Assembly (NCBI RefSeq): GCF_000374065.1
Contig: NZ_KB893249.1
Location: forward strand, 96,052 to 160,051
Origin: Spirosoma luteum DSM 19990
Lineage (GTDB): Bacteria; Bacteroidota; Bacteroidia; Cytophagales; Spirosomataceae
DNA length: 64,000 bases
Reading direction: 5' to 3'
Shown here: in pieces, positions 1 to 64,000 of the stretch
Position numbering within the stretch: the stretch's first letter is position 1
Layout of the letters: every line of letters begins with the position of its first letter
The notes under the pieces: model-generated
Databases searched by the model: none
Told to the model about the DNA's origin: nothing
What the model saw: only the letters and a program-made list of their open reading frames with translations
Made by a program: the position numbers and the translations under genes

Positions 1-1310
1 TTTTTACTCATTTCAAGTATTTTTCTACTCTTTTCAACGGCGCTTTCAGGGGGAATATACTGACCGGACTGGTAAAACTTATACCAACGTTCCGAGTAAT
101 ATTTTTCGGTAAATGGCGGATATATGTCTAACATACCGCTATACCGCCAATTAAAAAAATGAGCGAACAACAGCCGGGAATGTATGTCGAACATAACAGT
201 ATAACGACTGTAACTTGTTAACCCAAAAAGTAATCCCGCTATTAACGCAATCCTGACAATACGTTGACTCTTCTCAATCCAATTTATTAGCAAAATATAG
301 GTTAAAGAAATAACTATCGTAGAATATAATTTATAGCGGCTTACGGAGAGGACACTATGTACGTCCCGATTAAAGCTAATTGCTGCAATTGTTAGCAGAG
401 TAAAGGCTAAGCAGCATATAAGAAATTGTTGAGGCTTATTGTGCCTGATAGGGTGAACAATGAATCTGTGGTAGCCTACGAATACAAGCGCACCTAGTAC
501 AGAAAGCCCCAGCAATAAAGATAAAAAAGAGAAAGTTTGTGTGTAAATGATGCCACCAACTAAACTTGTAAATACACGTAGAAAATTAAAAATATGGAAT
601 GATTCGCCAAAACCTTTTCCTGAATGCTCATTGGCAGAAAACCCTTGCCAATACAAATAAATACTGCCGGCACCCACAATAAGCCATACTATTCCCAAAA
701 ACCACTCTCTTTTGTAAAGCAGCAATAATATGCCTATGAGGAACACAAACATGCCATTCGCACTGGTAAAGACAGCCAATATGGCTACAATAACAGGTAA
801 GAATTTATTGTTTTTAAGGGTTAACTGATAAAAAGCTATTGTAGATAGGGCAATAACACCAATATTCTGTAGAGCAGCCATACCCCAATACATTAATTCA
901 TAATGCACTGGCTGGAGTAAGACTAATAAAACTGGTATAAATAGTTTTATGCGATGATTTGTAAACTCCGTTTTGAAATACAGATAAAGAACCAGAAACA
1001 ATAACACATTCCCAATAATAATCCACCCTATTACATTAATGACCTGACCCTGAATATGGTAAATCAGAATAGTTACAAGACGAGGAATTACGATTCTGTG
1101 CTCGTTATGGAAAGCAAATAAGGTTTTGTATTTCAGATACCAACTGGGTTCATGGTGAATATCGTAAAGGGAGGCCAATACTGATAAGTCGTCAGCAAAT
1201 GGAATATTCTCCGCGTAGACTACTATGGTTAGCAAATAAATTAGTGCTACAAGTACCCCAACAACATACCACCTGAGCGGATACACAGTGACAAAAAGCT
1301 GTTTTAACAT
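1..1310 (-). CDS. Polytopic membrane protein, 3' end off window
   Basis: Reading the minus strand from the ATG at 1310 gives 436 codons with no stop, running off the left edge, so the C-terminus is missing. The product begins MLKQLFVTVYPLRWYVVGVL and contains many hydrophobic segments, roughly ten, separated by short polar loops. An early loop carries FADDLSVLASLYDIHH followed by FHNEHRIVIPRL; an acidic pair in the first periplasmic loop followed by a multi-pass membrane domain is the layout of GT-C type glycosyltransferases and related O-antigen or lipid-linked-sugar proteins. I recognise no specific family, so the glycosyltransferase idea is inference. The reading frame is intact throughout. 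It is transcribed leftwards, away from the rest of the window. Confidence 0.85.
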   Translation of the reverse strand, partial: MLKQLFVTVYPLRWYVVGVLVALIYLLTIVVYAENIPFADDLSVLASLYDIHHEPSWYLKYKTLFAFHNEHRIVIPRLVTILIYHIQGQVINVIGWIIIGNVLLFLVLYLYFKTEFTNHRIKLFIPVLLVLLQPVHYELMYWGMAALQNIGVIALSTIAFYQLTLKNNKFLPVIVAILAVFTSANGMFVFLIGILLLLYKREWFLGIVWLIVGAGSIYLYWQGFSANEHSGKGFGESFHIFNFLRVFTSLVGGIIYTQTFSFLSLLLGLSVLGALVFVGYHRFIVHPIRHNKPQQFLICCLAFTLLTIAAISFNRDVHSVLSVSRYKLYSTIVISLTYILLINWIEKSQRIVRIALIAGLLFGLTSYSRYTVMFDIHSRLLFAHFFNWRYSGMLDIYPPFTEKYYSERWYKFYQSGQYIPPESAVEKSRKILEMSK

Positions 1311-2139
1311 ATAGAACTTTAAGGTGTGGCAGGGAATAAAAATTCCTTAATTATCAACTAATTATCTCTAAAAATAGCTAGTTCAAAACGTATTGAAGGC
1401 TGAGATTTCTCTGCAAGTCATAAGAGGATACCTTATGCCGACAGATGGCTAAATGAACCAGATAAAAACCCTTGATGTGTTTATTAAAAATAAGAAGACG
1501 GGTAATTAATTTGCCCAAAAATACATCAATAGAGGGTACTTTACATGATGAAATCCAGAAGCTGGAAATTTGTGGTGCCCAGGGATGTGTTCCCAATTGC
1601 AGCTAAGCGCCTGTTACGCATGAATACAGCTCCGTGTAGCCCCTGGCCAACTGCCAACCCGTCGGCAACCACCACAGGCTCAGCTAAGCAATTATCTATC
1701 AACCCATTAAACTACCTTTCAGGCATCTCCGCCGGTGCCTGCTCCTCGAAAAAGTACCCTGGCTGACTCAGTTCAGCTATTCTATCGCGTGATGAAACTG
1801 GGCTGTCGGCACGGCCTACAATTAGGGAGCCGTTAGATTGGATTTAACCATTAATTAACGTAGCCAGGGCTGATCGTCTCCGAGGAAGCCAGCGTAGCTT
1901 CCTGTGATTTGCGAGTATCTACTTACACCCTGTACCAGCGGTTAAATGGACCAGCGTATTCCTAGTGAATACAATGACAGATAGTAAATAACTGTGCGTG
2001 AAGCACATAAGAAATGGGAAAGCAGCATAGAGAGCAACAACGTATAAACTTGTTGAAACCTGGGACGTTGGTCAGTAAGTTTACGCGTTGTTGCAAAGTA
2101 CGAACCAGTAATCTCCCTCAGCCAACCAATAAACAAGCG
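1311..2139. other. Intergenic stretch, no convincing gene
   Basis: About 830 bases between the divergent membrane protein and the glycoside-hydrolase-like gene. Short open stretches exist (for example around 1545-1766), but they are interrupted in every frame and match nothing I know; they may be debris of an eroded gene. A 7-bp hairpin with arms at 1883-1889 and 1897-1903 is the only structure seen. The upstream extension of the next gene's frame (2014-2139) lacks signal-peptide character and is treated as non-coding. Confidence 0.5.
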
Positions 2140-4281
2140 ATGTATATACCGGCTAAGCTTACATATTATATCAACCTTTGGTGGCTATTAATCAGCATTA
2201 TTATTTCGTTGGGAGCACAGGCGCAACCAACCCGTAATCAACCAGCCAACGGCCCGAAAAAGCAACTACTCACTAAGCCAAACGCGACCGGGCACGGCCC
2301 GATTGAGCGCAGCCCGACTGACCGTAGCCCGACCCGGCGTTTTTTCGGGATGCACTTCGATTTCCACGCTAACTCCAGCGATGCTCAACTTGGTCGGAAC
2401 CTTTCGGAGCAAAGCCTGGATTCGTTCCTGACAGCCGTAAAACCAGACTTTATTCAGATTGACTGCAAAGGCCATCCGGGCGTTACCAGTTATCCCTCCA
2501 GGGTGCCTAATGCCACCGCAGCCCCGGATTTCGCTAAAGATCCACTGGCGTTTTACCGGGCTGTAACCCGAAAACACGGCGTAGCTTTGTACGTGCATTA
2601 TTCGGGTGTTTTTGATATCGCTGCTCTGCAAAAGCATCCGAACTGGGGTGTTGTAAAAGCAGATGGCAGCCTGGACAAAGCCAACACATCCGTATACGGG
2701 CCCTACGCCGATTCCCTGCTCATTCCGCAGTTGAAGGAGGTAGCCGATTACGGTGTTGATGGCGTTTGGATAGACGGCGACTGCTGGGCAACGATCCCGG
2801 ATTATTCACCAGTTGCTCTCGCCCGGTTTCAGGCAGCAACGGGCATACCTGTTGGTCCTGGGCATGACCCGCCCCGCTCAGAAAAGGATGCGAATTACGA
2901 CGCGTTCAAAAACGCGGCCCGTCAGGCATTTATCCGGTACGTTGGGCATTATACCGACGAACTGCACAAACACAATCCTGCCTTTCGGGTGGCTTCCAAC
3001 TGGGCGTATTCGTCCATGATGCCGGAACCAATCACCACTAATGTCGATTACCTGTCGGGCGATTTAACGCCTGGCAATAGTGTCAATACGGCCGCCATGG
3101 AAGGGCGGATTCTGGCGGCCCAGGGCCAACATTTTCATAAACCGTGGGATTTGATGTCGTGGACTTTCTGGTATCAGTTCGGCCCTACCATGAGTGGCGA
3201 CCAGAAAACGGCGGTACACATGAAGCAGGAGGCTGCCGAAGTCATTGCGCTCGGTGGTGGCTTTCAGGGCTACGTCCGCCAGAAGGGCGATGCTTCTATT
3301 CCACTGAACGAACTGCCGGTTATGACCGAACTCAGCCAGTTTGTGCGGGCGCGGCAACCGTTTTGTCAGGGCATCACCCCTATTCCGCAGGTAGCCGTTT
3401 TGTATAGCGATGCCACCGTCAGGAAGTTTGACCAGAAACTGTTCAGTCGGGATCAGGCCTACCGGATGCAGGGCGTACTGACTGCCCTGCTGGATGCTCA
3501 GTTTCCGGTGGGGGTTCTTTCGGAGCATCACCTGACCGGCCGCATGAGCCAGTACCCGCTCATTGTGGTGTCGCAGCAAGATTCACTGGCTCCGGCGTTC
3601 CGGCAGGAGTTGCTGGATTATGCCCGGCAGGGGGGAAACCTGCTCCTGATTGGAGTAGAAACAACCAGGAACTTCGCCAATGAACTGGGCGTCGAACCCA
3701 TTGGTCAGGCGACGGCCAGTAACCGATGGGTTCATTACGGCGGGGCTACAATGGTACTCAACTCGCTGTTTCAACCCGTTCAGCCAAAGGCCGGTGTGGC
3801 TTCTTTTGGGCAGATAAGCGCCCGCGAATATGATGCGATACTGCCGGGCGTTGCGGCAAGTACCGTACCCTTCGGCAAGGGGAAACTGATGGGCGTATAC
3901 GCCGACTTAAGCCAGGATTATATTCAGCACCAATCATCCAAGGCCCGTGATTTTATAGCCACGCTGACCCATACCCTACTACCCAATCCGGTAGTGACCG
4001 TAACAGGCTCTCATCTGGTGCATGTCATAGCCAACCGATTGGGGAGTCAGCTAGCCATAAACCTGATCAACACCGGCGGCCGCCACGCCGACCCACGCGT
4101 ATTTACGTACGACGAAGTACCGCCCCTCTCGAACCTGACCATTACGATTCGCACCGAAAAAAAACCCTTCAAGGTTGTACAGCAACCGGAGAATACTGCC
4201 CTAGCGTTTACTTATCAGGCGGGTATCGCCACTGTTACGGTACCAAACCTGTTGATTCATTCGGTTTTGGTTGTGGAATGA
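2140..4281 (+). CDS. Secreted glycoside-hydrolase-like TIM-barrel protein
   Basis: The product has 713 residues. The frame is open from 2014, but the ATG at 2140 is preferred because it starts a clear signal peptide (a hydrophobic run ending in GAQAQ). The mature part has a TIM-barrel-like region with FFGMHFDFHA at its start, the motif VDGVWIDGD near the middle of the barrel, and a following segment resembling the beta-galactosidase trimerisation or glutamine-amidotransferase-like fold (IPQVAVLYSD onward). This layout is that of hypothetical glycosyl hydrolase family 6 (GHL6) and alpha-fucosidase-like proteins. Likely role: periplasmic or outer-surface cleavage of a glycan. The substrate is unknown and family membership is from recall. 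The following gene is xylose isomerase, which suggests a sugar-catabolic neighbourhood. Confidence 0.7.
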   Translation: MYIPAKLTYYINLWWLLISIIISLGAQAQPTRNQPANGPKKQLLTKPNATGHGPIERSPTDRSPTRRFFGMHFDFHANSSDAQLGRNLSEQSLDSFLTAVKPDFIQIDCKGHPGVTSYPSRVPNATAAPDFAKDPLAFYRAVTRKHGVALYVHYSGVFDIAALQKHPNWGVVKADGSLDKANTSVYGPYADSLLIPQLKEVADYGVDGVWIDGDCWATIPDYSPVALARFQAATGIPVGPGHDPPRSEKDANYDAFKNAARQAFIRYVGHYTDELHKHNPAFRVASNWAYSSMMPEPITTNVDYLSGDLTPGNSVNTAAMEGRILAAQGQHFHKPWDLMSWTFWYQFGPTMSGDQKTAVHMKQEAAEVIALGGGFQGYVRQKGDASIPLNELPVMTELSQFVRARQPFCQGITPIPQVAVLYSDATVRKFDQKLFSRDQAYRMQGVLTALLDAQFPVGVLSEHHLTGRMSQYPLIVVSQQDSLAPAFRQELLDYARQGGNLLLIGVETTRNFANELGVEPIGQATASNRWVHYGGATMVLNSLFQPVQPKAGVASFGQISAREYDAILPGVAASTVPFGKGKLMGVYADLSQDYIQHQSSKARDFIATLTHTLLPNPVVTVTGSHLVHVIANRLGSQLAINLINTGGRHADPRVFTYDEVPPLSNLTITIRTEKKPFKVVQQPENTALAFTYQAGIATVTVPNLLIHSVLVVE

Positions 4282-4347
4282 AGCTATTAACACAAATGAA
4301 TCCACCAGATCAGTTCCGGTCAGAAAGCCCGTAGCCTATAAAAGACA

Positions 4348-4377
4348 TTGCCCAAATAACAGGAGAAACTACCTTTG
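4348..4377 (+). promoter_or_regulatory. Promoter of xylA (Bacteroidota type)
   Basis: TTG at 4348-4350 is followed after 19 bases by TACCTTTG at 4370-4377. This fits the Bacteroidota primary sigma-factor pattern TTTG-N19-21-TAnnTTTG. It predicts transcription starting about 30 bases before the chosen xylA ATG at 4415, which supports that start over the upstream in-frame ATG at 4385. Confidence 0.65.
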
Positions 4378-4414
4378 ACTTTCTTTGGTACGTACTACCT
4401 CAATTTTCATTTTC

Positions 4415-5755
4415 ATGTCTGACATCAAACTAACACTTGGCGAAAAAACATATTTCCCATTCGTCGAGAAACCGATTCAATACGAAGGCCGCGAGTCTGA
4501 TAACCCGATGGCGTTCAAATTCTACGATGCCAATCGTACCATTCTGGGAAAACCCATGAAGGATCTGTTCCGGTTTGCAACCGCTTACTGGCATACCTTC
4601 TGCGGTACCGGGGCCGACCCCTTTGGTCCGGGAGTGAAGCATTTCCCCTGGGATGCCAACGCCGACCCACTCGCTGCGGCCCACGACAAGATGGATGCAG
4701 CGTTTGAGTTCATCACCAAAATAGGCATGGAGTTTTACTGCTTTCACGATGTGGACGTGGCGCCGGAAGGCAACTCGAATGCGGAGTTTGAGAAGAATTT
4801 CCGCGCCATTGTGGATTACGCCAAACAAAAGCAGGCGGCTAGTGGCGTCAAACTACTCTGGGGTACGGCCAACCTGTTCTCGCACGAACGCTACATGAAC
4901 GGAGCCTCTACCAACCCCGATTTTCATGTGCTGGCGCATGGCGGCTGGCAGGTGAAAAACGCCATCGACGCCACCATTGAGCTGGATGGTTCGGGCTACA
5001 CGTTTTGGGGAGGTCGTGAGGGATACATGTCGCTGCTGAATACGAACATGAAGCGCGAAACGGAGCACCTCGGCAAGTTCCTGCAAATGAGCCGGGACTA
5101 TGCCCGCAAGCAGGGGTTCAAAGGAGCGTTCTACATCGAACCGAAGCCCATGGAGCCCAGCAAGCACCAGTACGATTTCGACGCGGCTACGGTTGTTGGC
5201 TTCCTGAATCAGTATGGTTTGCAGGATGATTTCGAGTTAAACATCGAAACCAATCACGCCACCCTGGCCAACCACACATTCGCCCACGAATTGCAGGTAG
5301 CCGCCGACAATAACATGCTGGGTAGTCTCGATGCCAACCGGGGCGATTACCAGAACGGCTGGGATACCGACCAGTTTCCGGTGGACGTATATGAGCTGAC
5401 CGAGGCCATGCTGGTCATTCTGGAAGCCGGTGGACTGAAATCGGGCGGGGTAAACTTCGATGCTAAAACGCGCCGGAACTCCACCGACCTCGAAGATATT
5501 TTCATCGCCCACATTGGCGGGATGGACACCTTTGCACGGGCGGCCATTGCTGCTGAAGCCATCCTGAATAAATCCCAGTATAAAAAACTCCGTACCGACC
5601 GGTATGCCAGCTTCGATTCGGGCGAGGGAGCAAAGTTCGAAAAAGGGGAGTTGACCCTCGAGAACCTGCGCGAGTACGCCATGAACAACGGCGAGCCAAA
5701 ACAACGCAGCGGCCAGCAGGAGTTGTACGAAATGATTGTAAATCAGTATATTTAG
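4415..5755 (+). CDS. xylA: Xylose isomerase
   Basis: Cytosolic enzyme interconverting D-xylose and D-xylulose (also glucose and fructose). The 446-residue product has the full length of class II xylose isomerases. The catalytic histidine and its aspartate partner lie in [10 protein letters not shown] (H111, D114). Also visible are [14 protein letters not shown], the metal-binding IEPKP and GSLDANRGD segments, and VNFDAK near residue 350. The frame extends upstream to 4385, but [15 protein letters not shown] at 4415 is the usual N-terminus and lies just after a good promoter. No xylulokinase gene is adjacent; the nearby ROK (XylR/NagC-like) regulator at 6749 could control it, which is inference. 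A strong hairpin follows the stop. Confidence 0.97.
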
Positions 5756-5764
5756 CCTCCAAAC

Positions 5765-5797
5765 AGCCCTTATCGGTGTTGAAAACCGATAAGGGCT
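5765..5797 (+). terminator. Terminator after xylA
   Basis: A perfect 13-bp stem (5765-5777 with 5785-5797) and a 7-base loop sit ten bases after the xylA stop. The T-tract is short (TTTACAC), so this is a hairpin terminator with a weak U-run. Confidence 0.75.
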
Positions 5798-5812
5798 TTA
5801 CACAACAATCGG

Positions 5813-6031
5813 ATGTACACACTTATAGGTATAGGCGTGCCGGAACTCATCCTTATCCTGCTGGCAGGCGCCGTAGTTTTTCTCTTGCCTATAATGGCCC
5901 TTGTAGATGTAGTCCGGAGTGAATTTCGGGGTCAGAACGATAAAGTGATCTGGGTCATTGTGATCCTCTTCCTGAATATAATTGGGGCGGCTCTTTACTT
6001 TTTCATTGGTCGAAATCAGCGAATATCATGA
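5813..6031 (+). CDS. Small two-helix membrane protein, PLDc_N domain
   Basis: The 72-residue product has two hydrophobic helices (about residues 8-32 and 43-65) separated by a short polar loop, VDVVRSEFRGQNDK. The loop followed by IWVIVILFLNIIGAALYFFIGR is characteristic of the phospholipase D N-terminal-like (PLDc_N) family, small inner-membrane proteins such as Bacillus YxlE. Molecular function is unknown in most cases. Its stop overlaps the start of the next gene by four bases (ATGA), so the two are probably translationally coupled. It begins 15 bases after the xylA terminator, so any promoter must overlap that hairpin. Confidence 0.8.
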   Translation: MYTLIGIGVPELILILLAGAVVFLLPIMALVDVVRSEFRGQNDKVIWVIVILFLNIIGAALYFFIGRNQRIS

Positions 6032-6498
6032 AGCACTTATTCCTGCTAATCACGCTCCTGTCGGGTATTTCGGCATCTGCTCAACATAACAGCAGCGAAG
6101 AAGCTGCCGTGAAAGCAACCATAAACAAGCTTTTTGCCGGCATGCAGAAAGCGGACTCAACGCTGCTAAAACCACTATTTACCCCAACGGCCCGGCTTCA
6201 GACAGTAGTAAACAAAGACGGAGCCGTAACGGTACGTGATGATGCCATAGGGGCGTTTATCAACTCTATTGGCAAAGCGAAAGCCGGTACGCTGGATGAG
6301 CGTTTATCGGGAATGGAAATCAGGATTGATGCCGACCTGGCAACGGCCTGGACGCCTTACGTTTTTTACGTTCAGGACAAAAAAAACCATTGTGGTGTCA
6401 ATGCCTTTACCCTCGTAAAGGTGAACGGCAACTGGACGATTCAAACCATCATAGACACGCGCCGAAAAGACAATTGCCCGGATTTACCGAAACAATAA
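6028..6498 (+). CDS. Secreted SnoaL/NTF2-like protein
   Basis: The 156-residue product has a signal peptide (MKHLFLLITLLSGISASAQ). The mature part begins with EEAAVKATINKLFAGMQKAD and contains the alternating helix and strand pattern of the NTF2-like or putative lumazine-binding family (AWTPYVFYVQDKKNHCGVNAFTL, then VNGNWTIQTIIDTRRK). Such proteins form small cone-shaped folds with a ligand pocket; catalytic activity cannot be inferred. It overlaps the preceding membrane-protein gene by four bases and is followed by about 250 bases without a gene before the ROK regulator. Confidence 0.75.
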   Translation: MKHLFLLITLLSGISASAQHNSSEEAAVKATINKLFAGMQKADSTLLKPLFTPTARLQTVVNKDGAVTVRDDAIGAFINSIGKAKAGTLDERLSGMEIRIDADLATAWTPYVFYVQDKKNHCGVNAFTLVKVNGNWTIQTIIDTRRKDNCPDLPKQ

Positions 6499-6748
6499 GC
6501 TTTCCCATTTTGTGTCCGATAAGGATCTATGCCGCCGGGACACTCTCCTTATCACCTATCTTCATCAGCCCCCATCCTACTTTTCGCCTGACTACCCGGC
6601 GAGCTACTTCGAACATACACGCCCGTTCTTCCCGCGTTTGTTATCAGGAAATTCAGTAAAATGCGTTTCTTTGACTATCCAAAAGCACTCATTCACTCAA
6701 CTGGTGCCAACATCACAACAGATAATCTATTTTACCGGCTAACAATCA

Positions 6749-7981
6749 ATGAATGCTGACATTGCCTTTGACGAGGAACGCCCTGAGCAACAATCGGTCG
6801 TTGATTACAAGAAAAATCAGAAACAACGAAAGTTGCTGGCCTATCTCTACGCCGAAGAAACCTGCACCTTGGCCCGTCTGACCAAGGTGCTCCACAGCAG
6901 TGTGCCCTCCGTAACAAATCTGGTCGATGAACTGATTCAGGACCAGTGGGTAACACCCATAGGCATGGGGTCGGGCAGCAATGGTAGGCGACCCGTACTT
7001 TTCGGTCTGAATAACCAGTATCATTATACGGCAGTGCTGGATGTCAGTACCCACGATACTAAAATCCTGTTTATGAATACGCAGCGGATTGTTGTCCACC
7101 GCTCCGACTATCCGCTCCAGTTAATAAACAACCCTGATTACATACTCTCGCTGGTCGATTGTTTTACCCTGGCCCTGACCGATTCCGGCCTGTTGCTAGC
7201 TCAACTCGTTGCCGTTGGTGTATCCATGCCGGGTTTGGTCGATGCCCGGCGCGGGATAAATCTGACGTATAAAAATCTGAGCAATGGCTACGACTCCCTC
7301 ACGCAATGCCTGTCGGAGAAGCTGAGCAAACCGGCTTATATACTGAACGATACAAAGGCTACGGTGCTGGGCGAGAGCCGGTTTGGCAATGCGAAAGGTA
7401 AACAACAGATGCTGGCAATCAACATCGACTGGGGTGTTGGTTTGGGTATCCTGGTCAATGGCCACGTATTTCAGGGAGCCAGTGGATTTGCTGGTGAGTT
7501 AGGCCATATTCAGGTTGAACCGGAGGGAGAATTGTGCCACTGTGGTAAAATTGGCTGTTTGGACACTGTCACGTCAGCGTCGGCACTGGTCCGGCGGGTA
7601 CAGCGCGATGTGCAGGCGGGTCAGGTGTCCAAGCTAGCTGTTTTCCGCCAGGAGGCAGACAGGATTGATATCGACGAAATCATTAGCGCGGCCCGTCATG
7701 GGGATTCGTACGCCATCGATATTCTGCACGGAGCCGGCTTGCAGTTGGGCAAGGGCCTGTCAGTGGCAATCAGCCTTTTCAACCCCGAAGTTATAATTAT
7801 TGACGGCGTACTGGCCGAAGCCGCTACGTTCATCCTGAACACTATTGAGCAGGCCCTCAGCAAATACTGCCTGAGTGATTTTAGAAACGACTTAACCATT
7901 GAAATTACGCAGTTGAACGGAGCCGCCAAATGGCTGGGTACTCACGCGTATATGATGGAAGATATTTTTGCCAACTATTGA
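6749..7981 (+). CDS. ROK-family transcriptional regulator (first copy)
   Basis: The 410-residue product has a winged-helix DNA-binding domain at about residues 25-75 (LAYLYAEETCTLARLTKVLH, then SVPSVTNLVDELI) fused to a ROK sugar-kinase-like domain. The ROK zinc site is present as GELGH and C-x-C-G-x-x-G-C (CHCGKIGC). This architecture is that of NagC, XylR and Mlc, sugar-responsive repressors. It is a close paralogue of the protein at 21256-22467. Its place between xylose isomerase and the SusC/SusD block makes control of one or both plausible, but no operator is proven. Confidence 0.92.
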   Translation: MNADIAFDEERPEQQSVVDYKKNQKQRKLLAYLYAEETCTLARLTKVLHSSVPSVTNLVDELIQDQWVTPIGMGSGSNGRRPVLFGLNNQYHYTAVLDVSTHDTKILFMNTQRIVVHRSDYPLQLINNPDYILSLVDCFTLALTDSGLLLAQLVAVGVSMPGLVDARRGINLTYKNLSNGYDSLTQCLSEKLSKPAYILNDTKATVLGESRFGNAKGKQQMLAINIDWGVGLGILVNGHVFQGASGFAGELGHIQVEPEGELCHCGKIGCLDTVTSASALVRRVQRDVQAGQVSKLAVFRQEADRIDIDEIISAARHGDSYAIDILHGAGLQLGKGLSVAISLFNPEVIIIDGVLAEAATFILNTIEQALSKYCLSDFRNDLTIEITQLNGAAKWLGTHAYMMEDIFANY

Positions 7982-8028
7982 CGGAAGGGACTGCAGGGGC
8001 GAGCCTGAAAGAAAAATAAAAATGGATA

Positions 8029-8610
8029 ATGAGTAAGCAACAAGGGATAATGACAGGTTTAGCTGGTCAATGCCGGTCATTTTTCGTCATCCTTTGTACC
8101 CTGTTCACTTGTTTTCTCGTAACCGGATTTGTCCCGCAGCAACATTCGTTGCGACAACCTCCATTCCGGCAACTTCCGTTGCGAGTCCTTATTTTTCTGG
8201 ATACCGAATGCCCTATTTGTCAGCAAACAGCCCGCAGGGTTCAGGAAATGGCTACCCGGTATGATAACCGGGTGCAGTTTTTAGCCATATACCCCACCGA
8301 AACGGTTACGCTGGCTGACGTGACCGAATTTAACCGGGCGTATAAACTGACCATCCCTCACCAGCTTGATCCGGCCCACAAACTGGTAAAGAAGTATAAG
8401 GCCACCACTACGCCGGAAGTCCTGCTACTCTCCGCTCAGAACAGGATTTTATACCGGGGCAGTGTCGATAACCAGTTCTACCGGTTGGGAAGAAGTCGCC
8501 CGGAACCCACCGAATTTTACCTCAACGATGCGCTGACGGCCGTTATGGTCGGCAAACCGGTCGCCATCCGGCAAACCAAACCCACCGGCTGTTTGATTAA
8601 CCAGCCTTGA
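8029..8610 (+). CDS. Secreted/anchored redoxin-like protein, CPIC motif
   Basis: The 193-residue product has a hydrophobic N-terminal segment (about residues 17-34) acting as signal or anchor, then a thioredoxin-fold domain. FLDTECPIC carries the redox pair C61 and C64 right after the first beta strand, and the cis-Pro region appears as TTTPEVLLL. This resembles AhpC/TSA or redoxin proteins and the SCO/TlpA group. Predicted role: thiol or electron transfer outside the cytoplasm. It is followed 89 bases later by a protein with a c-type haem motif and FG-GAP repeats, a pairing suggesting joint redox work (inference). An alternative start is the ATG at 8050. Confidence 0.75.
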   Translation: MSKQQGIMTGLAGQCRSFFVILCTLFTCFLVTGFVPQQHSLRQPPFRQLPLRVLIFLDTECPICQQTARRVQEMATRYDNRVQFLAIYPTETVTLADVTEFNRAYKLTIPHQLDPAHKLVKKYKATTTPEVLLLSAQNRILYRGSVDNQFYRLGRSRPEPTEFYLNDALTAVMVGKPVAIRQTKPTGCLINQP

Positions 8611-8699
8611 ATTTCCTGACCGGTACTTACGTTGACAGGCTGTACGCGGCAACCGGCCAGAATAAATAACCCATTAGCAGAAAAGCCCCGACAGACCAA

Positions 8700-10241
8700 A
8701 TGAGTAGACCAGCCAACGTGATTCCGGTGTTTGTATTGCTGTCATTCCTGACGGTTATTCAGGTATCGTTCCGGCAGCTGGACAAGCACGAAGGCGCCCA
8801 ACTGGCCCGGCAGTATTGCGGCTCATGTCACCTGCCACCCAACCCTAAAAGCCTGCCCAGCCCCATCTGGCAACTGAATGTGCTACCAGCGATGGGCAGT
8901 TATGTGGGCATTCGCTACATGGGCTACGACCCGTATTATAAGCTAAAGCCAGAAGAAGTTATCCGGCTGAAAGAAGCGCATATATTTCCCGAAAAGCCGG
9001 TTATTGACGACGAAACGTGGCAGAAAATTGTGGCCTACTACGTCGAAAACTCCCCTGCCAAAAGTCCACTCGATTCAACGCGACGTTACCGCAGTAAGCC
9101 CCTTTCGCTGTTCCGTGCTCAACCCGTAGCACTGGGCAAACCAACGGGTTCGCTGGTAACCGCCGTTGCGTTTGATTCACTCCGCCAGGAGCTATGGGTG
9201 GCCGAACCGGACAAACTTTACCGCTGGAATTACACAAAGGGACTAACCCATAATTACGACCTGCCCGGCACGATTGTAGACGTATCCTTCCGGCCAGACA
9301 ACCGGTTGTTTACCGAAATTGGTACGCTGCTCCCCTCCGAAATCGCCAAAGGGTCTGTTTTCTCCTTCACCGGCGATAGCCTGAAAGCCATCCTGACCAA
9401 TAGTCATCGGCCGGTCTGTTCGTTGCTGGTGGATTTGAATAATGATGGGACCGATGAGTTGATTACGGCTAACTATGGTCATCGGACCGGCTCGCTTTCG
9501 CTGTACACCATTCATAACCAGAGTGATAACTCAGATGAACTATCGGAAACGGTATTACTGAAGCAACCGGGGGCTATTAAACTGTATGCGAGGGATATGA
9601 ATAATGACGGCCGGAAGGACATTATTGCTCTGTTTGCCCAGAACGACGAAGCCATCTATATTTTCTACCAGACGGGTAATCTGCAATTCAGGGCCGAGAA
9701 AGTGCTTCAGTTTGAACCGCAGTACGGCACCAGCGATTTTGTCTTGCTGGATTATAACAACGATGGCATCAACGATATCGCCGTTGTACACGGCGACAAC
9801 GCCGACTATTCGTATTGCCTCAAACCATTTCATGGCCTTCGCCTGCTGCTGGGCACTAAAGACCATCACTATAAAGAAGCGTTCTTCTACCCACTATACG
9901 GGGCCACCCGCCTACAGGCCGACGATTTTGATCAGGACGGCGATATTGACTTTGCCGTTTCAGCCTTTTTTCCGGAACTGACGTATCTGGCTACGGAGAG
10001 TTTCGTATTCCTGGAAAACACTAACGCCAGTCGGTTCCGGTTCACAGCCCGCACCCTGAACATGGCTACTCCCGTTAAATCACTCACTCTCGAAAAAGCG
10101 GACATCGATCACGATGGCGACCAGGATTTAATTCTGGGACAGTTCGGGTATTCGCCGGTAGCGGTGCCCCCGGCTTTGCAGCAGCAATGGGATACGGTTC
10201 CTTATAAACTCGTCGTGCTCATCAATCAACTCCGCCCCTAG
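8700..10241 (+). CDS. Cytochrome c motif plus FG-GAP repeat protein
   Basis: The 513-residue product has an N-terminal hydrophobic signal (about residues 6-22) followed by a single c-type haem attachment site CGSCH (C40, C43, H44) and a candidate axial-ligand region NVLPAMGSYVG. From about residue 130 it becomes a beta-propeller-like series of FG-GAP/VCBS repeats with calcium-binding-like loops: NNDGTDE, NNDGRKD, NNDGIND, DQDGDID and DHDGDQD. Proteins of this kind are exported; the propeller probably binds a ligand or partner while the haem domain transfers electrons. It probably works with the redoxin encoded just upstream. It converges on the chitinase gene with a 16-base gap and no terminator. 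Confidence 0.8.
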   Translation: MSRPANVIPVFVLLSFLTVIQVSFRQLDKHEGAQLARQYCGSCHLPPNPKSLPSPIWQLNVLPAMGSYVGIRYMGYDPYYKLKPEEVIRLKEAHIFPEKPVIDDETWQKIVAYYVENSPAKSPLDSTRRYRSKPLSLFRAQPVALGKPTGSLVTAVAFDSLRQELWVAEPDKLYRWNYTKGLTHNYDLPGTIVDVSFRPDNRLFTEIGTLLPSEIAKGSVFSFTGDSLKAILTNSHRPVCSLLVDLNNDGTDELITANYGHRTGSLSLYTIHNQSDNSDELSETVLLKQPGAIKLYARDMNNDGRKDIIALFAQNDEAIYIFYQTGNLQFRAEKVLQFEPQYGTSDFVLLDYNNDGINDIAVVHGDNADYSYCLKPFHGLRLLLGTKDHHYKEAFFYPLYGATRLQADDFDQDGDIDFAVSAFFPELTYLATESFVFLENTNASRFRFTARTLNMATPVKSLTLEKADIDHDGDQDLILGQFGYSPVAVPPALQQQWDTVPYKLVVLINQLRP

Positions 10242-10257
10242 TAGCCAGTGGATGGCA

Positions 10258-11412
10258 TTACCACAATCCCTGCACCAGTTTGTTCAGTAGTTTATCCTGC
10301 TCCAGATCGTGGTTATACTCCCAAAACATAACCCCGGCCAGTTTTTTGGCTTTCACGTAGTCAATCTTGGGTCCGAATGATTCCTCATCAGCGTAAGAAA
10401 TGAAGGTTTTCAATGTTGGATTCCATAGGTATGGAGCCTTTGCATCATTATCCCAGTAGCGCACATACCCGTTTTTGTTGATATACTGCTCCGTCAGCTT
10501 GTCATGACTGATAAACGAATGCTCCCCCGCAGCCGGTTGAAAAAGGCCGTTGTTCTTATCCTGCACCTTACCCCAGCCTCGTCCGTAGAACGGTAGGCCC
10601 AGTACAATTTTACCCGCAGGTATCCCCGCCCGGATGTGGCCGTCCACTGCATCGGCAGAACTGTTACGCGACTGATCACCCAGTTTAGACTGGTACAGCG
10701 GACTATGATGGCCCGTAACAACATCATTCCCATGATAGAGGTCATAGGTCATGATATTAACGTAATCCAGATACGCCTGCGCCTTACCCAACTCCGTATG
10801 GCTCACAAAAGCGGTGTCGCCACCGGTAGCCGCTGTGAGCAGGTAATGGTTAGCATCGGTACGATTGTCCCGCTTTCCCTGCACATCCAGCCCATCCCGG
10901 ATTGCTTTTAAGAACAGGGTAAAGTTTTGCTTGTCGACAGGTCGAAAAATATTGCCCGCACCCACCTGCGCCGGATATTCCCAGTCAATATCAACCCCAT
11001 CGAGCTTGTGTTTAACCAGTAAATTCACGGCACTAGTAGCAAATTTCGTACGGGCCGCATCGGTTAGAGCCGCATCCGAGAAATACTTGCAGCCACCCCA
11101 TCCACCAATGGAGATAAGTATTTTCAGCTTCGGGTTGGCGGCTTTTAGTGACACGAGCGTAGCCAGATTGGCCTCATCCTTCTTCGATAGGGGGGCCAGT
11201 TCGCCATTTTGGGCGGGCACGGCGAAAGCGTAGTTGATGTGTGTCAGTTTGTTGGGATCAATCTGGCTTTTGGTCCAGCCATTACCCGTTACGTACCCAA
11301 TAATAACGTACGGTTTTGTTGCACTCGCTGGCTGTCCGCTCACAGACGAACTGGTAGAGATGGTCAGTATCTGAACGCTGACTGTGGCCAAAAGAAGGAG
11401 CAAAAACTTCAT
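10258..11412 (-). CDS. GH18 chitinase-like glycosidase
   Basis: The 384-residue product has a signal peptide (MKFLLLLLATVSVQI...), which decides the start at 11412 over the upstream in-frame ATG at 11469. The GH18 catalytic motif DxxDxDxE is complete as DGVDIDWE, with catalytic acid E145. ILISIGGWGG (the SxGG motif), YVNIMTYDLYHG and VMFWEYNHD also match the family. It would hydrolyse beta-1,4-GlcNAc polymers or related glycans by substrate-assisted catalysis, in the periplasm or outside. No chitin-binding module and no C-terminal sorting domain are seen. It is divergent from the SusC gene, sharing an AT-rich 232-base control region. Confidence 0.93.
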   Translation of the reverse strand: MKFLLLLLATVSVQILTISTSSSVSGQPASATKPYVIIGYVTGNGWTKSQIDPNKLTHINYAFAVPAQNGELAPLSKKDEANLATLVSLKAANPKLKILISIGGWGGCKYFSDAALTDAARTKFATSAVNLLVKHKLDGVDIDWEYPAQVGAGNIFRPVDKQNFTLFLKAIRDGLDVQGKRDNRTDANHYLLTAATGGDTAFVSHTELGKAQAYLDYVNIMTYDLYHGNDVVTGHHSPLYQSKLGDQSRNSSADAVDGHIRAGIPAGKIVLGLPFYGRGWGKVQDKNNGLFQPAAGEHSFISHDKLTEQYINKNGYVRYWDNDAKAPYLWNPTLKTFISYADEESFGPKIDYVKAKKLAGVMFWEYNHDLEQDKLLNKLVQGLW

Positions 11413-11644
11413 CTGAAAAGGGTATGAGTAATTATGCTTATTTAACAATAAAATTACAGTAAAGTCCAATAATAGTAAATATTTTAAAATTCTTAGATAT
11501 GTTTCGAAATATTTTTAAAAATAAGAAGATATTTGCGGGTAATCTCATTTACACCAAATAGTATGGAGATCAACAAAAACTACTATTTTCGTATAAGTGA
11601 CAGACACGTAATTATTATTACTTAACCAACTAGCAGTCCTACTT
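11413..11644. promoter_or_regulatory. Divergent AT-rich control region, chitinase/susC
   Basis: This 232-base spacer separates the oppositely oriented GH18 and SusC genes, so it should hold both promoters. It is strongly AT-rich and contains a perfect 14-base palindrome (TATTTTTAAAAATA, 11510-11523) and a 10-base one (ATTTTAAAAT, 11481-11490). No complete TTG-N19-TAnnTTTG promoter was found; TATGTTTC at 11498-11505 is a near match on the plus strand. Confidence 0.4.
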
Positions 11645-14600
11645 ATGAGACAAAAACTACGCGAAACCTTCAAGGAGGTTTTACTCTTTCTGGGCGTCTG
11701 GAGTTTGCTGGCCCTATCGCCTGCATTTGCTCTCGACAGCGAGGTAACGGGGCGGGTAACGGATGAAAAAGGCACCGATGTAATTGGCGCTTCTGTCACC
11801 ATCAAAGGCTCTACCCGTGGTACCAATACCGATGCTAATGGCCAGTATAGAATCAGTGTTCCCGATGGAAATGCAGTGCTGGTATTCTCCTACATTGGCT
11901 ACAACAAGCAGGAGGTAACCGTTGGAAACCGGTCGGTTATCGACGTAAGACTGGAGCCCGGCAGTTCTGTTCTGGACGAAGTGGTGGTAACGGCCCTGGG
12001 CGTAACCAAAGATACCCGCAAAATAGGCTATGCCGTTACTACGATCAATGGTGATGCGCTGACCAAAGCCCGCGAAACTAACATCGGTAATTCACTGGCG
12101 GGCCGGATAGCGGGTGTAAACGTGAAAGGAACCAATGGTGGGCCGGGCGGAACATCCAAAATTCTGCTCCGGGGCGTTCCCAGTATCAACTCGCCGGGTT
12201 CTCCCCTTATCATTATCAATGGCGTACCCATGGACAACACCCAGCGGGGTAGTGCCGGTGAGTGGGGTGGTGCCGATGGTGGCGATGGCCTGGGTAATAT
12301 AAACCCGGACGACGTTGAAACCATGACGGTATTGAAAGGTCAGGCTGCTTCGGCGTTGTATGGCGCGAGAGCCTCGAACGGGGTTATCCTGATTACGACC
12401 AAAAAGGGGAAGCGTGGAGATTACGCCGTCGACTATAATATGAATCTGGTGGCCGAACAAGCCATCAACTACACGGATTTCCAGTACGAATACGGTCAGG
12501 GAATCGGTGGCGCAAAACCTGCTACGGTGGCAGCCGCTCAGGCAACGGCGCGTTTTAGCTGGGGTGCTAAACTGGATGGGACGCAGGCTATCCAGTTTGA
12601 TGGCAACCAGTATGCATACTCGGCCCAGCGCGACAATATCAAGAACTTTTACCGAATGGGGTCCACCTTTACCAATACGGTATCGGTTACGAAAGGGGGC
12701 GATAATGGCTCGTTCCGTCTGTCGGCATCCAACCTCGACAATAAGTCAATTCTGCCCAATAGTGGGCTGGGTCGTAAAACCTTCACACTCACCATTGACC
12801 AGAACGTAACGCCTAAGCTCAGTGTGAGCGTACTGGCCAACTACATCGACGAGAAGGTGATGAACAAGCCAATCCTGAGCGATGGTCCGATGAACGCTAA
12901 CAACGGGCAGCTGTTGGCTACCAACATCGACGAGCGGATTCTGTCTCCGGGTTTTAATCCGATAACGGGCCGGGAGATTATTTTCAGCGATGATGAGTAC
13001 GTTACCAACCCGTACTTTGTTCTTAACCAGTTTGTCAATGATGTAAGCCGGAAGCGGTTGATTTCGATGCTGTCTACCCGGTATCAGTTTGCCGACTGGA
13101 TTTATGCGCAGGGACGTGTTGGCTACGACAATTCTGCCGACCGTATCTTCAAGGTAACCCCTTACGGAACAGCTTTCTCGAATGGTACGAAAGGAGGGCT
13201 GGACGAACTATCAAACGCCCAGCGTGGGGAGTTGAACATCGACGGGTTGATTGGTATCAACAAATCAATCACGTCCGATTTGACCCTCGATGCCCTTCTG
13301 GGCGGTAACATCCGGAGGAACAACTACGAGAAAATCGGCGTGAGCGGTAGTCCCTTCGTACTGCCTTACCTGTACAGTTTCAACAACGTTGTCAATTTTG
13401 GCCGTAGCTATGATGTGGCCAATACGGAAGTGCATTCGGGTTATTACAGCGTTGACTTAGGCTATAAAAACTTCCTGAACATTACCACAACGGGTCGGTA
13501 TGATGCGTACTCGACCCTACCATCGTCGGCACGGACCATCTTCACGCCCTCTGTAAATGCGGCCTTTGTTTTCAACGATTTCCTGAAAATACCAAGCCTG
13601 AGTTTTGGTAAGCTGCGGGCGGGTTACGCCGTTACCAGTGGTGAACCCACCACCCCTTATGGTACCAGCATATACTACGGCGTAGGCAACGCCATCAATA
13701 GCATTGCAACGGGTAATTTCAGTTCTAATCTGCCCAACCTGTTTTTGAAGCCGTTCACCAAAACCGAACTGGAGGTTGGCCTGGAGCTGAAGTTTTTCGG
13801 CAATCGCCTGGGCTTCGATCTGGCTTATTACACCCAGCAAACGCACAACGAAATCCTGCCGGCTCAATACAGTGCGTCGACCGGATTTACCAGTGGTGTG
13901 GTGGGCACCGGTTCCATCCAGAACCGGGGTCTGGAAGTGCTGATAACGGGCACTCCCCTCAAGACTGCCAGTTTTGGCTGGAACACCTCGCTTAACCTCA
14001 CATCGGTACAAAACAAAGTGCTGCAAACCGATGCCAACAATAACCCAATCGGCTTGGGATCCAACCGGGCCACGCTGGGCAATGCTACTACGGCGTTTGT
14101 AGTGGGTGAGGCCGGGCCGCAAATTCGGGCGTACGACTACAAATATGCCGCTAACGGGCAAATTGTGGTGGATGCTTCCGGGCTACCCGTTCGAGGAGAA
14201 TTAGTCAATTTGGGTACCGTTCTGCCAACGCTTTACGGCGGCTGGAATAACGATTTCACCTACCAGGGATTCAATCTGTCGTTCCTGATCGACTACAACT
14301 ACGGTAATAAAATCCTGTCGGCTACTGAAAACTACGCTTACCGCCGGGGGCTACACCAAGCCACACTGGTAGGTCGCGAGGGCGGTATCACTACGGGCGT
14401 TGCAGAAGGGGGCGCAGCCAATGCGGTTACAGCCACCGCTCAGGCTTACTACACGGCCTTAGCCAACAACGTAACCAAAATCAGCGTAGTGAACGGTGAT
14501 TTCATCAAATTCCGTCAGTTCTCGTTAGGCTATACCATTCCGGCCAGTGTACTGACCAACGTACCGCTGATTCGGACGGTGAGCGTATCGCTCGTGGGCA

Positions 14601-14746
14601 GAAACCTGTTTTACATCACCAAAAAGGCGACCAACATTGACCCCGAATCTACGTTTGGAGCCAATCTGCAATACGCCGGTATCGAAGGCGCCAGCCTGCC
14701 CGCATCCCGTACGTATGGCTTCAACCTGAACATTAAGTTTAAATGA
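11645..14746 (+). CDS. SusC/RagA-family TonB-dependent transporter
   Basis: The 1033-residue product is an outer-membrane barrel importing an oligosaccharide or other ligand using TonB energy. It starts with a signal peptide, then a carboxypeptidase-D-regulatory-like (CarbopepD_reg) domain beginning VTGRVTDEKGTDVIGASVTI, then the TonB-box-like LDEVVVTALG near residue 115. The plug domain follows with LLRGVPSI, PLIIINGVPMD and SALYGARASNGVILITTKKG. The remainder is the 22-strand barrel, ending in the typical C-terminal FNLNIKFK. Length is normal for SusC. It overlaps the SusD gene by four bases, so the pair is translationally coupled. The ligand cannot be deduced from sequence. Confidence 0.95.
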   Translation: MRQKLRETFKEVLLFLGVWSLLALSPAFALDSEVTGRVTDEKGTDVIGASVTIKGSTRGTNTDANGQYRISVPDGNAVLVFSYIGYNKQEVTVGNRSVIDVRLEPGSSVLDEVVVTALGVTKDTRKIGYAVTTINGDALTKARETNIGNSLAGRIAGVNVKGTNGGPGGTSKILLRGVPSINSPGSPLIIINGVPMDNTQRGSAGEWGGADGGDGLGNINPDDVETMTVLKGQAASALYGARASNGVILITTKKGKRGDYAVDYNMNLVAEQAINYTDFQYEYGQGIGGAKPATVAAAQATARFSWGAKLDGTQAIQFDGNQYAYSAQRDNIKNFYRMGSTFTNTVSVTKGGDNGSFRLSASNLDNKSILPNSGLGRKTFTLTIDQNVTPKLSVSVLANYIDEKVMNKPILSDGPMNANNGQLLATNIDERILSPGFNPITGREIIFSDDEYVTNPYFVLNQFVNDVSRKRLISMLSTRYQFADWIYAQGRVGYDNSADRIFKVTPYGTAFSNGTKGGLDELSNAQRGELNIDGLIGINKSITSDLTLDALLGGNIRRNNYEKIGVSGSPFVLPYLYSFNNVVNFGRSYDVANTEVHSGYYSVDLGYKNFLNITTTGRYDAYSTLPSSARTIFTPSVNAAFVFNDFLKIPSLSFGKLRAGYAVTSGEPTTPYGTSIYYGVGNAINSIATGNFSSNLPNLFLKPFTKTELEVGLELKFFGNRLGFDLAYYTQQTHNEILPAQYSASTGFTSGVVGTGSIQNRGLEVLITGTPLKTASFGWNTSLNLTSVQNKVLQTDANNNPIGLGSNRATLGNATTAFVVGEAGPQIRAYDYKYAANGQIVVDASGLPVRGELVNLGTVLPTLYGGWNNDFTYQGFNLSFLIDYNYGNKILSATENYAYRRGLHQATLVGREGGITTGVAEGGAANAVTATAQAYYTALANNVTKISVVNGDFIKFRQFSLGYTIPASVLTNVPLIRTVSVSLVGRNLFYITKKATNIDPESTFGANLQYAGIEGASLPASRTYGFNLNIKFK

Positions 14747-16356
14747 AATCAATCATGAAAAAAACGCTCATAGCCATAGTATTCCTGACCGGGCTGTTGC
14801 AGGTGTCGTGTACGGAAAATTTCGATGCACTCAACACCAGTCCAACCCAGTCATCGGCGGCAAGTTTCGACGCTAACCTGCTGCTACCCAGTATTGAGTT
14901 CAACAGTGCTAACACGTTAACCGGGTATGCAGGGGCTATTCTGTTCCAGAGCATGTGGGTACAGATTCTGTCCTCTACCAGTTCCGGAGCGGCCACGTAT
15001 TACTCCAACGGCGATAAATACGTGATTTCGAGCAACACGAACGCGTATATTCAGAGTGTCTGGAATAACGATTATAGTGCCGCCAGCTACGCTTTCCAAA
15101 TGGAGCAGCTCACGGCCGATAAGCCAGCGCTGGTTAACCTGAACAACATTGCCAAAATTATGCAGGTGTACTGTTTTGCAACCGTTACGGATGTGTATGG
15201 CGATGTACCTTATACGCAGGCTCTCCAGGCTAAATCGGGTACGACACTACCCGCCTACGATTCGCAGCAAAGTATTTATATGTCGATGCTGGCCAAACTT
15301 GAAACCGCTACGGCTGCTTTGAGTGCTGCGTCTCCATTACCGACGAATGACGCGTATGCCTACAAGGGCGACGTCAGCAAATGGAAAAAATTTGGCTATT
15401 CGATGATGCTCAAATTAGCCATGCGTCTGACCAAGGTGGACCCCGCTACGGCTAAAACCTACGCCGAAAAGGCCGCTGCCGGGGGTGTGTTTGCCAGTAT
15501 CGATGATGACGCTTACATTATGTCCGACAACTCGAAAGGGTTTACCAATGGAAATGGTGCGGCCCTGAGTACGCTGGCCGACATTTACTCGGTGCGCTGG
15601 AGCAAAACGCTGATTGACTACCTGAAGGCTACCAATGACCCGCGCCTGAGTGTGTCGGCTGAGGTGCCTCCCGCTGGCTTAACTGCTAACCAGAGCATTG
15701 ACGTAGTGGGCGATAAGACCCCGGCTGCGCAAATAGGCCAGCCCAATGGCTACGACCTGAACGGGGGCGCCACCGACATAACCAAGGCTCCCAATTATCC
15801 GGGTGGTACGGGGACAGGGGCCGATGCTACCCCCATCGGGAAATATTCGCGTCCTACGCTGATCTACCGTAACCGCGACGCGCCAATATTTGTGCTGACT
15901 TATGCGGAGACCGAACTGCTGCTGGCGGAAGCCGCTACTCGTGGCTTTACTGTACCGGGCACGGCCGCCAGTCACTACAAAAATGGCATAGTAGCAGGCA
16001 TATTGTCGCTGGCCAAATATGGTGCGACAGCCGCCATTAGTCCAGCCGTGGCAACCGCTTATGCTGATGCCAATCCGCTGGTAGCGGCCAATGCGCTCAA
16101 GCAAATCAACGAGCAGTATTGGGCTACCACTGGCCTGCAAATGAACTTTGTAGCCGCCTGGAACAACTGGAAACGGTCAGGATTTCCGGTGCTGACCCCC
16201 GTAAATTATGCCGGCAACTTTTCGAATGGCATGATTCCCCGTCGGCAACCGTACCCAACCGGCGAAGCAACGCTGAACGCGGCTAACTACAATGCCGCAG
16301 TTGGTAAACTGACTGGCCCATCAGACTGGATCACCCGGATGTACTGGGACAAATAG
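14743..16356 (+). CDS. SusD/RagB-family surface lipoprotein (SusD-like_2)
   Basis: The 537-residue product is the substrate-binding lid lipoprotein partner of the preceding SusC. The N-terminus is a lipoprotein signal with lipobox LQVSC, followed by TENFDALNTSPTQ. The pattern of the SusD-like_2 subgroup is visible: an early ASFDANLLLPS, AKIMQVYCFATVTDVYGDVPYTQAL (TPR-like helices), WKKFGYSMMLKLAMRLTK, and a late NEQYWATTGLQMNFVAAWNNWKRSGFP. The start may be 14743 (overlapping the SusC stop as ATGA) or the ATG at 14755; both give a workable signal. A strong terminator follows. Confidence 0.94.
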   Translation: MKSIMKKTLIAIVFLTGLLQVSCTENFDALNTSPTQSSAASFDANLLLPSIEFNSANTLTGYAGAILFQSMWVQILSSTSSGAATYYSNGDKYVISSNTNAYIQSVWNNDYSAASYAFQMEQLTADKPALVNLNNIAKIMQVYCFATVTDVYGDVPYTQALQAKSGTTLPAYDSQQSIYMSMLAKLETATAALSAASPLPTNDAYAYKGDVSKWKKFGYSMMLKLAMRLTKVDPATAKTYAEKAAAGGVFASIDDDAYIMSDNSKGFTNGNGAALSTLADIYSVRWSKTLIDYLKATNDPRLSVSAEVPPAGLTANQSIDVVGDKTPAAQIGQPNGYDLNGGATDITKAPNYPGGTGTGADATPIGKYSRPTLIYRNRDAPIFVLTYAETELLLAEAATRGFTVPGTAASHYKNGIVAGILSLAKYGATAAISPAVATAYADANPLVAANALKQINEQYWATTGLQMNFVAAWNNWKRSGFPVLTPVNYAGNFSNGMIPRRQPYPTGEATLNAANYNAAVGKLTGPSDWITRMYWDK

Positions 16357-16370
16357 AACACATAACGACC

Positions 16371-16410
16371 CGACCCGGCACTAATTCAATTCCTGCCGGG
16401 TCGTTTTTTT
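16371..16410 (+). terminator. Terminator of the susCD unit
   Basis: A perfect 10-bp GC-rich stem (16371-16380 with 16394-16403) and 13-base loop are followed by seven T residues at 16404-16410. This is a canonical intrinsic terminator and separates susCD from the downstream VCBS gene. Confidence 0.92.
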
Positions 16411-16447
16411 ACCGTTATAGCTTTCACTTCATCAACAAATTGTAGCC

Positions 16448-16481
16448 TAGCCGGATGGGGGAAATTTCCTGCATCCGGCTA
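16448..16481. promoter_or_regulatory. 34-base palindrome before the VCBS gene
   Basis: A nested palindrome is centred between 16464 and 16465. The outer arms TAGCCGGATG (16448-16457) and CATCCGGCTA (16472-16481) match perfectly, and the core GGAAATTTCC (16460-16469) is a perfect palindrome on the same centre; only two position pairs between them fail. It lies 33 bases before the next start and abuts a promoter-like TAACTTTA. It could be an operator for a dimeric repressor or an mRNA hairpin; the shared centre favours an operator. Confidence 0.5.
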
Positions 16482-16513
16482 ACTTTACTTACTGGTTCGT
16501 TATAGGAGCATCT

Positions 16514-19500
16514 ATGAATACACTGTTTCTCCCCTTAACACCGCTCAGAAAACACTGCTATAGGGTACTTACGGCCGCTTTGTGCCTGCTTGCTTCACCC
16601 CTCCTTGCCCAAACGACACTTTTTCAGCTTCTTCCCGCTTCCAAAACGGGTATCGACTTTACCAATCAGATTGACGAAAACGAAAGCCTGAATGTGCTGG
16701 CTTACGAATATTTTTACAATGGCGGGGGCGTAGCCGTTGGCGATATAAACAACGATGGCCTGCCCGACCTTTTCTTCACCGCCAACCTCAAACCGAACAA
16801 ACTCTACCTGAACCTGGGTGGGCTAACATTCAAAGACATCACTACCGAAGCAGGTGCAGCACTCGCTGGCCGGTCCGGCGGCTGGAAAACGGGGGTCAGT
16901 ATGGCCGATGTAAATGGTGATGGACTCCTCGATATTTACGTGTGCTACTCCGGTAAAACGGACGACGATAAGCGCCGGAATCAGCTTTTTATCAACCAGG
17001 GCAAATCAGGTAGCGCAGCCGTTCGATTCATTGACCAGGCAGCCCAGTATGGTCTGGATGACCCCAGCTACAGTACGCAGGCTACTTTTTTTGATTACGA
17101 CCGCGACGGCGACCTGGATATGTTTCTGCTGAACCATAACGTCAAAAAATACGACAACATGGAGCTGGCCCGACTGCACGGCGAAACAGACGAACGGGCG
17201 GGCAACAAACTCTACGAAAATCAGAAAGGGCATTTTGTCGATGTCTCCAAAAAAGCGGGCATTTTCCAGTATCCACTCACCTTTGGCCTGGGCATGATTA
17301 CAGCTGATGTGAATCAGGATGGCTGGCCCGATATCTACGTCACCAACGATTATAACGAACCGGACTACCTGTACATAAACCAGAAAAACGGCACCTTCAA
17401 AGACGAAACACAGGCTCGCTTCCGGCACCTGTCCCAATTCTCGATGGGGGTCGATATTGCGGATTTCAATAACGATGGCCTGCCCGACGTAATGACCCTC
17501 GATATGTTGCCGGAAGATAACCGGCGGCAGAAACTGCTCCAGTTGCAGGAAAACTACGAATCGTTTGAGCTGATGGTGCAGCAAAAACTCCAGCACCAGT
17601 TCATGCGGAATATGCTGCAACTGAATAACGGCGATGGCACTTTCTCCGAGATTGGACAACTGGCCGGGGTATCTAATACCGACTGGAGCTGGTCTCCCCT
17701 GCTGGCGGATTTTGACAACGATGGCTACAAGGACCTTTTCGTAACTAACGGCTACCTGCGGGATTACACCAACAAGGATTTCCTGAAGTACTGGGGCGAT
17801 TACAAAGTGCGGAAAGCCATTGACCGGGAACCCGTCCAGCTCATGGATTTGGTAAAAGCCATGCCCTCAACCCGTATTCCAAACTACATTTTCCGGAATA
17901 ATCACGACCTTACCTTTACTAACAAGCAGCAGGATTGGGGTGTAAATACGCCCGCTATCTCCAACGGGGCCGTCTACGCTGACCTGGATAATGACGGCGA
18001 CCTCGAACTGATTGTCAACAACATCAATGAACCGGCTTTTGTCTATCAGAACCTAAGCCGGGAGCAGAACAAGTCGGCCTATCTCCAGCTAAAACTCGTG
18101 GCAACGGGGAATAACCGAAACGCCGTGGGCGCGCAGGTAACGGTGTATGCCGGAAAAAACCGTCAATACCAGGAGTTGAACCCCGTTCGCGGATACCTGT
18201 CCAGCCAGTCGGGTACCCTGCACTTTGGCATGGGCACCGCTACCGTAGCCGACTCTATCCGTATCATCTGGCCCGACCAGTCCCGGCAATCACTCACGCA
18301 GGTGGCCATAAATCAGCAGTTGACCATTCAGCAGCAGGCCACGCCGGAACAGAAAAAAAGTCCTTCGCCCAAACCGGTAGAAACCGTTTTAACGAAGGTC
18401 GACCCCATGTTGCCATACACGCACGAGGGCTACACCGAAAATGACTTCAAACGCCAGCCGCTCATGCTCTGGATGTACTCGCACACGGGACCGGTACTGG
18501 CAAAAGGAGACGTTAACAAAGACGGACTGGATGACCTCTTTACCAGTGGCGACCAGCAAAAAACGGGAGCCGTGTGGATTCAGCAGTCGGGGGGTACATT
18601 CAAAAAAGACGAGGGACTGACTATCGGCGACGAAACCGTTTCGGCTGTTGCGGCCGCCGTTTTCTTCGATGCCAACGGCGACGGATTCGATGACCTCTAC
18701 GTGGCTAAAGGCGGCTATTCGCTGTTTGAGGTCAATACGCCATCCCTACAGGACGAGCTTTTCCTGAATGATGGCAAAGGCCATTTGAGCCTGTCGCAGA
18801 ACCGGCTTCCTAACCTGAGTGCCAGCAGTAAATCCTGCGTTCGGCCCTGGGATTATGATGGCGATGGCGACCTCGATGTATTTGTGGGCGGGCGGGTTGT
18901 TCCGGGGCGTTACCCTGAAGCCCCTCTATCGTACCTGCTTCAAAATGACGGTAAGGGAACGTTCACCGTTATCCAAACACCTTTCTCAACAGCTGGCATG
19001 GTTACCGATGCCAAATGGGCCGATATGGACAGCGACGGACGGGCCGACCTGGTGATGTGTGGCGAGTTTATGCCGGTCAAAATCTACCACAATACCACCG
19101 CTGGTTTCGTCGACAAAACCGAACAGTACTTCCCGGAAGCAGCACCCGGCTTCTGGTTCTCGCTGGCCATCACTGACCTCAACGGCGACGGCAAAAATGA
19201 CATTGTTGCCGGCAATCTGGGGACCAATTCGCAATTAAAAACGTCCGTTCAGGAGCCGGCGGAATTACTCTACGCCGACTTCGATGATAACGGCTCCATC
19301 GACCCGTTTTTCTGTTTCTATATTCAGGGCAAAACCTATCCGTTTGTCAGTCGGGATGAATTGAATGATCAGCTATACGGTATGCGCCGGAAGTTTGCCT
19401 ACTACAAGGATTACGCCAATGCCACGGCTACCGATATTTTCCCCGCCGAAGCACTGGCTGGTGCCAAAAAGCTAACCGTCACCGAAACCCGCTCTGTCTG

Positions 19501-19858
19501 TTATTTGAGCAATGGGACTGCTTCGCTTACGAAATACGTACTACCCATTCAGGCCCAGTTTGCACCGGTAGCCACGATCATGGCGCAGGATTTTGACCAC
19601 GATGGGCAAACGGACCTGTTGCTGCTGGGAAATAAATCCGACAATCGGCTTAAAATTGGGGGCATGGATGCGAACTACGGCTGTTTGCTGACGGGTAACG
19701 GCAAAGGCGAATTTACGTACGTTCCACAGCTCCGTGCCGGGCTGACCATTACCGGCGACGTGAAATCGGTGGTACCCATTACTGTCAACAAAACGAACCA
19801 ACTACTGATTGGGGCCTTCAATCAGCCACTTCAGGTGTATAAACCAACAAAGCCATGA
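16514..19858 (+). CDS. Large exported VCBS/FG-GAP protein with ASPIC-UnbV domain
   Basis: The 1114-residue product begins with a signal peptide ending near ASPLLAQ. Two blocks of FG-GAP/VCBS repeats form beta-propellers: the first (about residues 70-430) has calcium-binding-like loops such as DINNDGLPD, DVNGDGLLD, DYDRDGDLD, DVNQDGWPD and DFNNDGLPD. An ASPIC/UnbV domain follows at about residues 530-610 (NAVGAQVTVYAGK, RGYLSSQSGTLHFGMG, IRIIWPD). The second propeller block (about 660-1110) has DVNKDGLDD, DANGDGFDD, DYDGDGDLD and DLNGDGKND. This is the CRTAC1-like arrangement common in Bacteroidota next to SusC/SusD. Likely a surface or extracellular binding protein; no enzymatic motif is seen. 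It overlaps the haloperoxidase-like gene by four bases. Confidence 0.9.
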   Translation: MNTLFLPLTPLRKHCYRVLTAALCLLASPLLAQTTLFQLLPASKTGIDFTNQIDENESLNVLAYEYFYNGGGVAVGDINNDGLPDLFFTANLKPNKLYLNLGGLTFKDITTEAGAALAGRSGGWKTGVSMADVNGDGLLDIYVCYSGKTDDDKRRNQLFINQGKSGSAAVRFIDQAAQYGLDDPSYSTQATFFDYDRDGDLDMFLLNHNVKKYDNMELARLHGETDERAGNKLYENQKGHFVDVSKKAGIFQYPLTFGLGMITADVNQDGWPDIYVTNDYNEPDYLYINQKNGTFKDETQARFRHLSQFSMGVDIADFNNDGLPDVMTLDMLPEDNRRQKLLQLQENYESFELMVQQKLQHQFMRNMLQLNNGDGTFSEIGQLAGVSNTDWSWSPLLADFDNDGYKDLFVTNGYLRDYTNKDFLKYWGDYKVRKAIDREPVQLMDLVKAMPSTRIPNYIFRNNHDLTFTNKQQDWGVNTPAISNGAVYADLDNDGDLELIVNNINEPAFVYQNLSREQNKSAYLQLKLVATGNNRNAVGAQVTVYAGKNRQYQELNPVRGYLSSQSGTLHFGMGTATVADSIRIIWPDQSRQSLTQVAINQQLTIQQQATPEQKKSPSPKPVETVLTKVDPMLPYTHEGYTENDFKRQPLMLWMYSHTGPVLAKGDVNKDGLDDLFTSGDQQKTGAVWIQQSGGTFKKDEGLTIGDETVSAVAAAVFFDANGDGFDDLYVAKGGYSLFEVNTPSLQDELFLNDGKGHLSLSQNRLPNLSASSKSCVRPWDYDGDGDLDVFVGGRVVPGRYPEAPLSYLLQNDGKGTFTVIQTPFSTAGMVTDAKWADMDSDGRADLVMCGEFMPVKIYHNTTAGFVDKTEQYFPEAAPGFWFSLAITDLNGDGKNDIVAGNLGTNSQLKTSVQEPAELLYADFDDNGSIDPFFCFYIQGKTYPFVSRDELNDQLYGMRRKFAYYKDYANATATDIFPAEALAGAKKLTVTETRSVCYLSNGTASLTKYVLPIQAQFAPVATIMAQDFDHDGQTDLLLLGNKSDNRLKIGGMDANYGCLLTGNGKGEFTYVPQLRAGLTITGDVKSVVPITVNKTNQLLIGAFNQPLQVYKPTKP

Positions 19859-21174
19859 CACGACTGCTACTTTTCTGGCTGCTGTTCGGCTCGCTGGCCT
19901 ACGCTGAACCAACGCCCCCCAGACCGATAGACGCTCATTTGCAGCCTTCGGTTTTTGCGCTGACGATGGTCATGATTCATGATGTGGCCAGTCCGCCCGC
20001 GGCCAGCCGTTTTTATACGTACTGCCTGCTGGGTGCGCACGATATTGTGGCCCAGCATAAGAAAGAAATCCCGTCGCCCTCCCGGCTCATCCACGATTTT
20101 CCGCTGGTTTCACTGGGCACCAAAACGGGATATGACTACCAGGTGGCGGCTCTTTACTGCATTCTCGAAACCGGGCGCCAAATTCTGCCATCGGGTTATA
20201 TGCTGGAGGAAGAACAAAAGAAACTTCTCGAAAGCCTGCTGAAAGAAGGCTATAGTCAATCGATTATCGACCAGTCGGTACTAGTGGCGCAGGCCGTTGC
20301 CAAACGCGTGCTGACGTATGCAGCTACCGATAACTACCGGATACTGAGCACCAAAACCCGGTATCGCCCTATCAAAGGGGAGGGCTACTGGTTTCCCACT
20401 CCTCCCGGCTATATTGAGGCCATTGAACCCAACTGGCGAATCATTCGCCCCCTGATGCTGGACTCCTGCGCTCAATTTAAACCCGCCCCACCGGTAACCT
20501 TCAGCAAGGACACAAGCAGTACTTTTTTTGCGCTTGCCCGCGAAGTGTATGAAGTGGGGAACAAACTCACAGATGAGCAGCGGGCCGTTGCGGCTTACTG
20601 GGACTGCAATCCGTTCGCCATCAACACATCGGGCCACATGTCGATTGGCTTCAAGAAAATAAGCCCCGGTGGGCACTGGATGAATATAGCCAGTCTGGCT
20701 AGTACCCAGGCTAAACTACCGTTCGGACAGGCCATTATGGTACAGTCGCTGGTAGCCATGACGCTAATGGATTCGTTTATCAGTTGTTGGGATGAGAAGT
20801 ACCGCAGCAATCGAATTCGGCCCGAAACCGTCATTAATCGCTATATCAGTCCGCGCTGGCAACCCCTGTTGCAAACGCCCCCGTTTCCTGAATACACCAG
20901 TGGACATAGTGTTATTTCGACGGCGGCAGCCGAGATACTGACCTACCTGATGGGGGATAATTTCGCTTTTACCGACAACACCGAAATCATTTTCGATTTG
21001 CCCGAACGGTCATTCACGTCGTTCAAGCAGGCGGCTGAGGAAGCGGCCATTTCCCGCTTGTACGGTGGTATTCACTATCGGGATGCCGTTGTAGACGGTC
21101 AGGCGCAGGGCCGGATAATCGGCCGGTTTATCCGTCAGAAAATAAAGCAGGCCGGCGTAATCCCCATCCATTGA
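19855..21174 (+). CDS. Vanadium-dependent haloperoxidase/PAP2-superfamily enzyme
   Basis: The 439-residue product has a signal peptide (MTRLLLFWLLFGSLAYA). It carries every vanadate or phosphate-binding residue of the vanadium haloperoxidase and acid phosphatase superfamily: K315 and R322 in KYRSNRIRP, S349-G350-H351 in YTSGHS, and R401 and H407 in SRLYGGIH. The K-R spacing of 7 and R-H spacing of 6 equal those of Curvularia chloroperoxidase. Either halide oxidation by peroxide or phosphate-ester hydrolysis is possible; sequence alone does not decide. Its start overlaps the stop of the VCBS gene (ATGA), so the two are translated together, implying functional partnership outside the cytoplasm. 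Confidence 0.88.
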   Translation: MTRLLLFWLLFGSLAYAEPTPPRPIDAHLQPSVFALTMVMIHDVASPPAASRFYTYCLLGAHDIVAQHKKEIPSPSRLIHDFPLVSLGTKTGYDYQVAALYCILETGRQILPSGYMLEEEQKKLLESLLKEGYSQSIIDQSVLVAQAVAKRVLTYAATDNYRILSTKTRYRPIKGEGYWFPTPPGYIEAIEPNWRIIRPLMLDSCAQFKPAPPVTFSKDTSSTFFALAREVYEVGNKLTDEQRAVAAYWDCNPFAINTSGHMSIGFKKISPGGHWMNIASLASTQAKLPFGQAIMVQSLVAMTLMDSFISCWDEKYRSNRIRPETVINRYISPRWQPLLQTPPFPEYTSGHSVISTAAAEILTYLMGDNFAFTDNTEIIFDLPERSFTSFKQAAEEAAISRLYGGIHYRDAVVDGQAQGRIIGRFIRQKIKQAGVIPIH

Positions 21175-21255
21175 ACCAAAAACGCTCGACGGCTAACAGC
21201 AATCTATTCGTATAGATACTGCAGTAGCCGCGACTTTGAATTGACCCTAAGGACC

Positions 21256-22467
21256 ATGCAGGAGAATGCTATTTTTTCGGTCATTGACACGAAAAAGAAT
21301 AAGCTGAAACGAAACATCATTGCCGAACTATACCGAGCCGAGTCAGGCACCATTGCCCAGTTAGCGAATCTGATTCAAACCAGTGTACCTTCTATGACTG
21401 CCCTTATTGACGAACTGAACGTCGGCCAGTGGGTGAAGGGCATTGGCACCGGTACCGCTCAGTATGGCCGGAAACCATCCCTGTTTGCTCTTTCCCCTTC
21501 CCCCTACGCTACCGTTGTGGTCGATAGTACGGTTCATGATACAAAACTAGTGGTTTTCAACCTGGCCAATCAGGTGCTGCACCGGGTCGACTTGCCCCTG
21601 CGACTGGCAAACTCCATCTCGTTTCTGGACAATCTGCGCGATGCCCTCACAGACCTGGCTAATCAGATTCAGGCAGACGAGCTGGTCATCATTGGGTCGG
21701 GGGTGGCCATGCCCGGTCTGGTTAACCCAATAGAAGGCATCAATCACACCTACCCCGAGGTGACCAGAAATGGCCAGTCGCTGAGTAATTTACTACAATC
21801 GATATTCGATGCTCCCGTATTTCTGATCAACGATACCAAGGCCATGCTGGTGGGCGAACACCGTTTTGGGCTGGCTCAGGGGAAAAACTTCGTATTGTCG
21901 ATTAACATCGACTGGGGCATTGGGTTAGGCGTTATCACCAACGGAGCCATTTTGCAGGGAATGGCTGGTTTTGCGGGTGAGTTGGGGCATATTCAGATGA
22001 AAACCGACGGTGAATTATGCACCTGTGGTAAAATAGGCTGTCTGGAAACGGTAGCTTCGGCTTCATCATTGATAAGGCGGGCAAAGGAAGGGCTGCGGGA
22101 AGGCCGGATATCCGCCCTGGCCGAACGGCACCCGGATACCATCGGTATCGAACTGATTATCGAGAAAGCCAATGCTGGTGATGCCTTTTGTATTGACCTG
22201 CTCAACGATGTAGGCAGTGAGTTAGGTCGGGGTCTGGCTACCGCCGTCCATCTGTTCAATCCCGAACTGATTATTGTCAATGGGGTGCTGGCCAAAGCAA
22301 CCCGAGCAATCACCCGGCCTATTGAACAGGCCATTGCAAAATATTCATTGCTGAATTATCGGGACAACCTGTCCATAGAACTGTCGCTACTGGGTGAGAT
22401 GGCCAAACTGTACGGTACGCAGGCGTATATTCTCCAGAATCTGCTCGATCTGGAATATATTCCCTGA
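21256..22467 (+). CDS. ROK-family transcriptional regulator (second copy)
   Basis: The product has 403 residues from the ATG at 21256, chosen because AAGGA precedes it; an in-frame TTG at 21241 would add five residues. An N-terminal winged helix (about residues 15-70: IIAELYRAESGTIAQLANLI, SVPSMTALIDELN) is followed by a ROK domain with GELGH and CTCGKIGC zinc ligands. It is clearly paralogous to the regulator at 6749-7981, for example sharing NIDWG-GLG, GFAGELGHIQ and CGKIGCL. The two bracket the GH18/SusCD/VCBS/haloperoxidase block. The ligand is probably a sugar or sugar phosphate, unproven. Confidence 0.92.
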   Translation: MQENAIFSVIDTKKNKLKRNIIAELYRAESGTIAQLANLIQTSVPSMTALIDELNVGQWVKGIGTGTAQYGRKPSLFALSPSPYATVVVDSTVHDTKLVVFNLANQVLHRVDLPLRLANSISFLDNLRDALTDLANQIQADELVIIGSGVAMPGLVNPIEGINHTYPEVTRNGQSLSNLLQSIFDAPVFLINDTKAMLVGEHRFGLAQGKNFVLSINIDWGIGLGVITNGAILQGMAGFAGELGHIQMKTDGELCTCGKIGCLETVASASSLIRRAKEGLREGRISALAERHPDTIGIELIIEKANAGDAFCIDLLNDVGSELGRGLATAVHLFNPELIIVNGVLAKATRAITRPIEQAIAKYSLLNYRDNLSIELSLLGEMAKLYGTQAYILQNLLDLEYIP

Positions 22468-22500
22468 TCATCAGTCTGGCATTACGTCAAAGGATACTGG

Positions 22501-23106
22501 CTATTCTCTTTGCTGTAGCTGGCGGTACTCCTCCATAAATGGATTGGTGGGTTGTAAGTCGCACTCCGAGCACAGGGCCGAAAGCTGCTGGCTCCAGAGT
22601 ATCAACCGGGCATCTTCTTCCGGCTGGCATTCGGTATTATATCCTTTCAGATAAACGACAAATGCCGTAGTCTCCTCACCCGGCCAGCCTTTGCCCCATA
22701 CGGTCAGGAATTTATCCTCCGTTTGGATACATACCCGGAACTGGCTCACGGGCTTGCTTACACCCGGCCCAAATTTTCGGGTAAAATCCCGGCTCAACGG
22801 TTCCATATAGTCACAATCAATCCGGAATAAGCGATCATCGTAGAAGTGTAACACAAGGTTGGTTATAGGAATGCCCTCCACTATCACCCGAGATGCGGTA
22901 AACGTACGAACATGGTTGCACACCAGCGCCAGCGTTCCCTTGACCAGAGGTTGCTCTTGTTCCCTGAAATCGGCCGCGTCGAGTGAATCGACCGTAATAA
23001 GGCCAGGAACGTAGTGTGCTAACCCAATAACCTTATTTACCTGAGCCCTACTTGTTTGGGGCAGGCTAAGCATCAACCAAAGCAAGTATTTTATCGGGCT
23101 TCTCAT
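22501..23106 (-). CDS. Secreted protein of unknown function
   Basis: The 201-residue product has a signal peptide (MRSPIKYLLWLMLSLPQTSRAQ). The mature protein has four cysteines spread over its length and segments such as VIVEGIPITNLVLHFYDDRLFRIDCDY and GPGVSKPVSQFRVCIQTEDKF, giving an alternating strand pattern. I do not recognise a family. It lies between the second ROK gene (convergent, 33-base gap) and porX (same strand). The porX terminator separates it from porX, so it is probably transcribed alone. Confidence 0.7.
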   Translation of the reverse strand: MRSPIKYLLWLMLSLPQTSRAQVNKVIGLAHYVPGLITVDSLDAADFREQEQPLVKGTLALVCNHVRTFTASRVIVEGIPITNLVLHFYDDRLFRIDCDYMEPLSRDFTRKFGPGVSKPVSQFRVCIQTEDKFLTVWGKGWPGEETTAFVVYLKGYNTECQPEEDARLILWSQQLSALCSECDLQPTNPFMEEYRQLQQRE

Positions 23107-23128
23107 TCGGATGATTGACTTATGCGCA

Positions 23129-23163
23129 AAAAAATGGGGCAGTAGATTACTGCCCCATTTTTT
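23129..23163 (-). terminator. Terminator of porX
   Basis: A perfect 14-bp stem (23129-23142 with 23150-23163) has A-rich and T-rich flanks, so it reads as a terminator on either strand. On the minus strand it lies about 16 bases after the porX stop with a U-run, making it the porX terminator. Confidence 0.85.
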
Positions 23164-23179
23164 ATGCTCTTACATTCAT

Positions 23180-24748
23180 TTATTTCGCTTTCAGGTAGGC
23201 GAATGGAATAATCATTTCCTCCAGCGATACACCCCCGTGCTGAAAGGTATTTCGGTAGTGATTCACGTAATAATTGTAATTGTTAGGGTACGCAAAGAAG
23301 TAGTCTTCCAGCGTAAAGACGTAGGCCGTCGATACGTGCGGTTTGGGCAGAAAGAGCCGCTCCGGCTTACGTCCCACAAACAGGTGGTTATCCTCAAAGC
23401 CCAGGTTTTTGCCCTGCTTATAGCGAAGGTTGGTGTTTGTTTCCCGATAGCCCACAATTTTAGCCGGTTTCTGCACTCGAATCATGCCGTGGTCGGTGGT
23501 GATAATCATCCGGCCCCCCTTATTGGCAATTCGCTGAATAAACTCCAGCAGGGGTGAGTGCATAAACCACGACCGGGTAAGGGAGCGGTAAGCCGATTCA
23601 TCGGGGGCCAGTTCTTTAATCATGGCCATGTCTGTACGGGCGTGCGACAGCATATCCACGAAGTTGTATACCACTACATTCAACTGATTCTGGAGGAGGT
23701 TATTGAAGTTATCGACCAGTGATTTACCCTGATTGACATTCAGAATCTTATGGTACGACATCTTGATATTCAACCGGCTCTGGTCGAGTTGCCGCTGCAG
23801 AAACTCGCTTTCGTGGTTGTTCAGGCCCTCATCTTCACTATCGTCGTTGACCCATAAATCGGGATGTTTGCGCTCCATTTCGCTGGGCATCATCCCCGAA
23901 AAAATAGCGTTACGGGCAAAACTGGTCGTTGTGGGTAGAATCGAGTAATAAGAGGACTCTTCCTCCACCGTAAAGTATTCCGCCAGCAGGGGTTGGATAA
24001 TTTTCCACTGGTCATAGCGCAGGTTATCCACCAGGATAAAAAAGAGTGGGGAATCCGTATCACCCGCCTGATTCAGCAAGGGAAACACCTTCTTCCGCAT
24101 CAACTGGTGCGACATGACCGGGCTCTCCATCTTGGGGTCGTTCAGCCAGTCTTCGTAGTTGTCGATAACGAACTTGCAGAACTCCGAGTTGGCCTCGCTC
24201 TTCTGCATGTTCATCACTTCCAGCATACTTTTGTCCTGGGATTCATCCAGTTCCAATTCCCAGTATATCAGCTTTTTGTATACATCGGTCCATTCGTCGA
24301 AATCCATCCGGTCGTTATACTGCATGGATATATTCCGGAAATCCTGCTGGTACCCAATGTTCGTGCGTTCGGTAACGAGCCGCTTGTTGTCCAGTATTTT
24401 TTTAACCGACAGTAAAATCTGATTCGGGTTGAGGGGTTTGATGAGGTAATCGGCGATTTTGGAGCCGATGGCTTCCTCCATGATGTGCTCTTCCTCACTC
24501 TTGGTAATCATGACTACCGGCAGGTTGGGGCGTATCTGCTTGATCTGCGAGAGCGTTTCCAGGCCCGTCATACCCGGCATCATTTCATCCAGAAAGACAA
24601 CGTCGTAGTTTGCCTGTTCTACCTGATCCAGCGCGTCGGCGCCACTGTTGACGGGGGTAACGTCGTACCCTTTATTTTTAAGAAACAGAATATGGGGTTT
24701 CAGGAGATCTATTTCATCATCAGCCCAGAGTATCGAGTAATTTTGCAT
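23180..24748 (-). CDS. porX: PorX, response regulator with PglZ domain (T9SS control)
   Basis: The 522-residue product has an N-terminal CheY-like receiver domain (acidic pocket D10/D11, phospho-acceptor D54 in VVFLDEMMPG, T82, K104 in YLIKPLNP). A helical linker follows, then a PglZ alkaline-phosphatase-superfamily domain (about residues 220-520) with ILVDNLRYDQW, TTTSFARNAIFSGMMP, NFVDMLSHAR and IITTDHGMI supplying likely metal ligands. This is the architecture of PorX, which with the kinase PorY and an ECF sigma factor controls the type IX secretion system in Porphyromonas and Flavobacterium; its PglZ domain has been reported to act as a phosphodiesterase. No PorY gene is adjacent, which is usual. 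It implies that the organism has T9SS. Confidence 0.95.
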   Translation of the reverse strand: MQNYSILWADDEIDLLKPHILFLKNKGYDVTPVNSGADALDQVEQANYDVVFLDEMMPGMTGLETLSQIKQIRPNLPVVMITKSEEEHIMEEAIGSKIADYLIKPLNPNQILLSVKKILDNKRLVTERTNIGYQQDFRNISMQYNDRMDFDEWTDVYKKLIYWELELDESQDKSMLEVMNMQKSEANSEFCKFVIDNYEDWLNDPKMESPVMSHQLMRKKVFPLLNQAGDTDSPLFFILVDNLRYDQWKIIQPLLAEYFTVEEESSYYSILPTTTSFARNAIFSGMMPSEMERKHPDLWVNDDSEDEGLNNHESEFLQRQLDQSRLNIKMSYHKILNVNQGKSLVDNFNNLLQNQLNVVVYNFVDMLSHARTDMAMIKELAPDESAYRSLTRSWFMHSPLLEFIQRIANKGGRMIITTDHGMIRVQKPAKIVGYRETNTNLRYKQGKNLGFEDNHLFVGRKPERLFLPKPHVSTAYVFTLEDYFFAYPNNYNYYVNHYRNTFQHGGVSLEEMIIPFAYLKAK

Positions 24749-25069
24749 GTGCTCAGTGAGTAGTTTATAAAAGGGATTGTGGCTAGCCCACAGAAAAAGC
24801 GGGTAACGTAAATCCTTATTTGTTTAACATCAAACGTCTACTTGTGTTCGGAAAGATCGGGCGGGCCCTGTTTTTAACAAGATTTAACAGGGGTATGAAG
24901 GTGCTGAATTCAGTACAGATCACTTATTTTTTTAGGAATTGCGTTCTGATAGCATACCTGCTTTCCGCTAAATTTGCCTTAATTTTAGGACTTGGGTCGT
25001 TACTATACCATACCGACAGTCTATTGGGACTTAACACCCGCTGGTATCAGACCCTATTGTATTTACCCT
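24749..25069. other. Divergent spacer porX / LysM gene
   Basis: These 321 bases lie between two divergently transcribed genes, so promoters for both should lie here. TAAATTTG at 24969-24976 fits the -7 consensus TAnnTTTG for the rightward gene, predicting a leader of about 90 bases, but no TTG lies at the right distance upstream. Open frames in the spacer look non-coding. Confidence 0.4.
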
Positions 25070-26227
25070 ATGAAAAATTATTCTGTCTGCGGTGCCGTAT
25101 TTCTCCTTATCGGCTTTATGCACGTCATTTCTGTTCGGGCCTTTACCGTTCCCACGAACAGAAGGCCCGTTACTGACTCCGTTGGCATTGAGAAAATAGA
25201 CGGTAAACGATTCATCCTGCATCGGGTGGACGAAGGCCAGACGCTGTATGCCGTTGCCCGTCGGTATGGCCGGTCGGTAGCCGACATAAAAGCCGCTAAC
25301 CCCGACATGGCCGACGCGCTTCGGTATGATCAGGTTATCAGAATTCCAATTCCTGATGGTGCATTGAGCAAGAAGGAAGAGAAGAAGATCGACAAAGCAA
25401 TAAAGAAACAGGAAAAGGAAGAAAAGAAACAGGCCTCGACCGAGAACGATGCGAAGAAGTCCAGCGACCCGGCCAAAGCCGGTATCCACGTGGTAGAAAC
25501 GGGCCAAACGCTGTACAGTCTGGCCAGTCGTTATGGTGTATCGCAATCAGACTTACGGAAGTGGAATAACCTCTCCGGCGATAACGTCCTGATTGGGCAG
25601 GCGTTGATTGTATCCGAAAAGGCCTATCAGGACCGCAACCCCTCCTCGCCCGCCGATACACCAGCCCGACCAACATCGCCAACTCCGTCCCGCCCAACCG
25701 AAACCCGCACTAACGAACCCAAAACCGTTCCTGCCGCCACCCCCAAACCAACCGAACCCCATACCAGCGAACCCAAAACCGTTCCCCCAGCCGACCCTAA
25801 ACCGACCCGGCGAAATGAACAGGGTTCCGGAACGGACGAGTCGGTCAGCAAAAATACGCCCGCAACAACAACACCGACAACAGCAACACCGAAGCCAGCC
25901 GAGCCTGAAATAGAGTCCCCACGTCCCGGCAATGATGCCCCTATGCCCACCCGTGGTCGGCGGGTATCGACCAGCGGAGTGGCCGAAATGATTGAAGGCA
26001 GCGGATCGGGCAAATACCTGGCGCTGCATCGCAGTGCCCCCATTGGCACGCTGGTACAGGTCCGGAATGAGTTTAACAACCAGAGTATGTGGGTAAAAGT
26101 GATTGGTCGGCTGCCAGACACGGGTGTCAACGACAAGATTCTGATCAAGCTCTCCTCCCTGGCGTTCACGAAACTTTCGCCCGAGGATCGGCGTTTTCGG
26201 GCTGAGGTAAGTTACATTAGTCGTTAA
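25070..26227 (+). CDS. LysM-repeat protein with RlpA-like domain
   Basis: The 385-residue product starts at 25070, which gives a signal peptide (MKNYSVCGAVFLLIGFMHV...); the frame is open from 24992. Two LysM peptidoglycan-binding repeats follow: VDEGQTLYAVARRYGRSVAD (about residues 45-88) and VETGQTLYSLASRYGVSQSD (about 140-184), separated by a Lys/Glu-rich, probably helical stretch. A long Pro/Thr-rich linker has an imperfect repeated unit around EPKTVP. The C-terminus (about 300-385) with YLALHRSAPIGTLVQVRN and VKVIGRLPDTG matches the double-psi beta-barrel of RlpA. Likely a periplasmic cell-wall-binding protein, possibly acting on denuded glycan strands. Confidence 0.88.
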   Translation: MKNYSVCGAVFLLIGFMHVISVRAFTVPTNRRPVTDSVGIEKIDGKRFILHRVDEGQTLYAVARRYGRSVADIKAANPDMADALRYDQVIRIPIPDGALSKKEEKKIDKAIKKQEKEEKKQASTENDAKKSSDPAKAGIHVVETGQTLYSLASRYGVSQSDLRKWNNLSGDNVLIGQALIVSEKAYQDRNPSSPADTPARPTSPTPSRPTETRTNEPKTVPAATPKPTEPHTSEPKTVPPADPKPTRRNEQGSGTDESVSKNTPATTTPTTATPKPAEPEIESPRPGNDAPMPTRGRRVSTSGVAEMIEGSGSGKYLALHRSAPIGTLVQVRNEFNNQSMWVKVIGRLPDTGVNDKILIKLSSLAFTKLSPEDRRFRAEVSYISR

Positions 26228-26312
26228 TCAATAAGTAGTCATTGCGCCTGGCGATTCCGACTAATCACTCATGGCTATTTGGTTGTTATACCAGTAATGA
26301 ACGCTAACCGTA

Positions 26313-26567
26313 ATGACCCCTAACAAAATGCCCAACGACCAATCAATCAACGTAATGGAAACGAAAGAAGAACGCATTGCCCGCCGTCACCGGGAACGCG
26401 ATGAGCAAATGAAAGCCTCACCGGGTTATGTAACGTTCAGCATTATGTTTACGCTGGCTTACCCGTTCATTGCCGTATTCACCTTCATTATGTCGACATT
26501 ACTGAACGTATTTTCCGGTATTTCGAGAGCACTGGCGTGGGTAGTTAGCGGAGGAAAAAGCAAGTGA
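26313..26567 (+). CDS. Small membrane protein, unknown
   Basis: The 84-residue product has a charged N-terminal half (METKEERIARRHRERDEQM) followed by a hydrophobic segment (about residues 44-75) with FSIMFTLAYPFIAVFTFIMS. ATGs at 26328 and 26355 are alternative starts. Its stop overlaps the start of the TIGR02757 gene by four bases, so the two are probably expressed together. No family recognised. Confidence 0.65.
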   Translation: MTPNKMPNDQSINVMETKEERIARRHRERDEQMKASPGYVTFSIMFTLAYPFIAVFTFIMSTLLNVFSGISRALAWVVSGGKSK

Positions 26568-27370
26568 ATGATTACGCATCCGTAAAAGAGTTTTTAGATG
26601 CGAAGGCCGACCAATACAATCGGCCTTCCTTTATTGACCGCGACCCCATCAGCATTCCGCACCGATTTAGTCAAAAGCAAGATATCGAAATCATGGGGTT
26701 CTGGGCCGCCGTACTGGCGTGGGGTCAGCGGCCGGTTATTCTGAAGAAAGCGGATCAACTGGTTACTCTCATGGATGGCTCGCCCTACGACTTCGTCCTC
26801 AACCACCAGGAAAGTGATTTAAAGCGATTTCTGTCGTTCAAACACCGCACCTTCAACGCTACTGACGCGCTGTATTTTCTGCACTTCTTCCGCCAGTATT
26901 ACCAGAAAAACGACTCCCTGGAGGACGCGTTTCTACCTGCCCAACTACACGCCAACTCGTTGACAAAGACCGCTTTAGTTACCAACACCGTTGAGCAGGG
27001 GCTAATCGCGTTCCATGACCGGTTTTGTGGCCTCACCGACTTTTTCCCCGAACGTACCCGCAAGCATATTGCCACACCCGCCCGTAATTCGTTGTGCAAA
27101 CGGCTGTTAATGTTTTTACGGTGGATGGTTCGGCGGGATGACAGGGGAGTTGACTTTGGTTTGTGGACGCGCCTGCAACCCAACCAATTATTGATACCTA
27201 TCGATGTTCACGTGAACCGGGTGGCCCGGCAACTGGGGTTACTTACCCGTACTCAGACGGACTGGAAAGCCACGCTGGAGCTAACCGAAAACCTCCGGCT
27301 TTTCGATGCCAACGACCCGGTACGATACGATTTTGCCCTGTTTGGCTTAGGCGTTGAAGGGGAATTATAG
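26564..27370 (+). CDS. TIGR02757-family (DUF2400) protein
   Basis: The 268-residue cytosolic product is from a family frequent in Bacteroidota and spirochaetes. Recognisable segments are FIDRDPISIPHRFSQKQDIE near the N-terminus, FWAAVLAWGQRPVILKKA, FKHRTFNATDALYFLHF, then CKRLLMFLRWMVRRDDRGVDFGLW and IPIDVHVNRVARQLGL. The last two resemble the helix-hairpin-helix surroundings of DNA glycosylases, so a nucleic-acid role is possible, but no function is established. Its start overlaps the small membrane protein upstream (ATGA). Confidence 0.88.
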   Translation: MNDYASVKEFLDAKADQYNRPSFIDRDPISIPHRFSQKQDIEIMGFWAAVLAWGQRPVILKKADQLVTLMDGSPYDFVLNHQESDLKRFLSFKHRTFNATDALYFLHFFRQYYQKNDSLEDAFLPAQLHANSLTKTALVTNTVEQGLIAFHDRFCGLTDFFPERTRKHIATPARNSLCKRLLMFLRWMVRRDDRGVDFGLWTRLQPNQLLIPIDVHVNRVARQLGLLTRTQTDWKATLELTENLRLFDANDPVRYDFALFGLGVEGEL

Positions 27371-27468
27371 CGTCGGGCATTCCCTTCTTTTTTGCCCATT
27401 CGCTATATTCAGCAAACAATAGGTAACCGGGCAGGATTATACTGGTAGCCACCAAAGCTTACTAGTTT

Positions 27469-28506
27469 ATGCCCTTTACGATCACGACCCAGCCGTTTGG
27501 TACCCTGCCAACCCACACGGATCCCCTCATCGAGTATGTGCTCGAACACACAGAAACGGGTGAATTCCTCGCCGTCATTCCCGAGTTTGGTGCTGTCCTT
27601 CGTCGGCTGGTACTCAGAAAGGGACACCACCTGTTTGCGCTGATCGAAGCACCCGATTCCCCGCAGGCACTGGTGGCAGATGAGAGCTACGCCAGCGCGT
27701 TCCTTTACCCGTTTCCCAGTCGTATTCGACACGGGATTTACTCGTTCGATGGGGAAGATTACGCGCTCAAAATGAACGAAACGCATCGTGATAACGCCCT
27801 ACACGGCTTTGTGCATCGACAGCCCTTTTCGGTAGTGAGTCAGGAGGCAACCGATACCTATGCGCAGCTTGTTTTACGGTACGATTATGCCGGTGATACC
27901 TTTGGCTATCCTTTCCCCTTCGCGCTGACGGTAACGTATCAACTGGTGCAGGCCAACCGATTGGAATATGGCAGCTCGTCAGCTACGGACAGGATGTGTG
28001 CCCTCAGGATTAGCTATACAGCTCAGAACATGGGCTTGACCCGCGCCCCGGCCGCTTTCGGCTGGCATCCCTACTTTACATTCATCGAGAATAAGGAAAC
28101 AACGCGTGAACTAGTCGACAATCTGACGATTTCCTTACCGGCTCACAGTCCAATTGAATTAGACGAGAACCTGCTTCCAACGGGCAAGGGAGTCGCCCAA
28201 CCAGAAGAAACCCTGCGTCTGCACGAACGGGAGCTGAACAATGTTTTCCTCATCGAGCCGGTTCAGAATCAGGCTTATTCAGAAACCGTTCTTCAGTCAA
28301 GCAAAACGGGGGCGCGGCTCATTGTGGGGCAGCAAACCGGAGAAGGTAAACTCAACTACTTGGTTTGCTACACGCCACCCCGGCGGGATAGCATTGCCAT
28401 TGAGCCCCTGACTGCCAATGTGGATGCGTTCAATAACGGGGAGGGATTAGCGATTCTCGATCCCGGTGGTATACTTTCCGGTTCGATGTGGGTTCGGCTG
28501 GATTGA
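27469..28506 (+). CDS. Aldose 1-epimerase family protein
   Basis: The 345-residue cytosolic enzyme belongs to the galactose-mutarotase-like superfamily, interconverting sugar anomers. Family features: IPEFGAVLRRLVLRKGHH (the GAxLxxL region), AFLYPFPSRIRHGIYSFDG with the substrate-binding NALHGFVHRQPF (His likely catalytic), PAAFGWHPYFTF with the second conserved His, and LNNVFLIEP. A C-terminal VCYTPPRRDSIAIEPLTANVDAFN is also typical. The exact sugar is unknown. It ends 17 bases before a very long terminator hairpin shared with the convergent DUF1080 gene. Confidence 0.9.
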   Translation: MPFTITTQPFGTLPTHTDPLIEYVLEHTETGEFLAVIPEFGAVLRRLVLRKGHHLFALIEAPDSPQALVADESYASAFLYPFPSRIRHGIYSFDGEDYALKMNETHRDNALHGFVHRQPFSVVSQEATDTYAQLVLRYDYAGDTFGYPFPFALTVTYQLVQANRLEYGSSSATDRMCALRISYTAQNMGLTRAPAAFGWHPYFTFIENKETTRELVDNLTISLPAHSPIELDENLLPTGKGVAQPEETLRLHERELNNVFLIEPVQNQAYSETVLQSSKTGARLIVGQQTGEGKLNYLVCYTPPRRDSIAIEPLTANVDAFNNGEGLAILDPGGILSGSMWVRLD

Positions 28507-28523
28507 CGCCGGTTCAGATCCGA

Positions 28524-28576
28524 AAAGAGGCCCTGGGAAAGATGTTGTCTGTCAACATCTTTCCCAGGGCCTCTTT
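28524..28576. terminator. 24-bp perfect bidirectional terminator
   Basis: The arms 28524-28547 and 28553-28576 are perfectly complementary over 24 bp around a 5-base loop. The ends are A-rich and T-rich, so it can terminate the convergent genes on both sides (aldose epimerase and DUF1080 protein). Confidence 0.9.
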
Positions 28577-28611
28577 CGCTCACGTCCTCTACACATGCCT
28601 TAGTACGTCAA

Positions 28612-29340
28612 TCAGAGAGACCGGATTTTTATATTACGAAACCATACGGTACTACCCCAATCCTGCAAGCCAATCCGGCCAGTGAACTGGCCTTTACTAA
28701 TGGGAGCATCCTTCAATTTACTCTCGGCAACCCGTTTTTTCCAGTCTTCACTCGTCAAATCATGCTCCTGAATACTGAATCCATTCAGTGACACGTTCAT
28801 TTTATTCTTTTTGAGGACAAACTGCACCTTGTTCCATCCACCCACTGGTTTCAACTCCCGAACGCGGGCATTGGCCACGCTGAAGAAATCACCCGCCCGG
28901 TGCTTGTTTTCATTCGCGCCTTCGTAGATGGCATCGTCCAGCACCTGAAGTTCCAGCCCGGTATCGAAAATATTTTTGTACTGCGGGCTTTCCTGCACGA
29001 AAAAGAAAATCCCGCTATTGGTAAACCGTTCTACTTTCCACTCGGCCGTAAATTCAAAATCACCGGTAAACACCGCATCTGTTACCAGATCACCCCCGTC
29101 GGGGGCTTTGTTCCCTACCCGGTTTGGCACATTCAATTTCAATGTACCCTGCTCGATTTGCCAGGAAGGGCCAGGCTTTTTTCCGCCGTATACATGCCAT
29201 CCGCGAGTATCCCGCCCATCGAAAAGCAACTTCCAGCCGGCCTTCTTTTCCTGAGCCGACAACGTGTTGAGGGATTGTCCCTGAACGTCCGGGAACGCCA
29301 GACAACTAAATAAGCTAATGAATAGAATAGAATAGCGCAT
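28612..29340 (-). CDS. Secreted DUF1080 (3-keto-disaccharide hydrolase-type) protein
   Basis: The 242-residue product has a signal peptide (MRYSILFISLFSCLAFPDVQGQ). The mature domain starts with GWKLLFDGRDTRGWHVYGG and continues with PSWQIEQGTLKL, GDLVTDAVFTGDFEFTAEWKV, SGIFFFVQE, ELQVLDD and the C-terminal TGRIGLQDWGSTVWFRNIKIR. This is the jelly-roll DUF1080 family (PF06439), now linked to 3-keto-disaccharide hydrolase activity in Bacteroidota. Probably periplasmic and acting on oxidised sugars; substrate not known here. Confidence 0.92.
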   Translation of the reverse strand: MRYSILFISLFSCLAFPDVQGQSLNTLSAQEKKAGWKLLFDGRDTRGWHVYGGKKPGPSWQIEQGTLKLNVPNRVGNKAPDGGDLVTDAVFTGDFEFTAEWKVERFTNSGIFFFVQESPQYKNIFDTGLELQVLDDAIYEGANENKHRAGDFFSVANARVRELKPVGGWNKVQFVLKKNKMNVSLNGFSIQEHDLTSEDWKKRVAESKLKDAPISKGQFTGRIGLQDWGSTVWFRNIKIRSL

Positions 29341-29370
29341 AGGGCTTAGTGGGTTTAGTAGTATAATTAA

Positions 29371-29856
29371 TCAATAAAGGCCGGTTATCAGCCGGGCTAT
29401 CTGTTCCAGTCCGCTGGCATCGGTTTCAGTAAAATCATTTAGTTGATCGCTATCAACATCCAAAACCATCTGCACCTGTCCGGCTTGGTCGAATACGGGC
29501 ACCACTATCTCTGATTTCGACGCTGAACTGCACGCAATATGGCCGGGGAACTCCTCAACATCGGGCACTACTATCGTTTCTCCGCGTGTATAAGCGGCCC
29601 CGCATACCCCTTTCGAAAACGCGATACGGGTACAGGCGACGGGCCCCTGAAAAGGACCCAGCACTAGTTGATTCTCTTTATTCAGGTAGAAGCCAACCCA
29701 GAAAAAACCAAAAGCTTCTTTAAGGGCAGCAGCAATATTGGCCAGATTAGCCACCATATCGGTTTCACCGGCAACCAGCGCGGCCAGTTGTGGCACCAGA
29801 CTATCGTAAATAGCCTGCCGGTCCGTCGTTTGGGGTATAAACAGCGTTTCAGCCAT
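29371..29856 (-). CDS. msrC: Free methionine-(R)-sulfoxide reductase (GAF domain)
   Basis: The 161-residue product is a single GAF domain of the fRMsr/YebR type. The three cysteines of the family are present: C75, C85 and C109 in PVACTRIAFSKGVCG and HIACSSASKSEIVVP. FWVGFYL, GPFQGPVACTRI and VLDVDSDQLNDF are family hallmarks. It reduces free methionine-R-sulfoxide in the cytosol using thioredoxin. It sits downstream of mreBCD in the same orientation, with a 45-base gap to mreD. Confidence 0.92.
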   Translation of the reverse strand: MAETLFIPQTTDRQAIYDSLVPQLAALVAGETDMVANLANIAAALKEAFGFFWVGFYLNKENQLVLGPFQGPVACTRIAFSKGVCGAAYTRGETIVVPDVEEFPGHIACSSASKSEIVVPVFDQAGQVQMVLDVDSDQLNDFTETDASGLEQIARLITGLY

Positions 29857-29901
29857 GTAGTGTTAAACAAAAAAGATGCTCATCCGGAACCCAGATGGGT
29901 T

Positions 29902-30408
29902 TTAATTTCGGGTAAAAAACTGAATCAGCACAATGCTGAACGTTGTAAATAACGTACTGGCTCCTACCCGTATAAGCGTGGGAATGAACAAAGTTAAGCT
30001 ACTGGCCTCAATGAAAAACAGGGCAGTGTGATGGATTAGGGCCAGGATAAACACGTAACGAAAAAACGCACCCGTACCTAACTCATTAAGCGAAAATTCA
30101 ATTCTTGACTCCAGTCCCGGCACATCAATTTGAGAACGCACCACCAGTGGTCGGCAAAAGGCCATCAATACCGTAGCTGCTGCGTGCATGCCGGGGGTAT
30201 TGTAAAATATATCCACCACAAAACCCGTCGCAAAGGCAATCAGCAGCAGCCAGGAAAAACTGGTTTCGTTTGGCAGGAGCAGAATACAGGCAATGTAAAT
30301 AAAGCAAAAGGCGTAATCGAACAAAACCAGGTTTCTGACCAGCAAAATCTGTAGCGTTAAATAAAGCAGGAAGAGAAAAGCAGTCGATACGATTTCGCGA
30401 AAGGTCAT
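29902..30408 (-). CDS. mreD: Rod shape-determining protein MreD
   Basis: The 168-residue integral membrane protein has about five hydrophobic helices. FLFLLYLTLQILLVRNLVLFDYAFCFIYIACILLLP and ATGFVVDIFYNTPGMHAAATVLMAFCRP are typical of the Bacteroidota MreD form. It belongs to the elongasome with MreB and MreC, linking the cytoskeleton to wall synthesis. It is third in the minus-strand mreB-mreC-mreD order, 87 bases after mreC. Confidence 0.92.
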   Translation of the reverse strand: MTFREIVSTAFLFLLYLTLQILLVRNLVLFDYAFCFIYIACILLLPNETSFSWLLLIAFATGFVVDIFYNTPGMHAAATVLMAFCRPLVVRSQIDVPGLESRIEFSLNELGTGAFFRYVFILALIHHTALFFIEASSLTLFIPTLIRVGASTLFTTFSIVLIQFFTRN

Positions 30409-30495
30409 TTGTACAGTTAGTTTGTTGCTCGTCGTTTGGTGTTTGTTGTTGCTGGCGTGCCATGAACGACAACCATCAAACGATAAACTAAAAAC

Positions 30496-31332
30496 TCATT
30501 TCTCGTTTTCAACTTTTTTCTCCAGTTGGCCCTGTTCAACCTGTAGCCGGTTTTCTACCACGTAGACGAAGGCCAGATTGCTGAAATTCGTGGCCAGATC
30601 GAGGGTAATGTCATGAAAGGTCTGGTTCGGCTGTATACCCACCGAACGAACACGTCCTACCAGAATACCCGGAGGAAAGGTCAGGTTAAAACCCGACGTC
30701 ACAACAGAATCTCCCTTACTAACAGGTTTGTGGCTTGGAATATCCTCCAGCTTTATCAGGTTTGGGTCAACCCCATCCCACTTGGCCGAACCAATCTCTC
30801 CGGCCTTAACCAGTTGGGAGGATATCAGATATTCGGAGTGGAGAATGGACGTAATAATGGAGAAATGCTGATTGCAAATTTTCACCTTTCCCACCACGCC
30901 CGTTGGCGAAATAACGCCCATACCGGGGTGGATGCCATCATCAGTACCTTTGTCTATTGTAATGTAATTATTGGCCAGTTGCGTCGTGTTGTTAACCACT
31001 TTGGCCACCGTAAACTTGAACCGGTCGGCAAAGACAGAATCGGCCTGATACATAGCCGGGGCCGGGGGGCGGTTTTGCAGTAATTGGGTTAACCGATTAT
31101 TGAGCAGTTCATTTTCCTGTGCCAGTTCCGCATTCACCTGTCGCAGATTTGTGTATTCATTTACTGTATTGGACCATGCCAACACCTGAGCCGCGTACCG
31201 GTTCGAGGTGTTGAAATAGGTCGCACTCCAGTAGTTATTGCTGCTGATGATGAAGTAAAAACTGAGCACTTCCAGCAACACAAACAGAATGAAGTTCCGG
31301 CTTCGAAAAAAAAAGTCAACTAACTCTCCCAT
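30496..31332 (-). CDS. mreC: Rod shape-determining protein MreC
   Basis: The 278-residue inner-membrane protein has an N-terminal membrane anchor (about residues 13-30, FILFVLLEVLSFYFIIS), a coiled coil (LRQVNAELAQENELLNNRLTQLL, about 62-85) and the beta-barrel MreC domain with NYITIDKGTDDGIHPGMGVISPTGVVGKV and GDSVVTSGFNLTFPPGILVGRV. It is the periplasmic scaffold of the elongasome. It follows mreB by 35 bases in the same operon. Confidence 0.95.
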   Translation of the reverse strand: MGELVDFFFRSRNFILFVLLEVLSFYFIISSNNYWSATYFNTSNRYAAQVLAWSNTVNEYTNLRQVNAELAQENELLNNRLTQLLQNRPPAPAMYQADSVFADRFKFTVAKVVNNTTQLANNYITIDKGTDDGIHPGMGVISPTGVVGKVKICNQHFSIITSILHSEYLISSQLVKAGEIGSAKWDGVDPNLIKLEDIPSHKPVSKGDSVVTSGFNLTFPPGILVGRVRSVGIQPNQTFHDITLDLATNFSNLAFVYVVENRLQVEQGQLEKKVENEK

Positions 31333-31367
31333 TTAGTGTAAGCGGGCGGCCGGGCAAATCGAATGAA

Positions 31368-32393
31368 TTAACTAATTAATACGGACCGGTACATTTCCAG
31401 GTTCTTGATAACTTCACCCGTCCCTTTTACTACGGCTTTGAGGGGGTCATCGGCCACGTGAATAGGCAGTTTTGTTTTGGCACCCAGCCGCTTATCCAGC
31501 CCATGCAGTAGGGCACCGCCCCCCGTCAGGTGAATACCGTTGGTATAAATATCAGCCGACAACTCCGGTGGCGAAATTTCGAGCGCCTTCATGGTAGCCT
31601 CTTCAATTTTCGAGATGGATTTGTCGAGGGCGTACGCAATTTCACTGTAGGTAACCTTAATCTCCTTAGGAATGCCGGTCATCAGGTCACGACCACGGAT
31701 TTCGTAATCGGCCGGTGGGTTGTCGAGTTCGGGGAGAGCCGACCCTACTTCCATTTTAATTTGCTCGGCAGACCGTTCGCCAATGAGCAGGTTGTGCTCC
31801 CGGCGCATGTAATCCACAATATCACGGGTAAACACATCACCCGCAATTCGGATAGACTGTTCACAGACGATACCCGACAGGGCAATAACCGCGATTTCCG
31901 TGGTTCCCCCACCAATGTCCACAATCATGGTTCCATTGGGTTGAGTAATATCAATACCGATACCGATAGCCGCAGCAATTGGCTCGTGTACCATGTATAC
32001 TTCTTTGGCTCCGGCATGCTCAGCCGAGTCTTTAACGGCCCGCTTCTCTACCTCCGTAATGCCCGACGGGATACAAATAACCATCCGGTGCGACGGAGAA
32101 AACAGCTTGCTACCCGTGTCGATCATCTTGATCATACCCCGAATCATCAGCTCGGCAGCGGTAAAGTCGGCAATGACGCCGTCTTTTAATGGACGAATAG
32201 TTTTAATATTTTCATTGGTCTTTTCGTGCATTTGCATAGCCTTATGGCCAATAGCCAGCACTTTGCCGCTGACTTTGTCCATCGCAATTATCGAAGGCTC
32301 ATCCACCACAATCCGATCCTTATGAATAATCAAGGTATTCGCCGTGCCCAGGTCAATCGCTATGTCGCTGGTTAAAAAATTGAAAAGTCCCAT
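31368..32393 (-). CDS. mreB: Rod shape-determining protein MreB (actin homologue)
   Basis: The 341-residue cytoskeletal ATPase directs lateral cell-wall growth. Actin-fold motifs: phosphate-1 loop IAIDLGTANT (about residues 11-20), phosphate-2 loop MIVDIGGGTTEIAVIALSG near residue 160, and adenosine motif LTGGGALLHGLDKRL near 290. Length is standard. It is the first gene of the minus-strand mreBCD operon; a -7-like box lies at 32447-32454. Confidence 0.97.
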   Translation of the reverse strand: MGLFNFLTSDIAIDLGTANTLIIHKDRIVVDEPSIIAMDKVSGKVLAIGHKAMQMHEKTNENIKTIRPLKDGVIADFTAAELMIRGMIKMIDTGSKLFSPSHRMVICIPSGITEVEKRAVKDSAEHAGAKEVYMVHEPIAAAIGIGIDITQPNGTMIVDIGGGTTEIAVIALSGIVCEQSIRIAGDVFTRDIVDYMRREHNLLIGERSAEQIKMEVGSALPELDNPPADYEIRGRDLMTGIPKEIKVTYSEIAYALDKSISKIEEATMKALEISPPELSADIYTNGIHLTGGGALLHGLDKRLGAKTKLPIHVADDPLKAVVKGTGEVIKNLEMYRSVLIS

Positions 32394-32446
32394 TCTAGGT
32401 CGGCGCAGAACGCCTTGTTACAAGTACTGGTTTATTGAAATGTGTG

Positions 32447-32454
32447 CAAAAATA
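32447..32454 (-). promoter_or_regulatory. -7 box of the mreB promoter
   Basis: Read on the minus strand this is TATTTTTG, matching TAnnTTTG, 53 bases before the mreB start. No TTG was found at the expected -33 distance, so it is only half a match. Confidence 0.4.
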
Positions 32455-32469
32455 TAGATTATTAATCAG

Positions 32470-32554
32470 AATGATGAATGATGAATGGTGAATGATGAGA
32501 CAAGAACACATGATAAACCTATCATTCATAACGCATCATTCATCATTCATCATT
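32470..32554. repeat. Intergenic inverted repeat of AATGATG units
   Basis: The left arm (32470-32499) and right arm (32521-32554) are built from the heptamer-like unit AATGATG and its complement, giving at least 18 perfectly paired bases (AATGATGAATGATGAATG at 32470-32487). It lies between divergent mreB and GH3 promoters. Similar hairpins made of TCATT/AATGA units occur before ilvN, ilvA and the long IPMS-family gene. Confidence 0.65.
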
Positions 32555-32565
32555 AAAATTAGCCT

Positions 32566-32573
32566 TACTTTTG
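32566..32573 (+). promoter_or_regulatory. -7 box of the GH3-gene promoter
   Basis: TACTTTTG matches TAnnTTTG and ends only seven bases before the ATG at 32581, so the transcript would be leaderless or nearly so if this box is used. No -33 TTG is seen at 19-21 bases upstream. Confidence 0.4.
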
Positions 32574-32580
32574 TACTACT

Positions 32581-34083
32581 ATGGGAATTCGGTCGGTCGT
32601 TAGTAAGCCATTGGCCCGGTGGGTGGTGGAGCGTCAACAAAGCTGGATGTATCAGGCGGGCGAAGCGCAACAACGCTGGCTCAAGCGGTTGATAGCTGGT
32701 GGCCAGGACACTGTTTTTGGCCGCGATCATCGATTCAGGGACGTACAGACCATTCAGGAGTTTAGGCAGGCGGTTCCGGTTCGGGATTACGAAGACCTGA
32801 AACCGTACATTGAACAGATACTGGCTGGTGATTCCGATGTTCTCTGGAAAGGGAAACCACTCTATTTTGCTAAAACCTCCGGTACTACATCGGGTACCAA
32901 GTACATTCCTATTACGCAGGATTCTATTCCCAACCATATTAACTCGGCCCGCGATGCGCTGCTGAATTATATTGACGAAACGGGAAATAGTGGGTTTCTG
33001 GATGAAAAATTAATCTTTTTGTCCGGCAGCCCGGAGCTAACCCAGCAAGCTGGTATTAATATTGGGCGATTGTCGGGTATTGTCAATCACCACGTTCCTG
33101 CTTACCTGCGTACCAACCAGATGCCCAGCTACGAAACCAACGTCATCGACGACTGGGAAACCAAGCTGGAGCGCATCATCGACGAAACCATCGACCAACC
33201 CATGTCCCTGATTTCGGGGATTCCGCCATGGGTGCAGATGTACTTCGACCGGATTCAGGCGCGTACCGGCAAGCTGATTAAAGACGTGTTTCCTGACTTT
33301 TCGTTGTTTGTGTACGGCGGGGTCAATTTTGAACCCTACCGGGCTAAATTGTTCGAGAGTATTGGTAAACGGATCGACTCTATAGAAACCTACCCGGCTT
33401 CCGAGGGCTTCATCGCATTTCAGGACAGCCAGACCGAAGAAGGGCTCTTGATGCTGTTGGACAGCGGTATCTTTTTTGAGTTCATTGCCGCCGATGAGTA
33501 CTTCGCCGAAAACCCACGCCGACTAACGATTGAGGAAGTGGAGTTGGGTAAAAACTACGCGGTTATTGTCAACAATAACGCTGGCTTGTGGGGCTATTCT
33601 CTCGGCGATACGGTCAAGTTTGTGTCGCGGGACCCCTACCGATTGCTGGTAACGGGGCGCATCAAGCACTTCATCTCGGCTTTTGGCGAGCACGTTATTG
33701 GAGAAGAGGTAGAAAAAGCCCTGAAAGATGCCATGCAGAAACACCCCGAAACGGAAGTGGTGGAGTTTACCGTAGCACCCATGGTCAGCCCGAACGAGGG
33801 TCTCCCCTACCACGAGTGGCTGGTGGAATTTGCCACGCCCCCCCATGACCCAGTCGCCTTCACCCGTGACTTGGATAACCGGTTAATTGAATTGAACGTA
33901 TATTACAGCGACCTCATTACCGGCTCCATCCTGCAACCGCTGAAACTAACGAGCTTACCACGCGGAGCCTTTCAGCGTTACATGAAAGCGCAGGGAAAAC
34001 TAGGCGGACAGAATAAAGTGCCACGCCTGGCCAATGACCGAAAGATTGTGGACGGGTTAGTGGCGATAATGCACAACGCATAA
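32581..34083 (+). CDS. GH3-family acyl-adenylating amide synthetase
   Basis: The 500-residue product belongs to the GH3 (auxin-responsive promoter) family of acyl-acid amido synthetases in the ANL superfamily. It carries the ATP-phosphate loop KTSGTTSGTKYIPIT near residue 100, VYGGVNFEPYR and YPASEGFIAFQ (adenylation motif), and the hinge region LGDTVKFVSRDPYRLLVTGRIKHFISAFGEHV before the C-terminal lid. Such enzymes adenylate a carboxylic acid and join it to an amino acid; bacterial substrates are mostly unknown. The ATPase gene of the inserted cassette begins 13 bases after its stop, so the cassette probably rides on this promoter. Confidence 0.92.
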   Translation: MGIRSVVSKPLARWVVERQQSWMYQAGEAQQRWLKRLIAGGQDTVFGRDHRFRDVQTIQEFRQAVPVRDYEDLKPYIEQILAGDSDVLWKGKPLYFAKTSGTTSGTKYIPITQDSIPNHINSARDALLNYIDETGNSGFLDEKLIFLSGSPELTQQAGINIGRLSGIVNHHVPAYLRTNQMPSYETNVIDDWETKLERIIDETIDQPMSLISGIPPWVQMYFDRIQARTGKLIKDVFPDFSLFVYGGVNFEPYRAKLFESIGKRIDSIETYPASEGFIAFQDSQTEEGLLMLLDSGIFFEFIAADEYFAENPRRLTIEEVELGKNYAVIVNNNAGLWGYSLGDTVKFVSRDPYRLLVTGRIKHFISAFGEHVIGEEVEKALKDAMQKHPETEVVEFTVAPMVSPNEGLPYHEWLVEFATPPHDPVAFTRDLDNRLIELNVYYSDLITGSILQPLKLTSLPRGAFQRYMKAQGKLGGQNKVPRLANDRKIVDGLVAIMHNA

Positions 34084-34096
34084 TGGATACTATAAA

Positions 34097-35479
34097 ATGA
34101 AAATAACCGGCATCGAGATTGGCAAATACCGTCAGTTCAAAAATATAAAGTTTGATTTCACCTATCCGGCTGACCATGAGAAAGCAGGTCAACCTTTGGA
34201 GAAAGTGTGTTTTATCGGGCAAAGTGGTACGGGGAAGACTACGTTACTCAATGTAATATTTGATTTCTTTCAGGTTGTAAATGATGGCTATCAAATATTA
34301 AATAACAGGTTTTCGATTTCTTCCGTTACCCATTACAACGCTTTCAAGGAAAATCTTTCTGTATCCGCTCTAATTGACAATCAACAAATTTCTTTCAGTT
34401 CAAAACACATACGAAACCCTACAGATTTTTTCATAAATAACAACAAAGATATTGCAGGAAGTAGCTTAGACTGGATGAAAAGTCTAGACATACTTGAACT
34501 AATAAAATTACATAAAAAACTCTGCTTATACATCGATGATTCTTCGGCGAATCATGCGTACACTCTTACTGGGGACAGAAACGAAATCGGAAATAGACCA
34601 TATCTTACTAGCACCGACGAAATTTTCCTTGCCAATGAAAAACGTGAAGAGTTTATAAATAAGATAGAACAATCAAAAGTAATGTCTTTGCATTCATTAG
34701 ATGGTCGTTATCTATGGTCTTATCTATTAGGTGATATTGAAAAATACGACGAAAGTTTAAAAAAAATCGCGATTGACCTCATTCAGAAGAATGGTAGTTT
34801 TTCCCCTGATCGCTTGACAAAAAACTTAACCAAATGGCAGGAAGAAAACCCAAATCCTAAAGTTTCTTTAGCTACTGAATGTTTGAACCCGATTTTAGAA
34901 AATTTCTTTCTAGAAGTCGATACAGAAGGAACTGAAGCACTGATAGTTATTAGAACGAAGAATGGCAATCAACTGCAATACAATGGTTTGAGCACAGGAA
35001 CTAAGCAGTTATTAGTAACAGCTATCCCAATTTATAAAGGCCAAGTCGATAGAGGAGTTGTTCTCTTCGACGAACCCGAACGCTCACTATTTCCAGACAT
35101 CCAGCGTATTCTAATCAAACATTACACTTCTCTTGCTCCCGAAGCCCAATTCTTTTTCGCGACACACTCACCCATTGTGGCATCAGCCTTTGAACCTTGT
35201 GAGCGGTTCATCTTATATTTTGATGAAAACGGCGAGGTCAAGTTTCATAATGGCGTTGCACCCGAAGGTGATGACCCGAATGATATTTTAAGACAGGATT
35301 TTGGCATGGAACCGCTCATGCTTGATAAAGGTGTGGAGGAGTATCAGCGTTACCTCGATTTGAGTACAAAAATCCTGAATGAGGCAAATGTTGATCGTCG
35401 TATGGAATTGATTGCAGAGCGTTCAGTAATTGGAAATAAGTATAATTTCTCTGTGACGAATTCTGATGAAACGAATTAA
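34097..35479 (+). CDS. AAA/ABC-type ATPase of a putative defence pair
   Basis: The 460-residue cytosolic product has the SMC/OLD-like ABC ATPase layout. N-terminal KYRQFKNIKFDF is the usual edge strand, Walker A is GQSGTGKT (residues 41-48), an ABC-signature-like LSTGTKQL lies near 300, Walker B is VVLFDEPE (D325, E326), and the H-loop is ATHSPIVAS (H357). A helical insertion occupies about residues 100-290. It resembles PtuA of Septu systems and other AAA_15/AAA_21 defence ATPases. It is visibly more AT-rich than its neighbours, suggesting horizontal acquisition, and overlaps the HNH gene by 14 bases. Family placement is by motif and context only. Confidence 0.85.
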   Translation: MKITGIEIGKYRQFKNIKFDFTYPADHEKAGQPLEKVCFIGQSGTGKTTLLNVIFDFFQVVNDGYQILNNRFSISSVTHYNAFKENLSVSALIDNQQISFSSKHIRNPTDFFINNNKDIAGSSLDWMKSLDILELIKLHKKLCLYIDDSSANHAYTLTGDRNEIGNRPYLTSTDEIFLANEKREEFINKIEQSKVMSLHSLDGRYLWSYLLGDIEKYDESLKKIAIDLIQKNGSFSPDRLTKNLTKWQEENPNPKVSLATECLNPILENFFLEVDTEGTEALIVIRTKNGNQLQYNGLSTGTKQLLVTAIPIYKGQVDRGVVLFDEPERSLFPDIQRILIKHYTSLAPEAQFFFATHSPIVASAFEPCERFILYFDENGEVKFHNGVAPEGDDPNDILRQDFGMEPLMLDKGVEEYQRYLDLSTKILNEANVDRRMELIAERSVIGNKYNFSVTNSDETN

Positions 35480-36065
35480 TAAAAAGACTGATTCACTCAT
35501 CGTTAAAGAAGAGTTAACGTATAAGAGAGGAGATAACAGCCGTATCGCCCAACTGCTAAAAGCGGAGCAGAATAACATTTGCGCTTATACTGAAGAATAT
35601 CTTGGTCGGGCCGATAAAGCGGAAATAGAACATTTTGACCCAACGCTTAAATCAATAGACCGTGATGGTTATCAAAACTGGTTTTTAGTAAAAGCGCAGT
35701 GGAATAACGAGAAGGGAAGCACGGCACGTTGGAAAAGACATCAACCACTTATATATCCTACAGCTATAGATTTTGAAGCACGTATTTTGTACGATAACGG
35801 AAATTATATATTAGCTGACGAAAATGATATTGAGGCCCGTAATTTGAGGACTTACTTAAAACTTGATGATGCAAAATTAGCAGAACAACGCGTTTTTTAT
35901 ATTCAGCGTTTGAAAGAAGAAATTAAGCTATCAGGGTTGACAAGTCAGGAGTTTATTAATTGGCGCTTATCGAATTCCCCTTACCAAAGCACAATTTACT
36001 ACATCCGCGCTATTGAAGAAGAATTAAATGTTAAAGTCAATTTTGACTTGTTGAAAAATACATGA
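35466..36065 (+). CDS. Divergent HNH endonuclease-like protein (PtuB-like)
   Basis: The 199-residue product resembles the HNH nuclease partners of defence ATPases (PtuB/TIGR02646-like). The core reads NNICAYTEEYLG (C39), IEHFDP (H56), YQNWFLVKAQWNNEKG (N71, N80/N81, K83), giving the H-N-N order of an HNH fold. Usual relatives have CxxC pairs binding zinc (ICAYC and CNN-K); here threonine replaces the second Cys and W replaces the Cys of CNN, so the zinc site is missing or changed. It is AT-rich like its partner. It overlaps the ATPase by 14 bases and dxr by four, so all three are translationally linked. Confidence 0.75.
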   Translation: MKRINKKTDSLIVKEELTYKRGDNSRIAQLLKAEQNNICAYTEEYLGRADKAEIEHFDPTLKSIDRDGYQNWFLVKAQWNNEKGSTARWKRHQPLIYPTAIDFEARILYDNGNYILADENDIEARNLRTYLKLDDAKLAEQRVFYIQRLKEEIKLSGLTSQEFINWRLSNSPYQSTIYYIRAIEEELNVKVNFDLLKNT

Positions 36066-37234
36066 CTGACATAAAAAAACGCCACATCGCCATTCTCGGT
36101 TCAACCGGTTCAATCGGGACACAGGCTGTGGAGGTGATAAAGGCCCACCCCGACCGGTTTCAGGTGGAGGTGCTCACAACCAACAACAACGCCGAATTAC
36201 TGATTCAACAGGCCATCGAACTCAATCCGAACGTAGTGGTCATCTGTAACCAGGACCGGTACGATCAGGTGTTTTCGGCCCTCGACCCGCTAGGCGTAAA
36301 GGTGTATGCCGGGGCTAACAGCATTGCCTCCGTGGTGCAGATGGATACCATCGATATGGTGCTGACCGCGATGGTTGGTTATGCCGGTTTGCTACCGACT
36401 ATCAAAGCCATTGAAGCAGGAAAAGCCATTGCGCTGGCCAACAAAGAAACCCTAGTAGTGGCGGGCGAGCTAATCACCCGGCTAGCGGCTCAGAAAGGAA
36501 TAAATATTTACCCCGTCGATTCCGAGCATTCTGCCATATTTCAGTGTCTGGTTGGTGAGTTTCACAACCCGATTGAGAAGATTATTTTAACGGCGTCGGG
36601 TGGGCCGTTCAGGGGCAAATCGCGGGAGTTTTTATCGACCGTCACGAAAGCGCAGGCGCTCAAACACCCCAACTGGACCATGGGAGCCAAGATTACCATT
36701 GATTCTGCTACCCTGATGAATAAAGGGCTGGAAGTAATCGAAGCGAAATGGCTGTTCAACCTCCGGGCGGAGCAGATTGATGTGGTGGTCCACCCGCAAA
36801 GCATTGTTCATTCGCTGGTGCAGTTTGAAGATGGGAGCTTGAAAGCCCAGATGGGTCTACCCGATATGCGGCTACCCATTCAGTTTGCGCTGGGGTATCC
36901 AAATCGACTGAAGTCTGATTTTCCGCGTTTCAACTTTATGGATTATCCGTCCCTCACCTTCGAGCAGCCTGACCTGAAAACGTTCCGTAACCTGCAACTG
37001 GCTTTCGATGCGCTTGACCGGGGTGGCAATGCCGCCTGCATCATTAATGCCGCTAATGAAGTGGCGGTAGATGCCTTTCTGCACGATCAAATCAGTTTCC
37101 TGGAAATTTCGGATTTAATCGAATCCTGTCTTTCCAAAGCTACTTTTGTGCAAAATCCTGCTTACGACGATTACGTGAGTACGGATCAGGAAGTGCGTCG
37201 GCTAGCTACGGAGCGAATTAAAACCTTCGTTTAG
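36062..37234 (+). CDS. dxr: 1-deoxy-D-xylulose-5-phosphate reductoisomerase
   Basis: The 390-residue enzyme is the second of the MEP isoprenoid pathway, converting DXP to MEP with NADPH. NADPH loop GSTGSIG (residues 13-19), metal and substrate site PVDSEHSAIFQCL, flexible loop TASGGPFRG, PNWTMGAKITIDSATLMNKGLEVIEA, and DVVVHPQSIVHSLV are all intact. The start overlaps the stop of the HNH gene as ATGA, so this essential gene is now apparently coupled to an acquired cassette; no TAnnTTTG promoter was seen just upstream. rseP follows, as in many Bacteroidota. Confidence 0.97.
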   Translation: MTDIKKRHIAILGSTGSIGTQAVEVIKAHPDRFQVEVLTTNNNAELLIQQAIELNPNVVVICNQDRYDQVFSALDPLGVKVYAGANSIASVVQMDTIDMVLTAMVGYAGLLPTIKAIEAGKAIALANKETLVVAGELITRLAAQKGINIYPVDSEHSAIFQCLVGEFHNPIEKIILTASGGPFRGKSREFLSTVTKAQALKHPNWTMGAKITIDSATLMNKGLEVIEAKWLFNLRAEQIDVVVHPQSIVHSLVQFEDGSLKAQMGLPDMRLPIQFALGYPNRLKSDFPRFNFMDYPSLTFEQPDLKTFRNLQLAFDALDRGGNAACIINAANEVAVDAFLHDQISFLEISDLIESCLSKATFVQNPAYDDYVSTDQEVRRLATERIKTFV

Positions 37235-37391
37235 CTGTTTGTATTATATCGCTCACGCACAGCGTTTTTATTGTTGTTGCGTACTCAAATCGGTAATTTT
37301 TTAGTAGTTCATTTATTGTTGCCGTTCCGACTGCATCGATTTACACGTGTTAAATAAGGTTAAAAACTTGTCTTATCCTGGTTCTGAATAA

Positions 37392-38708
37392 ATGGAAATT
37401 TTAATAATGGCAGGACAACTCATTCTGGGTTTGTCCATCTTAGTTGGTTTACACGAGTTAGGGCACCTGCTGGCAGCCAAAGCATTTGGCATGCGGGTAG
37501 AGCAGTATTTTATCGGGTTCCCACCCAAAGTATTCAGCATTAAACGGGGTGAAACCGAATACGGCATAGGGGCTATTCCGCTGGGTGGCTTCGTGAAAAT
37601 TTCCGGCATGATTGACGAATCACTGGATACGGCCCACACCGATACCGAACCTAAGCCCTACGAATTCCGGGCCAAACCAGCCTGGCAACGACTCATCGTA
37701 ATGCTCGGCGGCATTATCGTCAATGTACTAGTGGGTATCATGATTTTCGTGATCTTAGCCTACAAAAACGGTAATACATACCTGGCTGCCAGTGATGCTA
37801 AATACGGTATTGTAGCCTACGATCTGGCAAAAAGCATTGGCCTGCAAACGGGCGACAAAATCGTGAAAGTGAATGGTAAACCCATCACCGACTTCAACGA
37901 GATTCGCAGTTCCGACGTCTTTTTAGGCAATAACAGTTCCTACACTGTTGACCGGAATGGCAAGCTGATTGACATTTATATTCCCAACGATTTTGTTGAT
38001 AAACTGGCGGACAAAAAAGCTACCGGCCAATTCATTGAACCCATCGAGCCGTTCAAGGTAGCGGAGCTGGTGCCGGGTCAGCCAGCCGCGAAAGCAGGAT
38101 TGAAAGCGGGTGATATCATTACCAGCATCAACGGTACGCCAATCCAGTTTTATCACGAATTCACGGACATTGTGAAGCCCCTGAAAGGTAAACCACTCAC
38201 CCTGGGAATCAACCGAAACGGCCAGCCCGTTACGCTCAGCATAACCACCACCGCCGAGGGTACCATTGGTTTCTACCCGGAGTTTCTGCTGCCCATAACT
38301 AAACAGGACTACACGTTTGGTGAAGCCCTGAGCGTGGGTACGCAAAAAGCATTTCAGGTTGTTTACGATAACATCAAAGGGTTCGGCAAGATATTCCGGG
38401 GGGAAGTTTCGGCTTCCAAAGCCCTCAGTGGCCCAATTGGGATTGCTCAGAATCTGTTTGGCGGTATCTGGGTCTGGGATCGTTTCTGGACCGTAACGGG
38501 ACTGCTCTCTATGGCCCTTGCCTTCATGAATGCGCTGCCCATCCCGGCGCTCGATGGTGGCCACGTCACCATCCTGAGTTACGAGATCATTTCGGGCCGT
38601 AAACCGTCTGACCGCTTCCTGGAAGGTGCCCAGAAAGTAGGTATGGTTCTATTACTCGGCCTGATGGCCTTCGCTATATTTAACGATGTTCTTAAGGCTG
38701 TTTTTTAA
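37392..38708 (+). CDS. rseP: RseP-type site-2 metalloprotease
   Basis: The 438-residue inner-membrane zinc protease has the catalytic HELGH at residues 21-25 in the first transmembrane helix and the second metal-ligand region NALPIPALDGGH near residue 380. Two PDZ-like domains lie between the helices, with AAKAGLKAGDIITSINGTPI clear in the second; FGMRVEQYFIGFPPKVFS after HELGH is standard. It cleaves transmembrane anti-sigma factors or signal-peptide remnants. A 157-base spacer separates it from dxr. Confidence 0.95.
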   Translation: MEILIMAGQLILGLSILVGLHELGHLLAAKAFGMRVEQYFIGFPPKVFSIKRGETEYGIGAIPLGGFVKISGMIDESLDTAHTDTEPKPYEFRAKPAWQRLIVMLGGIIVNVLVGIMIFVILAYKNGNTYLAASDAKYGIVAYDLAKSIGLQTGDKIVKVNGKPITDFNEIRSSDVFLGNNSSYTVDRNGKLIDIYIPNDFVDKLADKKATGQFIEPIEPFKVAELVPGQPAAKAGLKAGDIITSINGTPIQFYHEFTDIVKPLKGKPLTLGINRNGQPVTLSITTTAEGTIGFYPEFLLPITKQDYTFGEALSVGTQKAFQVVYDNIKGFGKIFRGEVSASKALSGPIGIAQNLFGGIWVWDRFWTVTGLLSMALAFMNALPIPALDGGHVTILSYEIISGRKPSDRFLEGAQKVGMVLLLGLMAFAIFNDVLKAVF

Positions 38709-38739
38709 AGAGTTTGGTCAGAAAGTAAGCAGACTTTTA

Positions 38740-38772
38740 CAACGAAGGAAACGGGAAGCGTTTCCTTCGTTG
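38740..38772 (+). terminator. Perfect 14-bp hairpin after rseP
   Basis: Arms 38740-38753 and 38759-38772 pair perfectly around a 5-base loop, starting 32 bases after the rseP stop. There is no proper T-tract, so it may be an mRNA-stabilising or processing hairpin. It argues that the next gene starts downstream of it. Confidence 0.55.
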
Positions 38773-38802
38773 CGCTTGTGCCTGCAATTTTCTGGCTTCT
38801 GT

Positions 38803-39288
38803 ATGTTGCTTATTAGCCTGACCGCCAGTCACTCCCGGCACGAATTTCACGCCAGCGTTACCAAAATGGAGTATAATGCTAAAGAACAGGTGTTTGAAAT
38901 TAGCATACGGATATTTACGGATGACTTTGAAAAAGCTCTTTCGGCAGCCTCAAACAGCAAAGTCAACCTGAACGACGCTTCCGGTCGCGCAACGGATAAA
39001 AATGACCCACTAATTGAGCAATACGTTCAGGCACATTTTCGCTTTTTGACGCCACAGAAGCAAACAAAACCCGTTAAGTACGTTGGGCACGAAGTGGAAG
39101 CGGATGCAAATTGGCTTTATCTTGAAATGCCTTTCGCCGAGCCATTCAGGGGGGGCATGTTGAAGCAGGATGTCCTAATGGAAGCATTCGACGATCAGGT
39201 AAACATGGTCAACATTAAATACCAGGCTCAGAAAAAGACATTTGTCTTCCGTAAAAATCAGCCAGTCCATAACATTTCACTCGAATAA
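38803..39288 (+). CDS. DUF6702-family protein
   Basis: About 161 residues from the ATG at 38803; the frame is open from 38686, and a TTG at 38770 would give a fuller signal sequence. I place the start after the perfect hairpin at 38740-38772, which would otherwise be coding. The recognisable domain begins HEFHASVTKMEYNAKEQVFEISIRIFTDDFEKAL and ends with a beta strand region VNMVNIKYQAQKKTFVFRKNQ, matching DUF6702, a Bacteroidota exported family of unknown function. It follows rseP in the same direction. Confidence 0.75.
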   Translation: MLLISLTASHSRHEFHASVTKMEYNAKEQVFEISIRIFTDDFEKALSAASNSKVNLNDASGRATDKNDPLIEQYVQAHFRFLTPQKQTKPVKYVGHEVEADANWLYLEMPFAEPFRGGMLKQDVLMEAFDDQVNMVNIKYQAQKKTFVFRKNQPVHNISLE

Positions 39289-39300
39289 TAAATTTACGGA

Positions 39301-39329
39301 TTGGCAAGCATCCTAATTTATTAGTTTTG
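39301..39329 (+). promoter_or_regulatory. Promoter of lon
   Basis: TTG at 39301-39303 and TAGTTTTG at 39322-39329 are separated by 18 bases, close to the Bacteroidota pattern. The predicted leader is about 135 bases and ends with a small 6-bp hairpin (39449-39463) just before the lon ATG. Confidence 0.5.
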
Positions 39330-39470
39330 TGTACACATAATGATTATCCGGCCAAATCGTCATATATAGCACAATTGGCACAGGGCTTGCAACTACCTCA
39401 TTTTCCTTGCCTTTCGGTATAACTTAGGCACCGACCCATTGTTGAAAGCTGCCAGCCTGGCAGTGTACTT

Positions 39471-41975
39471 ATGATTTCAGAGAAAGAACTATCAACTCGT
39501 TTATTCCTGTCCGATTTTGACTCGGATAATTTAGAGATTGTCCCACTCGGTTCGCCTGAGGGGGTAGATGATGACTATGAGTTACCGGCCAGTTTACCGA
39601 TCCTGCCGGTTCGCAATACGGTTTTGTTTCCGGGTATGGTTATCCCCGTCACGGTTGGACGGTCGAAGTCGATTCGTCTGGTCAAAAAAGCCTACAAAGG
39701 CAATCGAATCATTGGTGTCGTTGCCCAGCTCAATCAGCAGAAGGATGAACCCACGGCCGACGATCTGTATCGGTTCGGAACGGTAGCGTACATCATCAAG
39801 ATGATTACCCTGCCAGATGGAAACATCACAATTATTATTCAGGGCAAGAAACGGTTTGAAACCGAGCAAATCATTCAGGAGGAACCGTTCATTACGGCAC
39901 GGGTTCGCCAAATTGATGACTCTTTTCCGACGGTGAATAAAAAAGAGGGCAAAGCACTCCTTCAATCGCTGAAAGATGCGGCCTACAAAATTCTGCGCCT
40001 TAATCCTGAAATTCCGCAGGAAGCCCGCATTGCGCTGGACAACATCGAAAGCCCTACGTTTTTACTCCATTTCCTGTCGTCTAATATCAACGCGGAGGTA
40101 GCCGACAAGCAGCGGTTGCTGGAGTTGGCCGAAGGGAACCAGCAGGCCAATCTATTGCTGGAATACATGCTACGTGAGGTACAGTTGCTGGAACTCAAGC
40201 GCGAGATTCAATCGAAAGCGTCATCGGACCTTGATCAGCAACAGCGGGATTATTACCTGCGCCAGCAAATGAAGGTGTTGCAGGACGAACTGGGAATTGA
40301 CAACCCTGACCGCGAAATTGATGAGCTTCGGATGAAGGCAGACCGTAAAAAGTGGCCAGCCGAAGTACGGACCCATTTCGACAAGGAGCTAAATAAACTG
40401 CAGCGCGTTAACCCGATGGCGCCGGAGTACCCGGTCACGATGAACTACGTTGAGTTGATGGTTGACCTTCCGTGGAATGAGTACACCAAAGACAATTTCG
40501 ACCTGAAACGGGCGCAGAAAATTCTCGATGCCGATCATTTCGGGTTGGAAAAAGTGAAGGAGCGGATTATTGAATACCTGGCCGTTCTGAAACTGAAGAA
40601 CGATATGAAAGCCCCGATTTTGTGTCTGTATGGCCCTCCGGGAGTTGGTAAAACATCGCTGGGAAAATCGGTAGCCAAGGCACTGGGTCGGAAATACAGC
40701 CGGATGGCGCTGGGTGGTGTGCATGACGAAGCCGAAATTCGTGGTCACCGCAAAACATACATTGGCGCCATGCCCGGCAAATTCATTCAGAACATCCGCA
40801 AATGCGGTACGGCTAATCCCGTATTTATTCTGGACGAGATTGACAAAGTAAGCTCCGATTTTCGCGGTGATCCTTCCTCGGCTTTGCTCGAAGTACTTGA
40901 CCCGGAGCAGAACTCTACGTTTATGGATAACTACCTCGAGACGGAGTTCGACCTCTCGCGGGTACTGTTCATCGCCACGGCCAACTCGCTTGATACCATC
41001 CACCCCGCCCTGCGCGACCGGATGGAGATCATTGATATTGCGGGCTATACCGTTGAGGAAAAAGTGCAGATTGCGAAAAAATACCTCATCCCCAAACAAC
41101 GGCAGGACCACGGCCTTAAGCCCAAAGACCTGACGATTGATGATAAAGCGATACTGCGCATCATTGAAGGCTACACCCGCGAATCGGGGGTTCGGAATCT
41201 GGAGCAGAAAATTGGTGCTTTGATTCGGAAAGTGGCTAAGTCCATCGCCATGGAGGAAGAGTATAATCACTCCATTAAGGTGGTTGACATTCCCAAACTG
41301 CTGGGTGCCGAAATCTTCGATAAAGAACTGTATGCTGACGATGATATTGCCGGCATCGTAACAGGACTGGCCTGGACGCAGGTTGGGGGCGAAATTCTGC
41401 TCATCGAATCGAGTCTGAGCCGGGGCAAGGGCGTGCTTACCCTATCGGGTCAGTTGGGCGATGTAATGAAGGAATCGGCGGTGACGGCCCTCTCCTACCT
41501 TAAAGCTCATGCCGAGGATCTAGGTATCGACTACCGGGTTTTCAGCCATTATGATTTGCATATTCACATCCCGGCGGGGGCTGTTCCCAAAGATGGTCCG
41601 TCGGCTGGTATCACCATGCTGACCTCAATGACCTCCATTTATACGCAGCGTAAGGTGAAACCTTACCTGGCTATGACGGGAGAGGTGACGTTGCGGGGAA
41701 AAGTATTACCGGTGGGTGGTATCAAAGAAAAAATTCTGGCGGCAAACCGGGCTGGTATCAAAGAAATTATTCTCTGTGCGAAGAACCGGAAAGACATTGA
41801 TGAAATAAATCAGACCTACATCAAAAACCTGACGTTCCACTACGTCGAAACGGTTAATCAGGTGCTGGACATTGCTTTGTTGCCCGGTCAGGTCGGTAAA
41901 CCCATGAAGTTTATCCTGCCTGATGAGGAAGCGGCTTACCGCAGAGAGCAGCCGGAGATGATGAAAGTATATTGA
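39471..41975 (+). CDS. lon: ATP-dependent Lon protease
   Basis: The 834-residue cytosolic protease is of the LonA class. The N-terminal LON substrate domain begins [22 protein letters not shown]; the AAA module has Walker A GPPGVGKT (388-395) and Walker [10 protein letters not shown]; the C-terminal protease domain has the catalytic dyad S711 in [10 protein letters not shown] and K752/K754 in [14 protein letters not shown]. The Ser-Lys spacing of 43 to K754 equals that of E. coli Lon (S679/K722). It degrades misfolded and regulatory proteins. It lies alone between the DUF6702 gene and the AGE-family gene. Confidence 0.98.
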
Positions 41976-42006
41976 TTGTACTACTCAGGGCAACTCCCGG
42001 GCAGAA

Positions 42007-42085
42007 AAGGCGGCTTTCCAGCGTTGGACGGATTAGAAACAGATAAAAATCTGTGTTGACCGGTTTAACTTTGGGAAGCCGCCTT
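42007..42085. repeat. Long-loop inverted repeat and -7 box before AGE gene
   Basis: Arms 42007-42019 and 42073-42085 are complementary with one mismatch, separated by 53 bases. A TAACTTTG at 42066-42073 matches the -7 consensus for the next gene and touches the right arm. The structure could be the lon mRNA end or a control site over the promoter. Confidence 0.45.
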
Positions 42086-42099
42086 CTTATCTTTACAAC

Positions 42100-43368
42100 G
42101 TGCTCGATTTTCAAAAACTTTCCGCCCTCTATCAGCAGGCACTGCTCCGGCAGGTAGTACCCTTCTGGCTAAAAAACGGCCGGGATAAGCACTGCGGAGG
42201 TTATTTTGATTTGCTGTCGGCTACGGGTGAAGTAATTGAGGGGGATAAGTTTGTAACGCAGCAGGCGCAGCAGACATGGGCTTTTGCCTGGTTATACAAC
42301 AACCTGGATGGCCAATCCGCCTGGCTCGAACACGCCCGGCATGGGGCTGCTTTTCTGAACCAGTTTGCGCATACGGATACGCTTACCTGCCACGCCCAAC
42401 TCGACCGAAGGGGCCGTCCTGTCGTAGCCGCTACCAATGTTAGTCCTGATTGCTCAACCGCAATGGCCTATGCACAACTTCACCAGGCTACCGGCGATGA
42501 TGAGTGGGCAATGTTGGCCAAGCAACTTACCGTTCCATTGCTCCAAAGCTGGAAAGAAACCCGACTCCAGCAAATTGAACAGCTCGATGCGTTCAGGCAA
42601 ATTCGCCACTTGAGTGAGCCAGTAGCTCTGTTGAAGATGCTGCTGGACATGCAGCCACTGATGGACGAAGACTACTGGAAACAGCATGTGGAACTACTTG
42701 TGCAGGAAATTCTGAACGAGTTTGTCGATAAGCGCACGGATATACTCCGCGAATACATTCTGCCGGAAGGCTCATTTATCAATACTCCCGAAGGTCGCCG
42801 TATCAATGTAGGACTAACCTTTCAGACAGCAAGCTACCTGCTTGATTTCTGTGCCGAAGCCACCCCGACCCGGCCGGGCCTGATTGGCAACAAGCAGCGA
42901 AAACTGGCGATGCAGATTGTACAATGGTGTTTGCGCGTTTGTACCCAAAGTTGGGACGAGTTGGGGGGTGGTCTGAATCAGTTCACCGACTTTAAGCAGC
43001 AACCCATTCTTTTTCCAGACTGGCAGCAGAAATGGGGTTGGGTACATACGGAAGCCCTGGCAGCCCTACTAAAATGTTATTTTTATACCCGCCAGTCTGA
43101 ATGTCTTACGTGGTTTAAACGGATTAGCGACTACACATTCCACCACTTTCCAGACCCCAAGCAAACCGGGTGGCACCTGGTAATCGACCAGCATGGGCAA
43201 CCACTTGTCAATGCCAAAAGTCTACCTTCTATTGGCTGTTACTCGACCATCCGCTGCTTAACGGAAGTAGCCCAGCTCCTCACAAGATGCGAACAGGCAC
43301 AACCACAACCACAAGCTCCTGTCCGTTCGTCAAAAATTGTACCTGCGTTCGGCACTGGTAGCGTGTGA
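42100..43368 (+). CDS. N-acylglucosamine 2-epimerase (AGE) family protein
   Basis: The 422-residue product starts with GTG at 42100. It has the (alpha/alpha)6-barrel signature of AGE/cellobiose 2-epimerase proteins: NGRDKHCGGYFDLLSATGEV, FVTQQAQQTWAFAWLYN, STAMAYAQLHQATGDDEW, GRRINVGLTFQTASYLLDF (His usually present at the fold centre is replaced here, so activity is uncertain), and GWVHTEALAALLKCY. Probably interconverts an amino sugar or disaccharide at C2. It converges on murQ, a cell-wall amino-sugar gene, with only 15 bases between, hinting at related substrates. Confidence 0.85.
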   Translation: MLDFQKLSALYQQALLRQVVPFWLKNGRDKHCGGYFDLLSATGEVIEGDKFVTQQAQQTWAFAWLYNNLDGQSAWLEHARHGAAFLNQFAHTDTLTCHAQLDRRGRPVVAATNVSPDCSTAMAYAQLHQATGDDEWAMLAKQLTVPLLQSWKETRLQQIEQLDAFRQIRHLSEPVALLKMLLDMQPLMDEDYWKQHVELLVQEILNEFVDKRTDILREYILPEGSFINTPEGRRINVGLTFQTASYLLDFCAEATPTRPGLIGNKQRKLAMQIVQWCLRVCTQSWDELGGGLNQFTDFKQQPILFPDWQQKWGWVHTEALAALLKCYFYTRQSECLTWFKRISDYTFHHFPDPKQTGWHLVIDQHGQPLVNAKSLPSIGCYSTIRCLTEVAQLLTRCEQAQPQPQAPVRSSKIVPAFGTGSV

Positions 43369-43383
43369 AAACAGAACTTATGT

Positions 43384-44187
43384 TTACCTGGACGCGTACC
43401 CCTCAATAGCCCCACGCACATTACCGAACCGGGCCAGCAGGTCCTCGGCCTCGGCGCGGTCAACGCCAATCTCGCTCATTACCATTTTGGCCGCCCGATC
43501 CTGCAACTTGATATTGGTCAGTTGCATGTCCACCATTTTATTTCCCTTCACTTTGCCTAACTGAATCATGACGGCTGTTGAAATCATGTTCAGCACCAGT
43601 TTCTGCGCCGTTCCCGCCTTCATACGGGTGCTGCCGGTCAGAAACTCCGGCCCCACTACTACCTCAATCGGAAACTCGGCTTCCTTCGCCACCGTCGACC
43701 CTGCATTACAAACGATGCAGCCCGTGAGTAAACCAGCCTTACGGGCTTCCTGCAAGCCACCAATAACGTAGGGAGTCCGGCCCGATGCCGCAATCCCAAT
43801 AACCGTGTCGTGTTCGTTGGGTTTGTAAGGTGCCATATCTTTCCATGCTTGTTCAGCATCGTCTTCAGCAAATTCAACGGCTTTTCGGATGGCACCATCG
43901 CCCCCCGCCATCAAGCCGATAACCAGCTCAAAAGGAACTCCGAACGTGGGCGGGCACTCCGACGCGTCTACTACCCCAAGCCGCCCACTCGTGCCCGCTC
44001 CGATATAAATAAGCCGACCGCCCTGTTTCATACGTTTAACGATTTCAGGAATCAGCGCTTCAACCTGCGGGAGGGAGCGTTCAACGGCCATTGGCACCGT
44101 TTTATCTTCAGCGTTGATATTTGTAAGCAAATCATGAACCGACATTTGCTCCAAATGATCGTAATGAGAGGGTGTTTCTGTAGTCAT
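43384..44187 (-). CDS. murQ: N-acetylmuramic acid 6-phosphate etherase
   Basis: The 267-residue cytosolic enzyme cleaves the lactyl ether of MurNAc-6-phosphate to GlcNAc-6-phosphate and lactate in peptidoglycan recycling. SIS-fold motifs: RLIYIGAGTSGRLGVVDASECPPTFG (phosphate loop at residues 63-69, catalytic E77), GGDGAIRKAVEFAEDD, and FLTGSTRMKAGTAQKLVLNMIS. Length is slightly short but complete. Its start is 125 bases from ilvD's on the opposite strand, so promoters of the two lie back to back. Confidence 0.95.
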   Translation of the reverse strand: MTTETPSHYDHLEQMSVHDLLTNINAEDKTVPMAVERSLPQVEALIPEIVKRMKQGGRLIYIGAGTSGRLGVVDASECPPTFGVPFELVIGLMAGGDGAIRKAVEFAEDDAEQAWKDMAPYKPNEHDTVIGIAASGRTPYVIGGLQEARKAGLLTGCIVCNAGSTVAKEAEFPIEVVVGPEFLTGSTRMKAGTAQKLVLNMISTAVMIQLGKVKGNKMVDMQLTNIKLQDRAAKMVMSEIGVDRAEAEDLLARFGNVRGAIEGYASR

Positions 44188-44270
44188 ACCCCAAAATTAA
44201 CAGGGTCTGGTTTTAACCGACAAATAATCGGCAAATTCTTGTCTTTCTCCTGAACATCATCTTACTTTAC

Positions 44271-44301
44271 AGCGTTATTACACCCTCAGCGAAATTTCGC
44301 T
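44271..44301. promoter_or_regulatory. Two-palindrome operator-like element before ilvD
   Basis: The perfect 12-base palindrome GCGAAATTTCGC (44289-44300) is preceded, 17 bases centre to centre, by the related GCGTTATTACAC (44272-44283). The same pair in the same spacing lies before leuA at 61888-61916. Its position right after a weak -7-like TTACTTTA and 12 bases before the ilvD ATG suggests a repressor site or leader element controlling branched-chain synthesis. Confidence 0.6.
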
Positions 44302-44312
44302 AAATGTAGAAT

Positions 44313-46013
44313 ATGATTACTGAGCAATCAACCACAGAATTAAATCGCTTTAGTCGAACATTAACGCAGGAAATAAGTAACCCCGCTGCCCAGGCCATGC
44401 TATATGGTGTTGGGTTGACAGAGGCCGACATGCAAAAGCCTCAGATTGGCATCGCCAGCACCGGCTACGAAGGCAACACCTGTAATATGCACCTGAACGG
44501 GCTTTCAGTTTACGTCAAACAGGGCATTCAGGCAAGCGGGCTGGTCGGATTGATTTTTAATACGATTGGTGTGTCAGATGGCATGACGAACGGCAACGAT
44601 GGCATGCGTTACTCGCTCCCCAGCCGCGATTTAATTGCTGACTCAATTGAATCGGTCGTGGCCGCCCAGTGGTATGATGGTGTTGTAACAGTGGTGGGGT
44701 GTGATAAAAATATGCCTGGTGCCATCATGGCTATGGCCCGTTTAGATCGGCCTGGCATCATGGTGTATGGTGGTACCATCCGGTCAGGACATTATAAAGG
44801 ACAGAAACTCGATATTGTCTCCGCTTTTGAAGCGCTCGGCAAGAAATACGCCGGCAACATATCCGACGAGGATTTTAAAGGGGTAATTCAAAATTCTATT
44901 CCCGGTGCGGGTGCCTGTGGGGGTATGTACACCGCCAATACGATGGCCAGCAGCATTGAAGCCATGGGCCTGAGTTTGCCGTTCAGCAGCAGCTATCCGG
45001 CCACGCACCAGGGCAAACAAGAGGAGTGCAAAAAAATTGGCGCAGCCATGCGGGTACTGCTCGAAAAGAACATCACCCCCGCCGAGATAATTACCCGTAA
45101 GTCGCTGGAGAATGCGCTGACGGTTGTAATGGCCCTGGGTGGTTCCACCAACGCGGTGTTGCACTATCTGGCTATTGCCCGGTCGGCGGGTATTACGCTC
45201 ACCCTCGACGAAATTCAGGCCATTAGTGATCGGGTGCCTTTCCTGGCCGACCTGAAGCCGAGTGGAAAGTACTATATGGAGGATATGCTCGAAATTGGTG
45301 GTGTTCCGGCCGTGATGAAATACCTGTTTGAGCAGGGTATGATTCATGGCGACTGCCTAACGGTTACGGGTAAAACCATAGCCGAAAATCTGGCCGATAT
45401 CCCGTCCCTGAATTTTGACACGCAACAGATTGTACGTCCGATAAGCAATCCCATCAAAGCCACTGGTCATATCCAGATTCTGCGTGGTAATCTGGCCCCT
45501 ACGGGTTCAGTAGCGAAGATTACGGGTAAGGAAGGCCTGAAATTTGAGGGCACTGCAAAAGTATGCGAACACGAAAGTGAGGTGATCGAAGCCTTACAGA
45601 AAGGTGAAATTTTGCCGGGACAGGTAATCGTTATCCGCAATGCAGGCCCTAAAGGTGGACCTGGTATGAGCGAAATGCTGAAACCGACGTCGGCCATTAT
45701 GGGCGCAGGGCTTGGCGATAAAGTGGCCCTGATTACCGACGGTCGTTTTTCGGGCGGCACCCACGGTTTCGTGGTCGGGCACGTAACGCCCGAAGCGTTT
45801 GACGGTGGGCCGATTGCTCTGGTTCATAACGGCGACCGGATTACTATCGACGCTACCAATCGCCTGTTAACACTGCATATTTCTGACGAAGAGATGGTAC
45901 ACCGCAGAAGCGAATGGAAGCAATCCGCACCTCCGTTCACGAAAGGGGTACTGGGTAAATACATTCGAAGCGTAAAGTCGGCTAGTGAAGGGTGCGTAAC
46001 GGACGAAGATTAG
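44313..46013 (+). CDS. ilvD: Dihydroxy-acid dehydratase
   Basis: The 566-residue iron-sulfur enzyme of valine, isoleucine and leucine synthesis converts dihydroxy acids to 2-oxo acids. Cluster cysteines lie in [18 protein letters not shown] and [15 protein letters not shown]; further signatures are [47 protein letters not shown] and [21 protein letters not shown] (catalytic Ser in the last). It opens the ilv block; a methyltransferase gene begins two bases after its stop. Confidence 0.97.
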
Positions 46014-46015
46014 TT

Positions 46016-46594
46016 ATGTTCAACAATAAGCCGCAACACTATCCAGCCAGTTTAGAAGCCATACAGGCGGCTAGTGAGGCTATTGGCTTCTCGATGCCTT
46101 CCGACTTTCAAACAGGTGCTTTGTTACAAACGCTGGCGGCTTCCAAACCGAAAGCCTCTGTGCTGGAGATTGGTACCGGAACCGGATTGGCAACTGCCTG
46201 GCTACTGGCGGGGATGGATGCTACTTCAAATCTGATTTCGATTGACAGTGAGGCATCTTATCAGACTATTGCCAATGAATGTCTTGGTCAAGACGCTCGA
46301 TTGCAACTCGTTTGTACGGATGCCGCAGACTGGTTAGTGAAGCAGGACCATGCTACGTTCGACCTGATTTTTGCCGATGCCTGGCCGGGTAAGTACGCTA
46401 ACCTTGAGGAAACCCTGAATCTGTTGAAATCGGGTGGTTTTTACGTTATAGATGATATGCTGCCCCAACCCAACTGGCCAGCCGGTCATGACAAGAAAGC
46501 AGATGACCTCACTCACTATCTGGAATCCCGAACGGATGTACAGCTAGTAAAGATGGCCTGGTCAACGGGAATCATGCTGGTGGTGAAGAAGTGA
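46016..46594 (+). CDS. O-methyltransferase-like SAM-dependent enzyme
   Basis: The 192-residue product starts at 46016, two bases after the ilvD stop, rather than the upstream in-frame ATG inside ilvD. SAM-binding motif I is VLEIGTGTGLATAW (E51-G57), motif II LISIDSEASYQ, and LIFADAWPGKYANLEETLNLLKSGGFYVIDDM is the acidic active-site stretch of class I O-methyltransferases. Substrate unknown. It is sandwiched between ilvD and ilvB and surely co-transcribed with them, so it may serve a linked metabolite or simply be a passenger. Confidence 0.82.
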   Translation: MFNNKPQHYPASLEAIQAASEAIGFSMPSDFQTGALLQTLAASKPKASVLEIGTGTGLATAWLLAGMDATSNLISIDSEASYQTIANECLGQDARLQLVCTDAADWLVKQDHATFDLIFADAWPGKYANLEETLNLLKSGGFYVIDDMLPQPNWPAGHDKKADDLTHYLESRTDVQLVKMAWSTGIMLVVKK

Positions 46595-46650
46595 AAGAGA
46601 ACAGAATAACATAACAACAAACTGAATACGACCTTTAAACGGAACACATC

Positions 46651-48393
46651 ATGGAAGCAGTTGCCAACGCACCAGAAACCCTGGAAATACCAACTATCCC
46701 AACCTATATCAATGGCTCGCATGCCCTCATGCAGACGCTGGTAGCCGAAGGAGTTGATACCATATTCGGCTATCCAGGTGGGGCCATTATGCCCGTTTAT
46801 GATGCGCTGTACGATTTTCAGGAGCGGGTCAATCACATCCTGGTACGCCACGAGCAGGGCGCCGGACATGCTGCTCAGGGCTATGCCCGCATGCAGCGAC
46901 GGGCAGGCGTCTGCCTGGTTACATCAGGACCCGGCGCTACTAACCTGGTCACCCCAATCGCCGATGCTCAGATCGATTCTACACCGCTGGTTTGCATTGT
47001 GGGACAGGTAGCCAAAAAATTACTGGGTACGGATGCCTTTCAGGAAGCGGACATCATGGGCGTTACGATGCCCATCACCAAATGGAATTATCAGATTACC
47101 AGTGCCGACGAAGTACCGGAGATAATCGCCAAAGCCTTTTACATCGCCCAGTCGGGTCGGCCGGGACCAGTGCTGATTGATATTACCAAAAGTGCGCAGC
47201 TGGAGTTGATGACCAAACCCTACGTGTACAAGAAGTGTGAGTCAATCGTCAGCTATCGCCCCCGGATGGTTGCCAAACAGGAACAGGTAGCGGCAGCCGC
47301 AGAGTTGATAAATGCCGCGAAACGACCTTATATCCTGGCAGGTCATGGGGTGCAAATTGCCAAAGCTGAAGACGAACTGCGCCTATTAGCCGAAAAAACC
47401 GGCATTCCGGTTGCTACTACCTTACTGGGCCAGTCAACCATTCCCACCAATCACCCACTCTATGTGGGGTGGCTGGGTATGCACGGCAACTACGGACCTA
47501 ACGTCATGACCGATCAGGCCGACGTGATCATCGCTATCGGTATGCGTTTCGATGATCGGGTTACGGGCGATGCCAGTCGGTATATTAAACAGGCTAAAGT
47601 TGTTCACATTGAAATTGACCCGTCCGAGATTGACAAAATCATCCGGGCCGATGCGCCCGTTGTGGGTAATGCCAAAGACGTCCTGGAAGCACTAATCCCG
47701 CTCGTACATCCGAATGATCATACCATTTGGCGCAATGAGTTCAGGAAGTACGACATCATTGAAAACGAGACCATTACAGTTCCGGAATTAACCAGCAAAG
47801 ACGGCAAGATCCGAATGGCCGAAGTTATTGATATGCTCTCGACCAAAACGAAGGGAGAAGCCGTATTGGTAACGGATGTTGGTCAGCACCAGATGATGGC
47901 CTCCCGGTACTACCAGTTCCGCCGACCCAATAGTCTGGTTACGTCGGGTGGTATGGGAACGATGGGCTTCGCCCTGCCTGCGGCTTTTGGCGTACAGGTT
48001 GGCGCCCCGGACCGCCAGGTGGTAGCCATTATTGGCGACGGTTGTTTTCAGATGACCTTACAGGAACTAGGCACCATTGTACAGAACAAACAACCGGTAA
48101 AAGCCATTATCCTGAACAATAATTTCCTGGGTATGGTACGCCAGTGGCAACAGTTATTCAATGAGCGTCGGTACTCATTCGTTGAGTTGCAAAACCCCGA
48201 TTTCATTACAATTGCCAGAGGATTTGGCATGGACGGCCAGACCTGCCGTGAGCGTGACGACCTCTCTAACGCCCTGGATACCATGCTGGCGCATGACGGC
48301 CCATTCCTGCTCGAAGTCATCGTTGAAAAAGAAGAGAATGTATTTCCCATGGTGCCTGCTGGCGCCAGTGTTTCGCAGATACGATTGACATAA
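46651..48393 (+). CDS. ilvB: Acetolactate synthase large subunit
   Basis: The 580-residue ThDP- and FAD-dependent catalytic subunit condenses pyruvate with pyruvate or 2-oxobutyrate. Key residues: catalytic Glu E68 in VRHEQGAGHAAQGYAR, the FAD region PVATTLLGQSTIPTNHPLYVGWLGMHG, and the ThDP motif beginning IIGDGCFQMTLQELG and ending in NNNFLGMVRQWQ. Full length. It is followed by the regulatory subunit ilvN after a 114-base repeat-rich spacer. Confidence 0.97.
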   Translation: MEAVANAPETLEIPTIPTYINGSHALMQTLVAEGVDTIFGYPGGAIMPVYDALYDFQERVNHILVRHEQGAGHAAQGYARMQRRAGVCLVTSGPGATNLVTPIADAQIDSTPLVCIVGQVAKKLLGTDAFQEADIMGVTMPITKWNYQITSADEVPEIIAKAFYIAQSGRPGPVLIDITKSAQLELMTKPYVYKKCESIVSYRPRMVAKQEQVAAAAELINAAKRPYILAGHGVQIAKAEDELRLLAEKTGIPVATTLLGQSTIPTNHPLYVGWLGMHGNYGPNVMTDQADVIIAIGMRFDDRVTGDASRYIKQAKVVHIEIDPSEIDKIIRADAPVVGNAKDVLEALIPLVHPNDHTIWRNEFRKYDIIENETITVPELTSKDGKIRMAEVIDMLSTKTKGEAVLVTDVGQHQMMASRYYQFRRPNSLVTSGGMGTMGFALPAAFGVQVGAPDRQVVAIIGDGCFQMTLQELGTIVQNKQPVKAIILNNNFLGMVRQWQQLFNERRYSFVELQNPDFITIARGFGMDGQTCRERDDLSNALDTMLAHDGPFLLEVIVEKEENVFPMVPAGASVSQIRLT

Positions 48394-48420
48394 TCATTGC
48401 CTGGTAATTGATAGTCATTT

Positions 48421-48503
48421 TTGTCATTAACGGTCAGTTTCTACCAATGATAAAAAGATAAATCAATGACCAGCAGTGACAACGGATGACTACTTAATGA
48501 CAA
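48421..48503. repeat. Inverted repeats in the ilvB-ilvN spacer
   Basis: TTGTCATTAA (48421-48430) pairs perfectly with TTAATGACAA (48494-48503), and the sequence between carries further TCATT/AATGA-type units. The right arm ends four bases before the ilvN ATG. It belongs to the same style of hairpin as those before ilvA and the long IPMS-family gene. Confidence 0.55.
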
Positions 48504-48507
48504 CACT

Positions 48508-49041
48508 ATGACGACTTACACCATCTGCATATTCACGGAAAATACCATCGGGCTGCTAAACCGCATCACGATTATTTTCACCCGTCGACGTATCAACATC
48601 GAAAGCCTTACGGTATCAGAAACGGAGCGTAAAGGTATATCTCGCTTTACGATTGTCATCAAGCACGAATCGCGGGAAGAAGTGGAGAAACTCGTCCGGC
48701 AAATTCGGAAGATTGTGGAAGTAATGGCCGTTTTCGGTTACCTCAACGACGAGATCGTGTACAACGAAATTGCGCTGTTCAAAATATCGACCCCGCTGGG
48801 AAGAAAATCGCTGGATGTAGAAACGATTAATAAAGTGCATAAAGCCTGGGTTGTTTACTGGGGTCTGGATTACGTTGTAATCGAAAAGACAGGCAACGAC
48901 ACCGATATTCGTGCCTTTTTCGATTACATCGAGCAGTACGAGATACTTGAGTTTGTCCGTTCTGGTCGCATTGCCGTCGGCAAAACAGAAAAAGGCTTGG
49001 TCGAGTACCTGCCCGAAGCCGAGTGGGCTTATTATCAGTAA
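48508..49041 (+). CDS. ilvN: Acetolactate synthase small (regulatory) subunit
   Basis: The 177-residue product has an N-terminal ACT domain (about residues 1-75: TYTICIFTENTIGLLNRITIIFTRRRINIESLTVS) and a C-terminal ALS_ss domain (GRIAVGKTEKGLVEYL). It binds the large subunit and gives valine feedback inhibition and activation. Between ilvB and ilvC, as expected. Confidence 0.95.
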   Translation: MTTYTICIFTENTIGLLNRITIIFTRRRINIESLTVSETERKGISRFTIVIKHESREEVEKLVRQIRKIVEVMAVFGYLNDEIVYNEIALFKISTPLGRKSLDVETINKVHKAWVVYWGLDYVVIEKTGNDTDIRAFFDYIEQYEILEFVRSGRIAVGKTEKGLVEYLPEAEWAYYQ

Positions 49042-49086
49042 CCAATCAATCACCCCTAACAATACGAGTACAAAAACCAATTTAAC

Positions 49087-50130
49087 ATGGCAACGATTAA
49101 TTTCGGAGGAGTAGAAGAGCAAGTAGTGACGCGGGAAGAATTCCCATTGGAAAAAGCCCGCGAAGTGCTGGCCAATGAAGTGATAGCCGTTATTGGCTAC
49201 GGTGTACAGGGTCCCGGCCAGTCGCTGAACATGCGTGATAATGGCTTCAGTGTGATTGTTGGCCAGCGCAAGGGCAAAACCTACGATAAGGCAGTAGCCG
49301 ACGGCTGGGTACCGGGCGAAACGCTGTTTGAGATTGAAGAGGCTCTGGAAAAAGGTACTATCATCTGCTTCCTGCTCTCCGATGCGGCTCAAATCGAACT
49401 TTGGCCAACGGTAAAAGCAGCTCTGAAGCCAGGCAAATCCCTATATTTTTCGCACGGTTTCGGCGTAACGTATAAAGAGAAAACCGGCATTATTCCCCCT
49501 GCGGATGTTGACGTGTTCCTGGTAGCCCCCAAAGGGTCGGGTACCTCGTTGCGTCGTTTGTTCGTAGAAGGCAAAGGTCTGAATTCATCCTTCGCGGTGT
49601 ATCAGGATGCATCGGGTAACGCCCGCACCAAAGCCATCGCTATGGGCATCGGCGTGGGTTCGGGTTACCTGTTCGAAACTAATTTCTACAACGAAGTAAC
49701 CTCCGACCTTACCGGCGAACGCGGTACACTGATGGGTGCCATCCAGGGTATCTTTGCCGCTCAATACGAAGTATTGCGGGCCAACGGCCACAGCCCATCC
49801 GAAGCCTTCAATGAAACGGTGGAAGAACTGACCCAATCCCTGATGCCACTCGTGGCCGAAAATGGCATGGACTGGATGTACGCCAACTGTTCTACAACCG
49901 CCCAGCGTGGTGCGCTGGACTGGTGGAAGCCCTTCCGGGATGCCACTAAGCCCGTTTTTGAGCAACTATACAATTCCGTAAAATCGCAGGAGCAGGCCGA
50001 AATCAGCATTACCCGCAATTCCCAGCCCGACTACCGCGAGAAGCTGGAAGTAGAACTGGCCGAACTGCGCGAGTCCGAAATGTGGCAGGCCGGCACGGCC
50101 GTACGTGGTCTGCGCCCGGAGCGGAGCTAA
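49087..50130 (+). CDS. ilvC: Ketol-acid reductoisomerase (NADP)
   Basis: The 347-residue class I KARI isomerises and reduces acetolactate or acetohydroxybutyrate. The Rossmann motif is VIAVIGYGVQGPGQ, the cofactor-specificity loop GQRKGKTYDKA, and SHGFGVTYK, VAPKGSGTSLRRLF, GVGSGYLFETNFYNEVTSDLTGERGTLMGA and DWMYANCSTTAQRGALDWW are family signatures. Its last 24 residues reappear in a truncated copy at 52999-53073, evidence that a second ilvC once stood there. A hairpin terminator follows at 50160-50203. Confidence 0.97.
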   Translation: MATINFGGVEEQVVTREEFPLEKAREVLANEVIAVIGYGVQGPGQSLNMRDNGFSVIVGQRKGKTYDKAVADGWVPGETLFEIEEALEKGTIICFLLSDAAQIELWPTVKAALKPGKSLYFSHGFGVTYKEKTGIIPPADVDVFLVAPKGSGTSLRRLFVEGKGLNSSFAVYQDASGNARTKAIAMGIGVGSGYLFETNFYNEVTSDLTGERGTLMGAIQGIFAAQYEVLRANGHSPSEAFNETVEELTQSLMPLVAENGMDWMYANCSTTAQRGALDWWKPFRDATKPVFEQLYNSVKSQEQAEISITRNSQPDYREKLEVELAELRESEMWQAGTAVRGLRPERS

Positions 50131-50159
50131 ACAAAACCCGCACAAATAAAGAGCCCTAT

Positions 50160-50203
50160 CAATCGGGTAGTGAGCAGCCAGTAGGCCAGCTACTACCCGA
50201 TTG
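50160..50203 (+). terminator. Hairpin after ilvC
   Basis: A perfect 12-bp stem (50160-50171 with 50192-50203) with a 20-base loop lies 29 bases after the ilvC stop and is followed by GTCGTTTA. It probably ends the ilvD-ilvC transcript, which would separate it from ilvA. Confidence 0.6.
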
Positions 50204-50780
50204 GTCGTTTATACCCGTCCAATTCACACGTATACAATCCGTGGATTGAACAAAGTGCCGCTAAACGGTCCGCCATCGGGGAGGAAACCAAGACAACGGC
50301 TCCAAATTCCTGAATCGAAAGGGTGATGGTAGCGCAGTAAAATTTCCCCTGCAACTTTAGACATTAAATCATACAAGAATTGTTACGCCACAACTACATA
50401 CACACTACTCTACGATATATCCATGTCAGTGAGCAAAGCCTAAAGAAGGTCAAAAGCCCGTTAGGCATCCTCTAAAATATATGCGCATTATGAGCTTATC
50501 ACCTCCATTGCTTCATAGCTAACAAGCAAACAATACACACACAATCAGAGCCTTATAGATTTTCATTGACCGGAAATCTGTTATATTTAGAAATTATAAT
50601 ACATTTACTAAAACGCATAAAACATACGTCTATTTAGGAGTTGTACGCAACCTTAGCTGAGATATGCTACAAATTCGACCTAAGAGGCAAAAGTGAACTA
50701 TTTACGAGTTGCCAAGTGGTCGGCGCCCCTTTACTGCACCCAGCACTTACAAACATTGGCGAAATGATTTTGAACAATCG
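50204..50780. other. Spacer before the histidine kinase gene
   Basis: About 580 bases without a supported gene. A minus-strand open frame of 46 codons (50364-50224) is too short and unrecognised. The part from about 50395 is AT-rich and probably holds the kinase promoter (TATATTTA at 50582-50589 is a near match to the -7 box). Together with the kinase and the relics at 52839-53073 it appears to be inserted material between ilvC and ilvA. Confidence 0.45.
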
Positions 50781-52757
50781 ATGCCAACGAGTTTGTGTCG
50801 ATGCCATTTATCACTTTACAAACTTTTATCGTTGAGCAGCATACACGAAAACGTTCATCTGCTGGAAAAGCAACTTGAATGCACAACTGACGAGATCATA
50901 CAGGTTGACCTTCTGAACAGCATAGCCTTTGAACTCCGGCACCTCAATAGCACCCTCTCAATGCAAAAAAGCAGCGAGGCAGCTGCACAGGCCGAACGAA
51001 TCGGTTACCGCAAGGGCACGGCCGCTGCATTGTTGAACCAGGGCTTTGGGGAAATGAACCAGGCCAACTACACCGCTGCCTTTCTAACCTTGCATAAAGC
51101 CATCGCTATTTTTGATGAGTTGAACGATGAGCCTGGCAGGGGGCAGGCACTGTATATCAATGGCCTTATATACATGCGCATAGGTGACAACAACGCGTCT
51201 CTGGATGCGCTGAACCAAAGCCTTGCTATCAGGCGGTCTGTCGGTGACCACAAAGGCGAGGCCGCATGCCTCTCGCAACTGGGCTATATTTTTCTGCAGT
51301 TTGGCAGCCTCGACCAATCATTTGATTATTTTCAACAGGGTCTCGCCATCGAACGACAGATTAATAATAAGGCGGGCATTGGCCTTTCGCTGATGGCCAT
51401 GGGTATGCTGGAGAAAAAAAGGGAGCGTTACGCTGAAGCCGAAGCCCATTTACTGGAGAGCCTGCGCATTCGGAATGAACTGGGCGAAACCGAAGGCTGG
51501 CTGGTGTCGATGAACTACGTAGGCGAACTATACCTGGTACAAAACAGATTGGATGAAGCGGCCCGATGCCTGGACGAAGCCATAGTAAAGGCCGAACAAC
51601 AGATGCCGCCTTTCCCTAACAGCTTATGCAAACTGTATACCGCCCGAGCAAAAGTGGCAACCGGCATCCATGACCATTCGCAGGCAATTGACTACCTGGA
51701 GAAAGCATTACATCAAGCAACAGTACATAATGTGAAGTATCAGCTGCACAACATTTATCAGGCACTGGTGGAGGTATACAAGCAAAAAGAAGATTATCGG
51801 AATGCCCTGACCAATTATGAAAAATATCATCAGGCAAAAGAAGAGGTCATTAATCTGGAGGTCATCACCAAATTGAAAAACGCAGAACTTGCCAATCAGA
51901 TAGAAGACGAACGAAAAAAAGCGGAAATACACCGGCTCCGGAACATCGAACTTAAAAATGCTTACGTTCAATTAGAGGCAAGGCAGGCCCAACTTATCCA
52001 GTCAGAAAAGATGGCATCTCTTGGGGAGCTGACCGCCGGCATTGCGCACGAGATTCAGAACCCCTTGAATTTTGTGAACAATTTTTCTGAGGTAAACAGA
52101 GAACTAATTGGTGAATTGATAGATGAAGCTGACAAGAGAAACATAGAGGCCGTAAAAGAAATTGCAAATGCAATTATGGACAACGAGGAAAGGATAAATC
52201 GTCACGGCAGGCGTGCAGACGCCATTGTGAAAAACATGATGCAGCATTCACAATCCGGCAATGAACAAAAAGAATGGATCAATATGAATGGTTTGTGCGA
52301 GGAATATTTGCGATTGAGCTATCATGGTCTTCGGGCAAAAGACAAAACATTTAATTCAGAATTTGATACCGACTTTGATGAGAGCCTTGACCGGGTATAT
52401 GTCATTCCTCAGGCAATTGGCAGAGCGTTGCTAAATCTGTTCAACAATGCGTTTTATGCAGTCAACGAAAGAAAGCTAAAATCAAATGGCCCTTTTAATC
52501 CGAAAGTACTGGTGGCAACCAGAAAAGAAAACAAAAAGGCTGTTATAAAAGTGATTGATAACGGTTACGGCGTTCCGCAGAATTTAGTAGAGAAAATTTT
52601 TCAACCATTCTTCACTACAAAACCAACTGGACAGGGAACAGGTTTGGGGCTGTCCTTGAGTTACGACATCATTACCAAAGGGCACGGCGGCACTTTATCG
52701 GTTCGGTCTACGGAAAAAGAAGGCAGTGAGTTTATGATTGAGCTGCCTATCAACTGA
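50781..52757 (+). CDS. Soluble TPR-containing sensor histidine kinase
   Basis: 658 residues from the ATG at 50781 (the frame opens at a TTG at 50709). About six tetratricopeptide repeats occupy residues 50-370 (for example AAALLNQGFGEMNQANYTAA, AACLSQLGYIFLQFGSLDQS), then a coiled coil (about 370-415), a HisKA-like helix with the phospho-acceptor H423 in GIAHEIQNPLNF, and an HATPase domain with N box NLFNNAFYAV, VIDNGYGVP and GTGLGLSLSYDI. No signal peptide or membrane helix is seen. No response regulator is adjacent, so it is an orphan kinase. It interrupts the ilv gene order. Confidence 0.9.
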   Translation: MPTSLCRCHLSLYKLLSLSSIHENVHLLEKQLECTTDEIIQVDLLNSIAFELRHLNSTLSMQKSSEAAAQAERIGYRKGTAAALLNQGFGEMNQANYTAAFLTLHKAIAIFDELNDEPGRGQALYINGLIYMRIGDNNASLDALNQSLAIRRSVGDHKGEAACLSQLGYIFLQFGSLDQSFDYFQQGLAIERQINNKAGIGLSLMAMGMLEKKRERYAEAEAHLLESLRIRNELGETEGWLVSMNYVGELYLVQNRLDEAARCLDEAIVKAEQQMPPFPNSLCKLYTARAKVATGIHDHSQAIDYLEKALHQATVHNVKYQLHNIYQALVEVYKQKEDYRNALTNYEKYHQAKEEVINLEVITKLKNAELANQIEDERKKAEIHRLRNIELKNAYVQLEARQAQLIQSEKMASLGELTAGIAHEIQNPLNFVNNFSEVNRELIGELIDEADKRNIEAVKEIANAIMDNEERINRHGRRADAIVKNMMQHSQSGNEQKEWINMNGLCEEYLRLSYHGLRAKDKTFNSEFDTDFDESLDRVYVIPQAIGRALLNLFNNAFYAVNERKLKSNGPFNPKVLVATRKENKKAVIKVIDNGYGVPQNLVEKIFQPFFTTKPTGQGTGLGLSLSYDIITKGHGGTLSVRSTEKEGSEFMIELPIN

Positions 52758-52838
52758 AAATTGATGTAAAAACTTTACCTCCAAACTAGGGTGCGTTGAC
52801 AATTAGGTACAGATACGTACATACAGCAATGTTGCTTG

Positions 52839-52998
52839 ATGCGACGATACGAGATTACTGACCAACAATGCAAAGATAGAACCCCTATTACCCGGAAAAA
52901 TAGGTGATGTAGGCCATACAGCTGCTGATAACCGGCTTTTCGTCAATGGGGTGTTGGGGATAGCATGTGGCGGAGCACCTTGGCGGGATTTGCCTGAA
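52839..52998 (+). pseudogene. Broken IS5-like transposase N-terminus
   Basis: The frame from ATG 52839 begins [10 protein letters not shown], the usual start of IS5/IS402-type transposases, then is frameshifted: the continuation is in another frame as [10 protein letters not shown], then [27 protein letters not shown], which closely matches the DUF4096 N-terminal region of those transposases. After PWRDLPE the sequence switches to the ilvC-like tail. The rest of the element and its inverted repeats are absent. Confidence 0.8.
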
Positions 52999-53073
52999 CT
53001 GGCCGAGCTTCGGGAGTCTGAAATGTGGCGGGCTGGAACGGCCGTACGTAGCTTGCGTCCGGAGCGGAGCTAG
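52996..53073 (+). pseudogene. Relic of a second ilvC 3' end
   Basis: Reads [20 protein letters not shown] then RPERS and stop, matching the last residues of ilvC (50056-50130) with only two amino-acid changes (Q to R, G to S). Most of the DNA differences are at synonymous positions, so both copies were under protein-level selection before this one was truncated. It is fused in frame to the transposase relic at the shared GAACTGGCCGA. Confidence 0.9.
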
Positions 53074-53078
53074 TAAAC

Positions 53079-53165
53079 GTCATTAATTGCCATTCAGTAG
53101 TCATTAATTGTCATTTGTCGTAATTTCGACAAGTCAATAATGACCACTGAATGACGATTAATGAC
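53079..53165. repeat. Long imperfect hairpin covering the ilvA start
   Basis: The left arm (53079-53120) and right arm (53127-53165) are complementary over about 40 positions with a few mismatches and gaps, around a 6-base loop. Units such as GTCATTAAT and CATTCAGT recur. The right arm includes the ilvA ATG at 53161, so folding of the RNA could hide the start. Confidence 0.65.
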
Positions 53166-54453
53166 AACCAATAACAAAATAACGGGAGTTGACGCAATTG
53201 CTTCCCCAATGAGCTTCCCCGACCTTGACAATATTTACCTAGCTGCCGAGCGGCTGCAGGGAATAGCTACTCATACGCCCTTACAGGAGAACCTTAATCT
53301 GTCTGATCGCTACGAAGCGACCATTTTTCTCAAGCGCGAGGATTTACAGGTTGTCCGTTCCTACAAAATTCGCGGAGCTTACAACAAAATGGCCAGTCTG
53401 CCCACCGAAGCCCTGGCCAAAGGCGTAGTGTGTGCCAGTGCCGGAAATCATGCCCAGGGTCTCGCTTATGCCTGCCGCAAAATGGGTGTTCATGGCACCA
53501 TCTTCATGCCTACCACAACCCCGAACCAAAAGGTAAAACAAGTCCGGATGTTTGGGAAGGAGTTCGTGGATGTGGAGCTAATCGGCGACACCTACGATGA
53601 TGCTTATAGTGCGGCCATGCTCTATGTCGATACTCATGAAAGCACCTTCGTACATCCGTTTGACGATGTACTGGTCATGGAAGGTCAGGGGACCGTCGGG
53701 TTGGAAATTCTTCGGGACGCTAACGTAAAAATCGACTATCTGCTCATGGCTATTGGTGGCGGTGGCCTGGCTGCCGGAGTGTCTACCGTTTTCAAACAAC
53801 TCAGCCCCAAGACCAAACTCATTGGTGTGGAACCCTTAGGGTCGCCATCCATGAAAATATCCATTGATGAGGGACGCGTAATTGCCCTCGATAAGATTGA
53901 TAAGTTTGTGGACGGAGCCGCCGTAAAACGTCCGGGCGATACAACCTTTGAAGTGTGCCGTAAAAACCTTGACCGCGTTCTGCTTGTTCCGGAAGGCAAA
54001 GTGTGCACTACTATTCTCCAGCTTTACAACGAAGAAGCCATCGTCGCCGAACCAGCCGGTGCATTGACCATTGCGGCACTGGACTTAATGAAAGACGAAA
54101 TCAAGGGCAAAAATGTGGTTTGCCTGCTGGGTGGTGGTAATAACGACATCACCCGTACGGAAGAAATCAAGGAACGGTCCTTATTATACGAGGGGTTGAA
54201 ACACTACTTCATTATTCGGTTTCCGCAGCGGTCGGGGGCTTTCCGCGAGTTTCTGAACGTACTGGGCCCTTCTGATGATATTGCCCGCTTCGAATATGCC
54301 AAGAAGACCAACCGGGAAACCGGTCCGGCCGTTGTCGGCATTGAACTCAAACACCGCGACGATTTTGAACCGCTTATCCAACGGATGCAGGACCAGAATA
54401 TCGTATTCGAATACCTGAACGACCAACCCGACTTGTTTCAGTTTCTGGTGTAA
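53161..54453 (+). CDS. ilvA: Threonine dehydratase (biosynthetic)
   Basis: The 430-residue PLP enzyme deaminates threonine to 2-oxobutyrate, the first step of isoleucine synthesis. PLP lysine K69 lies in RSYKIRGAYNKM; the phosphate-binding glycine loop is MAIGGGGLAAG; SAGNHAQGLAYACRKMG and EPAGALTIAALD are standard. The C-terminal part (about 340-430, FIIRFPQRSGAFREFLNVLG) is one ACT-like regulatory domain, as in the shorter Bacillus-type enzyme, so isoleucine feedback is likely. An ATG at 53209 is an alternative start and would lie outside the hairpin. Confidence 0.96.
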   Translation: MTTNNKITGVDAIASPMSFPDLDNIYLAAERLQGIATHTPLQENLNLSDRYEATIFLKREDLQVVRSYKIRGAYNKMASLPTEALAKGVVCASAGNHAQGLAYACRKMGVHGTIFMPTTTPNQKVKQVRMFGKEFVDVELIGDTYDDAYSAAMLYVDTHESTFVHPFDDVLVMEGQGTVGLEILRDANVKIDYLLMAIGGGGLAAGVSTVFKQLSPKTKLIGVEPLGSPSMKISIDEGRVIALDKIDKFVDGAAVKRPGDTTFEVCRKNLDRVLLVPEGKVCTTILQLYNEEAIVAEPAGALTIAALDLMKDEIKGKNVVCLLGGGNNDITRTEEIKERSLLYEGLKHYFIIRFPQRSGAFREFLNVLGPSDDIARFEYAKKTNRETGPAVVGIELKHRDDFEPLIQRMQDQNIVFEYLNDQPDLFQFLV

Positions 54454-54466
54454 CTTAGTTTTAAAA

Positions 54467-54727
54467 ATGCCTGAGATTAGCCGTTTTTATGGGATTATCA
54501 TCACTATGTATTTTAGTGACCATAACCCACCGCATTTTCGTGCCCGGTACGGTAATGACAAAGCTGAATGTGACATCCAGACGTTACAAGTATTGGCTGG
54601 CAAACTGCCAAGGTGAGCACATTTGCTAATTGTTGAATGGGCACTTGAACATAGGGGTGAATTGTTAAAGAATTGGGAACGGGCCATTGTGCCATCGCAA
54701 TTAGATAAGATTAAACCTTTGGATTGA
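54467..54727 (+). pseudogene. DUF4160 gene with in-frame TGA
   Basis: The frame from ATG 54467 reads MPEISRFYGIIITMYFSDHN and PPHFRARYGNDKAE, the DUF4160 signature, up to a TGA at 54614-54616 (codon 50). The same frame then continues through AHLLIVEWALEHRGELLKNW to a natural stop at 54727. Family members have Arg-Arg here, so a single C-to-T change (CGA to TGA) explains the break. It is directly followed, after one base, by a DUF2442 gene, the usual partner. Confidence 0.85.
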
Positions 54728-54728
54728 T

Positions 54729-54980
54729 ATGAATGAAGTAAAAGAGATTGAAACTCTGAACGACTATCGAATATGGATAAAATTTCAGGATGGTCTGGAA
54801 AAAGTCATAAACTTTCGCCCTTTTCTTGGTAAAGGTTTTACTGCTGAATTGCTACAAGAGGGGAAATTTAACGAAGTTTCTATTGAAGAAGGTGGTGGAC
54901 TCGCATGGCCGAATGGCTACGACTTTTGCCCAAACTATTTGCATGATTACGTAGAAGGTGAAGTTCTGGCTAAAGCATGA
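54729..54980 (+). CDS. DUF2442 domain protein
   Basis: The 83-residue cytosolic product has EIETLNDYRIWIKFQDGLEKVINFRPFLGKG and a C-terminal GGGLAWPNGYDFCPNYLHDY, matching DUF2442. DUF4160 and DUF2442 proteins are commonly encoded together as small two-gene modules, sometimes suspected of being toxin-antitoxin pairs. Here the partner DUF4160 frame is broken, so this protein may be the surviving half. Function is not established. Confidence 0.85.
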   Translation: MNEVKEIETLNDYRIWIKFQDGLEKVINFRPFLGKGFTAELLQEGKFNEVSIEEGGGLAWPNGYDFCPNYLHDYVEGEVLAKA

Positions 54981-55060
54981 TAGAGAACACATAACTTAAG
55001 GTTTGTGAATCATCGCAAATAAATTCACGAAGAATTTACCATAGGTCTGCCCTAAAAATC

Positions 55061-55951
55061 ATGCTTCGTGTTCCTTCCTCCATCCTGCCCAACCAGTTTC
55101 AGTCGCTGAGTATTCAGCGGCCCGTGCCGGATGCATCCGACGGGTCGCGGTCCGACGGTTCGGAGATGACGTTTGTTGCCTACCGTAGCGACGTATATCC
55201 TGAACGTAACGAAGTATTTTTTGAAGAGCATGCCGTGATTGTAGTGCTGGAAGGCGAGAAAAAATTCAGTTCGCCCTCACGTGAACTTCACGTACACAAA
55301 GGTGATGTTTTATTCTTTCAGCGAGGGTGTTATTCGATGAATGAGTCGATAGATTTCAGCTATCGGAGCCTGGTTTTCTTCGTGAATGAAAAACTGCTGA
55401 AAGAGTTTGTCAGCCAACACCTGTATTTATTTAAGGCTTCCCCGGCGACGCTCCCCGCTGACCTCATTCTATCTTTCTCGTCGTCGCCTACCTTCGCTAT
55501 CTTCATTGACTCCTTACTACCCTACTTTGGTGCCAAAACCCCCTTTCTGAACGAGCTGCTACGGCTTAAGTTTCAGGAACTCCTGCTCCATCTGTTCGAA
55601 CTGGATGAATCAGGGCAGTTGCGCGCCAGTTTATGGTATATCTATCAGGGACAAAAAACGGGGCTTGATTATTTAATGAATACGTATCTGCTCAAACCCC
55701 TGTCAATGAATGAATTGTCTCACCTATCGGGTCGTAGCCTTTCGGCCTTCAAGCGCGACTTTGAAGATCATTTTCATACCTCGCCCGGCCAATGGATTCG
55801 GCAGAAGCGGCTGGAACACGCTCACTTTCTGTTACGAAGTACAACCAAAAATGTGTCGGAAGTAAGCCTGGAAATTGGGTACGAGAGCGTTTCTCATTTC
55901 ATAAAGGCTTATAAAAAACAATACGGTTTTACACCCAAACGAGGAATCTGA
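55061..55951 (+). CDS. AraC-family transcriptional regulator
   Basis: The 296-residue product has an N-terminal cupin-like ligand domain (EEHAVIVVLEGEKKFSSP, HVHKGDVLFFQRGCYSM) and a C-terminal double helix-turn-helix: PLSMNELSHLSGRSLSAFKRDFEDHFHTSPGQWI and VSEVSLEIGYESVSHFIKAYKKQYGFTPKR. It is of the ExsA-like subgroup frequent in Bacteroidota. It is upstream of leuC, but its regulon is unknown; association with leucine genes may be accidental. Confidence 0.92.
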   Translation: MLRVPSSILPNQFQSLSIQRPVPDASDGSRSDGSEMTFVAYRSDVYPERNEVFFEEHAVIVVLEGEKKFSSPSRELHVHKGDVLFFQRGCYSMNESIDFSYRSLVFFVNEKLLKEFVSQHLYLFKASPATLPADLILSFSSSPTFAIFIDSLLPYFGAKTPFLNELLRLKFQELLLHLFELDESGQLRASLWYIYQGQKTGLDYLMNTYLLKPLSMNELSHLSGRSLSAFKRDFEDHFHTSPGQWIRQKRLEHAHFLLRSTTKNVSEVSLEIGYESVSHFIKAYKKQYGFTPKRGI

Positions 55952-56036
55952 ACCGAAATCGCTATTTACTGGACGCGTAACGGGATGCTTATATAGTGGT
56001 AATCCACCAACTTTGTAGCTATAAATCGCTATAAAC

Positions 56037-57437
56037 ATGAGTACACCAAAAACGCTGTTCGATAAAGTGTGGGATGCCCACGTTGTCCGGCAAATTGAAG
56101 ACGGGCCCGATGTATTATTTATCGACCGTCACTTCATCCACGAAGTAACCAGCCCGGTGGCATTCCTGGGTCTCGAAGGCCGCCAGGCCCCTGTGCTGTT
56201 TTCTGAACGCACCTTTGCTACCGCCGATCATAACACACCAACCATCAACCAGCACTTGCCGGTAGCTGATCCTCAGTCGGCCAGTCAACTAAATGCGCTG
56301 GAACGTAATGCGCATAAGTACAACATTTCGCACTGGGGACTGGGGCACCAAAAAAACGGTATCGTACACGTCGTAGGTCCTGAAAATGGTATTACCCTAC
56401 CAGGCATGACCATTGTTTGTGGCGACTCACATACATCGACACATGGTGCCTTTGGGGCCATTGCCTTCGGAATCGGCACATCGGAGGTGGAAATGGTGCT
56501 GGCTACGCAGTGTATTATGCAGCCAAAGCCGAAGAAAATGCGGATTACGGTTAATGGAAAGCCCGGAAAAGGGGTACTGTCCAAAGACATTATTTTGTAT
56601 GTTATTGCCCAGATTTCGGCCAGTGGTGCCACCGGCTATTTTGTAGAATATGCAGGGGAAGTATTCGAAGACATGAGCATGGAAGGACGTATGACCGTTT
56701 GCAACATGAGCATTGAAATGGGTGCGCGCGGTGGCATGATAGCTCCCGATGCTACCACACTCAGCTACCTGAAAGGCCGCGACTTATCCCCAAAAGGCAC
56801 ACAATGGGATAAACTAGTACCCTACTGGCAGACCCTGAAAACCGATGAAGGTGCCACGTTTGATGTGGATCTAACGTTCGATGCGGCTGATATTGAGCCC
56901 CAGATTACCTATGGAACCAACCCCGGCCTGGGTACCGGTGTTACGCAGCATATACCTATGGCCGACGCCATAAAAGATGGTGCTGCGAGTTATAAAAAGT
57001 CGCTTCAGTATATGGGCTTCGCCGAAAACGAGTCGATGCTGGGTAAGCCGGTCGATTTTGTGTTCCTGGGCAGTTGTACCAACGGCCGTATTGAAGATTT
57101 CCGGGCGTTTGCGTCCATCGTAAAGGGTCGTCAGAAAGCCAGCCACGTAACCGCCTGGTTGGTACCGGGCTCGCATATTGTGGAAAAACAGATTCAGGAT
57201 GAAGGTATTCTGGACATCCTTACGCAGGCTGGTTTTGAACTGCGTCAGCCGGGTTGTTCAGCCTGCCTGGCAATGAATGAAGATAAGATTCCAGCTGGTA
57301 AATACGCCGTTTCAACGTCAAACCGAAACTTTGAAGGTCGTCAGGGGCCTGGTGCCCGTACCTTGCTAGCCAGTCCGCTTGTAGCAGCCGCAGCGGCCGT
57401 TACGGGTGAAGTATCCGATCCAAGACAATTTTTATAA
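56037..57437 (+). CDS. leuC: 3-isopropylmalate dehydratase large subunit
   Basis: The 466-residue aconitase-family subunit carries a 4Fe-4S cluster; cysteine ligands are in [12 protein letters not shown] and [55 protein letters not shown] and the N-terminal [11 protein letters not shown] are typical. With LeuD it isomerises 2- to 3-isopropylmalate. It begins the leuC-leuD pair. Confidence 0.97.
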
Positions 57438-57559
57438 GTTTTCGGTAGTTAGTTTTCGGTATTCAGTAGATCAATAGGGTCTAAGATCGCTGTTACAACA
57501 GTCGTCAGCCCCCTCTAGTCTCACCGTAAACGATAGACCGTAAACTAAAACCCACTATT
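57438..57559. repeat. leuC-leuD spacer with repeats
   Basis: A decamer AGTTTTCGGT occurs twice as a direct repeat within 57438-57465, and near the end ACCGTAAACT is close to its complement. CTGTTACAACAG (57490-57501) is a small palindrome. The spacer (122 bases) is long for an operon and resembles the repeat-rich spacers elsewhere in this block. Confidence 0.35.
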
Positions 57560-58171
57560 ATGGCTTACGACAAATTCACTATTCTGCGAAGCAGTGCCGT
57601 TCCCATGCCGAATGAGAACGTCGATACCGATCAAATTATCCCGGCCCGTTTCCTGAAGGCCACCGAGCGTAAGGGCTTTGGCGATAACCTCTTCCGCGAC
57701 TGGCGGTATAACAATGACAATACGCCCAAGGCCGATTTTGTTCTGAACAATCATACGTACTCCAGTGAGGGAGCACCCCGAAAAATTCTGGTAGGAGGCA
57801 AAAACTTCGGCAGTGGTTCAAGCCGCGAACACGCAGCCTGGGCTATTTACGACTATGGATTCCGTTGCGTGGTATCGAGCTTTTTTGCTGATATTTTCCG
57901 CAATAATGCCATCAATGTAGGCATCCTGCCCGTTCAGGTAAGCCCTGAATTTCTGGAAAAGATATTTGCGGCAATTGAAGCTGATCCTGCTACCGAACTG
58001 GAAGTAAACCTGCCTGAGCAAACCATTACGCTGCTGGCTACAGGTGATAGTGAGCGTTTTGCGATCAATAGCTATAAAAAGAACAATCTTACTAATGGCT
58101 ACGATGATATCGACTATCTGCTGTCGATGAAAAACGAAATCGAAACTTTCGCCGAAACAAGACCCTTCTAA
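57560..58171 (+). CDS. leuD: 3-isopropylmalate dehydratase small subunit
   Basis: The 203-residue swivel-domain partner of Leu[66 protein letters not shown] and PEFLEKIF are family motifs; the GSGSSREHA loop contributes to the active site. Complete length. Confidence 0.97.
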
Positions 58172-58172
58172 T

Positions 58173-58263
58173 GTTGAATGATTGAGTGATAGAAGGATTG
58201 AATGGGCTAGCGCAAATACTGTCCATTCGATCCTTCTATCACTCAATTATTCTATCATTCAAC
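58173..58263. repeat. Imperfect inverted repeat after leuD
   Basis: The left arm (58173-58205) and right arm (58223-58263) pair over about 30 positions, including the run TTGAGTGATAGAAGGAT, with an 8-base insertion in the right arm. The right arm ends two bases before the next ATG at 58266, the same arrangement as before ilvN and ilvA. Confidence 0.65.
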
Positions 58264-58265
58264 CC

Positions 58266-59786
58266 ATGAAACGTCGCTACATTGAAATTATGGATACGAC
58301 CCTCCGCGATGGTGAACAAACCAGCGGAGTGTCGTTTTCTGCCTCTGAAAAACTAGCCCTGGCTCAGTTACTGCTTACCGAAGTTAAAGTTGACCGGGTA
58401 GAGATAGCTTCGGCACGCGTATCAGCCGGAGAGTTGGAGGCTGTCCAGCAGATTACCCGCTGGGCTGGCACAGCGGGCATGCTCGATAAAATTGAGGTGT
58501 TGACCTTCGTTGATGGTCAGGCATCGCTCGACTGGATGCGGGCATCCGGTGCCAAAGTAATGAACCTGCTCACCAAAGGTTCTATGAATCACCTGACCCA
58601 CCAGCTCAAGAAAACCCCTGAGCAACATTTCTCCGACATTCAGCATATTATTTGCCAGGCCCAGCAACTGGGCCTGCAAACGAATGTTTACCTGGAAGAC
58701 TGGAGTAATGGAATGCGAAATTCGCCAGACTATGTGCTCCAGTTTCTGGATTTTTTACAAACACAACCCATTCGGCGCATTCTCCTTCCTGACACACTGG
58801 GAATTCTGACTCCTGCCGAAACGGCGAGCTTTGTTGGTTTGTTAGTCGGCCGGTACCCAACACTGCATTTTGACTTTCATGCCCACAACGATTATGACCT
58901 GAGTATTGCTAACGTGATGGAAGCGGTGAAGGCGGGGGCGCATGGCATACATCTAACGGTGAACGGCCTGGGAGAACGGGCTGGCAATGCCCCTATGGCC
59001 AGTGCAATTGCCGTATTGCGTGATTTCATGCCACAGGTAAGAATGGGTGTAATCGAGAAATCGCTCTATCAGGTTAGTAAAATTGTAGAAACCTTTTCGG
59101 GGCTTCGGATTCCCGATAACAAGCCGGTTGTTGGCGACAATGTATTTACCCAAACAGCCGGTATACATGCCGACGGGGATAAGAAAAATAACCTGTATTT
59201 CAATACCCTTCTCCCCGAACGGTTTGGCCGAAAACGCAGCTACGCACTGGGTAAAATGTCGGGCAAGGCCAATATCGAGAATAATCTTCGCGAACTGGGT
59301 ATTCAACTGTCGGAAGGTGACCTGCAAAAAGTAACCAAGCGGGTTATTGAACTGGGCGATCAGAAAGAAGTTGTTACGCGTGAAGACTTGCCCTATGTTA
59401 TTGCCGATGTACTTCATAACACGGCCATGGCTTCGCAGGTGGAAGTACTTAATTACGTGCTGACCCACTCAAAGGACCTAAAGCCCTCCGCCACTCTCCG
59501 CGTGCGAATTGTAGAAGAGTTGTTTGAAGAAAATGCGCAGGGCGACGGGCAATACGATGCGTTCATGAATGCCTTGAAGAAAATTTACGGCAGAAAGAAA
59601 ATGACGCTACCCGAACTAACAGACTACGCCGTCCGGATTCCAACCGGTGGCCGGACGGATGCGCTTTGCGAGACAATTATTACCTGGAAGTACAACAACA
59701 ACGAGTTTAAAACCCGTGGGCTGGACTCTGACCAAACAGTGTCGGCTATTAAAGCAACTCAAAAGATGCTGAATACATTAGAGTGA
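58266..59786 (+). CDS. Long isopropylmalate/citramalate synthase-family enzyme
   Basis: 506 residues from the ATG at 58266, which begins [18 protein letters not shown]; the upstream extension lies in the hairpin. The HMGL-like TIM barrel has [53 protein letters not shown] (metal and substrate residues), and TQTAGIHADGD. A C-terminal LeuA-dimer regulatory domain lies at about residues 390-505. It sits between leuD and leuB while a separate short leuA lies downstream. It may be a citramalate synthase giving 2-oxobutyrate without threonine, or a feedback-regulated isopropylmalate synthase; specificity residues were not resolved by eye. Confidence 0.88.
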   Translation: MKRRYIEIMDTTLRDGEQTSGVSFSASEKLALAQLLLTEVKVDRVEIASARVSAGELEAVQQITRWAGTAGMLDKIEVLTFVDGQASLDWMRASGAKVMNLLTKGSMNHLTHQLKKTPEQHFSDIQHIICQAQQLGLQTNVYLEDWSNGMRNSPDYVLQFLDFLQTQPIRRILLPDTLGILTPAETASFVGLLVGRYPTLHFDFHAHNDYDLSIANVMEAVKAGAHGIHLTVNGLGERAGNAPMASAIAVLRDFMPQVRMGVIEKSLYQVSKIVETFSGLRIPDNKPVVGDNVFTQTAGIHADGDKKNNLYFNTLLPERFGRKRSYALGKMSGKANIENNLRELGIQLSEGDLQKVTKRVIELGDQKEVVTREDLPYVIADVLHNTAMASQVEVLNYVLTHSKDLKPSATLRVRIVEELFEENAQGDGQYDAFMNALKKIYGRKKMTLPELTDYAVRIPTGGRTDALCETIITWKYNNNEFKTRGLDSDQTVSAIKATQKMLNTLE

Positions 59787-59937
59787 AGTTGATGCATCGT
59801 ACCCACTGGATATTTTTCCGGGCTCTCTGATGGGGCGAAAAGGTCAATTTTAGCATTTTTCATGCTTCATTTAATAACTTCGCGTTCTGTTCCAGAAACA
59901 TAAGTAGTTATCTCGTTTTATTCATTCTCCTGTTGGT

Positions 59938-60630
59938 ATGAATCAGGCAAAACAAACGGCCGAAAAAATAGAATATAACGGGTCAGACAATCTGGCCATG
60001 ATGAGCCATGCTGTTAACTACAATAGTGGGCTTTATAAATGGGTTGCCAGGGATATTAATCCCGGCGAAGCAGTCCTGGATTTCGGAGCGGGCAATGGAG
60101 AATATGCTAACCGTTTTCCGCTGGGGAGTGTAGACGCAGCCGAAATCGACCCTGATTTATTACCCCTGATTAAACAGCCTGTCTTTACGGATATCAGTCA
60201 ACTCACGAAGAAATATGATTTGATTTATACCATTAACGTGCTGGAGCACATCGAGCATCATGGCGAGATAGTTAAAGAGTTAGTCACTAAACTTAAGCCA
60301 GGCGGACGCCTTAAAGTTTTTGTGCCGGCTCGTCAGGAAATTTTCAGCAATATGGACGAACACGTTGGTCATTATCGGCGGTACGACAAGAAACTGGTGA
60401 CGAAAATTCTGGAAGACGCTGGTCTGCGCGTTACCAGTTGCCGATACTACGATTTTGCCGGGTACTTCATTTCACTGTTGTATAAATGGCTGGGCAAAGA
60501 TGGTCGAATCACCAGGGAGTCGGTCATCTTCTACGACCGTGTAGTTTTTCCCGTCAGCAGAGTGTTCGATAAACTCACCGGAGGCCAGGTTATAGGGAAG
60601 AATGTTATTGCCGAAGCAGTGCGCCCCTAA
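59938..60630 (+). CDS. Class I SAM-dependent methyltransferase
   Basis: The 230-residue product has SAM motif I VLDFGAGNGEYA (D48-G54), VDAAEIDPDLL as the acidic ribose-binding region, and YTINVLEHIEHHGEIVKEL with GGRLKVFVPARQEIFSNMDEHVGHYRRYD, typical of Methyltransf_11/12 enzymes acting on small molecules or lipid-linked sugars. The C-terminal half contains a hydrophobic patch (FAGYFISLLYKWLG) that may contact membrane. The substrate is unknown. It separates the long IPMS-family gene from leuB. Confidence 0.85.
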   Translation: MNQAKQTAEKIEYNGSDNLAMMSHAVNYNSGLYKWVARDINPGEAVLDFGAGNGEYANRFPLGSVDAAEIDPDLLPLIKQPVFTDISQLTKKYDLIYTINVLEHIEHHGEIVKELVTKLKPGGRLKVFVPARQEIFSNMDEHVGHYRRYDKKLVTKILEDAGLRVTSCRYYDFAGYFISLLYKWLGKDGRITRESVIFYDRVVFPVSRVFDKLTGGQVIGKNVIAEAVRP

Positions 60631-60681
60631 TGTGTATAGTAACATTACTCTATTCAATTCATTCAGCTACACGAAAGAGTT

Positions 60682-60738
60682 AAAGAGATTGAGGGCAATT
60701 TTGCTTGCCCACTCTTTAGTCTTTTTATTTTTTAATCG
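60682..60738 (+). terminator. Terminator-like hairpin directly before leuB
   Basis: GGGCAA (60693-60698) pairs with TTGCCC (60705-60710), and outside it AAAGAG (60682-60687) pairs with CTCTTT (60712-60717); the stem is followed by TCTTTTTATTTTTT up to the leuB start at 60739. No room exists for a promoter between the hairpin and leuB, so leuB transcripts must read through it. It may be an attenuator or a leaky end of the methyltransferase transcript. Confidence 0.55.
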
Positions 60739-61815
60739 ATGAAAAAACATATTCTTGTAGTTCCCGGCGATGGTATTGGAGCCGAAGTCAGTAAAGTAGG
60801 GAAATTGGTGCTGGAATCAATTGCCAGGAAATTCAGCCATGAATTTACGTACGATGAAGCCCTGATAGGACACGTTGCTATCGAAGCGACGGGGGATCCG
60901 CTACCCAGCGAAACCCTGACTAAAATGCACGCTGCCGATGCCATTTTATTCGGTGCAGTAGGCCACCCGAAGTACGACAATGATCCTTCGGCCAAAGTGC
61001 GTCCAGAACAGGGGCTCCTTAAAATGCGTAAAGAGCTTGGATTGTATGCAAACCTTCGCCCTATCAAGCTATTCGATGAACTATTAGATGCTTCGAGCAT
61101 TAAACCAGAGATTTTGCGGGGGGCCGACATTCTGTTTTTCCGCGAACTGACTGGTGATGTTTATTTCGGCAAGCGCGAGCGGCTCGATGATGGCAATACG
61201 GCCTACGACACCATGATATACAGTAAGTATGAGGTGGAGCGCATTGTAAGAAAAGCGTTTGAGGCTGCCCGCACCCGTCGAAAAAAATTGTGTTCTGTCG
61301 ATAAAGCGAATGTACTCGAAAGCAGTCGGTTATGGCGGGAAGTAGTACAGGCAATTGCGCCTGAGTACCCTGACGTAACCCTTGAACATCAATTTGTTGA
61401 TGCGGCCGCCATGCTGTTAATCAAAGATCCTAATCGTTTTGATGTGGTGGTAACAGGGAATTTATTCGGCGATATTCTGACGGATGAAGCCAGCCAGATT
61501 GCAGGTTCTATGGGTATGCTTGCGTCCGCTTCGGTAGGTGATACAACGGGCGTTTACGAACCAATACATGGTTCAGCCCACGACATTACGGGGAAAGGCG
61601 TAGCTAACCCGTTGGCATCTGTTTTATCAGTAGCATTGCTGCTCGATATATCTTTCGGTATGAAGGTTGAATCAGAAACGGTAGTTAACGCAGTGGATTC
61701 TGTCCTGAAAGCGGGCTTCCGTACACACGATATCGCCGATAAAAGCACCCCAACTGATAAAGTTTTAGGCACGGAAGCTATGGGAGACCAGGTTTTACAC
61801 TATCTGGCTGCTTAA
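60739..61815 (+). CDS. leuB: 3-isopropylmalate dehydrogenase
   Basis: The 358-residue NAD-dependent decarboxylating dehydrogenase makes 4-methyl-2-oxopentanoate precursor. VVPGDGIGAEV at the N-terminus, LFGAVGHPKYD, PEQGLLKMRKELGLYANLRP (substrate Arg residues), FVDAAAMLLIKDPNRFDVVVTGNLFGDILTDEASQIAGSMGMLASAS (metal Asp residues) and EPIHGSAHDITGKGVANPLA are all intact. The terminator-like hairpin just upstream may control it. Confidence 0.97.
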   Translation: MKKHILVVPGDGIGAEVSKVGKLVLESIARKFSHEFTYDEALIGHVAIEATGDPLPSETLTKMHAADAILFGAVGHPKYDNDPSAKVRPEQGLLKMRKELGLYANLRPIKLFDELLDASSIKPEILRGADILFFRELTGDVYFGKRERLDDGNTAYDTMIYSKYEVERIVRKAFEAARTRRKKLCSVDKANVLESSRLWREVVQAIAPEYPDVTLEHQFVDAAAMLLIKDPNRFDVVVTGNLFGDILTDEASQIAGSMGMLASASVGDTTGVYEPIHGSAHDITGKGVANPLASVLSVALLLDISFGMKVESETVVNAVDSVLKAGFRTHDIADKSTPTDKVLGTEAMGDQVLHYLAA

Positions 61816-61855
61816 TAACCAGTGTAATATAGAGCGTTTATTTTTAGCCAACACA

Positions 61856-61885
61856 TTGTAAGCTCTACAAAAACTGTTATTTTTG
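61856..61885 (+). promoter_or_regulatory. Promoter of leuA
   Basis: TTG (61856-61858), then 19 bases, then TATTTTTG (61878-61885), a full match to the Bacteroidota promoter pattern. The predicted start near 61892 falls inside the two-palindrome element, and the leader to the leuA ATG is about 175 bases. Confidence 0.7.
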
Positions 61886-61886
61886 T

Positions 61887-61916
61887 AGCGTATTTACGCC
61901 TTTAGCGAAATTTCGC
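61887..61916. promoter_or_regulatory. Two-palindrome operator-like element before leuA
   Basis: Two perfect 12-base palindromes, GCGTATTTACGC (61888-61899) and GCGAAATTTCGC (61905-61916), stand 17 bases apart centre to centre, over the predicted transcription start. The ilvD gene has the same pair at the same spacing. This is the expected form of a site bound by two dimers of a regulator. Confidence 0.65.
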
Positions 61917-62000
61917 AAACAAAAACGACTTTCATCTCCCTAATCTACCGACCGCAAGCGCTACCTGTTTATTAGTAAGGGATAAGGATACATGTACCCA

Positions 62001-62027
62001 AAAGCCCTTTCTTTTCAGGAGGGGCTT
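62001..62027 (+). terminator. Hairpin in the leuA leader
   Basis: AAAGCCC (62001-62007) pairs with GGGCTTT (62022-62028 region), followed by CTGTTTGAT. It lies about 40 bases before the leuA start and downstream of its promoter. It could be an attenuator; a short leader frame overlapping it (ATG at 61992) has only two Leu codons, so classic leucine-codon attenuation is not evident. Confidence 0.35.
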
Positions 62028-62068
62028 TCTGTTTGATAAGGAAAAAGTATTTTAATCAATAACCGATT

Positions 62069-63208
62069 ATGAGCCAACGAGTTTTTATTTTCGACACTAC
62101 TTTACGCGATGGTGAACAAGTACCAGGTTGCCAGCTCACTACTGATGAAAAAATAGTAGTAGCGAAGGAACTGGAGCGGATGGGCGTCGATATTATTGAG
62201 GCAGGATTCCCTATATCCAGCCCCGGCGATTTTCGCTCGGTGGTTGAAATCTCGAAAGCAGTCACAGAGCCAACAATCTGTGCCCTTAGCCGCGCTGTGA
62301 AGGGGGATATAGATGCCGCTGGCGAAGCCCTTAAGTGGGCCAAACGTGGACGTATTCACACGGGTATTGGCTCATCAGACATCCATATTCGTAATAAATT
62401 CAAAAGCACACGGGATAACATTCTCGAGCAGGCGATTGCGGCTGTAAAGCACGCCAAAACGTACGTTGAAGATGTTGAATTTTATGCTGAAGATGCCGGT
62501 CGGGCTGATTTGGTTTTTCTCGCTCAGCTTACAGAAGCGGTTATTAACGCAGGGGCTACAGTCGTTAATATTCCGGATACTACCGGATACTGTTTACCTG
62601 ATGAATACGGCAAAAAAATAGCCTACATCTATGAACATGTATCGAATGTTCATAAAGCAACCATTTCAATTCATTGCCATAATGACCTTGGCCTTGCCAC
62701 TGCCAATACACTGGCCGGAGTAATGAACGGAGCAAGACAGGTTGAAGTTACTATGAATGGTATTGGTGAGCGGGCTGGCAATACATCGCTCGAAGAGATA
62801 GTGATGGCCATTAAAGTAAAAAAAGAATTAGGCTTTTATACCAACATTGACTCAACCCGCTTATTCCCAGTTAGTAATCTGGTATCGCAAATGATGCGGA
62901 TGCCTGTCCAGGCAAACAAAGCGATCGTTGGTAGAAATGCCTTCGCTCACTCATCCGGGATCCACCAGGACGGATTCCTTAAACATTCCGAAAACTATGA
63001 AATCATGAACCCCCACGACGTTGGGGTTCCCAAGTCATCTATTGTGCTAACGGCCCGTAGTGGAAGACACGCGTTGAAACACAGACTTGAATTACTTGGT
63101 TTCCGATACGATAAGCCGACGCTGGACGGAATTTATACCCGTTTTCTCGACATGGCAGATATTCGTAAAGAGGTAAATGACAAAGATTTAATGGAGCTAG
63201 TTCGATAA
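62069..63208 (+). CDS. leuA: 2-isopropylmalate synthase, short form
   Basis: The 379-residue enzyme condenses acetyl-CoA with 3-methyl-2-oxobutanoate, first committed step to leucine. [67 protein letters not shown] and [15 protein letters not shown] give all barrel active-site residues. It ends shortly after the barrel and lacks the C-terminal LeuA-dimer domain that mediates leucine inhibition (standard forms exceed 500 residues). Control may therefore rest on its promoter element. A terminator overlaps its stop. Confidence 0.95.
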
Positions 63209-63242
63209 CCATAAAGCCCGTTTAACGATGGGCTTTATGGTT
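63207..63242 (+). terminator. Terminator of leuA
   Basis: A perfect 13-bp stem (63207-63219 with 63230-63242) begins at the leuA stop codon itself and has a 10-base loop; a short T-run follows (TTTATGG). Confidence 0.75.
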
Positions 63243-63321
63243 TATGGCCTGAACAAAAAATAAAAACAGGCTGTTCCGCCACTAATACAGATAAGTATTA
63301 ACACCTGTTGACTACAAAAAT

Positions 63322-63783
63322 ATGGCACGTGCAACTCCTGAACTAATACACGCTCTTAGGCAAACCGCCAGGAACCTACTACAGGGAGCCCCTTATCAAT
63401 GGGGGCACATGGGTGGTTGTAACTGTGGTAATCTGGCCCAGGAACTTACCAAACTCAATAAAGATCAAATTCACCGGTACGCAATGCAGCGCCACGGTGA
63501 CTGGAACGAACAAGCAGAGGATTATTGCTCAACCAGTCAAATGCCCATTGACCTCCTTATTAATGAGATGCTGAGCGCCGGATTACAACTGGAAGATTTG
63601 AAGCACCTCGAACGCCTGGATGATCGACAGATATTGACTAGATTTCCAATAGAAAAGCGTTTTTTAAAGCATAATCTACGCGAAGATGTGGTTACCTATA
63701 TGAATGCGTGGGCAGATTTACTGGAAGAACAACTGCTTGAAAAGATTACCTTACCAGTTATGTATGATTTAGTAACTGCATAA
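63322..63783 (+). CDS. Conserved protein of unknown function
   Basis: The 153-residue, soluble product contains GAPYQWGHMGGCNCGNLAQELTKL near residue 23-46 with a CxC pair, a further Cys in AEDYCSTSQMP, and several His residues, so metal binding is possible. The rest is predicted helical (LINEMLSAGLQLEDLKHLERL, DVVTYMNAWADLLEEQLL). I believe it is widespread in Bacteroidota but know no function. It is isolated between leuA and the rRNA operon end. Confidence 0.75.
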   Translation: MARATPELIHALRQTARNLLQGAPYQWGHMGGCNCGNLAQELTKLNKDQIHRYAMQRHGDWNEQAEDYCSTSQMPIDLLINEMLSAGLQLEDLKHLERLDDRQILTRFPIEKRFLKHNLREDVVTYMNAWADLLEEQLLEKITLPVMYDLVTA

Positions 63784-63846
63784 CTCATCCTTTTCAGAAG
63801 CTTGACAATCGAATAATTTATACAGTAATATCTCTAAAACGCGGAA

Positions 63847-63872
63847 AGCCTGTCCACAACGGTGGACAGGCT
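63847..63872 (-). terminator. Terminator of the rRNA operon
   Basis: A perfect 11-bp GC-rich stem (63847-63857 with 63862-63872) with a 4-base loop lies just beyond the 3' end of the 5S gene on the minus strand, followed there by TTTCCGCGTTTTAG. Confidence 0.7.
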
Positions 63873-63889
63873 CTCGCACTTGTTTCAAT

Positions 63890-64000
63890 GGTGGCACCTT
63901 CCTACTCTCCCACCTGTGACAGCAGTACCATCGGCAGTACGGGGCTTAACGGCTCTGTTCGATAAGGGAGAGGTGTTCACCCGCCTTCAAAGCACCAACC
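63890..64000 (-). rRNA. rrf: 5S ribosomal RNA
   Basis: The reverse complement carries the universal 5S features: GGCGGGTGAACACCTCTCCC, CGAACAGAGCCGTTAAGCCC, the GATGGTACTGC loop region and GGTGGGAGAGTAGGAAGGTG near the 3' end. About 111 bases are in the window, so it is complete or nearly so; the 5' boundary at the window edge is uncertain. 23S and 16S would lie to the right, outside the window. Confidence 0.92.

Follow-up and report, generated by a model that had tools for sequence, protein, structure and literature searches.

Septu pairs an ABC-type ATPase, PtuA, with an HNH nuclease, PtuB. According to the sections of the papers available to us, studied PtuAB relatives act against phages (PMC13096335, PMC11555353), Septu EcB88 requires its Walker and HNH residues (PMC13096335), and the E. 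coli PtuA-PtuB complex has a 6:2 composition (PMC12948488). The portions of the literature covered state neither the trigger of stand-alone Septu nor its sensing part, and a search among openly licensed papers, mostly through titles and abstract openings, found no description of a variable or sensor region in PtuA, nor of defence hotspots in Spirosoma. Here we describe a PtuA/PtuB pair of Spirosoma luteum DSM 19990, found in a stretch of 64,000 nucleotides (the window), to which all coordinates refer.

A Septu-type gene pair between GH3 and dxr

The assignment of positions 34097-36065 to a Septu-type PtuA/PtuB pair is well supported. The original prediction had described two overlapping genes, for an ABC-type ATPase and an HNH protein, and both reading frames were found (Table 1), overlapping by 14 bp, as were all the ATPase motifs that it named (GQSGTGKT, LSTGTKQ, DEP and the H-loop His, within THSP). 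The Septu composition that it proposed for these adjacent genes also held. Both PADLOC models were matched, PDLC00274 by the ptuA product (5.8e-155, aligned over residues 1-451 of 460) and PDLC00347 by the ptuB product (1.1e-64, 1-197 of 199). In Foldseek searches the top matches of the PtuA model (pLDDT 89) were solved structures of retron I-A and E. coli Septu PtuA (9n6b_A, 1.3e-15; 8eea_C, 6.6e-15; TM 0.43-0.48), and the best match of the PtuB model (pLDDT 93.8), the sole one at E <= 0.001, was retron Ec78 PtuB (9u9y_H, 6.9e-4, TM about 0.55), the TM-scores of both models' fold matches being moderate (about 0.4-0.56). An origin as a mobile-element or prophage gene was set aside, as no PtuB relatives appeared in plasmid, phage or IMG/VR data: plasmid and phage records gave no match at E 1e-5, and the 20 pattern stretches from the IMG/VR scan included 0 relatives.

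Table 1. Features of the ptuA-ptuB locus and its flanks in the window. The V1 and V2 class counts vary with the identity cut-offs chosen.
Feature	Position	Strand	Basis or observation
TACTTTTG, candidate -7 element	32566..32573	+	sequence scan
GH3-family gene, 500 aa, upstream flank	32581..34083	+	Pfam GH3, GH3_M and GH3_C over cut-off; orthologue adjoins the site in the genus
ptuA, ABC-type ATPase, 460 aa	34097..35479	+	PADLOC, Foldseek, structure model
Conserved N lobe of PtuA (residues 1-54), Walker A at 34217-34240	34097..34258	+	mean identity 0.87, 116 proteins
PtuA variable block V1, residues 58-130	34268..34486	+	mean identity 0.17, 116 proteins; 61 classes at 45% cut
PtuA variable block V2, residues 131-290	34487..34966	+	mean identity 0.38, 116 proteins; 28 classes at 50% cut
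Conserved C lobe of PtuA (residues 310-400), including DEPE of Walker B and THSP of the H-loop	35024..35296	+	mean identity 0.80, 116 proteins
C-terminal tail of PtuA (residues 401-460), a helical hairpin	35297..35476	+	covaries with PtuB
ptuB, HNH nuclease, 199 aa, lacking three of four zinc cysteines	35466..36065	+	PADLOC, Foldseek, structure model
PtuB HNH core, residues 39-83 (C39, T42, H56, N71, K76, W79, N80, K83)	35580..35714	+	conservation, 132 distinct homologues
ATGA, ptuB stop/dxr start, 4-bp overlap	36062..36065	+	window sequence
dxr, 390 aa, downstream flank	36062..37234	+	Pfam DXP reductoisomerase domains

The predicted setting within GH3-dxr-rseP was confirmed for all three neighbours by Pfam, an M50/PDZ (rseP-type) gene following dxr, and no third gene accompanies the pair; ptuA and ptuB alone fill the GH3-dxr interval. 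As had also been predicted, the pair is more AT-rich than its flanks (GC 0.38 and 0.36, against 0.52 for GH3 and 0.51 for dxr). The GH3 stop lies 13 bp from the ptuA start, and the ptuB/dxr overlap recurs in 16 of 19 measured loci, the remaining three having a toxin-antitoxin (TA)-type pair in between. The sequence suggests a single GH3-ptuA-ptuB-dxr transcript. We take TACTTTTG to be a Bacteroidota-type -7 element (consensus TAnnTTTG); it is the only + strand TAnnTTTG from 32300 until a second at 37141. The sigma-70 promoter scan showed little excess over shuffled sequence (12 against 9.0, sd 2.8) and the terminator scan none (5 against 5.5).

A conserved HNH core with three zinc cysteines replaced

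The original prediction had noted that the HNH protein keeps its H-N-N residues and has lost zinc cysteines. Indeed, H56, N71 and N80 are present in 132 of 132 distinct PtuB rows, and the residues in place of three cysteines are near-fixed in the same rows (T42 in 131, K76 in 130, W79 in 130). The branch thus reads C39-A-Y-T42...K76-A-Q-W79-N80, in which C39 is retained and the CxxC...CxxCN ligand set is incomplete. A degenerate or dying nuclease, as the term used originally implied, is rejected by these near-fixed substitutions and invariant catalytic residues. Among TIGR02646-type frames of the same genus, CxxC...CxxCN occurs in 9 of the 12 printed from 13 loci with a regular expression that favoured such motifs; the first pair is kept and the second altered in two, and one lacks a cysteine of the first pair.

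The further suggestion of a zinc-free branch or another chemistry stood in its first part, by sequence, as a branch without three of the cysteines; new chemistry did not stand, as the PtuB pattern is, at the level of its residues, that of zinc-free Cas9-type HNH domains. PtuB scored 19.9 bits against PF13395 (cut-off 22), with further weak Cas9 HNH matches. The branch shows that a PtuB can do without three of its four zinc cysteines.

A PtuA middle exchanged in place

Across 116 rows PtuA keeps G41, T45, G46, K47, S299, G301, Q304, D325, E326, P327 and H357 invariant. Between the conserved lobes lie the two variable blocks, V2 being, in the structure model, a mainly helical element inserted before the signature and after the half that carries Walker A. 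The sister genomes G007 and G010 share 99% of amino acids in gh3, 98% in ptuB, 98% in dxr, 100% in rseP and 100% in lon, but only 60% in ptuA, and their nucleotide identity falls solely across about 825 bp within this gene (about codons 50-324). As two nearly identical genomes differ almost throughout the PtuA middle, it was replaced and did not drift. Likewise, the window and its nearest genome, G025, share 99% in lon, 97% in rseP and 93% in gh3 and dxr, against 50% in ptuA and 52% in ptuB. By sequence comparison, PtuA is a mosaic of conserved ATPase lobes around a middle swapped in place.

The PtuA tail covaries with PtuB (Mantel r 0.68-0.71), which may partly reflect adjacency on the DNA. 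This covariation and one natural PtuA-PtuB fusion protein (P0171) make tail residues 401-460 the likely docking site of PtuB. On the other hand, V2 and the tail gave r of -0.11 to 0.02, and 0.03 over the 116 PtuA proteins, with 84 class triples, although Mantel values alone are no proof, RecF too giving weak Mantel values in some segments (0.03 for residues 1-54, 0.21 for 131-290). No Mantel correlation of the variable region, tail or PtuB with the flank genes was found at p <= 0.01, and AU tests rejected every foreign topology tried. Judged from these comparisons, two modules reassort independently, namely the PtuA middle and the PtuA tail with PtuB.

Varying cargo in the GH3-dxr gap

Of 33 readable Spirosoma genomes, 17 carry the pair in the GH3-dxr gap, and all 17 intact Spirosoma pairs lie there, six of them adjoined by a TA-type pair or a lone MNT gene. 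In the 16 pair-less gaps there is a glycosyltransferase (a cargo class without defence-like character), an MNT/HEPN or ParE-like pair, a relic or nearly nothing; among the 33 genomes the MNT/HEPN pair was counted in eight, and the ParE-like pair and a transposase-interrupted remnant in one each. G034 illustrates that loss can leave a relic. The gap measures about 0-2716 bp, compared with 41-612 bp for the dxr-rseP spacing (35 genomes), and no integrase was seen in the GH3-dxr intervals read. With constant core flanks and varying immune cargo in 33 genomes, it has the character of a core defence hotspot.

Placed on the dxr+rseP tree, the cargo requires 15 changes, close to the shuffled mean of 14.6, so that as a whole it is unclustered; 10 of the 30 branches are starred, these alone forcing six changes for the pair and four for MNT, and the tree is limited in that dxr may itself recombine. 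The original prediction had held that constant residence at one locus without defence context would speak against defence. Here the outcome was mixed. The address is constant in Spirosoma (17 of 17 pairs), but it is no argument against defence because presence is patchy, the same gap in other species holds TA-type pairs and alleles are swapped in place.

Proposed working of the pair and alternative explanations

We lean, with moderate confidence, towards reading the pair as an anti-phage Septu in which the PtuA middle, swapped between strains, acts as the sensor. PtuB would be kept inactive by PtuA dimers or higher oligomers until the middle domain recognises a phage cue and the ATPase lobes relay the signal; PtuB, docked on the PtuA tail, would then cut nucleic acid and halt phage growth. 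By analogy its substrate could be tRNA, as in E. coli Septu EcB88 and retron-Eco7, or DNA, as reported for E. coli ATCC 25922. The GH3 promoter would drive the pair together with dxr, and with the conserved lobes, GH3 and dxr as homology arms, recombination could, with no need for an integrase, swap the sensor, the effector or both genes together. The wider picture, evenly poised between right and wrong in our estimate, is of PtuA as an ATP-driven receptor whose V1 x V2 sensor is traded apart from the tail and PtuB effector, in an operon anchored by dxr, giving a combinatorial immune repertoire. G007 and G010 provide a natural experiment here, as two nearly identical pairs with a single PtuA domain exchanged.

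The sensor role is argued from variation, and escape from phage inhibitors would look alike. If inhibitors bind the PtuA middle, exchange would serve escape and the trigger could be generic (nucleotide level, DNA damage), with the same variation, in-place exchange and within-class purifying selection. We consider this unlikely, as variation in two blocks that together cover some 230 residues, and in which entire classes are replaced, probably exceeds the footprint of an inhibitor.

The pair might instead be directed chiefly at plasmids and other DNA entering the cell, or stabilise the GH3-dxr segment in a TA-like manner, given that TA-type pairs share the site and that loss can leave relics, as in G034. 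This is improbable, since the window pair has no separate antitoxin gene and PtuAB relatives act on phages, according to the sections available of PMC13096335 and PMC11555353.

About as improbable is neutral drift of the middle as a linker or lid under little constraint, in an ordinary Septu whose target choice lies elsewhere. In its favour, ABC ATPases often conserve their insertions least of all, V1 is just 17% identical, and a high between-class dN/dS was obtained for V1 where it could be calculated (for G007-G010 0.90, close to saturation). However, the G007/G010 middle needs replacement and not drift, and V2 dN/dS was 0.04-0.13 in six of eight same-class pairs, the other two being saturated, so that its function appears to be maintained. 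The structure model is confident across most of the block (averages over 10 residues are for the most part 81-96, with dips at 111-120, 161-170 and 231-240), and RecF, the control in 16 genomes, lacks such a contrast between conserved and variable parts, with identities of 0.84-0.86 over residue ranges where PtuA has 0.22-0.43. Finally, a housekeeping or metabolic module linked to dxr and isoprenoid synthesis, suggested by the fixed neighbour and by the 4-bp overlap, seen in each of the 16 measured loci that lack an intervening TA-type pair, is scarcely credible and was rejected: only 17 of the 33 genomes carry the pair, the other gaps holding different cargo or nearly nothing, the pair genes do not track the flanks (Mantel, AU tests), and PtuB occurs without dxr in the stretches examined of Runella, Arcicella and Chitinophagales records (L024, L025, L027, L028), with no dxr within 1.5 kb of the match in 7 of 14 matching family genomes outside the genus.

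Comparison with known systems

The pair agrees with Septu (PDLC00274, PDLC00347) in the order of its genes, in both folds, in the ATPase motifs and HNH residues, and in profile matches over nearly the full length, and its branch differs in the three replaced PtuB zinc cysteines, the PtuA middle swapped as a cassette and the fixed GH3-dxr address in Spirosoma. With PtuAB of retrons I-A (Ec78/Eco7, Ec83/Eco4) it shares the fold of both proteins and the HNH type. However, it falls below all three NCBIfam cut-offs (NF041760, 48.4 against 500 bits; NF041761, 33.3 against 150; and TIGR02646, a check proposed originally, 18.7 against 52.15 for the ptuB product), its PtuA, at 460 aa, is shorter than most retron entries (542-552 aa), and the GH3-dxr interval, occupied by the pair alone, is too full for a reverse transcriptase; a retron effector is thus not supported. 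Cas9-type HNH domains (PF13395; GeoCas9 HNH, 7mpz, 8f43) resemble PtuB in CAY-T/S, [ED]H..P, N and N..K and in lacking the second zinc cysteine, but the similarity is weak and the partner of PtuB is PtuA and not an RNA-guided enzyme.

Among exchange sites, cDHS1 and cDHS2 of Pseudomonas aeruginosa have conserved core flanks and swapped immune cargo, with spread by flank recombination proposed in the part of the paper available (PMC10250203), and the GH3-dxr gap is alike in flanks and cargo. It differs in being a very small site for defence and TA-type modules (about 0-2.7 kb, taking up a single module or two at once), in lying beside an isoprenoid gene inside the apparent dxr operon, and in the additional exchange within a single gene. 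The specificity subunit HsdS of type I restriction systems combines a constant scaffold with exchangeable recognition blocks; PtuA would be built alike, its scaffold being instead an ABC ATPase. If the PtuA middle sets the trigger, Septu would join the systems with swappable recognition, and its specificity would become mappable.

Identification of the gene pair

The window DNA encodes the two overlapping ORFs of the original prediction. They share 14 bp and lie between a GH3-family gene and dxr, with an rseP-type M50/PDZ gene following by Pfam; 13 bp separate the GH3 stop from the ptuA start, and the end of ptuB shares 4 bp with dxr. Their GC contents of 0.38 (ptuA) and 0.36 (ptuB) versus 0.52 and 0.51 in the flanks bear out the AT-richness noticed earlier. 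The Septu assignment was upheld by nearly full-length matches of the first protein to PADLOC PDLC00274 (PtuA, 5.8e-155) and of the second to PDLC00347 (PtuB, 1.1e-64). The ptuA product exceeded the cut-offs of Pfam AAA_15 and AAA_21, and the ptuB product reached 19.9 bits for HNH_4, just under the cut-off of 22; both proteins fell far below the cut-offs of the NCBIfam retron Ec78 effector models and of TIGR02646, a profile that the prediction had proposed for comparison. AlphaFold models were confident (pLDDT 89 for PtuA, 93.8 for PtuB), and the top Foldseek matches were the PtuA proteins of retron I-A and of E. coli Septu for PtuA, and PtuB of retrons Ec78 and Ec83, followed by Cas9 HNH domains, for PtuB. 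TM-scores of the PtuA and PtuB matches were moderate (about 0.4-0.56), and PtuB had a single match at E <= 0.001.

The sole + strand TAnnTTTG between 32300 and 37140, the consensus of a Bacteroidota-type -7 promoter element, is at 32566, just upstream of GH3, a position compatible with a single transcript. Among homologs, P0229 joins the GH3 C-terminus to PtuA (22.7-kb contig), reflecting either upstream-junction read-through or an assembly error, and P0171 is a single-chain PtuA-PtuB fusion of 653 aa on a 5.7-kb contig that may also be an assembly error.

Open reading frames of the pair and content of the GH3-dxr interval in Spirosoma genomes
Feature	Window position	Product	Genomes	Source, or genomes (loci)
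ptuA ORF	34097-35479	460 aa		Reading of window DNA
ptuB ORF	35466-36065	199 aa		Reading of window DNA
ptuAB pair			17/33	
MNT nucleotidyltransferase + HepT-like HEPN			8/33	G032 (L048), G029 (L061), G003 (L063), G009 (L065), G024 (L068), G023 (L069), G030 (L076), G016 (L077)
Near-empty			3/33	G034, G015, G026
Glycosyltransferase			2/33	G008, G013
Pair remnant around DDE transposase ORF			1/33	G004
ParE-like toxin + small upstream ORF			1/33	G002
Broken MNT			1/33	G018

Variable cargo at a constant address

The sample of 59 genomes included 36 from Spirosoma, 18 of which carry PtuB, in G004 as residues 133-198 only. Tblastn mapped all 17 intact genus pairs between GH3 and dxr, an interval readable in 33 of the 36 genomes (G022 and G033 had no dxr match; G012 was split over contigs). 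Its length ranged from about 0 to 2716 bp, against 41 to 612 bp for dxr-rseP, as measured, with ends partly projected, in 35 genomes that included two from outside Spirosoma. HEPN was above its Pfam cut-off in all eight MNT/HEPN genomes, MNT identity being Pfam-tested in G032 alone, where it also matches PADLOC candidate PDC-S09; the MNT frame is broken in G009 and the HEPN frame ends early in G029. The glycosyltransferase, tested in G008 and assigned by likeness in G013, is GC-rich in both (L066, L064). The pair is accompanied by MNT/HEPN in 2 of its 17 carriers (G017, G021), by a lone MNT in 3 (G007, G010, G020) and by the ParE-like pair in 1 (G025). A HepT-like match with one in-frame TAA also occurs in the window's genome, away from this site (G000:C10:83614-83898).

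In G004 (L045, about 7458-8655) the PtuA N-terminus and PtuB C-terminus lie on either side of the transposase ORF. In G034 (L052), the 100-bp interval retains coding sequence for about 22 C-terminal PtuB residues, located at the overlap with dxr; this deletion footprint shows that the site lost the pair. On a tree of dxr and rseP proteins from 33 genus genomes, which is not a clean species tree because dxr may itself recombine, cargo classes required 15 changes (a mean of 14.6 after shuffling, with 15 or fewer in 160 of 200 shuffles) and pair presence 11, or 10 with the remnant scored as a pair (shuffled mean 11.3); strongly supported branches alone force 6 of the latter. The glycosyltransferase (two rows) was the sole clustered class among those tested. 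G016 (L077) entered the tree by its best fragments, as its dxr and rseP matches are each divided between two frames, probably because of sequencing errors in this assembly.

Outside Spirosoma, the pair occupies this site in Arsenicibacter and Fibrisoma, and in Rudanella it adjoins dxr on a contig starting inside ptuA. PtuB matches were present in 22 of 150 family genomes. The question raised in the original prediction, whether homologs always share one locus, is answered differently within the genus (17/17 at GH3-dxr) and outside it, where 7 of 14 matching genomes, some of the same species as the Arsenicibacter, Fibrisoma and Rudanella records, have the match beside dxr and 7 have no dxr inside the 1.5 kb examined. 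PtuB relatives were not found in phage or plasmid records, nor by an IMG/VR scan. In a Runella limosa stretch without dxr (L024), PtuB relatives occur at two places separated by about 6 kb (2527-4414 and 7594-8567); the alignment of its first PtuA covers the ends and not the middle, as is also the case for the PtuA proteins of L090 and L092.

PtuA is a mosaic

Of 1641 PtuA homologs, the best 120 were used; after removal of 4 short, fused or partial rows, 116 distinct rows were aligned, the window row being taken from DNA. Mean pairwise identity was 0.87 in the N lobe (1-54), 0.17 in variable block V1 (58-130), 0.38 in variable block V2 (131-290), 0.80 in the C lobe (310-400) and 0.58 in the tail (401-455), and at the chosen cut-offs 61 V1, 28 V2 and 7 tail classes occurred in 84 combinations. 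The housekeeping ABC-type ATPase RecF, from 16 of the same genomes, showed identities of 0.91, 0.86, 0.84 and 0.82 in successive segments and thus lacks the contrast between lobes and middle (V1 plus V2) seen in PtuA; its Mantel correlation with the flanks was 0.55 overall and just 0.03 and 0.21 in two segments.

Between G007 and G010, mreB, gh3, ptuB, dxr, rseP and lon are 98-100% identical but PtuA is 60% identical; DNA identity in 75-base windows is 83-100% outside, and 35-65% within, approximately 2025-2850 of the aligned stretch (ptuA codons 50-324). Between the window and its nearest genome, G025, identities are 99% (lon), 97% (rseP), 93% (gh3, dxr), 50% (ptuA) and 52% (ptuB).

In the 171 pairwise comparisons of 19 loci, gh3, dxr and lon of the flanks correlated with one another (r 0.73-0.83) and PtuA 1-54 tracked gh3 (r 0.48). 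The V blocks, C lobe, tail and PtuB versus the flanks gave -0.09 to 0.24, none at p <= 0.01; a further analysis in support used a yardstick that includes gh3, dxr, rseP and lon themselves and leaves out mreB (r 0.78). Within the pair, r was 0.75 between the halves of V2, 0.34-0.37 between these halves and the C lobe, a weak 0.25-0.26 between V1 and V2, 0.68-0.71 between the tail and PtuB, and -0.11 to 0.02 between V2 and the tail. The 116 PtuA rows gave r 0.03 (p 0.07) for V2 versus tail and r 0.11 (p 0.005) for V1 versus V2. IQ-TREE AU tests rejected every foreign topology tried for flank, V2 and tail-plus-PtuB data (largest p 1.35e-5). By NG86, with large dS and hence rough values, dN/dS within classes was 0.04-0.13 for V2 in 6 of 8 pairs (2 saturated) and 0.13-0.29 for V1 in 3 of 7, the other 4 being saturated. 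The between-class comparison of G007 with G010 gave 0.90 for V1 and 0.19 for V2.

The PtuB branch lacks most zinc-ligand cysteines

PtuB was compared in the best 120 of 325 homologs together with the loci (142 rows, 132 distinct). C39, H56, N71, N80 and K83 are invariant in the 132 distinct rows, confirming that the H-N-N residues are kept, and T42 (131/132), K76 and W79 (130/132 each) are nearly so. Thirteen same-genus loci with TIGR02646-type HNH proteins yielded 12 frames, extracted by a regular expression favoring such motifs: 9 with CxxC...CxxCN, 2 with the first pair intact and the second altered, and 1 lacking one cysteine. By this comparison, three of the four zinc-ligand positions hold near-fixed substitutes throughout the PtuB branch. 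The loss of cysteines originally predicted thus stands for three of four, and the description as degenerate does not: a decaying HNH is ruled out by the near-fixed T42, K76 and W79 and the invariant H56, N71 and N80, which mark a stable state. We infer that the branch binds no zinc, in keeping with the distinct zinc-free branch proposed, although its residue pattern is that of zinc-free Cas9-type HNH domains.

Proposed roles and comparison with known systems

The PtuA middle would likely be the sensor, and the tail with PtuB the effector module, because no other part combines a modeled fold, selection within classes and exchange between strains apart from the effector. The main rival is that the middle is exchanged to escape phage inhibitors.

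Regarding the effector, published reports describe a requirement for Walker and HNH residues in E. coli Septu EcB88, with tRNA-Tyr cut in infected cells (PMC13096335), depletion of tRNA-Tyr by retron-Eco7 PtuAB, likely not by Eco4, and action on DNA by E. coli ATCC 25922 Septu (PMC11555353). Retron Ec83 is kept inactive by msDNA (PMC12948488). A stand-alone Septu pair has no msDNA, and its own proteins would therefore have to sense the phage.
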